Of a stretch of DNA of 40,608 bases, positions 1-40,608 are shown in pieces. The position numbers and the translations under genes are program-made. This DNA is from Minisyncoccota bacterium (GTDB lineage: Bacteria > Patescibacteriota > Minisyncoccia > Phycocordibacterales > UBA9973): contig JAGOSX010000002.1 in NCBI GenBank assembly GCA_018062065.1, positions 6,523-47,130 on the forward strand. Direction: 5' to 3'. Position 1 is the stretch's first letter, and every line of letters starts with the position of its first letter. The notes below the pieces were generated by a model. It did no database searches. It saw nothing but the letters and a program-made list of their open reading frames with translations, and was not told the DNA's origin.

Positions 1-570
1 GTTATCGATATGCGTAATATGTACGAAGCCGCAATAGGGCATTTCGAAAATGCAAAACTTATGAATGTTGATACTTTCAGAGAGCAGTTAGCGAAAGTTA
101 CCGACATGTTCAAAGATAAAAAGGATGAAGAAGTACTGCTATATTGTACTGGAGGAATTCGTTGCGAGAAAGCTTCGGCTTGGATGAAGCATAATGGGTT
201 CAAGAATGTGAAGCATATCAAGGGAGGAATTATAGATTATGCTCATCAAGTTAAAGCTAAAGGTTTGCAAAATAAATTCAAAGGTAAAAATTTCGTTTTT
301 GATGAGAGGTTAGGAGAAAGAATAGGGGACGAGATTATTTCGTATTGCCAAGTTTGTGAGAAGACTAAGTGCGACGACTATATGCATTGCAAAAATACTT
401 CTTGTCATGTTTTATTTATTTGTTGTAAAGATTGCGAGACTAAGCTTTCCGGATACTGTAGCAAGATTTGTCATATCTGTGATAAATTCCCAAAGAAAGT
501 TAATCAATTCTTGGTAGGCAAAAGCAAGCAAAATCACGAAAAGCAATTTAAGAAAAATTATAAGCGATAA
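1..570 (+). CDS. trhO: tRNA uridine-34 hydroxylase TrhO (YceA family), 5'-truncated
   Basis: The reading frame is open from the first base (codon GTT), so the window cuts off the N-terminal part of the gene and the ATG at 10 is internal. The visible part begins in the rhodanese domain (VIDMRNMYE) and carries the active-site loop [12 protein letters not shown] with the catalytic cysteine. A Cys-rich C-terminal tail follows, with about fifteen cysteines in CxxC-like groups, as expected for the zinc-binding end of TrhO/YceA. Family members hydroxylate U34 of tRNA to 5-hydroxyuridine without needing oxygen-derived prephenate chemistry. The protein should be cytosolic. The next gene starts 9 bases downstream on the same strand, so the two may be cotranscribed. 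The family assignment is strong; the enzymatic role is taken from the family. Confidence 0.88.
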
Positions 571-579
571 ATTTTTATT

Positions 580-1446
580 ATGGAAAATATAAACAGAAGA
601 GAATTTATAAAGAAAGTTGGATTAGGTATTGGTGCAACTTTAATTCCTAAAGAATTATCCGCTTTAAAAGAAAATAAAGAATCTTTAAATAAATATACTG
701 AATTTAAACCTACTAGAGAAAAATTTAAAAATGGTGAATTTGTTTATTCTGTTGAATCAGAAGGTTCAAGAGTTGGAGAATTTTGGCCTGTTAAAGGAAT
801 AAATTTAGTTACCAAAGAAACAGATCCTCAAATATTCAGTGGTGATTTATCTGATATTAACACAAATTTGAAAGGCGTAGCTACTGCTCCAGACGGCATG
901 AGCGCTGGTTCGCTAGGTAACTATAAAATGGAAGGTAAAAGTCTCTCTAATGGTAGAGAATGTGGAGATGGAAATATTCCAAACTATGGAATAGTTTTAG
1001 TTAAAAAAGGTTTTGATATAACATTTACTCATAAAAAAGAAATTTTAGACTTTCAAAATTTTTACAATGAAGCGAAAAATAATAAAAATACTTTATTCTT
1101 TTTACCAAGTATTTATCGTAATGGTAATTTTCTAGATTCAAAAAATTTTATAGATAAAATTTTAATTAGAAGAGAAAATCCTAATAATGCTACTCAAATA
1201 GGTGTAATTCTTTTTGACTCACCTATATCAGGTAACGATGCTAGAGAAATAGTTTTAGGGTTGGACAGAAATGATCAACAAGGAAAATCTATTTCAAAAA
1301 CGACTCATATATATGTTTTAGATGGTGGTCCGAATTGGGGAGGTAGTTTAAAAGAAGTTTATAGAGACAATCAAAAAACCCCTGAATTAATAGAAAAAGG
1401 AACAAGGGACCCTGAAGTTGTTACTAATTATTTAGTTTTTTATTAA
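580..1446 (+). CDS. Tat-signal secreted protein, phosphodiester-glycosidase (NAGPA)-like
   Basis: This is a 288-aa protein. Its N-terminus NRREFIKKVGLGIGA fits a twin-arginine signal (RRxFxK followed by a hydrophobic, Gly/Ala-rich stretch), so export by Tat is likely if the host has Tat. The mature part loosely follows the phosphodiester glycosidase layout (alpha-N-acetylglucosamine-1-phosphodiester glycosidase-like). There is a Gly-rich segment around residues 105-130, a middle strand NNATQIGVILFDSPISG, and near the C-terminus YVLDGGPNWGGS, which resembles the LDGGxS motif of that family. The similarity is recognised by eye only. The gene is AT-richer than its neighbours and follows trhO by 9 bases with no promoter visible in the gap. 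A secreted glycan-processing or lipoprotein-like role is inference. Confidence 0.5.
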   Translation: MENINRREFIKKVGLGIGATLIPKELSALKENKESLNKYTEFKPTREKFKNGEFVYSVESEGSRVGEFWPVKGINLVTKETDPQIFSGDLSDINTNLKGVATAPDGMSAGSLGNYKMEGKSLSNGRECGDGNIPNYGIVLVKKGFDITFTHKKEILDFQNFYNEAKNNKNTLFFLPSIYRNGNFLDSKNFIDKILIRRENPNNATQIGVILFDSPISGNDAREIVLGLDRNDQQGKSISKTTHIYVLDGGPNWGGSLKEVYRDNQKTPELIEKGTRDPEVVTNYLVFY

Positions 1447-1480
1447 TTTAAAAACCACTTTCTAGAAAGTGGTTTTTAAA
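1447..1480. terminator. Bidirectional terminator between convergent genes
   Basis: A perfect 34-nt palindrome with an A-rich 5' flank and a T-rich 3' flank. It sits one base before the pheS stop codon and four bases after TAA of the upstream gene. The A/T tails on both sides mean it can terminate transcription in both directions. Confidence 0.85.
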
Positions 1481-1481
1481 T

Positions 1482-2618
1482 TTATCTTACTACTGCGTTG
1501 AATTTTATAGTTGTTTCTTCCTCTACTTTTTTGTGAAGGGTATCTATTTCTTCACTTGTTAGTGTTCTTTCGATTGATCGATAAACAATATGAAAAGCAT
1601 AACTCATTTTATCCGCTCCGAATTTAGCGTCATTTTCGTATTTATCCATAAGACTAATCTCTTCTACTAAATCTCCCGCAAGTTCACGTACTAAGTCGAA
1701 ATAATCATTCGGTACAAAAGTTTTCGGTACGATAAACGATATATCACGAGTTATAGGAGGGAACTTTGAAACCTCTACGAATTTTTGACCTAAATGAAGT
1801 TGCTTGGTTACTCGTTCATCATCACTCCAAAGTAAACGTATATCTGGTAAATCCATACTGATAATAGCGAGTCTTTCAAGTCCGAATCCGAAAGCCCAAT
1901 TACTCCATTCGTTCGGATTAAGTCCCAAGTTTTCAATAATCTTATTAGTCATAATTCCGCAACCGAGTACTTCGATCCATCTTCCACCGATTTCAACTTC
2001 CATCTCGAGTGAAGGATCAGTATAAGGGAAAGTGTCTTTGTTAAAACGGTATTTGATATTTTCTCCGAAAATAGCTTTCGCAATATTTGCTAAAACGTTT
2101 TGCAAATCATCAATCGTAACTTCCTTAACATTTTTAGGTATTAGGAATCCTCCGTCCATTTGATGAAAAACGTTCATATGATTTCTATCGATTTCATCTT
2201 TACGATAAACTTTTCCAAAAGAAAAGAACCCCAAAGTTTCTTTGTTAGCTAATTTCTTTTTGATTTCTTCTTGAGTCAAATAGTAATACCACATCACAGT
2301 AGTATGCGGACGCAATATGTGAGATTTATCTAAGAAATAAGTATCACTCGCTTTGCGTGCAACGTGATCTGGAGCAAAATCATAAAGATCAAAAGTTATT
2401 TCAGTTGTTACTATTTCTGGAGATTTAATAATATCAAAATCTTTAAAATCCTCTATAGCTAAAATACGGTTTACAATTTCTCGTATAGGTGAACCATCTT
2501 TTCTAGATAGGTCATCCATGCTTAAGTATTTCTTCATTCGTAAAGCTTCAGTATCAGTTCTTTGATTAAGATTAGCTAATAATTCTTCTTCATTATTAAG
2601 TTTAATATTGTATTCCAT
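1482..2618 (-). CDS. pheS: Single-chain phenylalanine--tRNA ligase (catalytic alpha domain + FDX-ACB)
   Basis: This class II synthetase charges tRNA-Phe. The catalytic core shows PheS motif 2 (residues 134-156, GKVYRKDEIDRNHMNVFHQ) and motif 3 (about 240-250, FGFGLERLAI). The N-terminal coiled-coil arm of normal bacterial PheS is missing. Residues about 283-378 form a ferredoxin-fold anticodon-binding domain (KFPPITRDISFIV, then the Fdx-ACB ending ...RTLTSEEIDTLHKKVEEE). In bacteria that domain usually sits at the C-terminus of the separate beta subunit PheT. The layout matches monomeric mitochondrial PheRS. No pheT is in the window, and the gene stands alone with its own promoter and terminator. 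At 378 aa it is slightly longer than a normal PheS but carries a different C-terminus. It has no B3/B4 editing domain. Confidence 0.9.
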   Translation of the reverse strand: MEYNIKLNNEEELLANLNQRTDTEALRMKKYLSMDDLSRKDGSPIREIVNRILAIEDFKDFDIIKSPEIVTTEITFDLYDFAPDHVARKASDTYFLDKSHILRPHTTVMWYYYLTQEEIKKKLANKETLGFFSFGKVYRKDEIDRNHMNVFHQMDGGFLIPKNVKEVTIDDLQNVLANIAKAIFGENIKYRFNKDTFPYTDPSLEMEVEIGGRWIEVLGCGIMTNKIIENLGLNPNEWSNWAFGFGLERLAIISMDLPDIRLLWSDDERVTKQLHLGQKFVEVSKFPPITRDISFIVPKTFVPNDYFDLVRELAGDLVEEISLMDKYENDAKFGADKMSYAFHIVYRSIERTLTSEEIDTLHKKVEEETTIKFNAVVR

Positions 2619-2624
2619 CTTTTA

Positions 2625-2653
2625 AATATAATGAAAAATTAAGGAAAAGTAAA
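2625..2653 (-). promoter_or_regulatory. pheS promoter (TTTACT-17-TATATT)
   Basis: On the minus strand a -35 TTTACT (2653-2648) and a -10 TATATT (2630-2625) are 17 bases apart. Only six bases separate the -10 from the ATG, so the mRNA should start at or next to the start codon (leaderless). The first base of the -35 is the last base of the GC-rich palindrome. Confidence 0.75.
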
Positions 2654-2693
2654 CCCCGCACCAAAAAATTCTTCGAATTTTTTGGTGCGGGGT
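2653..2693. repeat. GC-rich perfect inverted repeat between divergent pheS and gyrB
   Basis: The two arms are 19 bp each (2653-2671 and 2675-2693) with a 3-nt TTC loop and no mismatch. The outer 9 bp are GC-rich (accccgcac). It lies between two divergent promoters and touches the pheS -35 box. It lacks a clear T-tract on either side, so it is not an ordinary terminator. It is one of four such palindromes in the window. Confidence 0.85.
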
Positions 2694-2707
2694 AAAGGCT
2701 AATCGAA

Positions 2708-2736
2708 TTGTAGCTTTAGGAAATTTTTGCTATAAT
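2708..2736 (+). promoter_or_regulatory. gyrB promoter (TTGTAG-17-TATAAT)
   Basis: A consensus TATAAT at 2731-2736 lies 17 bases after TTGTAG (2708-2713). The gyrB ATG follows eight bases after the -10 box, which predicts a leaderless transcript. Confidence 0.75.
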
Positions 2737-2744
2737 ATACTAAT

Positions 2745-4829
2745 ATGGCAAAGGAAAAAGAAACTAAAAAGGGTAAAGAAGGTTCTTATGGAGCTGATCA
2801 AATTTCGGTCCTAGAAGGGCTAGAGCCGGTACGTAAGCGTCCAGGAATGTATATTGGTACAACAGGTCCAGACGGACTTCATCATCTAGTTTGGGAAATC
2901 TTTGATAACTCTCGCGATGAGGCTATGGGAGGATATTGTAATGATATTGAAATTACTTTGTTACCCGGTAATACTATCCGCGTAGTTGATAACGGACGTG
3001 GAATTCCAGTTGACGTTCATAGTAAAACTAAAGTTTCTGCACTTGAGACTGTTATGACGACTCTGCATGCCGGAGGTAAATTCGGAGGGGAAGGATCGGG
3101 ATATAAAGTTTCAGGAGGACTTCACGGAGTAGGTGCTTCGGTAGTGAATGCACTTTCTATTTTCTGTAAAGCAGTAGTTCATCGGGACGGAGGAATTCAT
3201 ATGCAAGAATATAGTCAAGGTAAGAAAAAGGGTGCTGTAAAAAAGATAGGAACTTCAAAAGCTCACGGAACTATTATTACTTTTACTCCTGATGAAGAAA
3301 TATTCGGTAAAATAGTTTTTGATTGGAATACTATCGTGAATCATCTCCGTCAGCAAGCTTATCTAGTACGAGGACTTCGTATTTCTATTATTGATGCGCG
3401 TGAGATGGATGCGGATATGCTAGTAAACAGCAAAAGCTCTAAATTTAATTTAGATGAAATAACTTATTTTAGAGAACTAGGTTTTGAAGTTCCTTCTATT
3501 ACTTATTATTTCGAAGGAGGACTTATGTCTCTCGTAAAGTATTACAACAAATTCCAAAAAGCAGTTCAAAATAATATTTTTTATATTGAGAAAGAAGTTG
3601 ATGGAGTTGTAGTTGAGATTGCGTTGCAATACGTTGATGATATCGTAGATCGTATCGTAGCTTTTGCAAACAATATTTATACTCCTCAAGGAGGAACTCA
3701 CGTCACCGGTTTTAAAACTGCTCTAACTCGTACGCTAAATACTTACTGCAAGAAAAATGAAATGATGAAAGAGTCCGAAGGTGGATTTACTGGAGAAGAC
3801 GTACTCGAAGGTTTGACTGCTGTTATATCCGTAAAACTTCCTGAAATTCAATTTGAAGGTCAAACTAAAGCAAAATTAGGAAGTATGGAAGCTCAAGGTG
3901 CTACTGCTACTGTTTTCGGAGAAGCTTTCGCAGCTTTCTTAGAAGAGAATCCAGATGACGCAAAAGTTATAATCAATAAATCCATCCTAGCACTCAAAGC
4001 TCGTAAAGCCGCTAAAGCCGCGAAGGACTCAGTTCTCCGTAAGGGAGCACTCGAAGGTATGACTTTGCCTGGAAAGCTTGCAGATTGCCAAAGTAAAAGT
4101 GCAGAAGAATCTGAAATCTTCATCGTAGAGGGAGACTCTGCGGGAGGTTCAGGCAAGCAAGGTCGCGATCGACGCACTCAAGCAATTTTGCCACTTCGTG
4201 GAAAAATCTTAAACGTAGAACGTGCACGTATCGATAAAATGCTAGCTTCGAAAGAAGTTCGCGCTCTCGTTATCGCTATGGGAACTTCTATTGGGGATAC
4301 TTTTGATATTGAGAAAATTCGTTATCATAAAATAATTATCGCAACTGATGCTGACGTTGACGGAAGTCATATTCGTACTTTGCTCCTTACTTTATTCTAT
4401 CGTTACTTTAGACCTGTGCTTGATGCTGGGTACGTATATATAGCGCAACCTCCACTTTATAAAATTAAAAAAGGTAAAGAAATTTATTATGCTTATTCTG
4501 ATGAAGAGAGAAATAAAATTATCGGTAAAGAAGTAGACCTTGCCGAAATCCAAAACGAAGAAGACGAGGTTCGTGAAGAAGAAACCGAAGAAGAAGTAAA
4601 AGTTAAAGCTGGCAAATTCCACATTCAAAGATATAAAGGTCTCGGAGAAATGAACCCTGAAGAATTGTGGGAAACTACTATGGATCCTAAACGTCGCGTA
4701 CTTAAGAGGGTAGATATAGCTGACGCCGAAGAAGCTAATAAAGTTTTCGATATCCTCATGGGCTCCGAAGTTCCCCCTCGTAAATCTTTCATTCAAAGTA
4801 ACGCAAAACTCGCTGAGATTGATATATAA
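2745..4829 (+). CDS. gyrB: DNA gyrase subunit B
   Basis: ATPase subunit of type IIA topoisomerase, which introduces negative supercoils together with GyrA. The N-terminal GHKL ATPase has EIFDNSRDEA, DNGRGIP, and GGLHGVGASVVNA. The transducer domain follows. The TOPRIM domain has EGDSAGGS, PLRGKILNVE and DADVDGSHIR. The C-terminal tail has RYKGLGEMNPEELWETTMDP. At 694 aa it is the short GyrB type without the long enterobacterial insertion. Residues about 600-625 form a very acidic loop (EEDEVREEETEEEV) between TOPRIM and the tail. The start follows a TATAAT by eight bases. The first twelve residues are a lysine/glutamate-rich extension. ParE is an alternative name for close homologues, but a lone copy is best called gyrB. 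Confidence 0.95.
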   Translation: MAKEKETKKGKEGSYGADQISVLEGLEPVRKRPGMYIGTTGPDGLHHLVWEIFDNSRDEAMGGYCNDIEITLLPGNTIRVVDNGRGIPVDVHSKTKVSALETVMTTLHAGGKFGGEGSGYKVSGGLHGVGASVVNALSIFCKAVVHRDGGIHMQEYSQGKKKGAVKKIGTSKAHGTIITFTPDEEIFGKIVFDWNTIVNHLRQQAYLVRGLRISIIDAREMDADMLVNSKSSKFNLDEITYFRELGFEVPSITYYFEGGLMSLVKYYNKFQKAVQNNIFYIEKEVDGVVVEIALQYVDDIVDRIVAFANNIYTPQGGTHVTGFKTALTRTLNTYCKKNEMMKESEGGFTGEDVLEGLTAVISVKLPEIQFEGQTKAKLGSMEAQGATATVFGEAFAAFLEENPDDAKVIINKSILALKARKAAKAAKDSVLRKGALEGMTLPGKLADCQSKSAEESEIFIVEGDSAGGSGKQGRDRRTQAILPLRGKILNVERARIDKMLASKEVRALVIAMGTSIGDTFDIEKIRYHKIIIATDADVDGSHIRTLLLTLFYRYFRPVLDAGYVYIAQPPLYKIKKGKEIYYAYSDEERNKIIGKEVDLAEIQNEEDEVREEETEEEVKVKAGKFHIQRYKGLGEMNPEELWETTMDPKRRVLKRVDIADAEEANKVFDILMGSEVPPRKSFIQSNAKLAEIDI

Positions 4830-4834
4830 AACTC

Positions 4835-4870
4835 AAACTAAAAACCTCTCATTTGAGAGGTTTTTAGTTT
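4835..4870. terminator. Bidirectional terminator between gyrB and thrS
   Basis: Arms of 16 bp (4835-4850 and 4855-4870) with an ATTT loop. A-tract and T-tract are inside the stem, so it serves both strands. It overlaps the last two bases of the thrS stop codon. Confidence 0.88.
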
Positions 4871-6644
4871 AATTCAAAGTTTTATTTTTGATTTCTTCTT
4901 TTATTTTTAAGATAAAATCTTCAATAGTCATTTCTTTTTTGTCTGTACGACTTTCTATTGTTAAGTTTCCACTTTCGAGTTCTTTATCTCCTAGTACTAT
5001 AACGTAAGGAACTTTTTGAGCTTTAGCTCCATTTATTCTTTTACCTAAAGATTCATCTTCATTTTTTAATTCCACTCTTATACCTTCTTTTTTTAAGGTA
5101 TCGAAAATTTCTTTTGCTTTTTCATTATGATTCTCTCTCACTGGTACTATTGAAACTTGCACAGGGGAAAGCCAGGTAGGGAAAGCCCCAGCGTAGTGTT
5201 CTATCATTACACCCATAAATCTTTCAGTAGAGCCTAAAATTGCACGGTGAATAACCACTGGGCGAACTTTATTACCTTGATTATTCATATATTCTAATTC
5301 AAAACGTTCAGGTAAATTAAAGTCGAGTTGCACAGTAGAAAGTTGCCATTGTCGTCCTATAGCATCTTTAAACATAAAGTCTAATTTTGGTCCATAGAAA
5401 GCAGCCTCATCTTCAGCTTCTTCATATTTCCAACCAGTCTTTTTAACTACGTCACGGAGAGCATTTTCTGCTGTTTCCCAAACTTCGTCAGATCCCAAAT
5501 ACTTACTTTTATTTTTTGAATCTCGAAGGGAAATACGAACATAAAAATCATCTAAACCAAAAGCCCTATAAACTCTTTTTATCATTTCTAATATGAGATT
5601 TATTTCTTCTTTGATTTTTGTAGGCTCACAAAATACATGACAATCATCTTGGGTCAATGCACGTACTCGAGTAAGTCCAGCTAATTCTCCGGATTTTTCA
5701 TAACGATAATTTGTAGTAGTAGAGGTGTAACGCACAGGGAGTTCTTTATAAGAATGAGGCTTGGTTTTATAAAGCATCATAAAGTGAGGACAATTCATAG
5801 GTTTGAGATAATAATTCTCACCATCTACTTCCATTGGAGAATACATAGCATCATATTTGTCTAGGTGTCCAGAAATTTTATATAAGTTTTCTTTTGTTAT
5901 ATGTGGAATCCAGATTGGCTCATATCCTAATTCTTCTTGAACTTCTTGGATATAATTTTCTATTGTTCTACGGAGTAATGCTCCTTTAGGATAAAACAAA
6001 GGTAGGCCAGGTCCTATTTCATCAATAGTAGTAAATAGTTCTAATTCACGCCCTAGTTTCTTATGATCCCTCTTACGAGCTTCTTCTCTTTGATTGATAT
6101 AAGCGTCTAATTCTTCTTTGGTATCAAAAGCAAGGCCGTAAATACGAGTAAGCATTTTATTTTTTTCATCTCCGCGCCAATAAGCTCCCGCTACGCGATC
6201 TAGCTTAAAGGAATCAATATTTATTTCTTTGTTTGGATTTTCAGAATGACCTCCGCGACAAAGATCAGTAAAATCTCCGCAAGTATAAAAAGTAATTTTC
6301 TCCCTGTCCTTCAAAGCTTTAGCGTCGGAGGAACCTTTCTCAACTATTTCATTTATAAGTTCTAGTTTATAAGGATTAGACTTAAAGTATTCGTTCGCTT
6401 CTTCCGGAGTTTTTTCTTTATGAGTAAATTCGCTCCAATTTGGTAAAAGCTTACGCATTTTATTTTCTATTTTTTCTAAATCTTTGTCTCCGATAGGAGT
6501 AGAGAATTCAAAGTCGTAATAAAATCCGTCGTCTATTGCTGGACCGATAGTATTTTTAGTATCAGGGTAGAGTTCTAAAACCGCACTTGCGAGCAGGTGA
6601 GCTAAAGTGTGTCTTTTGTTTTGTAAATTGTCTTTATTTTCCAT
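4869..6644 (-). CDS. thrS: Threonine--tRNA ligase, without the N-terminal TGS domain
   Basis: Charges tRNA-Thr in the cytosol. The protein begins directly at the editing domain (RHTLAHLLASAV, later CRGGH, the metal/proofreading site), so the TGS domain of about 60 residues found in E. coli ThrRS is absent. The class II core has PMNCPHF, NYRYEKSGELAGLTRVRALTQDDCHVFC and VVIHRAILGSTERF. The cysteine and two histidines that normally bind the catalytic zinc are all present. The C-terminal anticodon-binding domain has VPYVIVLGDKELE. Length is 591 aa against about 640 for full-length bacterial enzymes. The start at 6644 is the first ATG after in-frame sequence ends. The gene is convergent with gyrB and divergent from the 6781 gene. 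Confidence 0.95.
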   Translation of the reverse strand: MENKDNLQNKRHTLAHLLASAVLELYPDTKNTIGPAIDDGFYYDFEFSTPIGDKDLEKIENKMRKLLPNWSEFTHKEKTPEEANEYFKSNPYKLELINEIVEKGSSDAKALKDREKITFYTCGDFTDLCRGGHSENPNKEINIDSFKLDRVAGAYWRGDEKNKMLTRIYGLAFDTKEELDAYINQREEARKRDHKKLGRELELFTTIDEIGPGLPLFYPKGALLRRTIENYIQEVQEELGYEPIWIPHITKENLYKISGHLDKYDAMYSPMEVDGENYYLKPMNCPHFMMLYKTKPHSYKELPVRYTSTTTNYRYEKSGELAGLTRVRALTQDDCHVFCEPTKIKEEINLILEMIKRVYRAFGLDDFYVRISLRDSKNKSKYLGSDEVWETAENALRDVVKKTGWKYEEAEDEAAFYGPKLDFMFKDAIGRQWQLSTVQLDFNLPERFELEYMNNQGNKVRPVVIHRAILGSTERFMGVMIEHYAGAFPTWLSPVQVSIVPVRENHNEKAKEIFDTLKKEGIRVELKNEDESLGKRINGAKAQKVPYVIVLGDKELESGNLTIESRTDKKEMTIEDFILKIKEEIKNKTLN

Positions 6645-6686
6645 AATTAAATAAATAATAACAGATTATAAGCTTATTTCATATAC

Positions 6687-6715
6687 TTGACTTTTATAGT
6701 ATTATATGTTAATGT
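6687..6715 (+). promoter_or_regulatory. Possible promoter of the 6781 gene
   Basis: TTGACT (6687-6692) is followed after 17 bases by TAATGT (6710-6715), preceded by TGT as in an extended -10. It would give a 5' leader of nearly 60 nt. A second, weaker pair closer to the gene (TTGAAA at 6746, TAAAAT at 6766, spacer 14) would give an almost leaderless start. The sequence does not decide between them. Confidence 0.4.
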
Positions 6716-6780
6716 ATCTATGATACAAAGTTCTGCAATAGATCTTTGAAAAAAATATTTAATTCTAAAATCTTTAAAAG

Positions 6781-7374
6781 ATGGCCAGAATATACAATGC
6801 TGCTTGTTTAACCAAAGAGCAAGATGGTAAACTTTTTTTTAAAGTTGTTTTTGATACTTCAATAAAAGGTGATAAAGTTCAGATTAAAAATGCTGGGGGA
6901 ATGCAACAACCTCAGGATTTAGAATTTGAAAGCTGGATTGAGATAATAGAATATTTGTTGAGAGAGAATAATTTTTCTCAAGAGCAAATTGAATCTATTA
7001 TTTCTTATGAAACAGAATATCAGGATACCAGAGATCCTGATTTTAGAAACCTTCTTAGAGAAATCTTAGAAGAAATAGGAATTTATATTTTTAGAGCGTC
7101 TAAATTCATAGATAGGCTGATCACTTATGAAAGTGATGGAAAAACAATTAACCAGAAATTCTGGATGGTTTCAGAATATCTCCGATCCTCAGGACTGTCT
7201 ACTAAATCCAAGGATAAGGATGTACTAGGTAGTTCTTGGGTTCAGGTTGTTGAATTATTATCATCAGATGGACCTAACAAAATAGTTAAGAGTCATACTG
7301 ATGTAATTAAAGCCGCTTTTAAATTAAATAGAATTTCTCAGGAAATAAGCATAGAAAGATTAAAAGATTTCTAA
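6781..7374 (+). CDS. Nudix-like protein with a split Nudix box
   Basis: This 197-aa soluble protein is not clearly recognisable overall. Residues 93-101, REILEEIGI, match the second half of the Nudix signature (REUXEEXGU) exactly. The first half (GX5E) is not at its normal spacing: the positions hold Glu and Asp. A Gly-Gly pair at residues 39-40 (KNAGGMQQP) looks like the usual start of the box, about 50 residues too early. The rest (IDRLITYESDG, QKFWMVSEYL) fits a Nudix beta-sheet. My reading is a Nudix fold with an insertion inside the box, which may hydrolyse nucleotide derivatives or be inactive. An in-frame stop two codons upstream fixes the ATG as the first possible start. It is monocistronic, with a terminator after it. 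Confidence 0.6.
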   Translation: MARIYNAACLTKEQDGKLFFKVVFDTSIKGDKVQIKNAGGMQQPQDLEFESWIEIIEYLLRENNFSQEQIESIISYETEYQDTRDPDFRNLLREILEEIGIYIFRASKFIDRLITYESDGKTINQKFWMVSEYLRSSGLSTKSKDKDVLGSSWVQVVELLSSDGPNKIVKSHTDVIKAAFKLNRISQEISIERLKDF

Positions 7375-7400
7375 TTTATTTTATGTTTATATGTATTAAT

Positions 7401-7433
7401 GCCTTTTTATTTTTGTGAATGAAAAGGCTTTTT
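7401..7433 (+). terminator. Terminator after the Nudix-like gene
   Basis: A 7-bp stem GCCTTTT/AAAAGGC with a 14-nt loop, followed by a T-run. The loop is large, so strength is moderate. Confidence 0.65.
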
Positions 7434-7436
7434 ATT

Positions 7437-7465
7437 TTGCAATTTTTATGTGTTTATGTTAATAT
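7437..7465 (+). promoter_or_regulatory. rpmF promoter (TTGCAA-17-TAATAT)
   Basis: TTGCAA (7437-7442), 17 bases, then TAATAT (7460-7465) with an upstream TG (extended -10). The rpmF ATG is nine bases after the -10, which predicts a leader of 0-3 nt. Confidence 0.7.
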
Positions 7466-7474
7466 AAAAGAATT

Positions 7475-7687
7475 ATGGTTATAAGAATGAGACACACAAA
7501 AGGGCATACAGGCAACCGCCGTTCACATCATGCTCTAAAAGGTACTAGATTTACAAAATGTACAAATTGTAATTCTGCTAAATTACCTCATACAGTTTGT
7601 AAAAACTGTGGAGTTTACCGTGGTAAAAAGGTAATTAATCAAGTATCAAAAATAGAAAAAAAGCAAAAAAAAGCTAAGACTAAATAA
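7475..7687 (+). CDS. rpmF: 50S ribosomal protein L32
   Basis: A 70-aa basic protein. It has the L32 core RMRHTKGHTGNRRSHHAL and a zinc ribbon with C29, C32, C42 and C45 (CTNC...CKNC). The tail after residue 55 is Lys/Gln-rich. The ATG at 7475 is supported by the promoter nine bases upstream and by the MVxRMRHT beginning I recall from related Parcubacteria; a start at 7487 is possible. nusB follows after 56 bases with no clear terminator between, so readthrough is likely. Confidence 0.93.
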   Translation: MVIRMRHTKGHTGNRRSHHALKGTRFTKCTNCNSAKLPHTVCKNCGVYRGKKVINQVSKIEKKQKKAKTK

Positions 7688-7743
7688 TTCTTTTTATTAA
7701 GATTTTTATATTTTAACTTTTATAACTTTTAAACCAAAAAGTA

Positions 7744-8667
7744 ATGGCAAACAGGCACCTTTCAAGATCAATAGTTCTTCAAACCCTCTTCGAGTGGGAT
7801 TTTAACTTGACCAAAGAAGGTAAAGAATTTTCTCGTGAAGAAATTGATTTTGTATTGAAAAGAAATCTAAATGAATTCGCTCCTGGTCTCGAAGATGATA
7901 TCTTCGTTGCTAATTTGCTTGATACTATATTCAAAAAGAAAACAGTAGTCGATGAGATTATAACTAAAGCTGCTCCTGAATGGCCTATAGAAAAAATTTC
8001 TCTAGTTGATCGCAATATTTTACGTATTGGTCTTTGTGAGCTTCTTTTTGGTGATCGTCGCGACGTGCCTCCTAAAGTTGCTATTAACGAAGCTATTGAA
8101 TTGGCAAAAACTTTCGGTGGTGAAAATTCTTCTAAATTCGTAAATGGAGTTTTAGGTGCTGTTTATAAAGAAATAGGTGAGCCGGGCAAAGAAGAAACAA
8201 GTAAAAAGAAAAAGGAACCTGAAGTTGTCGATATTAATACTTTACCTAAAGAGTATTTAGGTGGAGCTTTAGTTTATGCTAAAAAGGATGGTAAATTATA
8301 TCTCGGCTTAGTTCATGATGTTTTCGGCTATTGGACTTTATCAAAAGGTAAAATCGAAAAAGATGAAGATGTGGAGTCTGGAACTGTACGTGAAATCAAA
8401 GAAGAAATAGGTTTAGATGTAGAAATCGTAACTAAATTAGGTGAAAACGAATACGTAGCTACTCATCCAGAGCGTGGTAAAACTTTAAAAAATGTTTCTT
8501 ACTTTTTAGCAAAATCAGAATACAAAGAACTTGTTTTAGAAAAGTCTGGTGGACTCGATCAAGCACGCTGGTTCGAACTTCGTGAAATTCCTGAACTTCG
8601 TATTTACAATGATATAGTACCTCTTCTTGCCAAAGCAGTAGAGATTATTAATAAAGATATTAAATAA
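7744..8667 (+). CDS. nusB: NusB antitermination factor fused to a Nudix hydrolase
   Basis: Residues 1-145 are NusB, an all-helical RNA-binding factor that joins NusE/S10 on boxA RNA in rRNA antitermination. Recognisable pieces are SRSIVLQTLFEWDF, ISLVDRNILRIGLCELLF and PPKVAINEAIELAKTFGGENSSKFVNGVLGA. A charged Glu/Lys linker (150-165) leads to a complete Nudix domain. Its box is perfect: G202-x5-E208-x7-REIKEEIGL (216-224). The C-terminal domain resembles diadenosine-tetraphosphatase-like Nudix enzymes. The fusion is unbroken at the DNA level (no stop or frameshift). The stop codon overlaps the rnc start (TAATG), which suggests translational coupling. The RNA-end or alarmone substrate of the Nudix part cannot be told from sequence. 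Confidence 0.93.
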   Translation: MANRHLSRSIVLQTLFEWDFNLTKEGKEFSREEIDFVLKRNLNEFAPGLEDDIFVANLLDTIFKKKTVVDEIITKAAPEWPIEKISLVDRNILRIGLCELLFGDRRDVPPKVAINEAIELAKTFGGENSSKFVNGVLGAVYKEIGEPGKEETSKKKKEPEVVDINTLPKEYLGGALVYAKKDGKLYLGLVHDVFGYWTLSKGKIEKDEDVESGTVREIKEEIGLDVEIVTKLGENEYVATHPERGKTLKNVSYFLAKSEYKELVLEKSGGLDQARWFELREIPELRIYNDIVPLLAKAVEIINKDIK

Positions 8668-9362
8668 TGATTGATTTTAGTTTATTTGAAAAAAATACAA
8701 AAATAAATTTCATAAATAAAGATTTGTTAATGCAAGCTTTTATTCACCGTTCTTATATTAATGAAAATCCTAAAGTCGGACTTTCTCACAATGAGAGATT
8801 AGAATTCCTAGGGGATGCAGTTTTAGAATTAGTTGTGACTGATTTTTTATATAAAAAATACGTAAATCATAATGAAGGAGAACTTACTGCTATCCGCAGT
8901 GCTCTCGTAAACGCTATTATTATTTCTGATGTAGCGAGCCGAATCGGTATGAATGAATTTTTACTTTTATCAAAAGGCGAAATGAAAGATACTGGCAAAG
9001 CTAGACAGTATATCCTCGCTAATACTTATGAAGCATATTTAGGGGCTCTTTATTTAGATCAAGGTTACGATAAAGCTAAAGTTTTTATCGAAGAGACTTT
9101 ACTTATTCATACTGACGAAATCGTAAAGAAAAAGCTTTGGCGTGATGCAAAAAGTTTAGTGCAAGAAAAAGCTCAAGAAATTTTAAACGTTACTCCGTCT
9201 TATAAAGTTTTATCTGAATCAGGCCCAGATCACGATAAGCATTTTACTATTGGTATTTATTTCGGAGGCGAATTAGCTGGGCAAGGTAAAGGTGGCTCCA
9301 AACAAGAAGCAGAGCAAGCTGCTGCAATGAACGCATTAAAAAACAATCATTGGATAGATTAA
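8667..9362 (+). CDS. rnc: Ribonuclease III
   Basis: Double-strand-specific endoribonuclease for rRNA precursors and structured mRNAs. The catalytic domain has the signature ERLEFLGDAVLEL and the second acidic cluster in NTYEAYLGALYLDQG. Residues about 158-228 form the double-stranded-RNA-binding domain (DAKSLVQEKAQEIL ... GGSKQEAEQAAAMNAL). At 231 aa the length is normal. The ATG overlaps the last base of the nusB-Nudix stop codon, and smc starts one base after the rnc stop. The nusB-rnc-smc order groups rRNA transcription and processing with chromosome organisation; rnc-smc linkage is common in bacteria. Confidence 0.96.
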   Translation: MIDFSLFEKNTKINFINKDLLMQAFIHRSYINENPKVGLSHNERLEFLGDAVLELVVTDFLYKKYVNHNEGELTAIRSALVNAIIISDVASRIGMNEFLLLSKGEMKDTGKARQYILANTYEAYLGALYLDQGYDKAKVFIEETLLIHTDEIVKKKLWRDAKSLVQEKAQEILNVTPSYKVLSESGPDHDKHFTIGIYFGGELAGQGKGGSKQEAEQAAAMNALKNNHWID

Positions 9363-9363
9363 T

Positions 9364-11601
9364 ATGAGATTACTTAATTTAGAAATTAATGGTTTCAAAT
9401 CTTTTGCGAAAAAAACTAATTTAGAATTTAATACTAGGATTGTTTCTATTGTTGGACCAAATGGATCCGGCAAGAGTAATGTCGTTGAAGCTTTCCGCTT
9501 TGTTTTAGGTGAACAAAGTATGAAATCCATGCGCGGTAAAGGTGGCGCTGATTTGATTTTCAAAGGTTCTAAAAACTTACCAAAAGGCACGGTTGCTAGT
9601 GTGACTATTTATTTCGATAACCGAGATAGAGTTTTTAAATTAACTAATGATACTGGAGAAGAGGTGAATTTAAATTTTGATACTGTTTCTATAACTCGTA
9701 GTGTTTATACTGATGGTCTTAACAAATACATGCTAAATAATAGCGAAGTGAGACTCAAAGATATTCATAATTTACTTTCTTCGTTAAATATCGGTTCTTC
9801 GGGGCATCATATAATTTCTCAAGGTGAAGCTGACCGTATTTTAAATGCGAATGCTCGGGAAAAAAGAGAAATGATAGAAGACGCTTTAGGTCTTAAAGTT
9901 TTTCAATATAAAATCCGCGAATCCGAGAGAAAATTAGAAAGATCAAACGAAAACCTTAAAGAAGTTTTAATGCTAAAGCGAGAAAACGCTCCGCATCTTA
10001 ATTTCTTGCGACGTCAAATCGAAAAGTTTGAAAAGATGAAAGAACTCAAAGTTGAGCTCGGGAATTTATACAAAGAATATTTGAAAAATCAAAGTCTTTA
10101 TTTAGAAAATGAAAAAAGTCAGCTCCTACCAGAAAGAGAAAACCTCAAACGAGAACTAGAAGAATTAAATATTAAAATTGCAGAGAATTCTAGTGAAGAC
10201 AATAAAGAAAATAATGAAAAGTTAGAGGAATTAAAAAAATACGAAAATGAAATTTCTAATCTGCGTCGTTTGAAAGGCGAGATAGACCGCAAACTCGGTA
10301 GAATCGAAGGCTTAATAGAAGCGCGCAAATGGAAAGTTGAAAAGACCAAAGAAGTTAAAATTTTCGATGAAAAAGAATTAGGGATTGTTGTAAACGAGAT
10401 AGACGCTTCTATCGATGAAATTTTAAAACTAGAAGATATTTCTCTCATTAAGAATAATTTGCTAAATATCAGAAATATTTTACATAAGTTTTTAAATAAT
10501 GAAGAAACCGTTAATCCAGATTTAGATTTTGAAAATGAAACTAACGCTTTATTAAATACTAAAAACGAAGTTTCAATCGAGATGACTAATCTTCTAACTG
10601 AAGAAGAAAAATTAGTCTCAATTATTGATTCCTTGAAAAAGGATATAGCGAGAGATATGGATCTCGGACGCGATAAAGAGCGTGAAAAATTTGCTCTTAA
10701 AGTCCGTCATCAAGAAATAGCTTCTGCGCTTTCTTTGGTGAACGTGCGTTTAGAGAATTTATCTCGCGAGATTGATTTATTTAACGAAGAAATCAAAGAA
10801 GGTGAGGGAATAATAGGTAACTTTATTTACGAATATCAAAATTTCGAAGCGAATTTGCCTATAAATAAAGAGCATCAAGATGAATTAAGACGTAGTATAG
10901 AGAGAATTAAAATCAAATTAGAAGACTCCGGATTATCAAATATCGCTGAAGTCGAGAAAGAATACGAAGAAGTTAATAATCGTGATTTATTCCTTGCTCG
11001 TGAAATTGAAGATATTTCAGCAAGTATAACTTCACTTGAGCAATTGATAATAGATCTTAAAACTAAAATCGACATAGAATTCAAATCTGGAATAAATAAA
11101 ATCAATCATAAGTTCGATGAATTTTTCAAAGTTATGTTTGGAGGAGGATATGCTAAACTCGGCATTTATCAAGAAAAAAAGAAAAAGAAAATCAAAGATG
11201 AAGACGGAGAAGAAATTACTATTGATGACGAAGAATCCGAAGTTGAAGAGGGTATAGAGATAGACGTATCTCTTCCTCATAAAAAGGTAAAAGAACTTCA
11301 TTCACTCTCAGGAGGAGAGAGGTCTCTAACTTCGATTGCTTTACTTTTCGCTATGTCGTCTGTGAATCCACCTCCATTCTTAATACTCGACGAAACCGAC
11401 GCTGCACTCGACGAAGCGAATTCTCGTCGTTATGGAGACATGCTCGAATTGCTAGGAGAACGATCTCAATTAATCGTAGTTACTCACAATCGTGAGACTA
11501 TGTCTAGAGCAAACATTCTTTATGGAGTTACTGTGGGTTCTGACGGAGGTTCAAAGCTCTTATCTATCAAATTCGAAGAAGCGCAAGCTATCGCAAAATA
11601 A
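9364..11601 (+). CDS. smc: Short SMC-like chromosome segregation ATPase
   Basis: The head is a true SMC ATPase. The N-terminus has MRLLNLEINGFKSFAKKT and Walker A GPNGSGKSN (31-39). The C-terminus has the signature LSGGERSLTSIALLFA (about 648), Walker B FLILDETDAALDEAN, and VTHNRETMSRANILYGVTV. Only 745 aa long, it is far below the usual 1150-1200. The two coiled-coil arms are short. The roughly 150-residue globular hinge with conserved glycines is not visible. In its place, about residues 320-380, is a helical stretch (FDEKELGIVVNEIDASIDEIL...). An acidic loop (DEDGEEITIDDEESEVEEG) precedes the signature. It likely compacts or segregates DNA, but how it dimerises is unclear. ScpA and ScpB are not in the window. 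Confidence 0.88.
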   Translation: MRLLNLEINGFKSFAKKTNLEFNTRIVSIVGPNGSGKSNVVEAFRFVLGEQSMKSMRGKGGADLIFKGSKNLPKGTVASVTIYFDNRDRVFKLTNDTGEEVNLNFDTVSITRSVYTDGLNKYMLNNSEVRLKDIHNLLSSLNIGSSGHHIISQGEADRILNANAREKREMIEDALGLKVFQYKIRESERKLERSNENLKEVLMLKRENAPHLNFLRRQIEKFEKMKELKVELGNLYKEYLKNQSLYLENEKSQLLPERENLKRELEELNIKIAENSSEDNKENNEKLEELKKYENEISNLRRLKGEIDRKLGRIEGLIEARKWKVEKTKEVKIFDEKELGIVVNEIDASIDEILKLEDISLIKNNLLNIRNILHKFLNNEETVNPDLDFENETNALLNTKNEVSIEMTNLLTEEEKLVSIIDSLKKDIARDMDLGRDKEREKFALKVRHQEIASALSLVNVRLENLSREIDLFNEEIKEGEGIIGNFIYEYQNFEANLPINKEHQDELRRSIERIKIKLEDSGLSNIAEVEKEYEEVNNRDLFLAREIEDISASITSLEQLIIDLKTKIDIEFKSGINKINHKFDEFFKVMFGGGYAKLGIYQEKKKKKIKDEDGEEITIDDEESEVEEGIEIDVSLPHKKVKELHSLSGGERSLTSIALLFAMSSVNPPPFLILDETDAALDEANSRRYGDMLELLGERSQLIVVTHNRETMSRANILYGVTVGSDGGSKLLSIKFEEAQAIAK

Positions 11602-11637
11602 TAATTGCTATTTTTCTTATTTTATTATATTCTAAAA

Positions 11638-11666
11638 TTGAAATAAATTGTTAATTTTTAAATACT
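11638..11666 (+). promoter_or_regulatory. Probable promoter of the 11676 gene (TTGAAA-17-AATACT)
   Basis: TTGAAA (11638-11643) and AATACT (11661-11666) at a 17-base spacing. The ATG is nine bases after the -10, as in the other leaderless genes here. The -10 is imperfect. Confidence 0.5.
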
Positions 11667-11675
11667 AATTTTGTC

Positions 11676-11963
11676 ATGAATAATAATAATAATAAAATAG
11701 ATTTTGAACATCCATCTTACGGTTTACCTATGGATGAAGTCGCTAACTTTGTTGGCGAAAATATTATTCAAACTCCAAGTCTAGTTGAAGCAATTCGATT
11801 AGAAGAGGAAGATGAACAAAATTATTTTAATAGTGATTCTTATAAAAAGACACTAAAAAGAAAAGAAAAAGAAGAAGAAACTGAAAAAACCTCAAAAGAA
11901 TTAGAGGTAGAAATTAAAAATCTTTTAGGAGTGATCGAAGATAAACATGGAGCCCTTAAATAA
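11676..11963 (+). CDS. Small acidic protein of unknown function
   Basis: A 95-aa protein I do not recognise. It starts with an Asn run (MNNNNNK). Residues 10-60 are acidic (DEVANFVGENI, RLEEEDEQNYFNSDSYKK). The second half is a charged helix with alternating Lys and Glu (KRKEKEEETEKTSKELEVEIKNLLG), probably a coiled coil. It has no membrane segment or signal peptide. It has its own promoter, lies directly after smc, and ends inside a terminator hairpin. Being next to smc hints at, but does not show, a link to it. Confidence 0.65.
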   Translation: MNNNNNKIDFEHPSYGLPMDEVANFVGENIIQTPSLVEAIRLEEEDEQNYFNSDSYKKTLKRKEKEEETEKTSKELEVEIKNLLGVIEDKHGALK

Positions 11964-11977
11964 GGCTCCTTTTTTAT
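11949..11977. terminator. Terminator overlapping the end of the 11676 gene
   Basis: GGAGCC / GGCTCC arms with a 9-nt loop, then a run of T. The left arm lies in the last codons of the small gene. It also faces the convergent 11974 gene, whose stop codon falls in the T-run. Confidence 0.75.
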
Positions 11978-13881
11978 TGCTTATTTATTTTATTAAAATC
12001 AATTTTTTCTTCTTTACCTTTTATAATTTTATCAGGTTGAAAAACATTATTTAATTTTACAGTATCCTTTGAAATAGTTAGATTGCCGTCTCTCCAAATT
12101 TTCATTTGCAATAGCATTCCTTCCATAGTATTTTTACTAAACTTTTGATCAAAAATAAAGTTACCAAGCGAATAAGCAATAAATCCATTTTTGTAAATCT
12201 CAGTATTTTGAACTACGTGAGGATGGTGCCCGATAACTATCTTTGCTCCGTTATCGATAGCGAGACGGGCTAGAGTTTGCTGTCTTTTGTTGTTAGTAGT
12301 TTTATATTCATCTCCAAAGTGGAAAGATACTATTAAATAATCAACTTCTTTCGACGCATTATTTATTATTTCTTTTATTCTAGGGTTATTCGCTAGTAGT
12401 ATACCTTGTTTATCAAAAGTTGGTTTTAGGTTTTGGGGTCCAACGTCAGAAAATCCTAAGAATCCTATCTGCATATCATACTTTTCTATGATTGTAGGTT
12501 TTTCTAATTCTCCGGCATATCCTCCTCCAGTATATAAAATTTCATTTTCAGTTAAACGAGAAAGAGTATCAGCGAAAGCACTTTGCCCCCAATCTCCAGC
12601 ATGGTTATTTGCTACTGAAAGTATACTAAAATTCGCACCTTTGAGTGCAGGAATAGCGTTCGGATCCATGCGGAAAGAATATAAATTTCGTAAATCGCGA
12701 CCGGTATCAGATGCTGGGCCTTCTAGATTAGCAAATACAATATCTGATTTTTCTAAGACGTCCATCTTTTCAAATAAACTAGAATAATCTCCAGAAAAGT
12801 TTTTATTTACTGAAGCTCTCACTCCGCGATCAAGCATTATATCTCCTAAGAAAGATAATGTTACATAGTCAGGATCTTTAATGCTTGGAATATTTAATTT
12901 TTCTTTTATCCAATCAGCACGAGCGTCGGCTTCTCCTCCATAGTAAACGTTTTTATTTAAATATTTTAAAATATTATTTACATCTTTGGCTCTATCGTTT
13001 GAACGTAGTAATACTATACCTATAGGGCGAGAAGAGTCTTTCCCTAAAGGAAGGTTAAATACTGAGATTACGGTTTGCTTGGCAGGATTAGTAAATCCAC
13101 TTTTCCCACCGATATAATTAGTATTACGTAAAAATTGATTACTACTAAACCAAGAATGCTTTTTTGTACTATAACTACGAGTTTTAGAAATATCAAAAAG
13201 ATTCTTTTTGTTTTTATGAATATAGCCAGTAAGCTTAAATAAATCTGAAACCGTTGATTGATTTTTATTTGATAAGCCTGAAGGGTCATCGTAAAAAGTA
13301 TTTACCATTTTGAGAATGTCCGCTTGCTGATTCATTTTCTTCATAAAATTATCTCTTTCAAAATGTCTCGCAATAACTTCGGCAGCATCATTACTGGATT
13401 GTAGCAACAGGGGATAAATCAAATCTTTTACTTTAATTTGTTCGTTTTTGTATAGTCCTCCGTTTGTTCCGTAAGTTGCTAATGCATCAGTAGTAACTTT
13501 GGTTACGTCTCCGTCTTTTGCGATTTCATCGGCGACTAGTGCAGTCATAAGTTTAGAGACCGAAGCTATTGGGTATTTATTTTCTGGGTTTTTCGAGAGA
13601 ATGATTTCTCCGGTATTTAAATCTCCTACGATATAACTCTCTGCAGATAATTTTAGTTTAGCTTCATCGTCTTTATTGAAATAAAAATACTTTTGTTTTG
13701 CTTCGGATTTTACCGCTCCGCTATTTATCGCTGCGCTTGTTTGAGACTCTGGAATTTCTACAACATTGTTTTCGATTTTAGTATAAGTAAAATTTGCAAA
13801 AATAAAGTTAGCTAAAAATATACCTATAATAATAGGAAATATAGCGAAAATTATTTTTTTGTTTTTAAAATTTATGCTCAT
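11974..13881 (-). CDS. D-alanyl-D-alanine carboxypeptidase fused to a CapA-type metallophosphatase
   Basis: Membrane-anchored envelope enzyme with one N-terminal transmembrane helix (residues 9-31). Residues about 75-325 are a serine peptidase of the PBP5/DacA type: SxxK at S107-V-S-K110, SxN at S162-S-N164, and KSG at 260-262. It should trim D-Ala from peptidoglycan stems. Residues about 340-620 are a CapA/PgsA-like calcineurin-fold domain: GDIMLDR, ANLEGP, VANNHAGDWG, SFHFGDEY, IGHHPHVVQ and YSLGNFIFDQ. CapA relatives act in poly-gamma-glutamate export or as phosphatases. At 635 aa, no stop or frameshift separates the two halves. The gene starts one base after the rnr stop, so it is the second gene of an rnr operon. 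The substrate of the CapA half is unknown. Confidence 0.9.
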   Translation of the reverse strand: MSINFKNKKIIFAIFPIIIGIFLANFIFANFTYTKIENNVVEIPESQTSAAINSGAVKSEAKQKYFYFNKDDEAKLKLSAESYIVGDLNTGEIILSKNPENKYPIASVSKLMTALVADEIAKDGDVTKVTTDALATYGTNGGLYKNEQIKVKDLIYPLLLQSSNDAAEVIARHFERDNFMKKMNQQADILKMVNTFYDDPSGLSNKNQSTVSDLFKLTGYIHKNKKNLFDISKTRSYSTKKHSWFSSNQFLRNTNYIGGKSGFTNPAKQTVISVFNLPLGKDSSRPIGIVLLRSNDRAKDVNNILKYLNKNVYYGGEADARADWIKEKLNIPSIKDPDYVTLSFLGDIMLDRGVRASVNKNFSGDYSSLFEKMDVLEKSDIVFANLEGPASDTGRDLRNLYSFRMDPNAIPALKGANFSILSVANNHAGDWGQSAFADTLSRLTENEILYTGGGYAGELEKPTIIEKYDMQIGFLGFSDVGPQNLKPTFDKQGILLANNPRIKEIINNASKEVDYLIVSFHFGDEYKTTNNKRQQTLARLAIDNGAKIVIGHHPHVVQNTEIYKNGFIAYSLGNFIFDQKFSKNTMEGMLLQMKIWRDGNLTISKDTVKLNNVFQPDKIIKGKEEKIDFNKINKQ

Positions 13882-15852
13882 TTATTTTACAATATCATAA
13901 TCTATTATTTTTCTCTCAAGATCAACTTTTTTAACTTTAATTTTTATTCTATCTCCAAATTTATATTTCTTGCCTTTTTTCTTACCAATTAATTCCATTT
14001 TCTTATCGTTCAAAACGTAAAAGTCATCGTTTAAATCTTTCATTCTCACCATACCTTCACACTTAGTAGAGATTTCTTCAACATAAAGACCCCATTCATT
14101 CATACCGCTAATAATTCCAGTAAATACTTCTCCTAAATGATTAGACATATATTCAACTTGTTTATATTTAATAGAAGCACGTTCAGCTTCGGTAGCTTTT
14201 TTCTCTTGTTCACTTGAACTGATTGCTATATTTCTATATTCATTTCTATCAAATTTATTTTCTTTACCTTGCAAGTTCATTTCAAGTAATCTATGCACGA
14301 TAATATCAGGATAACGACGAATAGGGGAAGTAAAGTGAGTATAGTATTTAAAAGCTAAACCGTAATGCCCTATATTTTTAGTAGAGTATATAGCTTTTTG
14401 CATACTTCTAACTATGGCACGGTTAATAGTATCAGTTTCATCTTTATTCTTGATGCTTTTAGCTATACGATTTATTTCATAAAAAGGAATAATACCGTCT
14501 TTCATTTTGACGTTGTATTTTAGACTTTTTAAGAACAAGAAAAGATCGTAGCTTTTATCTGGATCGGGTTTATCGTGAATACGATAAAGGAAAATATCTT
14601 TTTGATTTTTATCTTTAGACATTTTCTCTGCAACTTTGCGATTCGCAAGTAGCATTAATTCCTCAATCATTTTGTGAGAATCAGTACGTTCTTTTTTGAC
14701 AACTTTTAAAGGAACTCCTTTTTCGTCTAATACGAATTTTACTTCTTCTTGCTCGAGAGATATTGCTCCATTTTCAAATCTTTCTTTTTTTAAATTAAGA
14801 GCAATTTTATTTAAAATATTTAATTCTTGATGGAATTCTTTTCCTGGATTTAAAATACTTTCATAAGCTTCTTCATAAGTAAATCTCTTGTCAGAGTGAA
14901 TTATCGTTTTACCGTACCACTCACTTTTGATTTTACCTTGCTCGTTTAAAATAAACACCGCACTCATAGTTAGTCTATCTTGATTTGGTACTAGGGAACA
15001 TAAGTCGTTTGATAATACTTCTGGTAGCATTGGTATCGTTCTATCAACTAAATATACTGAAGTCGCACGTTCTCGAGCTTCATTATCAAGAGCACTACCA
15101 GGTACTACGTAATGACTCACATCAGCAATATGAATCCCAACTTCGTACTCATTTTCTTTTATTTTTTTGAAAGATATTGCATCGTCAAAGTCTTTCGCAT
15201 CATAAGGGTCAATCGTAACAGTTAAAGTATCTCTAAAATCACGACGGTTTTTAAAATCGTTTTCTGTGATTCCTTTTTCTTTTATCTCTTTAGCTTCGTT
15301 TTCTGTATCATCTCCTAATTCTAAACTAAAACCTTTCTCTAAAGCGATAGAGTGAATTTCCGCATTATGTTCACCTTTATCTCCTAGAACTTTAACTATT
15401 TCTCCAATAGGAGCTTTCGCATGATCTTTAAAAGAAATAATTTTTCCGTAAACTTTATCTCCTTCTTTTGCTCCGTTTAAACTTTCAGGTTTAATTAAAA
15501 TATCAGTGTACATTTTAGTGTCATCTGGATGTAGGAAATAAATACCGTCTTCTTTTTCTAATACTCCAGAAAATCCTAATTTGTAACGACTTAAAACCTC
15601 TTCAACTTTTCCTGTTAAAATTCCTTTACTTTGGTTGAGGATTACTACTTTAACTTTATCTTGGTTTAGGGCTGTATTTAAATGTTTGTAATCTATTTCT
15701 ACGTTTTCATTATTTTTAGTTTTAATATTACCAATACCCTTAGGGGAGATTGAGATAATACCCTCGAAATACTTTTCAAATTTTCCTTTATTTTTTATTG
15801 ATTTTATTGGTTTTTTAAAATCTCTTACATTCTTTTTTATTTTAGGTTTCAT
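13882..15852 (-). CDS. rnr: Ribonuclease R (RNB family exoribonuclease)
   Basis: 3'-5' exoribonuclease that degrades structured RNA. Order of domains: a basic N-terminus, an OB fold (FEKYFEGIISISPKGIGNI), a second cold-shock-like domain, the RNB catalytic domain with IDPYDAKDFDDAISF (the metal-binding Asp cluster) and VYLVDRTIPMLPEVLSNDLCSL, and a C-terminal S1 domain (GEVFTGIISGMNEWGLYVE). At 656 aa it lacks the N-terminal helix-turn-helix and the long Lys-rich tail of E. coli RNase R (813 aa). The ATG at 15852 is seven bases after an extended -10 box on the minus strand. The next gene begins at the base after its stop. Confidence 0.95.
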   Translation of the reverse strand: MKPKIKKNVRDFKKPIKSIKNKGKFEKYFEGIISISPKGIGNIKTKNNENVEIDYKHLNTALNQDKVKVVILNQSKGILTGKVEEVLSRYKLGFSGVLEKEDGIYFLHPDDTKMYTDILIKPESLNGAKEGDKVYGKIISFKDHAKAPIGEIVKVLGDKGEHNAEIHSIALEKGFSLELGDDTENEAKEIKEKGITENDFKNRRDFRDTLTVTIDPYDAKDFDDAISFKKIKENEYEVGIHIADVSHYVVPGSALDNEARERATSVYLVDRTIPMLPEVLSNDLCSLVPNQDRLTMSAVFILNEQGKIKSEWYGKTIIHSDKRFTYEEAYESILNPGKEFHQELNILNKIALNLKKERFENGAISLEQEEVKFVLDEKGVPLKVVKKERTDSHKMIEELMLLANRKVAEKMSKDKNQKDIFLYRIHDKPDPDKSYDLFLFLKSLKYNVKMKDGIIPFYEINRIAKSIKNKDETDTINRAIVRSMQKAIYSTKNIGHYGLAFKYYTHFTSPIRRYPDIIVHRLLEMNLQGKENKFDRNEYRNIAISSSEQEKKATEAERASIKYKQVEYMSNHLGEVFTGIISGMNEWGLYVEEISTKCEGMVRMKDLNDDFYVLNDKKMELIGKKKGKKYKFGDRIKIKVKKVDLERKIIDYDIVK

Positions 15853-15859
15853 TACTTTA

Positions 15860-15868
15860 AATATAACA
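15860..15868 (-). promoter_or_regulatory. rnr extended -10 promoter
   Basis: On the minus strand TGT followed by TATATT (15865-15860), seven bases before the rnr ATG. The -35 at the expected place (TTAATA) is weak, so this looks like an extended -10 promoter giving a leaderless mRNA. Confidence 0.55.
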
Positions 15869-15904
15869 TAAAACCTTAATTTTATTAAGTTTTTTAGGAT
15901 ATTA

Positions 15905-15932
15905 GGCCTCGTCGCCTATAGGCGACGAGGCC
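15905..15932. repeat. GC-rich perfect palindrome touching a -35 box
   Basis: A 28-nt uninterrupted palindrome: 12-bp GC-rich arms around a central TATA. Its last base (15932) is directly followed by the TTGACT -35 box of the next gene. It stands between the divergent rnr and 15968 genes. Confidence 0.88.
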
Positions 15933-15961
15933 TTGACTTTTTATTTAAAATATGCTATACT
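15933..15961 (+). promoter_or_regulatory. Strong promoter of the hexapeptide-repeat gene
   Basis: TTGACT (15933-15938), 17 bases, TATACT (15956-15961), with TGC just before the -10 (extended -10). This is the strongest promoter in the window by eye. The ATG comes six bases later, so the transcript should be leaderless. Confidence 0.85.
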
Positions 15962-15967
15962 ATAAGT

Positions 15968-17662
15968 ATGAAAATCAAAGGAGTTTTCTTAAATTTAATA
16001 GTTTTGGCCTTATTTTTATTGCCTTTTTCGCAAGCATTTGCTTGTAGCAATTGTAATATTATCTTGCCTGGCGGGGGATATATTATAAACGGTTCTTATC
16101 GTACTAACGCTAGCGGGCTTAATACAGGCTCTTTTGTAACTCTTTCTGCTTATTTACAAACAGGTGGAACTTTTACTAATGCTCAATATAAAACTTTAGG
16201 AAACTACTTTGCTCCAGCAGATTACGCAGTTTTGGGTTCATACTTAACTCCAGCTAATTACGCTACTTTAGGATCGTATTTAGAACCAGCAGATTACCAA
16301 ACACTAGCTTCTTATTTAGATAAAGCGGACTATCAAACTCTAGCTTCATACTTAACTCCTGCTGATTACGCAGTTATAGGCTCATATCTTACTCCCGCTG
16401 ATTACGCAGTTTTGGGTTCATATTTAACACCTGCAGACTATAAAATTCTCGCTTCGTATTGCACTCCTGCTGATTACGTTGTACTTGCAAGCTACTTAAC
16501 TCCTGCAGATTATAAAGTTCTAGCTTCATACTTAACTCCTGCTGACTACGCAGTTATCGGATCATATCTTACTCCCGCTGATTACAAAATATTAGCAAGT
16601 TATCTAACTCCAGGTGACTATACTATATTAGCAAGCTATCTAACTCCAGCAGATTATAAAACTCTCGCTTCATATTTAACTCCAGGGGATTATTCAATTT
16701 TAGCTTCATATCTAACTCCGGCAGATTATAAAGTTCTAGCTTCATACTTAACTCCTGCAGATTACGCAGTTATCGGCTCATATCTTACTCCAGCAGATTA
16801 CGCTGTACTTGCAAGCTACTTAACTCCGGCAGATTATAAAGTTCTAGCTTCATATTTAACTCCTGCGTCTTATACAGTTTTAGGTTCTTACTTAGATCAC
16901 GCTGATTATCTTGCTTTAGGTGCATATTATTCAAACGGTGCTTATTATGTAAATGGAGGATATTTTGTGAATGGATCATATGTTGCAAATGGTAGCTATA
17001 ATGTAAATGGTAGTTATATAGGTAATGGCTCATACAATACAAATGGAAATTATTTTACTCCTGGTAGTTACAATACTAACGGTTCATATTTAGGAGCCGG
17101 AGGATATGAAGCTAACGGAAGTTATACTGGAACAGGTGCTTATAATGCAAATGGTAGTTATGTTGGTTACGGTTCATATTATTCTAACGGAGGTTATTAC
17201 TCAAATGGCTCAGTTTTAGTAAATGGTAATTATGTTACTAATGGTTCATATTTAGGTAACGGTAGTTATAATTCTACTTCTGCTTATAATACAAACGGAA
17301 GTTATAATACAAATGGGTCAACTTTAGCTAACGGAAGTTATACTGGAACAGGTGCTTATAATGCAAATGGTAGTTATGCTGGAAATGGGTCATATAATTC
17401 AAATTCCTCATACAATACTAAAGGAAGTTACTCCAATGCTGGTAGTTATAATTCTACTTCTGCTTATAGTACAAACGGAAGTTATAATACTAACGGCTCA
17501 GTCATTTCTAAAGGATCTTACAATTCAAATGCTTCTATAAATACTACTGCGTCTTATAATACTAATGCTTCTGTTAAAACTAAAGGTAGTGTGAATACTA
17601 CAGGTTCATACAACACGACCGGAGCAGTTAAAAGTAAGGGAGGATATACTACTAGCGGATAG
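15968..17662 (+). CDS. Secreted protein made entirely of hexapeptide repeats
   Basis: This 564-aa protein is exported: residues 1-25 are a Sec signal peptide with a Leu/Phe core and an AFA cleavage site before Cys26. A short CSNC motif and LPGG follow. From residue 37 to the last residue the chain is exactly 88 six-residue units with no insertion or deletion (36 + 88x6 = 564). Tyr fills the second position in 78 of them. Three zones are visible: 7 irregular units (37-78); 40 units forming 20 twelve-residue repeats of type SYLTPADYKVLA (79-318); 41 units of type SYNTNG (319-564), becoming Val/Thr/Lys-richer at the end. There is no C-terminal membrane anchor or sorting signal. I do not recognise the family. 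A beta-solenoid or fibre on the cell surface is inference; function is unknown. Confidence 0.85.
   Translation: MKIKGVFLNLIVLALFLLPFSQAFACSNCNIILPGGGYIINGSYRTNASGLNTGSFVTLSAYLQTGGTFTNAQYKTLGNYFAPADYAVLGSYLTPANYATLGSYLEPADYQTLASYLDKADYQTLASYLTPADYAVIGSYLTPADYAVLGSYLTPADYKILASYCTPADYVVLASYLTPADYKVLASYLTPADYAVIGSYLTPADYKILASYLTPGDYTILASYLTPADYKTLASYLTPGDYSILASYLTPADYKVLASYLTPADYAVIGSYLTPADYAVLASYLTPADYKVLASYLTPASYTVLGSYLDHADYLALGAYYSNGAYYVNGGYFVNGSYVANGSYNVNGSYIGNGSYNTNGNYFTPGSYNTNGSYLGAGGYEANGSYTGTGAYNANGSYVGYGSYYSNGGYYSNGSVLVNGNYVTNGSYLGNGSYNSTSAYNTNGSYNTNGSTLANGSYTGTGAYNANGSYAGNGSYNSNSSYNTKGSYSNAGSYNSTSAYSTNGSYNTNGSVISKGSYNSNASINTTASYNTNASVKTKGSVNTTGSYNTTGAVKSKGGYTTSG
16076..17659 (+). repeat. 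Coding tandem repeat: 88 units of 18 bp
   Basis: The DNA repeat tract encodes residues 37-564 of the preceding gene. Units are 18 bp (36 bp in the middle zone). Long exact copies occur inside: the 52-nt stretch at 17111-17162 recurs at 17327-17378 (offset 216 bp = 12 units). A similar near-copy pair starts at about 17262 and 17442. The tract should be prone to copy-number change by recombination or slippage. Confidence 0.85.
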
Positions 17663-17664
17663 AT

Positions 17665-17692
17665 TTGCGTTTTTAAGATTTTATGTTAAACT
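17665..17692 (+). promoter_or_regulatory. rpsP promoter (TTGCGT-16-TAAACT)
   Basis: TTGCGT (17665-17670), 16 bases, TAAACT (17687-17692) preceded by TGT (extended -10). The rpsP ATG follows six bases later. No terminator is visible after the repeat gene, so rpsP may also receive readthrough. Confidence 0.6.
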
Positions 17693-17698
17693 AACTCT

Positions 17699-18007
17699 AT
17701 GTTAAAAATTAGATTACAAAGAATAGGAAGAAAGAACGAACCTTCATTTCGCGTTGTTCTAACTGATTCTAAGAATGCTGCTAAAAGCGGAAAGTTCTTA
17801 GAGATAGTTGGTTCATACAATCCGAAAGCAGGAGAGACTATCTTTAAAACAGATAGAATCAAGCACTGGATTAAAAATGGAGCACAAATTTCTGATACTG
17901 TTCATAACTTCTTAGTTTCACAAAAAGTTATCGAAGGTAAAAAGAAAAATGTTTTACCTAAGAAGAAAATAACTCTAAAAAGAAAAGAAGCAAAAGCTCA
18001 GAAATAA
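17699..18007 (+). CDS. rpsP: 30S ribosomal protein S16
   Basis: The N-terminus MLKIRLQRIGRKNEPSFRVVLTDSKNAAKSGKFLEIVGSYNP (first 18 residues diagnostic) is the S16 signature. The C-terminus is a Lys-rich tail (KKKITLKRKEAKAQK). Length is 102 aa, slightly longer than E. coli S16. It binds 16S rRNA early in 30S assembly. In most bacteria it heads rpsP-rimM-trmD-rplS. Here a KH protein and trmD follow, but each has its own promoter and terminator and rimM is missing. Confidence 0.95.
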   Translation: MLKIRLQRIGRKNEPSFRVVLTDSKNAAKSGKFLEIVGSYNPKAGETIFKTDRIKHWIKNGAQISDTVHNFLVSQKVIEGKKKNVLPKKKITLKRKEAKAQK

Positions 18008-18026
18008 TACTGAGCTTTTGTTTTTT
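17991..18026 (+). terminator. rpsP terminator
   Basis: 11-bp perfect stem (17991-18001 with 18010-18020), 8-nt loop, then a T-run. The left arm is the final rpsP codons and stop. Confidence 0.88.
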
Positions 18027-18028
18027 AG

Positions 18029-18057
18029 TTGAAAGGTTTTTATAGATTTTGTATAAT
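18029..18057 (+). promoter_or_regulatory. Promoter of the KH gene (TTGAAA-17-TATAAT)
   Basis: TTGAAA (18029-18034), 17 bases, consensus TATAAT (18052-18057). It begins three bases after the rpsP terminator T-run. Transcription should start near 18064, giving a leader of about 65 nt, unlike most genes here. Confidence 0.8.
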
Positions 18058-18063
18058 ACTAAA

Positions 18064-18128
18064 GTGCAGTATTTATTATATGTTGGTCGTACTACTGCGT
18101 AAATTAAAAATTTAACTCTCTTTACAAT
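18064..18128 (+). promoter_or_regulatory. Leader of the KH gene with a mini-ORF
   Basis: The leader has a 6-bp inverted repeat (GCAGTA at 18066-18071, TACTGC at 18093-18098). It also has a 12-codon mini-ORF, ATG at 18080 to TAA at 18113-18115, encoding MLVVLLRKLKI. It may be chance, or a leader peptide. Confidence 0.3.
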
Positions 18129-18446
18129 ATGGATATCGATAAGCAATTTCTAGAATATGTAGTTAAAGCTCTTGTTGACAATCCGAACGATGTAAAAATC
18201 GATCGTACTGTTGATGAGATGGGAGTTCTTATTTCTCTTTCCGTTAACCCGGCTGATATGGGTAAAATTATCGGAAGAATGGGAAATACTGCAAAAGCAA
18301 TTAGAACACTTCTAAGAATCATCGGCATGAAAAACAATGCTCGTGTGAATCTAAAGATTAACGAACCAGAAGGAGGAGCAAGTACACACTCTTCTCCATC
18401 TCTTAAAACCGTTGATCAAGCAATGGAAGATTTGAAAGGAATATAG
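18129..18446 (+). CDS. khpA: KH-domain RNA-binding protein (KhpA family)
   Basis: A 105-aa protein with one KH fold. The GxxG loop is IIGRMGNTAKAIRTLLR (residues 47-63). The N-terminal helix is FLEYVVKALVDNP and the strand DRTVDEMGVLISLSVNP follows; this is the KhpA/YlqC layout. KhpA binds many RNAs and affects cell division and elongation in firmicutes. The C-terminal extension (EPEGGASTHSSPSLKTVDQAMEDLKGI) is longer than in the usual 76-80-aa family member. It lies between rpsP and trmD, its common location in many bacteria. Confidence 0.9.
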   Translation: MDIDKQFLEYVVKALVDNPNDVKIDRTVDEMGVLISLSVNPADMGKIIGRMGNTAKAIRTLLRIIGMKNNARVNLKINEPEGGASTHSSPSLKTVDQAMEDLKGI

Positions 18447-18455
18447 TTTGAAATT

Positions 18456-18480
18456 AAAAAGCCCCAAACGGGGCTTTTTA
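18456..18480 (+). terminator. Terminator after the KH gene
   Basis: 10-bp stem AAAAAGCCCC/GGGGCTTTTT (18456-18465, 18470-18479) with an AAAC loop. The T-run leads directly into the trmD -10 region. Confidence 0.88.
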
Positions 18481-18489
18481 TGTTATTAT
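18481..18489 (+). promoter_or_regulatory. trmD extended -10 promoter
   Basis: TGT then TATTAT (18484-18489), six bases before the trmD ATG. The -35 position falls inside the terminator hairpin and has no match, so this would be a -35-less extended -10 promoter. Confidence 0.5.
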
Positions 18490-18495
18490 GTTTTT

Positions 18496-19245
18496 ATGAA
18501 GTTTCATATCATTAGTATTTTTCCAGAAATGTTTAGCTCATATTTAGATGAGTCGATTTTAGGGCGTGCAATAAAAGATAAATTAATTAAAGTTAGTTTT
18601 TATAATCCGCGTGATTTTATAAAACTTTCGAAAGAAAAAAAGGAATTAAATTATAAACCTGTAGATGATAGGCCTTACGGCGGAGGTCCGGGTATGATAA
18701 TGCGTGCCGAGCCTATACTTAAAGCAATAGAGAAAGCTCGTAAAAATATTTTAAAAAATCCTACCCGTCTGAACATATCATCAGGGCGAGAAGCAAAAAT
18801 TTTAATTATTAACTTTGTTCCCAGTGCAGAGAAATTTACTACAACTCTCGCGAAAAATTATTCTAAAAAATATACTGATATTATTTTAATTTGCGGACGT
18901 TATGAAGGTATAGACGCGCGAGTAGATAAAATCCTTCGACAAGCTCAGGATAAATCCTTAAAATTTAAGCAGATTTCAATAGGGGATTACGTGTTAACTG
19001 GTGGAGAAATTCCAGCGATGGTATTAATTGATTCTATTTCTCGTCAGATAAAAGGAGTTTTAGGTAAATATGAATCTTTAGAAGAAGAAAGAGTTTCAAG
19101 TAGTGAAGTTTATACTCGTCCTGAAATTTTAAAATATACCTTCGGCAAAACTCAGGGTAAAAATACAAAAAACTACAAAGTTCCAAAGGTCTTGCTTTCA
19201 GGGAATCATAAACTTATAGAGAATTGGAAAAAGGGCATTAAATAA
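18496..19245 (+). CDS. trmD: tRNA (guanine-37-N1)-methyltransferase TrmD
   Basis: SPOUT-fold enzyme methylating G37 next to the anticodon, which prevents +1 frameshifts. Seen motifs are KFHIISIFPEMF at the N-terminus, DDRPYGGGPGMIM, CGRYEGIDARVD, and SIGDYVLTGGE, which form the trefoil-knot AdoMet site. The C-terminal domain ends with LLSGNHKLIENWKKG. The start chosen is ATG 18496: an upstream in-frame TTG at 18448 would add 16 residues encoded by the preceding terminator. Between GIDARVD and SIGDYV, about eight extra residues (RQAQDKSL, 148-155) are inserted compared with E. coli TrmD, and the DNA there is an imperfect palindrome. Length is 249 aa. Confidence 0.93.
   Translation: MKFHIISIFPEMFSSYLDESILGRAIKDKLIKVSFYNPRDFIKLSKEKKELNYKPVDDRPYGGGPGMIMRAEPILKAIEKARKNILKNPTRLNISSGREAKILIINFVPSAEKFTTTLAKNYSKKYTDIILICGRYEGIDARVDKILRQAQDKSLKFKQISIGDYVLTGGEIPAMVLIDSISRQIKGVLGKYESLEEERVSSSEVYTRPEILKYTFGKTQGKNTKNYKVPKVLLSGNHKLIENWKKGIK
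18931..18954 (+). repeat. Possible palindromic element inserted in frame in trmD
   Basis: The core ATCCTTCGACAAGCTCAGGA-T has ATCCT/AGGAT ends and reads RQAQDKS in frame. It resembles short interspersed sequences I recall from other bacterial genomes. The 24 nt match the extra eight residues of this TrmD. No second copy was seen in the window. Confidence 0.45.
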
Positions 19246-19248
19246 GTC

Positions 19249-19277
19249 TTTACTTTTATTTTTTAATATTGTATAGT
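19249..19277 (+). promoter_or_regulatory. Promoter of the 19286 gene (TTTACT-17-TATAGT)
   Basis: TTTACT (19249-19254), 17 bases, TATAGT (19272-19277). It begins four bases after the trmD stop. The ATG at 19286 is eight bases after the -10, which supports that start. Confidence 0.7.
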
Positions 19278-19285
19278 TTTTTGGA

Positions 19286-19498
19286 ATGTACATTTATTTC
19301 ACTTTTAATAAAAAAGATATGAGAAAATTTGTTAAAAAATTTTTAAAAGATGTAGGATTTCGATTTTCACAAATCAAAATTCAAAGAGGTTTCGAACCCC
19401 TATCATCTTTAAATATCCCCTATTATAAGGGGGTTACAAAAGAAGAACTAGGTGATTGGGATACTCTTGAAGTATCCCATAGAAAATTAATTCATTAG
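19286..19498 (+). CDS. Small basic protein of unknown function
   Basis: A 70-aa protein I do not recognise. Residues 1-35 are basic and aromatic (MYIYFTFNKKDMRKFVKKFLKDVGFRFSQ). The C-terminal half is mixed and acidic (VTKEELGDWDTLEVSHRKLIH). There is no membrane helix. It is supported as a real gene by a good promoter exactly placed for a leaderless start and by a strong terminator five bases after its stop. A start at Met12 (19319) is possible but less consistent with the promoter. Confidence 0.6.
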   Translation: MYIYFTFNKKDMRKFVKKFLKDVGFRFSQIKIQRGFEPLSSLNIPYYKGVTKEELGDWDTLEVSHRKLIH

Positions 19499-19502
19499 TT
19501 GC

Positions 19503-19537
19503 AATCCCGGTTGATTTATATCAACCGGGATTTTTGT
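19503..19537 (+). terminator. Strong terminator after the 19286 gene
   Basis: 12-bp stem AATCCCGGTTGA/TCAACCGGGATT (19503-19514, 19521-19532), 6-nt loop, T-run. Confidence 0.9.
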
Positions 19538-19559
19538 TTACCCTAAAAAAGGTGGGCTT

Positions 19560-19589
19560 GGCCGGGCACTCATACATGAGTGCCCGGCC
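19560..19589. repeat. GC-rich perfect inverted repeat upstream of rpoB
   Basis: 14-bp arms (19560-19573, 19576-19589) around a 2-nt spacer, no mismatch. Its last base is followed at once by TTGCTT. A T-run after it also makes it a possible second terminator in tandem with the one at 19503. Confidence 0.85.
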
Positions 19590-19618
19590 TTGCTTTTTTT
19601 ATTCTTTTATGATAAGGT
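19590..19618 (+). promoter_or_regulatory. Possible rpoB promoter (TTGCTT-17-TAAGGT)
   Basis: TTGCTT (19590-19595) and TAAGGT (19613-19618), 17 bases apart, with TGA before the -10. The -10 is poor. Two other candidates exist: TTGAGT (19636) with TATTAT (19658), and a TATACT at 19747-19752 with no -35 that would give a short leader. Confidence 0.4.
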
Positions 19619-19624
19619 TATTTT

Positions 19625-19780
19625 AGATTGAATGATTGAGTTTCGGATGCAATCTCTTATTATAAGCCTTTAAAAGTTTTAATAGTATCCGAATTAAATA
19701 GATGTAAAATAAAAGTATTAACTTTTATTTCTTTTTGTTTATTACGTATACTCCCGTTACGAGCCGGGTAAAAAATATTT
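19625..19780 (+). promoter_or_regulatory. rpoB upstream region / possible structured leader
   Basis: About 155 bases without a gene. A 9-bp stem with one G-U pair can form between 19642-19650 and 19685-19693. A CCCG/CGGG mini-hairpin lies just before the rpoB ATG (19753-19768). No known riboswitch or ribosomal-protein leader was recognised. Confidence 0.35.
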
Positions 19781-22700
19781 ATGCAAAAAGATACAAAAAT
19801 ACCAAAAAAGTATTTTGCAAGGTATAAGGAACCGTTAGTTCCTTTTCCTGATTTAATAGAATCTCAATTAAAGTCATTCAAGTGGCTAGTCGAAGAGGGA
19901 ATCAAAGAAATTTTCAAAGAGTTCTCTCCGATAGCAGACTATTCAGGTAAAAAGTTTGAATTAGAATTTACTTCATTTTCTCTAAGTGAAGCAAAAGATG
20001 ATGAGAATTATACAAAGGTAAATAAAGTGTCTTATCAAGGGCAATTAAAAGCTCGCGTTAAGCTAACAAATAAAATCCTAAACTCTGTAAAAGAGCAGGA
20101 AATTTTTATGTCTGATTTACCGCTCATGACTTCTCACGGTACTTTTATTATTAATGGTGTAGAAAGAGTAATTGTTCCGCAACTTGCTCGTAGTTTCGGA
20201 GTATTCTTTACTGAAAGTGAAAGTAAGGGTAAAAGATATTTTGGTGCAAAAATTATTCCTGCTCGTGGAGTATGGATTGAAATCGAATCCGAAGCTGATG
20301 GAGGTATATATGTACGTATTGATAAGAAAAGAAAATTCCCAGTCACTCTACTTCTTCGTGCTTTAGGTTTTGATACTAATGAAAAGATTTTAAAAGCTTT
20401 CGGTGATAATGATTTGATGCTAGGTAGTATCAAAGAAGCTTTAGCAAAAGATAATACTAAAACCATAGAAGAAAATTATATAGAAATTTATAAAAGACTA
20501 CGCGATGGAGATATGGCGAGTGCTGAAAATGCGCGTGAATTCGTAGATTCTTTGTTTATTAAAGATAGATATGACCTTTCTCCTGTTGGACGTTATCGTT
20601 TCAATCAAAGATTTGGTAAGAATATGGATAAAGCTGAGCTTGATCGTCGTACTCTTTCAGGAGATGATGTTTTGACTATTGTTCGTCACATAATAACTTT
20701 AAATAATGATAACCTTGCAAAAGGTGATGATATCGATCACTTGGGTCAACGTCGTGTGCGTTTTGTTGGAGAAATGCTTCAACAAAAGATTCGTACAGGT
20801 ATGATGCAAATCAAGAGAAATATTCAAGACAGAATGTCTATTATTGATGTTGATACTGCTTTACCTATACATATAATCAATCAAAGACCTCTTCAAGCTC
20901 GTATCAAAGAATTCTTCACAACTAACCAACTTTCTCAATTCATGAGTCAAGAAAACGTTCTTGCAGAAATGGAACACATTCGTCTTCTTTCAGCTTTGGG
21001 TCCAGGAGGACTTACTCGTGAACGTGCAGGTCTTGAAGTTCGTGACGTGCATCCTTCTCACTATGGACGTGTTTGTCCTATTCATACTCCTGAAGGTCCG
21101 AACATCGGTCTTATCGTACACCTTTCGACTTATGCAAAGATTAATGATTTCGGTATTATTGAAACTCCTTATATTAAAGTTAAGAATGCAAAAATTACAG
21201 CTGAAGTCGTTTATCTAAATGCGCTTGAAGAAGAAAAATACAACATTGCTCACGCCGCTACTCCTTATGATGAAAGTGGTAAAATCACAGTAGATAAAGT
21301 AGCTGCTCGCGTAAAAACAGAACCAGGTGAAGTTTCAAAAAATGAAATTGATTTTATCGATGTAGCTCCTAACCAAGCATTCTCTCTCGCTACTTCTATG
21401 ATACCTTTCTTGGAACACAACGACGCTAACCGTGCACTCATGGGAAGTAATATGCAGAAGCAAGCTGTGCCTTGTGTATTACCTGATCAACCTTTAGTTG
21501 CTACAGGTATCGAAGATTTAGTTGCTCGTGATGGAGGAAGATTAGTAATTGCTACCGAAGATGGAGTAGTAAAATATGTTGATGGTAAGAAAGTTATTGT
21601 AGAAGGTAAAAAAGAAACTACTTATGAACTTATTAATTATTTAAGAAACAACAACTTCTCAGTATTTCATCAAAGACCAATCGTGAATATAGGAGATAAA
21701 GTAAAGAAGGGAGATGTGCTCGCTGATACTTCAAGTACTAAAGAAGGTCAAACTTCTCTAGGTCAAAACGTACGTGTGGCATTCCTTTCTTGGTCTGGTG
21801 CAAATTACGAAGACGCTATTATTCTTTCAGAAAGATTAGTAAAAAATAGTAAATTCACAAGTATTTATGTAGAAGAATTTATTGCTATTGTTCGTGATAC
21901 TAAACTAGGGCCAGAAGTAACAACTCGTGATATTCCAAACGTAGGTGAATTAAAATTAAAAGATCTTGATGAAGACGGTATTATCCGTGTTGGAGCTGAG
22001 GTTCGCGAAAACGATATCTTGGTAGGTAAAATTACTCCAAAAGGGGAAACAGAATTAACTCCAGAAGAGCGTTTGCTGCGTTCTATCTTTGCTGATAAAG
22101 CTCGTGACGTAAAAGATACTTCACTTCGCGTAGAACATGGTAAAAGAGGACGTGTTATTGGAGTAAAGATTTTCTCTCGTGAAATGGGTCATCAATTAGA
22201 AGCAGGTATAATCAAGAAAATCGTTATTGAAGTTGCTCAAGTTAGAAATATTTCAGTTGGAGATAAACTTTCAGGACGTCATGGTAACAAAGGTGTTATA
22301 TCTCTAATCTTACCAGAAGAAGATATGCCATATATGGCAGACGGTACTCCTATAGATGTGATTCTTTCACCACTCGGTGTTCCTTCTCGTATGAACTTAG
22401 GACAAATTTTAGAAATTCATCTTGGGCTTGCAGCTAATACTTTAGGTTATCAAGCTATTATTCCTCCTTTCTTGGGAGCTAAAAGAGAAGAAATTCAAGA
22501 AGAATTGAAAAAAGCTGGTTATCCTGAAAACGGACGTTTAACTTTGTTTGATGGACGTACAGGTGAACCTTTCGAACAAGATATTGCAGTAGGTTATATG
22601 CACATGCTAAAACTTCACCACATGGTAGAAGACAAGATTCATATGCGTTCTATTGGTCCGTACTCTCTAATCACTCAACAACCTCTCGGCGGTAAAGCCC

Positions 22701-22936
22701 AAGGTGGAGGTCAAAGATTTGGAGAAATGGAAGTGTGGGCTCTTGAAGGTTACGGTGCTGCTTACTCACTTCGTGAAATGCTTACAATCAAGTCAGATGA
22801 TATTCAAGGTCGTTCTATGACTTTTGATGCTATTATTAAAAATGAAAAAATAAGACCACCAAACTCTCCAGCATCCTTCAACGTTATGCTTAATTATTTA
22901 CGAGGTCTTGCACTAGATGTTAATTTAAAGAAATAA
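19781..22936 (+). CDS. rpoB: DNA-directed RNA polymerase subunit beta
   Basis: Core RNA polymerase subunit; forms one half of the catalytic cleft. Diagnostic pieces are FFTTNQLSQFMSQENVLAE (rifampicin region), LSALGPGGLTRERAGLEVRD, HPSHYGRVCPIHTPEGPNIGL, GDKLSGRHGNKGVIS, and near the C-terminus GGQRFGEMEVWALEGYGAAYSLREML. At 1051 aa it is much shorter than E. coli RpoB (1342), mainly through missing lineage-specific insertions. In the rifampicin region the residue equivalent to E. coli D516 is Ser389 and that for R529 is Leu402. rpoC begins three bases after its stop. The start ATG has no Shine-Dalgarno sequence. Confidence 0.97.
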   Translation: MQKDTKIPKKYFARYKEPLVPFPDLIESQLKSFKWLVEEGIKEIFKEFSPIADYSGKKFELEFTSFSLSEAKDDENYTKVNKVSYQGQLKARVKLTNKILNSVKEQEIFMSDLPLMTSHGTFIINGVERVIVPQLARSFGVFFTESESKGKRYFGAKIIPARGVWIEIESEADGGIYVRIDKKRKFPVTLLLRALGFDTNEKILKAFGDNDLMLGSIKEALAKDNTKTIEENYIEIYKRLRDGDMASAENAREFVDSLFIKDRYDLSPVGRYRFNQRFGKNMDKAELDRRTLSGDDVLTIVRHIITLNNDNLAKGDDIDHLGQRRVRFVGEMLQQKIRTGMMQIKRNIQDRMSIIDVDTALPIHIINQRPLQARIKEFFTTNQLSQFMSQENVLAEMEHIRLLSALGPGGLTRERAGLEVRDVHPSHYGRVCPIHTPEGPNIGLIVHLSTYAKINDFGIIETPYIKVKNAKITAEVVYLNALEEEKYNIAHAATPYDESGKITVDKVAARVKTEPGEVSKNEIDFIDVAPNQAFSLATSMIPFLEHNDANRALMGSNMQKQAVPCVLPDQPLVATGIEDLVARDGGRLVIATEDGVVKYVDGKKVIVEGKKETTYELINYLRNNNFSVFHQRPIVNIGDKVKKGDVLADTSSTKEGQTSLGQNVRVAFLSWSGANYEDAIILSERLVKNSKFTSIYVEEFIAIVRDTKLGPEVTTRDIPNVGELKLKDLDEDGIIRVGAEVRENDILVGKITPKGETELTPEERLLRSIFADKARDVKDTSLRVEHGKRGRVIGVKIFSREMGHQLEAGIIKKIVIEVAQVRNISVGDKLSGRHGNKGVISLILPEEDMPYMADGTPIDVILSPLGVPSRMNLGQILEIHLGLAANTLGYQAIIPPFLGAKREEIQEELKKAGYPENGRLTLFDGRTGEPFEQDIAVGYMHMLKLHHMVEDKIHMRSIGPYSLITQQPLGGKAQGGGQRFGEMEVWALEGYGAAYSLREMLTIKSDDIQGRSMTFDAIIKNEKIRPPNSPASFNVMLNYLRGLALDVNLKK

Positions 22937-22939
22937 AAT

Positions 22940-25900
22940 ATGAAAACATTAAATACAACTGATTTCAATGAAATCGAACTTAAACTAGCTTCTCCTGATC
23001 AGATCCGTGAATGGTCTTACGGTGAAGTAACAAAACCTGAAACGATTAACTATCGTACAGGACGTAGTGAGCGTGGAGGTCTTTTCGACGAGAAAATTTT
23101 CGGTCCAGAAAAAGATTATGAATGTTACTGTGGTAAATATCGTCGCATTCGTTATAAAGATATTATCTGTGAAAAATGTGGAGTTGAAGTTACTCGCTCT
23201 ATTGTTCGTCGTGAAAGAATGGGTCATATTGAACTTGCTACACCTGTAGCTCATATTTGGTTCTTGCGTGGAGTTCCATCAAGAATGAGTATTTTGCTTA
23301 ATATACCTGTATCTGATTTAGAAAAGGTTATATATTTTGCTGGTTATATTATTACTAAAGTTCATCAAGAAGAAAAAGAAAACGTAATCAGTGAACTCGA
23401 AAAAGAATACAAGAGTAAATTAAAAACTTCTCAAGACGAAGAAACTCGTGAGAAATTAAAGAATTTACTTACTATAACCAAGAAAGAAATCAATGAAATT
23501 TACGAAGGTAAAGTATTAAATGAAATTTCTTTCCATCATTATTCTCTAAAATATGGTCCTTGTTTCGAAGCAAATATTGGAGCTGAAGCGATTTATTCTA
23601 TTTTCAAAAATTTAGATTTAAATAAGTTAAAAGCTCACACAGAAGAAATGATCAAAAAAGCAAGTCCGCTTGAAAAAGAAAAGTTACAAAAAAGACTTTC
23701 TCTTATTCGCGCTATGCTTTATGCAGATTTACGTCCTGAATGGATGTTCCTTTCTGTAATTCCAGTTATACCTCCAGTGCTTCGTCCTATGGTTGCTCTT
23801 GATGGAGGACGTCATGCAACTTCAGACCTAAACGATCTTTATCGTCGTGTTATAAACAGAAATAATCGTCTAAAGAAACTAAAGGAAATTAACGCTCCTG
23901 ACGTAATTCTTAGAAATGAAAAAAGAATTATACAAGAAGCAGTTGATGCTTTGATTGATAACTCTATTGCAAAGCAAAATGATTCTCAAGCTGTTAGTCA
24001 ATCTCAAAAGAGACCTCTTAAATCTCTAGCTGATAACTTGAAATCAAAACAAGGTTTGTTCCGTGCGAATTTGCTCGGTAAGCGCGTAGACTATTCTGCT
24101 CGTAGTGTTATTGTTGGTGGGCCATCACTCCGATTAAATCAATGTGGATTGCCAAAGCATATGGCTTTGGAACTTTTTAAACCTTTCGTAATTTCTAAAA
24201 TTCTTTTAGCTGAATTAGCTTTTAATATTCGTGGAGCAAATAAACTTATTGAAGAAAGAACTCCTGAAGTTTGGGCTATGCTTGAAGAATGTATTGCAGG
24301 TAAATACGTATTACTAAACCGTGCGCCTACACTTCACCGTCTAGGTATTCAAGCTTTTAATCCAATCCTAATTGAAGGTAATGCTATTCAAGTGCATCCT
24401 CTTGTTTGTCAGGCTTTTAACGCCGACTTCGACGGAGACCAAATGGCAGTTTATCTTCCTCTTTCAGATGAAGCGCAAGAAGAAGCTCGTGAATTAATGG
24501 CTGCAAACAAAAATCTATTAAAACCTCAAAACGGAGATCCTATTGCTAATCCTCGTATGGATATGGTGCTCGGTGCTTTTTGGATGACTAAAGGTGTAGA
24601 TGGTGAAGTAGGTGAAGGAAAATATTTCTCAAGTCCAAATGCAGCTATTACCGCTTATGAATACGGAGTTGTTTCTCTTCGTGCAAAAATTAAAGTTCTA
24701 GCTACTGATACTTCAAAATATAAAAATTTAGGTGGTCAAATTTTTGAAACTACCGTCGGTAAATTACTTTTCAATAGTATTTTACCTAATGATTTCTTGT
24801 ACGTTGGTGAAGAAATGAGTCAAAAGAGATTATCTGCGTTGGTAGATGAAATGATTATGCACTATGGTATAGATGAAACTCCAAAAGTGCTAGATGCTAT
24901 TAAAGCTTTCGGTTACAAATACGCTACACTTTCAGGTACAACTTGGGGTCTTGATAACGTTTCTGTCCCACCTGAGAAAATCGAAATTATTGCTTTGGCT
25001 AAAAAAGAAGAAGAAAAGATTCGTGCAGAATGGAATGACGGTTTGCTTTCTGATAATGAAAAATACCAAAAAATTATTGAGATTTGGACTCGCGCTAAAA
25101 AAGATTTAGAAAAAATCTTGCCTAATACCCTAGATAAAAACGGATCTACTTATGATTTGTTTACATCAGGAGCAAGAGGTACTATGACTTCACTTTCTCA
25201 AATGACAGGTATGAAAGGTTTGATTCAAAATAACCAAGGTAAAACTTTGGAATTCCCAATTATTCCATCTTATCAAGAAGGACTTTCTCCGATTGAATAT
25301 TTCGTTGCTACTCACGGTGCTCGTAAAGGTGCTTCCGATACAGCTCTTAACACAGCAAAAGCTGGTTATTTGACTCGTAGATTGGTTGACGTTGCTCAAG
25401 ACGTAGTTATTACTGAAGAAGATTGTGGTACCAAAGAAGGCAAGATGGTAAGCAAAGAAAATATTTCCGGTATGGAAATTCCTTTATCAAAGAATCTTCG
25501 TGGACGTGTATTAGCTGCGGATTTGAAAGATGAGAATGGTAATGTACTTTATAAAAAAGGTTTCTTGATAACTAAAGAAGAAGCAGTATTGATTGAATCA
25601 AAAGGTATAAAAGAAGCTTTTGTACGCTCACCACTTACTTGTAAAACTGCTCATGGTCTTTGTCAAAATTGTTACGGTCTTGATTTGGGAAGAAACAATT
25701 TAGTAAAACTAGGTGAAGCAGTAGGTATTATTGCAGCTCAAGCTATTGGAGAACCAGGTACTCAGCTTACACTTCGTACTTTCCACGCTGGAGGTGTTGC
25801 AGGTACTGACATTACTCAAGGTTTGCCTCGTGTTGAAGAAATTTTTGAAAAAAGAACTCCAAAGAATCCAGCTGTTGTTTCTCAATCAACTGGTGAAGTT

Positions 25901-26566
25901 TTCGAAGTAAAAGATAAAGAAGGCGAAGCTCGCGTTATTAAAGTTTTATCTGATGCTAAAGGAGACGGTTCTAATAAACCAAACGAAATCGAATATGTTA
26001 TTCCTCCTTACAGAGTCCCAGTTGTAAAAGTTGGTGATAAAGTAGTAGAAGGAGAATTACTCACTGACGGTTCTGCTGATATTTCTGAAGTATTTAAATA
26101 CGGAGGTAAAGATAAAGTTGAAGAATACATCATTCGTGAAATCAATAAAGTTTACGAATTACAAAGTGCTTCTATCTCACGTAAACATACTGAGATCATC
26201 GTTCGTCAAATGTTCTCACGACGCCGTATTAAAGACGCTGGAGAAACTAATTTCTCTGCTGGTGATATTGTTGAAAGTACTGCACTTATCGAAGAGAACA
26301 ATCGTGTTCGTGGCTTGGAAGCTATTGAAGCTAAAGCTGAAACTATCGTTTTAGGTATTACTGAAGTTTCACTTCGTACTAAGAGTTGGTTATCTGCTGC
26401 TTCTTTCCAAAACACAAACCGTGTCTTGATTGAAAATGCTGTTAAAGGGGGAGTGGACTCTCTACGTGGACTTAAAGAAAATGTTATCATCGGTCGCTTG
26501 ATTCCTGCTGGAACAGGCTTTAGAAACAAAAAAGAAGAAGTTTTTGAGGAACAAAACGAAAACTAA
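22940..26566 (+). CDS. rpoC: DNA-directed RNA polymerase subunit beta'
   Basis: Catalytic RNA polymerase subunit. The N-terminal zinc site is CYCGKYRRIRYKDIICEKCG. The magnesium-binding active site is NADFDGD (494-500, with Asp 496, 498, 500). A second zinc cluster is in LTCKTAHGLCQNCYG. The trigger-loop/bridge region is AQAIGEPGTQLTLRTFHAGG. At 1208 aa it is somewhat shorter than E. coli (1407). It is preceded by rpoB (3-base gap) and followed by dnaG (3-base gap), with AT-rich gaps and no Shine-Dalgarno sequence, so translation within the operon is probably coupled. Confidence 0.97.
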   Translation: MKTLNTTDFNEIELKLASPDQIREWSYGEVTKPETINYRTGRSERGGLFDEKIFGPEKDYECYCGKYRRIRYKDIICEKCGVEVTRSIVRRERMGHIELATPVAHIWFLRGVPSRMSILLNIPVSDLEKVIYFAGYIITKVHQEEKENVISELEKEYKSKLKTSQDEETREKLKNLLTITKKEINEIYEGKVLNEISFHHYSLKYGPCFEANIGAEAIYSIFKNLDLNKLKAHTEEMIKKASPLEKEKLQKRLSLIRAMLYADLRPEWMFLSVIPVIPPVLRPMVALDGGRHATSDLNDLYRRVINRNNRLKKLKEINAPDVILRNEKRIIQEAVDALIDNSIAKQNDSQAVSQSQKRPLKSLADNLKSKQGLFRANLLGKRVDYSARSVIVGGPSLRLNQCGLPKHMALELFKPFVISKILLAELAFNIRGANKLIEERTPEVWAMLEECIAGKYVLLNRAPTLHRLGIQAFNPILIEGNAIQVHPLVCQAFNADFDGDQMAVYLPLSDEAQEEARELMAANKNLLKPQNGDPIANPRMDMVLGAFWMTKGVDGEVGEGKYFSSPNAAITAYEYGVVSLRAKIKVLATDTSKYKNLGGQIFETTVGKLLFNSILPNDFLYVGEEMSQKRLSALVDEMIMHYGIDETPKVLDAIKAFGYKYATLSGTTWGLDNVSVPPEKIEIIALAKKEEEKIRAEWNDGLLSDNEKYQKIIEIWTRAKKDLEKILPNTLDKNGSTYDLFTSGARGTMTSLSQMTGMKGLIQNNQGKTLEFPIIPSYQEGLSPIEYFVATHGARKGASDTALNTAKAGYLTRRLVDVAQDVVITEEDCGTKEGKMVSKENISGMEIPLSKNLRGRVLAADLKDENGNVLYKKGFLITKEEAVLIESKGIKEAFVRSPLTCKTAHGLCQNCYGLDLGRNNLVKLGEAVGIIAAQAIGEPGTQLTLRTFHAGGVAGTDITQGLPRVEEIFEKRTPKNPAVVSQSTGEVFEVKDKEGEARVIKVLSDAKGDGSNKPNEIEYVIPPYRVPVVKVGDKVVEGELLTDGSADISEVFKYGGKDKVEEYIIREINKVYELQSASISRKHTEIIVRQMFSRRRIKDAGETNFSAGDIVESTALIEENNRVRGLEAIEAKAETIVLGITEVSLRTKSWLSAASFQNTNRVLIENAVKGGVDSLRGLKENVIIGRLIPAGTGFRNKKEEVFEEQNEN

Positions 26567-26569
26567 AAT

Positions 26570-28339
26570 ATGAACTCTCCTGTAAATCAAATCAAGGAGA
26601 GACTAACAATAGAAGAAGTGGTCTCTTCATATATACCCTTAGTGAAAGTAGGTAATACTTTAAAAGCAAAGTGTCCTTTTCACAACGAAAAGACCCCTTC
26701 TTTCTTTGTTTCTAATGAACGAAAAAGTTACTATTGTTTTGGTTGTGCAAAAGGCGGAGATATATTTTCTTTTACGCAAGATTTTGAAGGCATTGATTTT
26801 CGTGGAGCTTTGAAGCTTTTAGCTGAGCGAGCGAACGTGAATTTGAGTGATTTTAAAATTGAAAATTCAGACGAAAGGGAAGAATTATTTAAAGTAATGG
26901 AAGAGGCAACACAATTCTTTGAAAAGAATTTGTCTTTAAATCCTGAAGCTTTAAAATACTTAAAATCTCGTGGTCTTGAAGAAAATACGATTGCTGAATT
27001 TCGTTTAGGTTATGCTCGTGATGAATGGAGAGATTTAGTTAACTATTTAGTTAATAAAGGTTTTAGCCAAGAAGTTATTTTGCGCGCAGGTTTAATCAAA
27101 AAGAAAGATGAAAATGATAAAAACTACGACCGGACTTATGATAGGTTTCGTTTTCGTATAATGTTTCCGATAATGGATTCTAGTTCGAGGGTTATTGCTT
27201 TTTCTGGTAGATATTTAGGTCCTGATAAAGGAGAGATGACGCCAGCTAAATATTTAAATAGTCCCGAAACACCGATTTTTTCAAAATCAGAAGTTCTTTA
27301 TGGTTTACATAAAGCTAAAGATTCTATTCGCAAAAATAATTTTTCTGTTTTAGTTGAAGGGCAAATGGATTTATTGCTTTCTCATCAAATTGGTTTCAAA
27401 AATACAGTAGCTACTTCGGGTACAGCTATGACTGGCGAAGTTTTAACTAAAGATAAAAACGTTTCGAATCTAGGTTTAGTAAGAAGGCTTTCCTCAAATA
27501 TAATTATTGCTTTTGATGGAGATAAGGCTGGACTTTCTGCTACAGAAAGAGCGAGCAAAATAGCTCTTAATCTAGGTATGGACGTAAAAATCACTACCCT
27601 TAAAGAGGGAATAGATCCTGCGGACTTTATTAAAGAATACGGCAAAGAAGAATGGAAAAAAGTAATTAAAAATTCTAAACATATTATTGAATTTATATTG
27701 GATAATATTTTAGATGAATTTAAAAACGATCCTAGAAAAGTAGGTAAATTAATTCGAGAAAAAGTTTTACCTTATGTTTTACTTTTGCAAAGCGGTATAG
27801 ATATGAATTTTTTCTTGAAATTAATTAGCCAAAAATCAGGTATAGCCTTAGACGCTCTTAATCAAGATTTAGAAACACTGTCTTTAGAGCAAAAAAATAA
27901 TTTTAAAAACAATGAAGAAGTTAATCCTTTTACTATTAAGAAAGAAGAAAATCTCGAAGATAGAGAAAAGAAAATCTTGAATTATTTGATAGGGATTATT
28001 TTTTGGCAAAAAGAAAAAAATGAGAATAATGAAGAGTTAGTAAAAATTATCAAATATTTAGAGAAAATTTTAAATCAAGATTTAGACACATTTTTGTTAA
28101 ATAATAAAATCAACAAAGAAGAGCTTGTTTTTAAGAGCGAAGAATTCTATAGTAATAAAGAAGAAGGCTTTGTTTGGGGAGATTTGACTGATATGCTAAA
28201 AGAATTGAAAATCCTGTCTCTTTCTAAAAAAGCTAAAGATATGGAAAATGATTTAAATAATATAGATGTTTTTAAAGAGTTTAATTTAATTAAAATACAA
28301 ATAGAAGATATTAAAAACGGTCGCTTTAATTTTGAATAA
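26570..28339 (+). CDS. dnaG: DNA primase
   Basis: Makes RNA primers for replication. The N-terminal CHC2 zinc finger has C35, H38, C56 and C59 ([20 protein letters not shown] then YCFGC). The RNA-polymerase basic domain follows ([19 protein letters not shown]-like, here [19 protein letters not shown]). The TOPRIM domain has [23 protein letters not shown] and [17 protein letters not shown]. The C-terminal 200 residues are helical and poorly conserved, as expected of the DnaB-interacting part. Length 589 aa is normal. It starts three bases after rpoC and six bases before rpoD. dnaG-rpoD is the classic macromolecular-synthesis pair; joining it to rpoBC is less usual. Confidence 0.96.
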
Positions 28340-28344
28340 ATATT

Positions 28345-29658
28345 ATGAAGAAAAAAGTAGTTAAAAAAACAAAAAAGGTTTTACCAAAAAAGGTCAAAAA
28401 GGTAGTTAAAGTAAAAGCTAAAGCAAAAGTAGTAAAAAAGAAAGTTGCTAAAAAAGTAGTTAAAAAAACAAAAAAGGTTTTAGCAAAAAAGGTCAAAAAG
28501 GTAGTTAAAGTAAAATCAGAAGTAAAAAAATTAAAACCAAAAGAAATTAAGCCAGCCAAAGAAGTTGTTAAAAAATTAACTTCTGCTGAAAGAAAACAAG
28601 AAGAACTTGAATTCAAGAAAAATTCTTTAATTGAAAAAGGTAAAAAGAGAGGTTTTATTACTTATGATGAAATTTTAAAAACTTTTCCTGATATTGAAAA
28701 CAATATTTTGTTCTTAGATGAACTGTACGAAAGCTTTTCCGTAGCTGGTATCGACGTGCTTGAAGGAGGAAATTTGCTTAATTTGGATGCTGATCAAGAC
28801 GTGAAAGAATTATTGAAAAATGCAAACCATGATTCAATTCAAATGTATCTTAAAGAAATCGGTCAATATCCTCTAATCTATGCGCAAGAAGAAAAGGACT
28901 TAGCAAAAAGAATCGAGAAAGGTGATATTGAAGCGAAAAACTTACTCGCTCGTGCAAACCTTCGTCTTGTGGTTTCTATCGCGAAAAAATACGTCGGTAG
29001 AAGTGCAAATCTTTCTTTGCTCGATCTTATTCAAGAAGGTAATTTAGGTCTTTTTAAAGCAGTAGAGAAATTTGATTGGAATAAAGGATTTAAATTCTCA
29101 ACTTATGCAACTTGGTGGATTCGTCAATCTATAACTCGTGCACTTGCTGATCAATCTCGTACTATTCGTATTCCGGTGCACATGGTAGAAACAATTTCTA
29201 AATACAAGCAAATTCATCGTAAATTAAGTCAAGATTTAGGCCGTGAACCTTTAGCAGAAGAAATTGCAACTGAGATGGGCATTCCAGTAGATAAGATTCA
29301 TGTGATTGAAAATATTTCGCAAGATACTGTTTCCTTAGAGCAACCTATAGGAGATGACGACGATAAATCGACTTTAGAAAACTTTATTTCTGATGATAAG
29401 ATTTTAAGACCAGATCAAGAATCCGCTCGTCGTATTTTATCTGATCAAATTCGTGAAGTTTTAGATGAACTTAATCCAAAAGAAAGAAAGATTTTAGAAA
29501 TGCGTTACGGATTAATAGATGGTATTCAACATACTCTTGAAAGAGTAGGGGAAGAATTCGGAGTTACTCGCGAACGTATTCGTCAAATCGAAGCCAAAGT
29601 TCACGACAAACTTCGCTCTCACGAAAAAATCGCCAGATTAAAAAACTACTTTGATTAA
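28345..29658 (+). CDS. rpoD: RNA polymerase primary sigma factor with Lys-rich N-terminal tail
   Basis: Housekeeping sigma-70. Residues 1-60 are a Lys/Val-rich tail. Residues about 75-130 resemble region 1.1 ([21 protein letters not shown]). Region 1.2 is [15 protein letters not shown]. Region 2 has [14 protein letters not shown] (from 203), [19 protein letters not shown] and [13 protein letters not shown]. Region 3 follows. Region 4 has [15 protein letters not shown] and a helix-turn-helix [19 protein letters not shown]. Region 2.4 and 4.2 are fully conserved, consistent with the TTGACA/TATAAT-like promoters in this window. The tail contains a 22-residue duplication (residues 3-24 and 36-57). 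Length 437 aa. It is the last gene of the rpoB operon, followed by a terminator. Confidence 0.96.
28351..28515 (+). repeat. 66-bp direct repeat inside rpoD
   Basis: 28351-28416 and 28450-28515 are identical except for one base (CCA versus GCA, giving Pro14/Ala47). The copies are 99 bp apart start to start. They encode the two Lys/Val-rich blocks of the sigma tail. Confidence 0.9.
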
Positions 29659-29661
29659 TTT

Positions 29662-29687
29662 AAAAACCTCCAGAGTGGAGGTTTTTT
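29662..29687 (+). terminator. Terminator of the rpoB-rpoC-dnaG-rpoD operon
   Basis: 10-bp stem AAAAACCTCC/GGAGGTTTTT with a 5-nt loop, T-run through 29687. The T-run overlaps the next -35 box. Confidence 0.9.
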
Positions 29688-29714
29688 GACTTTTGGTTGC
29701 TTTAGTGATATTCT
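29686..29714 (+). promoter_or_regulatory. Promoter of the 29751 gene (TTGACT-17-TATTCT)
   Basis: TTGACT (29686-29691) uses the last T bases of the rpoD terminator. TATTCT (29709-29714) follows at 17 bases. It leaves a leader of about 30 nt to ATG 29751. Confidence 0.55.
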
Positions 29715-29750
29715 ATAAAAGATATATTTTTGAACCTTAAAAATTCTGTC

Positions 29751-29999
29751 ATGGAACCTAAAAAAAAGATCGTTATTATTGCAAGTTTAATAATGGTATT
29801 ATCTTATTCTTATCGCGTTTATTATCTATTTATGCAAAAAGAATTTTTAGATGCTTGCGCTAGTTTTTGTTTTGCCCTTACTTTTGTTTTTTTGTTGCTT
29901 AGTTCTTTAAGTAAAAAAAATAATTCTGTATCGTGGGATAATTATCAAAAATCAGCTGTCTGGTGTATGATAGCAGGACTAATTCTTTTTTTGTTTTAA
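29751..29999 (+). CDS. Small integral membrane protein
   Basis: An 82-aa protein starting MEPKKKIVIIASLIMVLSY. It has three likely membrane helices (about 6-25, 33-52 and 65-82) and few charged residues apart from the first six and a KKNNSVSWDNYQKS loop. I do not recognise the family. An in-frame TTG at 29730 could extend it by seven residues, but ATG is preferred because Lys-rich MEPKKK is a good membrane-protein beginning. It has its own promoter and terminator. Confidence 0.65.
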   Translation: MEPKKKIVIIASLIMVLSYSYRVYYLFMQKEFLDACASFCFALTFVFLLLSSLSKKNNSVSWDNYQKSAVWCMIAGLILFLF

Positions 30000-30003
30000 A
30001 TTC

Positions 30004-30028
30004 AAAACCTCCTTGTGAGGTTTTTTTA
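30004..30028. terminator. Terminator between the 29751 gene and the DsbA-like gene
   Basis: 8-bp stem AAAACCTC/GAGGTTTT with a 5-nt loop and T7. It lies between convergent genes and its A-tract may serve the minus strand too. Confidence 0.82.
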
Positions 30029-30029
30029 T

Positions 30030-30803
30030 TTAGTATTTTTTACTTAATAAATCTAAAGCTTGTTTTAGGCTTTCATAAGGAGCTGCGCCTCCGATGGTGT
30101 CGATAACTTTTCCATCAATAACGATGAAAGACGAAGGTGTGCCTTGCACGCCAGCAATTTGTCCGTCGATTATATCTTGTTCAACTTTATTTTTATAAAC
30201 TTGATTTTCTACACAGTCATTAAAAGCATACATAGTTAAGTTTAAGTCTTCTGCAATTTGATTAATATCTTCACTAGTGAAAGTATTATTTGATTTTGTT
30301 CTCTTATAAATTTCATCAGTAAATGCCCAGAACATTTCATTACCTCCTTGTTCATAAGCACATTCTGTTGCAATAGCTTCAGAGAATGCATTTGGGTGTA
30401 AGGATTCGATAGGGAAGTGACGGTAAACCCAAGCAACTTCTCCGTTCGATTCGGTGACAATTTTATGCATAGTAGTATGAAAAATACGACAGAAAGGGCA
30501 TCCAGTGTCAGAATATTCTACGATTTTAATTTTTGCATTTTTATTTCCTAAGATATGATCTTCTTCGGTTACGGGACGTAATGATATTTCTTCTTCTTGA
30601 TTTAAAATAGCATTATTTTCTTGTCTTTGTGGGTTTGCTGTTGGTTTAGTACCTTTGAGTAAAATCGCTCCCGCTACTAAAATCCCTAAAACAATAATAG
30701 CACTAGCAATAGTTTTATAATTATCTTTTTTAGAATTGTCTTCTTTGGTGATTGTGATAGTTTCTTTGATTTCAATTTGTTCGTTGATGTTATTATTCTC
30801 CAT
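30030..30803 (-). CDS. Membrane-anchored DsbA-like thiol oxidoreductase
   Basis: A 257-aa protein anchored by one transmembrane helix (31-49), with the rest outside. The thioredoxin-fold domain has the active site C102-P-F-C105 (DTGCPFCRIF), a helical insertion with a further Cys pair (ATECAYEQ, NDCVENQ), and the cis-proline loop GVQGTPSSFIV. This is the DsbA/BdbD type, which introduces disulfide bonds into exported proteins. The gene is divergent from a Cys-rich membrane protein and near a second CxxC thioredoxin-like protein. It ends two bases after the terminator of the convergent gene. No VKOR or DsbB partner is visible here. Confidence 0.9.
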   Translation of the reverse strand: MENNNINEQIEIKETITITKEDNSKKDNYKTIASAIIVLGILVAGAILLKGTKPTANPQRQENNAILNQEEEISLRPVTEEDHILGNKNAKIKIVEYSDTGCPFCRIFHTTMHKIVTESNGEVAWVYRHFPIESLHPNAFSEAIATECAYEQGGNEMFWAFTDEIYKRTKSNNTFTSEDINQIAEDLNLTMYAFNDCVENQVYKNKVEQDIIDGQIAGVQGTPSSFIVIDGKVIDTIGGAAPYESLKQALDLLSKKY

Positions 30804-30924
30804 ATATTTAAATTTAATTATTAATATCTATATGATAGCATTTTTTTATGTAAATAGTATAATTAAATAGAAAGTTATTATATATTTGTCGAAAGTATAT
30901 TTATTAGAAAATTTATAAAATTAT

Positions 30925-31224
30925 ATGTGTACAAATTGTAAATGCAATAGTTCATGGTGCGGATGCGGTGTATCTAAAATCATGAAAGTTTTAGTGATAG
31001 TTGGTGCGCTTAATTGGGGACTTGTAGGTATTGGAATGCTTACCGGTGGTACTTTAAATGCAGTTAATATATTGCTAGGAGATACACCAGAAGCTGAAGC
31101 TGCTGTTTATGTAATTGTAGGTCTTGCAGCTTTGGGTACGATGTGGGGATGCAGATGTGCTAAATGCATGTCTTGTTGTGCTACTTGTTCTGTGGAAACA
31201 AAAACAGAAAATAAACCTATGTAG
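30925..31224 (+). CDS. Cys-rich DUF378-like small membrane protein
   Basis: A 99-aa protein. The core matches DUF378 (YuzA-like): a first membrane helix VLVIVGALNWGLVGIGML, a loop with NAVNILLGD, and a second helix AVYVIVGLAALGTMWG. Both ends are unusually rich in cysteine: five in the first 14 residues (MCTNCKCNSSWCGC) and six in CRCAKCMSCCATC near the C-terminus. The family has no known function to me. The Cys clusters could bind metal or form disulfides, the latter suggested only by the neighbouring DsbA-like gene. Possible -10 TATAAA (30914-30919) lies five bases before the ATG; no good -35. Confidence 0.8.
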   Translation: MCTNCKCNSSWCGCGVSKIMKVLVIVGALNWGLVGIGMLTGGTLNAVNILLGDTPEAEAAVYVIVGLAALGTMWGCRCAKCMSCCATCSVETKTENKPM

Positions 31225-31234
31225 TTTATTAGAT

Positions 31235-31269
31235 AAAAGTAAGCACCCGATAAGGGTGTTTTACTTTTT
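31235..31269 (+). terminator. Terminator after the DUF378-like gene
   Basis: Stem CACCC/GGGTG extended by A-rich and T-rich arms with one bulge, ending in T5. The 3' arm contains the -35 box of the next gene. Confidence 0.78.
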
Positions 31270-31288
31270 GTCTGAAATGTGTTATATT
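31260..31288 (+). promoter_or_regulatory. GT2 operon promoter (TTTACT-17-TATATT)
   Basis: TTTACT (31260-31265) lies within the 3' arm of the preceding terminator. TATATT (31283-31288) follows at 17 bases with TGT before it (extended -10). The ATG is ten bases after the -10. Confidence 0.75.
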
Positions 31289-31298
31289 TTAAGGATAA

Positions 31299-32546
31299 AT
31301 GGCTAGTTTATCAAGCATTATTTTCTATATTTTAAGCTTTTTAGCACTTTACGTGCAGGTATTTTTTCTTGTTACTTTTTTTGAAAATCGTAAAAAAATT
31401 ATTTCTCGTACTGGTAAAGTTAAGCTTAAAAATTATAAACCGGTAACTATTATTGTGCCTTGCTGGAACGAAGAAACAACAATTGATAAAACTGTAAAAT
31501 CTATTTTGGATCTAAATTACCCCAAAGATAAATTACATGTTTTTTTAATTGATGACGGCTCGAGTGATAGTACTTGGGAAGTTTTGCAAAAATACCAAAA
31601 TATACCTAATTTTAAAATCTTTAAAAAAGAAAATGGGGGTAAACATACTGCACTTAATTTTGGTTTAGGTAAACTTGAGACTGATTATATCGGATGTTTG
31701 GATGCAGATTCTGTTGCTCATCCTGACGCGGTAAATCGTATAATGAGTTACTTTGAAAACGATAATACCCTTATGGCTGTAGCTCCTTCTATTATCGTAG
31801 TAAATGATAAAAAAATAATTCAAAATGCGCAAAGCGCAGAATATTATATGGCTGTTTATATCAAGAAGATGCTCGGGTTTTTAGGAGGTATTCACGTTAC
31901 TCCAGGACCACTTACGATTTTCAAGAAAAAAGTTTTTGATGATCTTGGTCCATATCGTCATGCTCATAATACTGAAGACATGGAAATAGCCTATCGTATG
32001 CAAATAAATGGATATAAAATAGAGCAATGCAACGATGCTTTCGTATATACTAATACCCCTAATACTGTTTATAAGCTCTACAAGCAACGCTTACGCTGGA
32101 TTTACGGTTTTATTAATAATACTATTGATTATAAAAAATTCTTGTTTAAGAGCAAATACGGGAATTTCTCTTTGTTTACTGTGCCAGCTGGAATTATATC
32201 TATTTTTGCAGCAAGTTACCTTTTCTTTAGATTTATATATAATATAAGTCAATTAATTTATAATAAATTTATAGAATATCAAGCGGTAGGACTCGATTTA
32301 AATATTAATAAAACCTTAACCTTCGATCCGTTCTTCATTAGCACTAAAGCCTTCTTTTTTATTACTATAGTGCTGTACGCTTTAGTGATTACTTCGATGT
32401 TGCTCGGTAGTAGAATTGCCAAGAATAAATGGTCTTTATCAGTGAATATGTTTTACTTCTTTTTTATTTATAGTGTGATTGCTCCTTTTTGGTTGATGCG
32501 GGCAGTTTATAATACTTTAATTTCAAAGAAGCCTTCTTGGCGTTAA
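31299..32546 (+). CDS. Processive family 2 glycosyltransferase
   Basis: A 415-aa membrane glycosyltransferase of the NodC/PgaC/cellulose-synthase type. It has one N-terminal helix (about 5-26), then a GT-A domain with IIVPCWNEE, DDGSSD (85-90), DADS (135-138), TED (225-227, the catalytic base region) and QRLRW (263-267, the Q/RxxRW motif of processive enzymes). Three to four membrane helices follow at the C-terminus. It probably builds a beta-linked polysaccharide (for example poly-N-acetylglucosamine or a similar exopolymer) and moves it across the membrane; the sugar cannot be told. It heads an operon with the next two genes (11-base gap, then an overlap). Confidence 0.92.
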   Translation: MASLSSIIFYILSFLALYVQVFFLVTFFENRKKIISRTGKVKLKNYKPVTIIVPCWNEETTIDKTVKSILDLNYPKDKLHVFLIDDGSSDSTWEVLQKYQNIPNFKIFKKENGGKHTALNFGLGKLETDYIGCLDADSVAHPDAVNRIMSYFENDNTLMAVAPSIIVVNDKKIIQNAQSAEYYMAVYIKKMLGFLGGIHVTPGPLTIFKKKVFDDLGPYRHAHNTEDMEIAYRMQINGYKIEQCNDAFVYTNTPNTVYKLYKQRLRWIYGFINNTIDYKKFLFKSKYGNFSLFTVPAGIISIFAASYLFFRFIYNISQLIYNKFIEYQAVGLDLNINKTLTFDPFFISTKAFFFITIVLYALVITSMLLGSRIAKNKWSLSVNMFYFFFIYSVIAPFWLMRAVYNTLISKKPSWR

Positions 32547-32556
32547 TTAATAATAT

Positions 32557-33324
32557 ATGAATAATAATATGAATAACAATACAAATAATAATGTAGATTA
32601 TAAAAAATATTTAATAGTATTTTTTATAACTTTAGGTTTGTTTTTAACTGCGTCATACTTGAGTAGTTATTTTAGTACTCGAAAAGTAAACGAGCTTAAA
32701 ACTATCCAAGACAATATCGCTATCGATATACTTTCTTCTGAAACTCAATTTTCTCTACTTTCAGAGCTATCTTGTAAAAACGTAGATACTTCTGGTCTTT
32801 CTAGTGAGCTTCACGAACTCGGTCAAAAGCTTGCTTGGGGAGAGCAAAATCTAGGTAAAACTGAAGAAGTGAAATACCTTAAGAAATACTACTCAATCTT
32901 GCAAATTAAAGATTACTTACTAATGAAGAAGATTACTGCACGTTGTGGAGCAAAATCAGCTTTCATACTTTATTTCTATACTACTCTTGAGAATTGTAGT
33001 GAATGTGAAAAGCAAAGTTTAGTGTTATCTAATTTGAAAGATAAATATCCAGATTTGAGAATTTATTCTTTTGATTATAGTACTGATCTTTCTCCGGTTC
33101 GCTCTATGCTTGATATTTATAAGATTGAAGATACGAAGCTCCCAGCCTTAGTATTAGATGACGAAGTACTTACCGGCTTTCAATCTAAAGAATCTCTCGA
33201 AGAAAAAATCTCCAAAGCTTTTGACTTGAAAGAAGCAGATGTAGAAGGAAAGAGTACAAAAAATAATAAGTTATTTGCTAGATTTATTTATAGGGTGTAT
33301 TATTTAACTAATAAAAATTCATGA
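32557..33324 (+). CDS. Membrane-anchored thioredoxin-like protein
   Basis: A 255-aa protein. An Asn-rich start (MNNNMNNNTNNN) precedes one transmembrane helix (about 17-38). A helical middle part follows. Residues about 138-225 look like a thioredoxin fold: a beta-strand AFILYFYTT, the CxxC motif C147-S-E-C150, a helix KQSLVLSNLKDKYP, then a cis-proline-like LPALVLDDEVLTGF. It is likely outside the cytoplasm and acts on thiols, or is a structural relative. It is cotranscribed with the GT2 gene upstream, and its stop overlaps the next start by four bases (ATGA). Confidence 0.75.
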   Translation: MNNNMNNNTNNNVDYKKYLIVFFITLGLFLTASYLSSYFSTRKVNELKTIQDNIAIDILSSETQFSLLSELSCKNVDTSGLSSELHELGQKLAWGEQNLGKTEEVKYLKKYYSILQIKDYLLMKKITARCGAKSAFILYFYTTLENCSECEKQSLVLSNLKDKYPDLRIYSFDYSTDLSPVRSMLDIYKIEDTKLPALVLDDEVLTGFQSKESLEEKISKAFDLKEADVEGKSTKNNKLFARFIYRVYYLTNKNS

Positions 33325-35285
33325 TAAACCCTGAACTAATAGAATTTATTAAGAAAGAACTTTCTTTAGGTAAAACTAAAGAACAAATTAAAAGTGAACT
33401 TTTTTCTGGCGGATGGAATGACAGAGATATAAATGAAGCATTTCTGTCTTTAATGCCTTCCGCATCCATACAAAAACAAACATCAATTTCTGGAAAATTC
33501 TTAGCATCCAAAATCTTTATTTTTTTAGTTGTGCTTACTTTGTTAGGATTGGGAGGTGTTTATGCTTTTGATAAAGAAATCTTTCAAAAGATTTTTAGCA
33601 ACTCTAGTCAAGAAACAAGTGTTAGTAATACTGAATTGATTCAAGATTCTCATTCTATAGAAATAAATGATTTTGAAGGAATGAAGAAGGTTATGACTTC
33701 TGGTCTTTCTTATAAATGTTCTAGTGTTTCTTCTTATAAAGATGAAAAAAGTATTTCTGCTAGTACAAGTATTTTATTTATTTCTCAGAATCAACTTAGA
33801 GAGGAATCAGAGCTTGTTGTAGAAAATGAAACAATTAATCTTGTTGGTGGTGGATATATCAAAATATATGAAATTTTTGACTCAAATTTAAATAATTACG
33901 AATGGTTCTTTGGTAAATCCGGGGAAATCTCTAGTTTTGCTAATAGATTTCTCTCTCCTCAAGATCGAGAAGAATTCTTAAGAGAACGTTATTTTAATGA
34001 TATTTTAGGCCAGAAAACACAATCGTATAAGTGTTTAGAGGAATTTATCGACTCATCTTTGTTTGTTAAACCAGATAACGTAAAATTTGACGAACCTGAA
34101 ATTTATGAAAGTAGTTTAACAAAACAAATCAAGAAAAGTTTAAACACAGCCTTTGATGGCGATTATATTAGAGAATCTAATTCTTTTAATGGTTTTTGTG
34201 ATTCATTAGAAGTTAAAAATCTTCAAGGTAAATTAAATAATCTCGGTTCAGAATTAAAATGTATATCTGATAGCGATGATTATGTTTTTTTAGGAAAATT
34301 ACCTTCAGAAGAATATTATTGTTATGGTTCTAATGCTTCTGTTGGATTAGCCTTATATATTTCAAAAGATAAAATTAGCTCAATAAAAGCAGATTCTTGT
34401 GGTAGGGAAGACATCAAAGAATTAGCCCCTAAGGTTAAAAGTATAATTATTGATATTGTTAATGATTCAAATATTTACTATAAGAAACATTCTTCTTATA
34501 AAGACTTTTGTAAATCTGATGACATTACATCTAAATATACTGATTTGAAAGGTATTTATTCTAGGTTAACTTGTATTGGGAATACGAGTAGTTATATTGT
34601 TACAGCTAAAGATCTTGAATCAAATGAGTATTTTTGTGTAGATACAACCAGTAAAATTGATGGTCTAAACATAGAAAAAATTAGTGATTCTTTACCAAAA
34701 GGTTTTAATCAAAACCAATTTACTTATTCTTGTAAAAAACAGACTCAAAATTTAAGTTCATCTCAAAATACAAATACAGAAAATAAATTATATACTTATG
34801 AATCTCTCTACCCAATTAAAATTGAAAATATAAACATAACAAATTTTGGTGGTTTAAAAGAGTTGATTTTATCTGGTAAATCTTATAAATGCACTGAAAA
34901 TACTGAACTTTCTAAAGAAATACCAAGAGATGGTTTTAAATTTATTTCTAAGGCTTATATCTCTAAAGGAAAATTATATTTAGAAAGCCTCTCTTCTTGG
35001 CAAGAAAAAAGATCTGATCATTACATGATTTATGATGATAAGTTGAATTTTTATGGATGGGAAGAAGAATATTACATTGATAATCAAAATAATAAAAACG
35101 TTAGAGAACCAATTAATATAAAATTTAAAACTAATGATGATAGATACGATCATATTGAATCTGGTAAGTTTTGGACTATTTTAAGACATAAATATGGAAA
35201 TGATTATAGTTTACAATGTGTTTTAGAAAATGTAGACCATAGTATTTTTGTTCCATCAAATAAGATAAAGTTTGAATCTCAGTAA
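33321..35285 (+). CDS. Large membrane-anchored protein with A-B-B-A internal repeats
   Basis: A 654-aa protein I do not recognise. Residues 1-45 form a small helical module (LIEFIKKELSLGKTKEQIKSEL, GGWNDRDINEAF) that I recall in front of membrane helices in other CPR proteins. One transmembrane helix is at about 61-83. The outside part is internally repetitive. Domain A occurs at about 115-250 and 505-654, sharing FxGxKx(x)ILSG(L/K)SYKC at the start and S(L/I)FV...(V/I)KF at the end. Between them, module B occurs at about 289-390 and 392-499, sharing FC near its start, a middle LxCI, and YxC. The B modules are reminiscent of minor-pilin globular domains. Many cysteines may form disulfides. 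Last gene of the GT2 operon. Confidence 0.7.
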   Translation: MINPELIEFIKKELSLGKTKEQIKSELFSGGWNDRDINEAFLSLMPSASIQKQTSISGKFLASKIFIFLVVLTLLGLGGVYAFDKEIFQKIFSNSSQETSVSNTELIQDSHSIEINDFEGMKKVMTSGLSYKCSSVSSYKDEKSISASTSILFISQNQLREESELVVENETINLVGGGYIKIYEIFDSNLNNYEWFFGKSGEISSFANRFLSPQDREEFLRERYFNDILGQKTQSYKCLEEFIDSSLFVKPDNVKFDEPEIYESSLTKQIKKSLNTAFDGDYIRESNSFNGFCDSLEVKNLQGKLNNLGSELKCISDSDDYVFLGKLPSEEYYCYGSNASVGLALYISKDKISSIKADSCGREDIKELAPKVKSIIIDIVNDSNIYYKKHSSYKDFCKSDDITSKYTDLKGIYSRLTCIGNTSSYIVTAKDLESNEYFCVDTTSKIDGLNIEKISDSLPKGFNQNQFTYSCKKQTQNLSSSQNTNTENKLYTYESLYPIKIENINITNFGGLKELILSGKSYKCTENTELSKEIPRDGFKFISKAYISKGKLYLESLSSWQEKRSDHYMIYDDKLNFYGWEEEYYIDNQNNKNVREPINIKFKTNDDRYDHIESGKFWTILRHKYGNDYSLQCVLENVDHSIFVPSNKIKFESQ

Positions 35286-35288
35286 TTT

Positions 35289-35320
35289 AAAAAGACTCTT
35301 TATATTAAGAGTCTTTTTGT
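35289..35320 (+). terminator. Terminator of the GT2 operon
   Basis: 12-bp perfect stem (35289-35300, 35307-35318) with a 6-nt loop and T5. Confidence 0.9.
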
Positions 35321-35323
35321 GCT

Positions 35324-35365
35324 TTGAGCTGCCTCTCAGACTTGAACTAAAATCTTTGCTTTAGT
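35324..35365 (-). pseudogene. Decayed copy of the tRNA-Thr 3' half
   Basis: 35324-35348 matches the 3' end of the intact tRNA-Thr (35401-35426) with one deleted G, which breaks the CCA end, and one C-to-T change. It retains the exact CTCAGACTTGAACT T-arm. Similarity fades after the TTTGCTTTA segment (35355-35363), so no cloverleaf forms. Confidence 0.75.
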
Positions 35366-35401
35366 TATGTTTTGATAAGATTACAATTTTGTCACTAAAC
35401 T

Positions 35402-35477
35402 TGGAGCCGCCTCTCAGACTTGAACTGAGGACCTTCGCTTTACAAAAGCGTTGCTCTACCAACTGAGCTAAGGCGGC
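35402..35477 (-). tRNA. tRNA-Thr (anticodon UGU), CCA encoded
   Basis: On the minus strand a full cloverleaf: acceptor GCCGCCT/AGGCGGC, D-arm GCTC AGTTGGTAGA GAGC-like, anticodon loop TTTGTAA (anticodon TGT, codon ACA), T-arm CTCAG TTCAAGT CTGAG. The discriminator base is T and the CCA end is encoded. The outermost anticodon-stem pair is A-A, a mismatch. Thr assignment is from the anticodon. Confidence 0.93.
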
Positions 35478-35505
35478 ATATATTTAATTTTTACTACAAA
35501 CTAAC

Positions 35506-35563
35506 TCTCTCTTTAAACCGTTGTTATCCACCAAAACAGCTAAGGGTGGCATATATTTAATTT
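35506..35563 (-). pseudogene. Decayed copy of the tRNA-Thr 5' half plus flank
   Basis: 35537-35563 repeats the 5' end of the intact tRNA together with 14 bases of its upstream flank (CATATATTTAATTT), with one inserted and a few changed bases. Weaker similarity goes on through 35506-35536. The D-stem and acceptor stem are broken. Confidence 0.65.
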
Positions 35564-35627
35564 GTTTAAATTAGGATTAATTCCTTATTTATATATCTAT
35601 TATACTTATTTCAAATATAATTTCAAG

Positions 35628-36047
35628 TTATTTTATACCTTCTTCTTGCTTAATTTTATGAGTGATTTTACTTATTTTTTTCTTGTAATCACTGATTGTT
35701 TTAATAAAACCTGAAACTTCCTTCTTTTCTTCTACTTTGATTTTATGACCTAATAATTTTTTAATTTTTTGCTCTCCTTTATTGTATAAGTATTTCACTC
35801 CTTTTTTAGTTGCATTTGAACTTAATACATAAATTCTAATACCTCCTACTAAAATCATAAATCCGTATTTCTTAAATTTTTTATTAGTAAATTCTTTTAC
35901 TTCATCTAAATCTGGTAAATCAAATTCTAATTCAATATCTTTTGATTTATATAATTCTCCACTATTATTTAAAACGAAAACCTTTCTTGTGACTAAAATC
36001 ACAATAGAGATCAAGGATATAAAAAATAATAGTAGAGAAATATACAT
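35628..36047 (-). CDS. Small membrane-anchored protein of unknown function
   Basis: A 139-aa protein. One N-terminal transmembrane helix (2-20, SLLLFFISLISIVILV), then a short acidic stretch (IELEFDLPDLDEVKEF). A second hydrophobic patch lies at about 60-75 (GFMILVGGIRIYVLSS). The C-terminal half is very Lys-rich (KKGVKYLYNKGEQKIKKLLG, KKKISKITHKIKQ). I do not recognise it. It starts four bases after the tsf stop, so it is translated from the rpsB-tsf mRNA. The basic C-terminus might bind RNA or the membrane surface, which is only a guess. Confidence 0.7.
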   Translation of the reverse strand: MYISLLLFFISLISIVILVTRKVFVLNNSGELYKSKDIELEFDLPDLDEVKEFTNKKFKKYGFMILVGGIRIYVLSSNATKKGVKYLYNKGEQKIKKLLGHKIKVEEKKEVSGFIKTISDYKKKISKITHKIKQEEGIK

Positions 36048-36051
36048 TTAT

Positions 36052-36831
36052 TTATATTGAATATCTTTTAACTTCTTTGATTTGAGCGCCATTCTTAGAA
36101 AGTAGGGCAGAGATAGTTATACTAGGGTCTTTGATGAATTCTTGCTCAAGCAAAGTTCTTTCTTTGAAGTAAGTGTTGATTTTACCGTCTAGCATTTTCT
36201 TCTTTATGTCTTCTGGTTTGTCGATATTTTCTACTTCTTTTGCGAAAACTTCCATCATAGTTTTCTTTACGTCTTCGTTTACTTCGTCTGTGCTGATGAA
36301 TTCTGGTCTCATAGCTGCAGCGTGCATAGCGATATCATGAGCTAATTCTGTATTACCTCCAGTAAGAGATACTACTACAGCATTTTTGTTGTTGTGAACG
36401 TAATTTGATACCACTTCACCATTAATCTCATAAACTTCTCCAAGTTCAACTTTTTCTCCAGTCTTTTGAATAACTTGGTCAATTAATTCTTTTGCAGAAT
36501 TTTTCATATTCTCGATACCGTCGCTCAAAGCTTTTGAAGCGAGAGTATTTAATAAGTTTACGAAATCCTCATTCTTAGATACGAAATCAGTTTCACAGTG
36601 CAAAGCAAGTAAAATACTTTTATTACCTTCTTGTTTAACTATTACAGCCCCGTCAGTAGCTTCGCGATCTGCCTTTTTAAGAGCGATATTTGCACTAGTT
36701 TTCTTTAAGATTGCAATAGCTTTTTCCATATCACCTTCGGCTTCTTCTAAAGCTTTACGGCATTGCATAACTGAAATACCAGTTGCATTTCTAAGTTCCT
36801 TAACTAACTCAGTTGTTATTTCTATAGACAT
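36052..36831 (-). CDS. tsf: Translation elongation factor Ts
   Basis: Nucleotide-exchange factor for EF-Tu. The N-terminal UBA-like domain is typical (ITTELVKELRNATGISVMQCRKALEEAEGDMEKAIAIL). The core has ATDGAVIVKQ and the dimerisation region CETDFVSKNEDFVNL, the EF-Tu contact motif. The family's second core repeat (EINGEVVSNYVHNNKNAVVVSLTGG and DIAMHAAAMRPEFIS) is present. Length 259 aa, typical. It follows rpsB by 21 bases and has no Shine-Dalgarno sequence. Confidence 0.96.
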   Translation of the reverse strand: MSIEITTELVKELRNATGISVMQCRKALEEAEGDMEKAIAILKKTSANIALKKADREATDGAVIVKQEGNKSILLALHCETDFVSKNEDFVNLLNTLASKALSDGIENMKNSAKELIDQVIQKTGEKVELGEVYEINGEVVSNYVHNNKNAVVVSLTGGNTELAHDIAMHAAAMRPEFISTDEVNEDVKKTMMEVFAKEVENIDKPEDIKKKMLDGKINTYFKERTLLEQEFIKDPSITISALLSKNGAQIKEVKRYSI

Positions 36832-36852
36832 TTTTTTATTTAAAATTAATTA

Positions 36853-37563
36853 TTAAGCTTTTTTAGCTTCTCCGTATGCATTCTTGAAATGATTTACGAA
36901 GAATTTGATTGATGCACTAGCACCATCGTTTCCTACAACAGGGTAGTCGATACCTTTCAAACTTGAATCTGTATTTAAAATACCGATTACAGGTATACCT
37001 AAATCTCTAGCTTCTTTTACAGCGATACTTTCTTTCTTAGGGTCAATTATGATTAGAGCATCAGGATTTTTCTTTAGTGTTAGTAGTCCTGTATAGTATT
37101 TTTCTAGTCTTTCCATTTTTTTAGACAACACTACTCTTTCTTTTTTAGTATATTTTTCTAATTCACCAGTTTTTGATTCTTTTTGGTATTTTTCAAGTTC
37201 AGCAATCCTTTTCTTGATTTCAGAGTAATTTGATAAAGTTCCACCAATCCAACGTTCATTAACATAAGGCATATTCAAAGATGAAGCTACACTAACGATA
37301 GTGTCTTTTGCTTCTGGCTTAGTTCCAACGAATAGAATAGTCTTAGAACCTTCGCCTAAATGAGCTACGAAATCGGTCGCAACCTTCAATAATTCACTAG
37401 TTTTTTCTAGGTTGATAATATCAACTCTATTTTTAGTTGTGTGGATATAAGGTGAAGCTGAAGGGTTTCTTTTTGACTTAGAATAGCCGTATTGCACCCC
37501 TGCACTTACCATATCTTTTATTAATTGACTGTCATTTTGTTCTGTTACTTTACTTTTTTGCAT
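36853..37563 (-). CDS. rpsB: 30S ribosomal protein S2
   Basis: Platform protein of the small subunit. Recognised by SASPYIHTTKNRVDIINLEKT-like start of the core (here residues about 35-55), FVGTKPEAKDTI, MPYVNERWIGGTLSN, PDALIIIDPKKESIAVKEARDLGIPVIGILNTDS and VVGNDGASASIKFF. Length 236 aa. The coiled-coil region EKYQKESKTGELEKYTKKERVVLSKKMERLEKYYTG is complete. The ATG is six bases after a -10 on the minus strand, so the operon rpsB-tsf-35628 gene starts leaderless. In the usual HxGH loop near the N-terminus this protein reads QYGYSK instead. Confidence 0.95.
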   Translation of the reverse strand: MQKSKVTEQNDSQLIKDMVSAGVQYGYSKSKRNPSASPYIHTTKNRVDIINLEKTSELLKVATDFVAHLGEGSKTILFVGTKPEAKDTIVSVASSLNMPYVNERWIGGTLSNYSEIKKRIAELEKYQKESKTGELEKYTKKERVVLSKKMERLEKYYTGLLTLKKNPDALIIIDPKKESIAVKEARDLGIPVIGILNTDSSLKGIDYPVVGNDGASASIKFFVNHFKNAYGEAKKA

Positions 37564-37569
37564 TTTTGT

Positions 37570-37598
37570 ATTGTATCAGAATATTGTAACTTTTGCAA
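37570..37598 (-). promoter_or_regulatory. rpsB promoter (TTGCAA-17-TACAAT)
   Basis: On the minus strand TTGCAA (37598-37593), 17 bases, TACAAT (37575-37570), six bases before the ATG. The -35 begins at the base next to the palindrome. Confidence 0.82.
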
Positions 37599-37626
37599 TG
37601 CCCAGTCGCTCGCGAGCGACTGGGCA
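37599..37626. repeat. GC-rich perfect palindrome between divergent rpsB and proS
   Basis: 28-nt palindrome with no spacer or mismatch (14 + 14). It touches the rpsB -35 box at 37598. There is no T-tract. Confidence 0.88.
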
Positions 37627-37652
37627 AGGTATTTTTAAAATAAGCTTATTTT

Positions 37653-37681
37653 TTGCCAAAAACCTTTTTTTCGGTTAAGAT
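37653..37681 (+). promoter_or_regulatory. proS promoter (TTGCCA-17-TAAGAT)
   Basis: TTGCCA (37653-37658), 17 bases, TAAGAT (37676-37681). The proS ATG is six bases after it. Confidence 0.65.
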
Positions 37682-37687
37682 TAAGAA

Positions 37688-38947
37688 ATGAAACAATCAC
37701 AACTTTTTACTAAAACTCGTCGGGAAGCCCCATCTGATGAAGTTTCAAAAAACGCTGAACTCTTAATTAGGGCTGGGTTTATTCATAAAGAAATGGCTGG
37801 AGTCTATGATTTTTTACCATTAGGTTTAAAAGTAATAAAAAAGATTGAAAATATCATTCGGGAAGAGATGGATATGATAGGCGGAACTGAAATGCGTACT
37901 TCTGTTTTGCAATCTAAAGAAGTCTGGGAAAAGTCTAATCGTTGGAGTGATGAAGTTGTTGATAATTGGTTTAAGACGAAACTTAAAAACGGAAGTGATA
38001 TCGGACTTTCTTTTACTAATGAAGAAGCCTTCTCAAATATTATGAAGCAGTATGTTTCTTCATATAAAGATTTACCTATTTTCCCTTATGACTTTAAAAG
38101 CATTTTCCGTAATGAAGTTAGAAGTAAATCCGGCATAATGCGCGGTAGAGAATTCTATTGGAAAGCTCTTTATTCTTTTGCAAAAGACGAAAATGAACAC
38201 AATATGTTTTACGAAAAGATAAAGCAATCTTATATCAATATTTTTAAACGTGTTGGTATTGGGCATCTTACTTATTTAACCTTTGCTTCAGGAGGTACTT
38301 TCTCTCAATTCTCTCACGAATTTCAAACTGTAACTTCTGCAGGAGAAGATACTATATATATCGATGAAGATAAGGGAATTGCTGTAAACCAAGAAGTATT
38401 TAATGACGAAGTCTTAGCTACTTTAAATCTAGAAAAGAATAAATTAGTTGAGCAAACAGCAGTTGAAGTAGGGAATATTTTTTCTTTAGGTACCAAGTTC
38501 TCAGCGCCTTTTGATTTGAAATATACTGATGAAAAAGGTGAAGAAAAGCTAGTAGTTATGGGTTCTTATGGTATTGGATTAGGTCGTCTGATGGGTACAG
38601 TAGTAGAGACTTTATCTGATGATAAAGGTATAATTTGGCCGAAATCTATTGCTCCATTTTTAGTGCATTTGCTTGTTTTAGGAGAAGACGAAGAAGTTCG
38701 CAAAGAAGCAGATTTAGTTTACAGTATGCTTTTGCAAAATAATATAGAAGTTCTTTTTGATGATAGAGTTTCTCTTTCTCCAGGAGAAAAATTCGCAGAT
38801 TCTGATCTTTTAGGTATGCCTATTCGTATTGTTGTTTCAGCACGTAGTATAAAAGAAGGAGGAGTAGAAATCAAAAACAGAACAGCAGAAAAGGGAGAAA
38901 TTATTAAAAAAGAAAATTTAGTGGAATTTCTTAACAAAGAGAATTAA
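37688..38947 (+). CDS. proS: Proline--tRNA ligase, short form without the editing insertion
   Basis: Class II synthetase for tRNA-Pro. The core begins AELLIRAGFIHKEMAGVYDFLPLGLKVIKKIE. Motif 2 is R141-NEVRSKSGIMRGREF156, and motif 3 is GSYGIGLGRLMGTVVE. The anticodon-binding domain is at the C-terminus (FLVHLLVLGEDEEV, VLFDDRVSLSPGEKFADSDLLGMPIRIVV). Length 419 aa against 572 in E. coli: the INS editing domain that clears mischarged Ala is absent, as in mitochondrial-like short ProRS. After motif 2, the usual KDxYSF reads KALYSF (159-164). mreB starts two bases after the stop, so the genes are one operon. Confidence 0.95.
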   Translation: MKQSQLFTKTRREAPSDEVSKNAELLIRAGFIHKEMAGVYDFLPLGLKVIKKIENIIREEMDMIGGTEMRTSVLQSKEVWEKSNRWSDEVVDNWFKTKLKNGSDIGLSFTNEEAFSNIMKQYVSSYKDLPIFPYDFKSIFRNEVRSKSGIMRGREFYWKALYSFAKDENEHNMFYEKIKQSYINIFKRVGIGHLTYLTFASGGTFSQFSHEFQTVTSAGEDTIYIDEDKGIAVNQEVFNDEVLATLNLEKNKLVEQTAVEVGNIFSLGTKFSAPFDLKYTDEKGEEKLVVMGSYGIGLGRLMGTVVETLSDDKGIIWPKSIAPFLVHLLVLGEDEEVRKEADLVYSMLLQNNIEVLFDDRVSLSPGEKFADSDLLGMPIRIVVSARSIKEGGVEIKNRTAEKGEIIKKENLVEFLNKEN

Positions 38948-38949
38948 AG

Positions 38950-39996
38950 ATGTTTGATAAAATTTACAAATTATTTTCTAACGATATAGGTATCGATTTA
39001 GGCACTGCGAATACTTTAGTTTACCTTAAAGGTAAGGGCATAGTTATTAATGAACCTTCTGTGGTAGCGCTTAATGTCAAAACTAATCAAGTTTTAGCGG
39101 TAGGTATTAAAGCCAAAGAAATGCTCGGACGCACTCCGGGTCATATTAAAGCAGTGCGTCCTCTCGTAGATGGAGTTATTTCAGACTTTGAAGTTACCGA
39201 AGAAATGCTTTCATATTTAATCAATAAAGCAGACAAAATGAATCCGAAACTTTTTCGCCCTCGTGTAGTTATCGGTATCCCTTCAGGGACTACTAACGTA
39301 GAATCTCGAGCTGTTTATGATGCAGCTCGCAGTGCTGGAGCGAGGGAAGTATATCTTATCGAGGAGCCTATGGCTGCTGCAGTAGGAATACGTTTACCAG
39401 TCAAAGACCCAGTAGGCTCTATGATTATTGATATTGGAGGAGGTACTACTGATATTGCAGTTATATCTTTAGGAGGTATAGTTCGCTCTAAGAATTTAAA
39501 AATTGCAGGGGATAGACTAAACAACGATATCATCTCATATATGCGTAGTGAGTTTAAAATTTTAATTGGAGAAAAAACAGCCGAAGCTGTAAAGATGAGT
39601 ATTGGGACTGTTATATCTATGGGCTATATGGAAACCGAAGTTAGAGGACGAGATTTACTTACTGGTCTTCCTCGTGAAGTTGTCGTGACTGATTCTGATA
39701 TTCGTGAAGCTACTGCTTTATCAATTCGTGAATTCATAGATGGGGTGAAAGATTTATTAGAATCCACTCCTCCGGAAATACTTTCAGATATTATGAAAAG
39801 AGGAATTACTCTCTCAGGGGGAGGGGCTTTGATTATGGGACTTGATCAACTTCTTTCTGATACTTTAAAAATACCTATTTATGTAGTGGATGATCCTCTT
39901 TCTGCGGTGGCGCGCGGTTGCGGAGTAGTGCTTGAAGACTTTGAAAATTTTAAAGATGTATTAATTAATAATCAAGATGAGTTACACTCTCGATAA
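38950..39996 (+). CDS. mreB: Rod shape-determining protein MreB
   Basis: Bacterial actin that guides lateral wall synthesis. The phosphate-1 loop is DIGIDLGTANTLVY; phosphate-2 is IIDIGGGTTDIAVISLGG; adenosine motif LSGGGALIMGLDQLL. Other typical pieces are EEPMAAAVGIRLPV, GDRLNNDIISYMR and VARGCGVVLED. Length 348 aa is normal. The N-terminal MFDKIYKLFSND is an amphipathic membrane-targeting helix. The gene lies between proS and mreC; its last 20 bases overlap the mreC start, showing translational coupling. Confidence 0.97.
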   Translation: MFDKIYKLFSNDIGIDLGTANTLVYLKGKGIVINEPSVVALNVKTNQVLAVGIKAKEMLGRTPGHIKAVRPLVDGVISDFEVTEEMLSYLINKADKMNPKLFRPRVVIGIPSGTTNVESRAVYDAARSAGAREVYLIEEPMAAAVGIRLPVKDPVGSMIIDIGGGTTDIAVISLGGIVRSKNLKIAGDRLNNDIISYMRSEFKILIGEKTAEAVKMSIGTVISMGYMETEVRGRDLLTGLPREVVVTDSDIREATALSIREFIDGVKDLLESTPPEILSDIMKRGITLSGGGALIMGLDQLLSDTLKIPIYVVDDPLSAVARGCGVVLEDFENFKDVLINNQDELHSR

Positions 39997-40608
39997 ACAA
40001 AGAAGAAATAAAAAGTTACGAAATACTTTTTTTGTAATTTTAATTTTTCTTTTAATTTTTTATTTTAATAAACCCTTAGGTAAAATCTTGGGTGGATTTG
40101 CTACTACAGTCTTCAAACCAGTTTTAGTTTTAGGTAACAATATGAGTGAACGTTTGCATAATTTCGGTTCTTATTTTGTTGCAAAAAATACTTTGCTAAA
40201 AGAAAACGATACCCTCAAAGAAGAAAACCTTACCCTTAAAGCTGAGCTTTCAAACTATCAAAGTATAGAAAACGAAAATAAAAGTCTCAAAGAATTATTA
40301 GGTAGATTAGGAGAAAACAACTCATATATATTAGCTACGATTTTAGCAAAACCTAATACTACTTTATTCGATACTTTATTATTAGACGTCGGCGAAGATC
40401 AAAACATCTCAGTCGGCGATATCGTTTTTGCTTACGGTAATATTCCTTTAGGTAAAATTAGTGAAGTTTATAATAATACTTCTAAAGTTACTTTATTTAC
40501 TAATCCAGGAGAAAAAACTAATGCAGTCATAAGTAGTACTAATACCTATATCGACCTTATTGGTCGCGGAGGAGGGAATTTTGAAATAATTTTACCGAGA
40601 GATTTTAC
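39977..40608 (+). CDS. mreC: Rod shape-determining protein MreC, 3'-truncated by the window end
   Basis: Open from ATG 39977 to the last base (210 codons plus two bases). It overlaps mreB by 20 bases in another frame. The start MSYTLDKQRRNKKL is basic and cytoplasmic. A transmembrane helix is at about 18-32 (FFVILIFLLIFYF). A coiled coil follows at about 68-102 (KNTLLKENDTLKEENLTLKAEL). Then comes the beta-rich MreC core (ILAKPNTTLFDTLLLDVGEDQNISVGDIVFAYGNIPLGKISEV first part), with VTLFTNPGEKTNAVI. MreC links MreB to the cell-wall synthases in the periplasm or outer face of the membrane. The C-terminal part lies outside the window. Confidence 0.92.
   Translation, partial: MSYTLDKQRRNKKLRNTFFVILIFLLIFYFNKPLGKILGGFATTVFKPVLVLGNNMSERLHNFGSYFVAKNTLLKENDTLKEENLTLKAELSNYQSIENENKSLKELLGRLGENNSYILATILAKPNTTLFDTLLLDVGEDQNISVGDIVFAYGNIPLGKISEVYNNTSKVTLFTNPGEKTNAVISSTNTYIDLIGRGGGNFEIILPRDF

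Follow-up and report, generated by a model that had tools for sequence, protein, structure and literature searches.

The window, a stretch of 40,608 nucleotides, encodes a putative exported protein that consists, after its first 36 residues, of six-residue units, nearly all with Tyr at the second position and each with a small residue at the sixth. The gene lies as cargo in a variable slot flanked by rnr and rpsP; its array is old, and the protein pattern is under selection. Judged from sequence, the protein is probably a member of a small, fast-evolving family. What the family keeps amid sequence turnover is a physical rule: one Tyr every six residues, one small residue every six, and no slippage. 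The features of the locus are as follows.

13882..15852, minus strand: rnr (RNase R), left border of the slot
15904..15933, no strand assigned: perfect hairpin with a 13-pair stem, just 5′ of the promoter; role putative
15933..15961, plus strand: promoter, TTGACT-17 nt-TATACT, the -10 preceded by TG; layout shared with five syntenic relatives
15968..17662, plus strand: gene for the Tyr-hexad protein, an open reading frame of 564 amino acids
15968..16042, plus strand: signal peptide, residues 1 to 25, ending AFA|C; read from the sequence, with a predicted cleavage site
16043..16075, plus strand: mature head CSNCNIILPGG with Cys26 and Cys29; Cys pair in 5/6 family members
16076..16219, plus strand: 8 irregular hexads, residues 37 to 84
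16220..16939, plus strand: about 20 dodecads, DYxVLA-SYLTPA, residues 85 to 324; weakly MgtE_N-like
16940..17659, plus strand: 40 SYNTNG-type hexads, residues 325 to 564, running to the stop codon
17699..18007, plus strand: rpsP (ribosomal protein S16), right border of the slot

An old array in a single register

A reading made from the sequence only had described 88 uninterrupted hexads with Tyr at the second position of 78 and Phe in one. Our recount gave the same numbers: the 564 residues are 36 + 528 (88×6), with zero indels, and a sliding test along the chain detected no register slip anywhere in the protein. All 88 hexads have Gly, Ala, or Ser at position 6 (49 G, 35 A, 4 S), and Ser, Asp, Ala, Gly, and Asn predominate at position 1. 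In the tested stretch, 79/88 aromatics fell in a single phase of six, compared with 19.1 on average and at most 26 in shuffled sequences. The proposed switch from 12-residue to 6-residue units held in outline, with about 20 dodecads followed by hexads, but the twentieth dodecad is transitional and the hexads number 40. The Tyr period of six is continuous through this junction.

We compared the repeat copies with one another at synonymous and nonsynonymous sites. Values of pS and pN were 0.65 and 0.24 for the dodecads and 0.61 and 0.42 for the hexads; overall, pN/pS was 0.37 to 0.69 with pS of at least 0.61, and four relatives gave the same picture (pN/pS, 0.41 to 0.67). Synonymous sites are thus near saturation, which rules out a young tandem expansion of DNA as a trivial origin. 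Retention of Tyr through its codon rather than the residue was ruled out by the presence of both TAT and TAC in the array. We conclude that the array is old and that its protein pattern is under selection. The strict register of six proteins despite the age of their copies argues that both unit length and Tyr have long been constrained.

Two other features of the window were recorded. A 99-bp repeat of 1.9 copies (28351-28536), near the rpoD start, gives the sigma factor an N-terminal extension rich in Lys, and an SMC-like protein (9364-11601) has 745 amino acids, compared with 1181 positions in the family model.

Relatives, the rnr-rpsP slot, and predicted export

BLAST-type searches of proteins from 60 relatives and of GTDB contigs gave no match to the window protein. 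Relatives were recovered by fetching rpsP neighborhoods within the genus and inspecting the stretch that separates rnr from rpsP. A putatively secreted Tyr-hexad protein was found in 6 of 80 genomes of the genus, including that of the window, and in all six it lies between rnr and rpsP; a profile built from the window hexads and four relatives returned the same six genomes of the 80 and no additional ones. Similarity searches were blind to the family, and synteny together with the period revealed its members. The relatives are G064 (352 amino acids), G065 (192), G070 (202), G087 (about 308 from a GTG start), and G089, whose gene is interrupted by an assembly gap.

Mean hexad identity is 8 to 37% between proteins and 36 to 49% within one protein. 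Each protein has its own consensus: SYNTNG (window), AYTAQA, QYQSNN, NYxTGx, FYxVxG, and AYGDNG. This pattern fits homogenization within each gene combined with fast divergence, as we infer. The phase holds throughout each of the six proteins, apart from one local wobble in G087. Variability across the family is lowest at position 2 (0.98 bits) and position 6 (1.42), where charged residues are almost missing, and highest at positions 3 and 5. Asp occupies position 4 in 14 of the 26 hexads of one relative; a second relative lacks Cys and carries Gly at position 5. Given such divergence, a single fold may not suit all members.

We surveyed the slot at 15853-17698 of the window and in the rnr-rpsP gaps of loci L003-L031 and L217-L233. 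In 15 of 46 parsed loci of the genus, the gap is merely 56 to 141 bp. Elsewhere it holds prepilin-like proteins (L003, L004, L006, L009, and L023), small exported proteins, or, in L027, a pair resembling a toxin-antitoxin system. Since the gap is empty or variously filled across loci, the hexad gene counts as cargo of a variable slot, one that is mostly, but not solely, for exported proteins.

More widely, we searched DNA for six successive Y-x-x-x-[GA]-x units, with Tyr required in each. Of 397 genomes sampled across the order, 5 had this exact pattern; among 380 drawn over the phylum, the window's genome alone had it. Both counts are lower bounds, because the demand for Tyr in every unit skips looser members. 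Order matches outside the genus were YYSQ[AG][SN]-like blocks in larger proteins, several with features of exported proteins, from other genera or families (L241:2103-4292, L240:2984-5551, L238:1-3459, L237:1969-2991, and L183:1574-2602). Some of these blocks include a common 8-residue variant (SYVVYSQA or SYVGYSQS), and the gene in L237 lies about 1.3 kb from trmD. Among the matches listed from GTDB-wide and IMG/VR pattern scans, most were other low-complexity repeats (YPQQGG, GGYGGY, and out-of-frame arrays).

The promoter had been called the strongest-looking in the window. It is strong and is kept in relatives; with the TG counted, it ties with three others as the best in the 40.6 kb. All six family genes have TTGACA/T, a spacer of 16 to 17 nt, and a -10-like hexamer ending 6 to 9 nt 5′ of the start codon, with TG before the -10 in five of six. 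In the window gene, the -10 ends only 6 nt from the ATG, so that the transcript is predicted to be leaderless; the promoter type is conserved in the family and probably leaderless throughout. The hairpin at 15904..15933 is possibly a bidirectional terminator or insulator. Two further perfect intergenic hairpins of 13 pairs lie at 19503-19532 and 19560-19589.

The window protein is predicted to be exported. Its proposed secretion was supported by a signal-peptide-like N terminus with an AxA site and by similar ends in relatives. Five family proteins start MK-x-K (G087 via its GTG start), and the relatives have AKA|C, ASA|C, and AEA|C motifs, of the AxA type cleaved by signal peptidase I. A C-x(1-2)-C pair is present in the head of five of six proteins, directly after the AxA motif in four; G070 lacks the pair. 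Residues -3 to -1 before the Cys (AFA, AKA, ASA, and AEA) differ from the [LVI]-x-[GAS] expected of a lipobox. Among 14 control genomes, searches for Lgt and LspA were positive in 9 and 10, respectively; in the six family genomes, they found neither in any. These genomes are 74 to 98% complete, so one absence means little, but six of six does carry meaning, and lipid anchoring is thus unlikely. No sortase was detected in the genome of the window, which is about 90% complete, and the window protein, whose repeats reach the stop, has no C-terminal anchor or sorting signal.

Fold and possible role

The hexads have their maximum hydrophobic moment at 180 degrees (0.287, versus 0.036 near 100 degrees), and their residue pattern thus alternates in the manner of a beta-strand. 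The sequence-only reading had suggested a beta-solenoid or a tyrosine-stacked fiber and had proposed structure prediction as a check. AlphaFold2 was unsure: the full window protein gave a mean pLDDT of 47 and a pTM of 0.27, with short strands in the hexads but one 8-residue helix drawn in each dodecad. An alignment with G087 first and four rows beneath gave a pLDDT of 46 and one 4-residue strand per hexad (EEEE--). Strands were thus drawn, as proposed, but at low confidence, and half of the repeat appeared as short helices, which counts against the proposed fold. AlphaFold2 tends to over-predict confident beta-solenoids for repeat sequences (PMC11795689), so the strand model at pLDDT 46 carries little weight, and the program's unsureness argues somewhat against a simple solenoid. 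Neither model had a Foldseek match under E 0.001, and profile searches of the PDB gave insignificant matches only. The low-confidence G087 model had its lowest rmsd on right-handed beta-helices (2.6; e.g., tapirin and HxuA). We put the chance that the hexads are beta-strands slightly below even.

The explanation that we favor, with a confidence that stops just short of one-half, is that the gene belongs to a family, carried in a variable slot, of secreted, beta-structured surface fibers or solenoids. Expression would come from the gene's own strong, probably leaderless promoter. The protein would pass through Sec and be cut at the AxA site, leaving the Cys pair at the mature N terminus. Each hexad, [G/A]-[small]-Tyr-x-[T/V/S/A]-x, would form a short beta-strand and a two-residue turn (N-G, P-G, or P-A), and successive hexads, stacked with no slippage, would build a long beta-solenoid or cross-beta-like fiber, whose Tyr residues may line up as continuous ladders. 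The fiber would stand at or near the cell surface, perhaps held or cross-linked via the N-terminal cysteines, and would serve in contact or adhesion, with an exposed face that varies fast among species. If the hexads fold in this way, they offer a simple, designable fiber with tyrosine ladders.

To our knowledge, how most host-dependent ultrasmall bacteria recognize and hold their hosts is largely unknown. By its genome size and gene content, the source bacterium is a putative member of the Patescibacteria (CPR); it is tiny and probably host dependent. Cultured Patescibacteria have an episymbiotic life-style (PMC12206443). An adhesion role is suggested by this life-style together with export, fast divergence, and the variable slot; we regard it as possible but on balance doubtful. 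A more specific version, a new class of secreted beta-solenoid or fiber with Tyr on every face (three ladders per 18-residue coil), a Cys-pair cap, and a function as a rapidly varying, slot-swapped contact fiber of ultrasmall episymbionts, is unlikely, at about one chance in four.

The alternative that survives best, which we consider somewhat unlikely, is a disordered sticker-and-spacer matrix, in which regularly placed Tyr residues would cross-link weakly or through dityrosine within a gel, capsule, or glue outside the cell, in the manner of resilin-like or low-complexity, aromatic-rich proteins. The low-complexity S/G/N/T/A/Y composition is consistent with disorder, as are a pLDDT below 50 in the hexad half and a charge-hydropathy position slightly on the disordered side for that half, G065, and G089; extracellular repeat regions of other microbes are frequently disordered (PMC9879509). 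However, spacers would tolerate changes in length, whereas six old arrays keep phase with one local wobble, and both the small residue at position 6 of every unit of the window protein and the 180-degree alternation argue against disorder. If the hexads do stay unfolded, they form a clean natural sticker-and-spacer polymer.

A two-part protein is a weaker candidate, with perhaps a one-in-five chance. The dodecads would form an alpha-solenoid like that of MgtE_N or FliG (helix PADYKVLA, loop SYLT), and the C-terminal hexads would be beta-structured or disordered. The helices drawn by AlphaFold2 in each dodecad point this way, as do a score of 28.9 bits for region 73-324 alone against MgtE_N (cut-off, 25.9) and a Foldseek match of that AlphaFold2 model to the MgtE cytoplasmic domain 8gpv (probability, 1.00; E, 0.034; rmsd, 4.4; 117 columns). 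Against it, the MgtE_N score is a sum in which no single stretch passes, the whole protein scores 23.8 bits, under the cut-off, and pLDDT is about 50. Moreover, MgtE_N lies in the cytoplasmic part of a magnesium channel, the period of six is unbroken over the junction, and a profile with the window's own hexads also catches the dodecads (E, 5.7e-23), a partly circular result.

Last, a classic left-handed beta-helix of the acyltransferase or YdcK type, with Tyr replacing the small core residue, is very improbable: the V-x-G-x-Y-x hexads of G087 do match the YdcK-like phage family phrog_31248 (E, 1.9e-23), in register with NAxVxG phage hexads, but this match rests on V-x-G spacing, the window protein itself matches no YdcK-like PHROG family, and in superpositions of the low-confidence model from Foldseek's own matches, left-handed templates gave an rmsd of 12 to 13, compared with 2.6 to 4 for right-handed ones.

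Comparison with known families

No named family had been known for this layout, and searches of Pfam, NCBIfam, the PDB, PHROG, and the literature agree in giving no match that names the family of the window protein; we found no paper on such a repeat in these bacteria. No Pfam domain lies above its cut-off in the whole protein, and no adhesion domain was recognized.

The repeat had also been set apart from the classic left-handed hexapeptide motif, rightly so: Hexapep (PF00132) is absent among Pfam matches up to E 10, and L/I/V predominate at none of the hexad positions, as opposed to [LIV]-[GAED]-x2-[STAV]-x. The Hexapep transferases (LpxA, GlmU, and LpxD) share the period of six, and their three faces per coil are a possible geometry, but they are enzymes rather than secreted fibers and have an aliphatic core position where the window protein has Tyr. 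Bactofilins have a hexad-like beta-helix that polymerizes into filaments. They share a hexad-like period but are cytoplasmic, unlike the window protein, which is predicted to be exported and has no match to PF04519; G087 scores 12.2 bits (cut-off, 27.9).

YdcK-type phage solenoids (PF18836; phrog_7964, 5070, and 31248) resemble the family in their uninterrupted hexads, single Gly position, and alternation. Their units are [ND]-A-x-V-x-G, without Tyr, and two examples sit among recombination and regulation genes; two phage proteins with such hexads are of this type, which has Pfam YdcK beta-solenoid and bactofilin matches. PF18836 gave no Pfam match in the window protein or the four relatives scanned. 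For the match of G087 to phrog_31248, swapping positions 1 and 2, which moves the Tyr, kept it, whereas reversal or a swap of positions 3 and 4 abolished it. After these controls, kinship of G087 was kept as a resemblance only, and G087 may perhaps work like such solenoids. A phage origin was rejected, since a Vibrio phage match to the window protein was antisense to a gene there, as was one G087 match. Temperate phages carry YdcK-like solenoid genes at L379:3546-4508 and L378:3285-4103; such a gene adjoins an ERF recombination gene in phiST1 and lies near a Rad52-type one in phiRM10. In a phage gene that is annotated as protein coding (L377:2801-3583; MG592418.1, 39507-40289), five "CRISPR spacer" features lie within the repeats and are probably misannotated.

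In ice nucleation proteins, a tyrosine ladder along a long beta-solenoid has been proposed as the dimer interface in fiber assembly (PMC10727499). These proteins have a 16-residue coil with TxT motifs, whereas the window protein has a period of 6/12 and no Pfam match. The YYSQ[AG][SN] blocks (L237, L238, L240, and L241) share Tyr every six residues and a small position 6 but are segments of larger multidomain proteins.

The units of the MgtE_N/FliG superhelix are 12 residues long and have the helix cap L-[ST]-P-x-[DE], and the window dodecads resemble them. The superhelix, however, is a cytoplasmic domain of a channel or motor. MgtE_N adjoins CBS and membrane domains, whereas the window protein has a signal peptide and repeats that run to the stop. 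By the sequence comparisons made here, the window protein is unnamed and probably stands outside the families tested, while a hexad repeat and a surface fiber are each of a kind already known.
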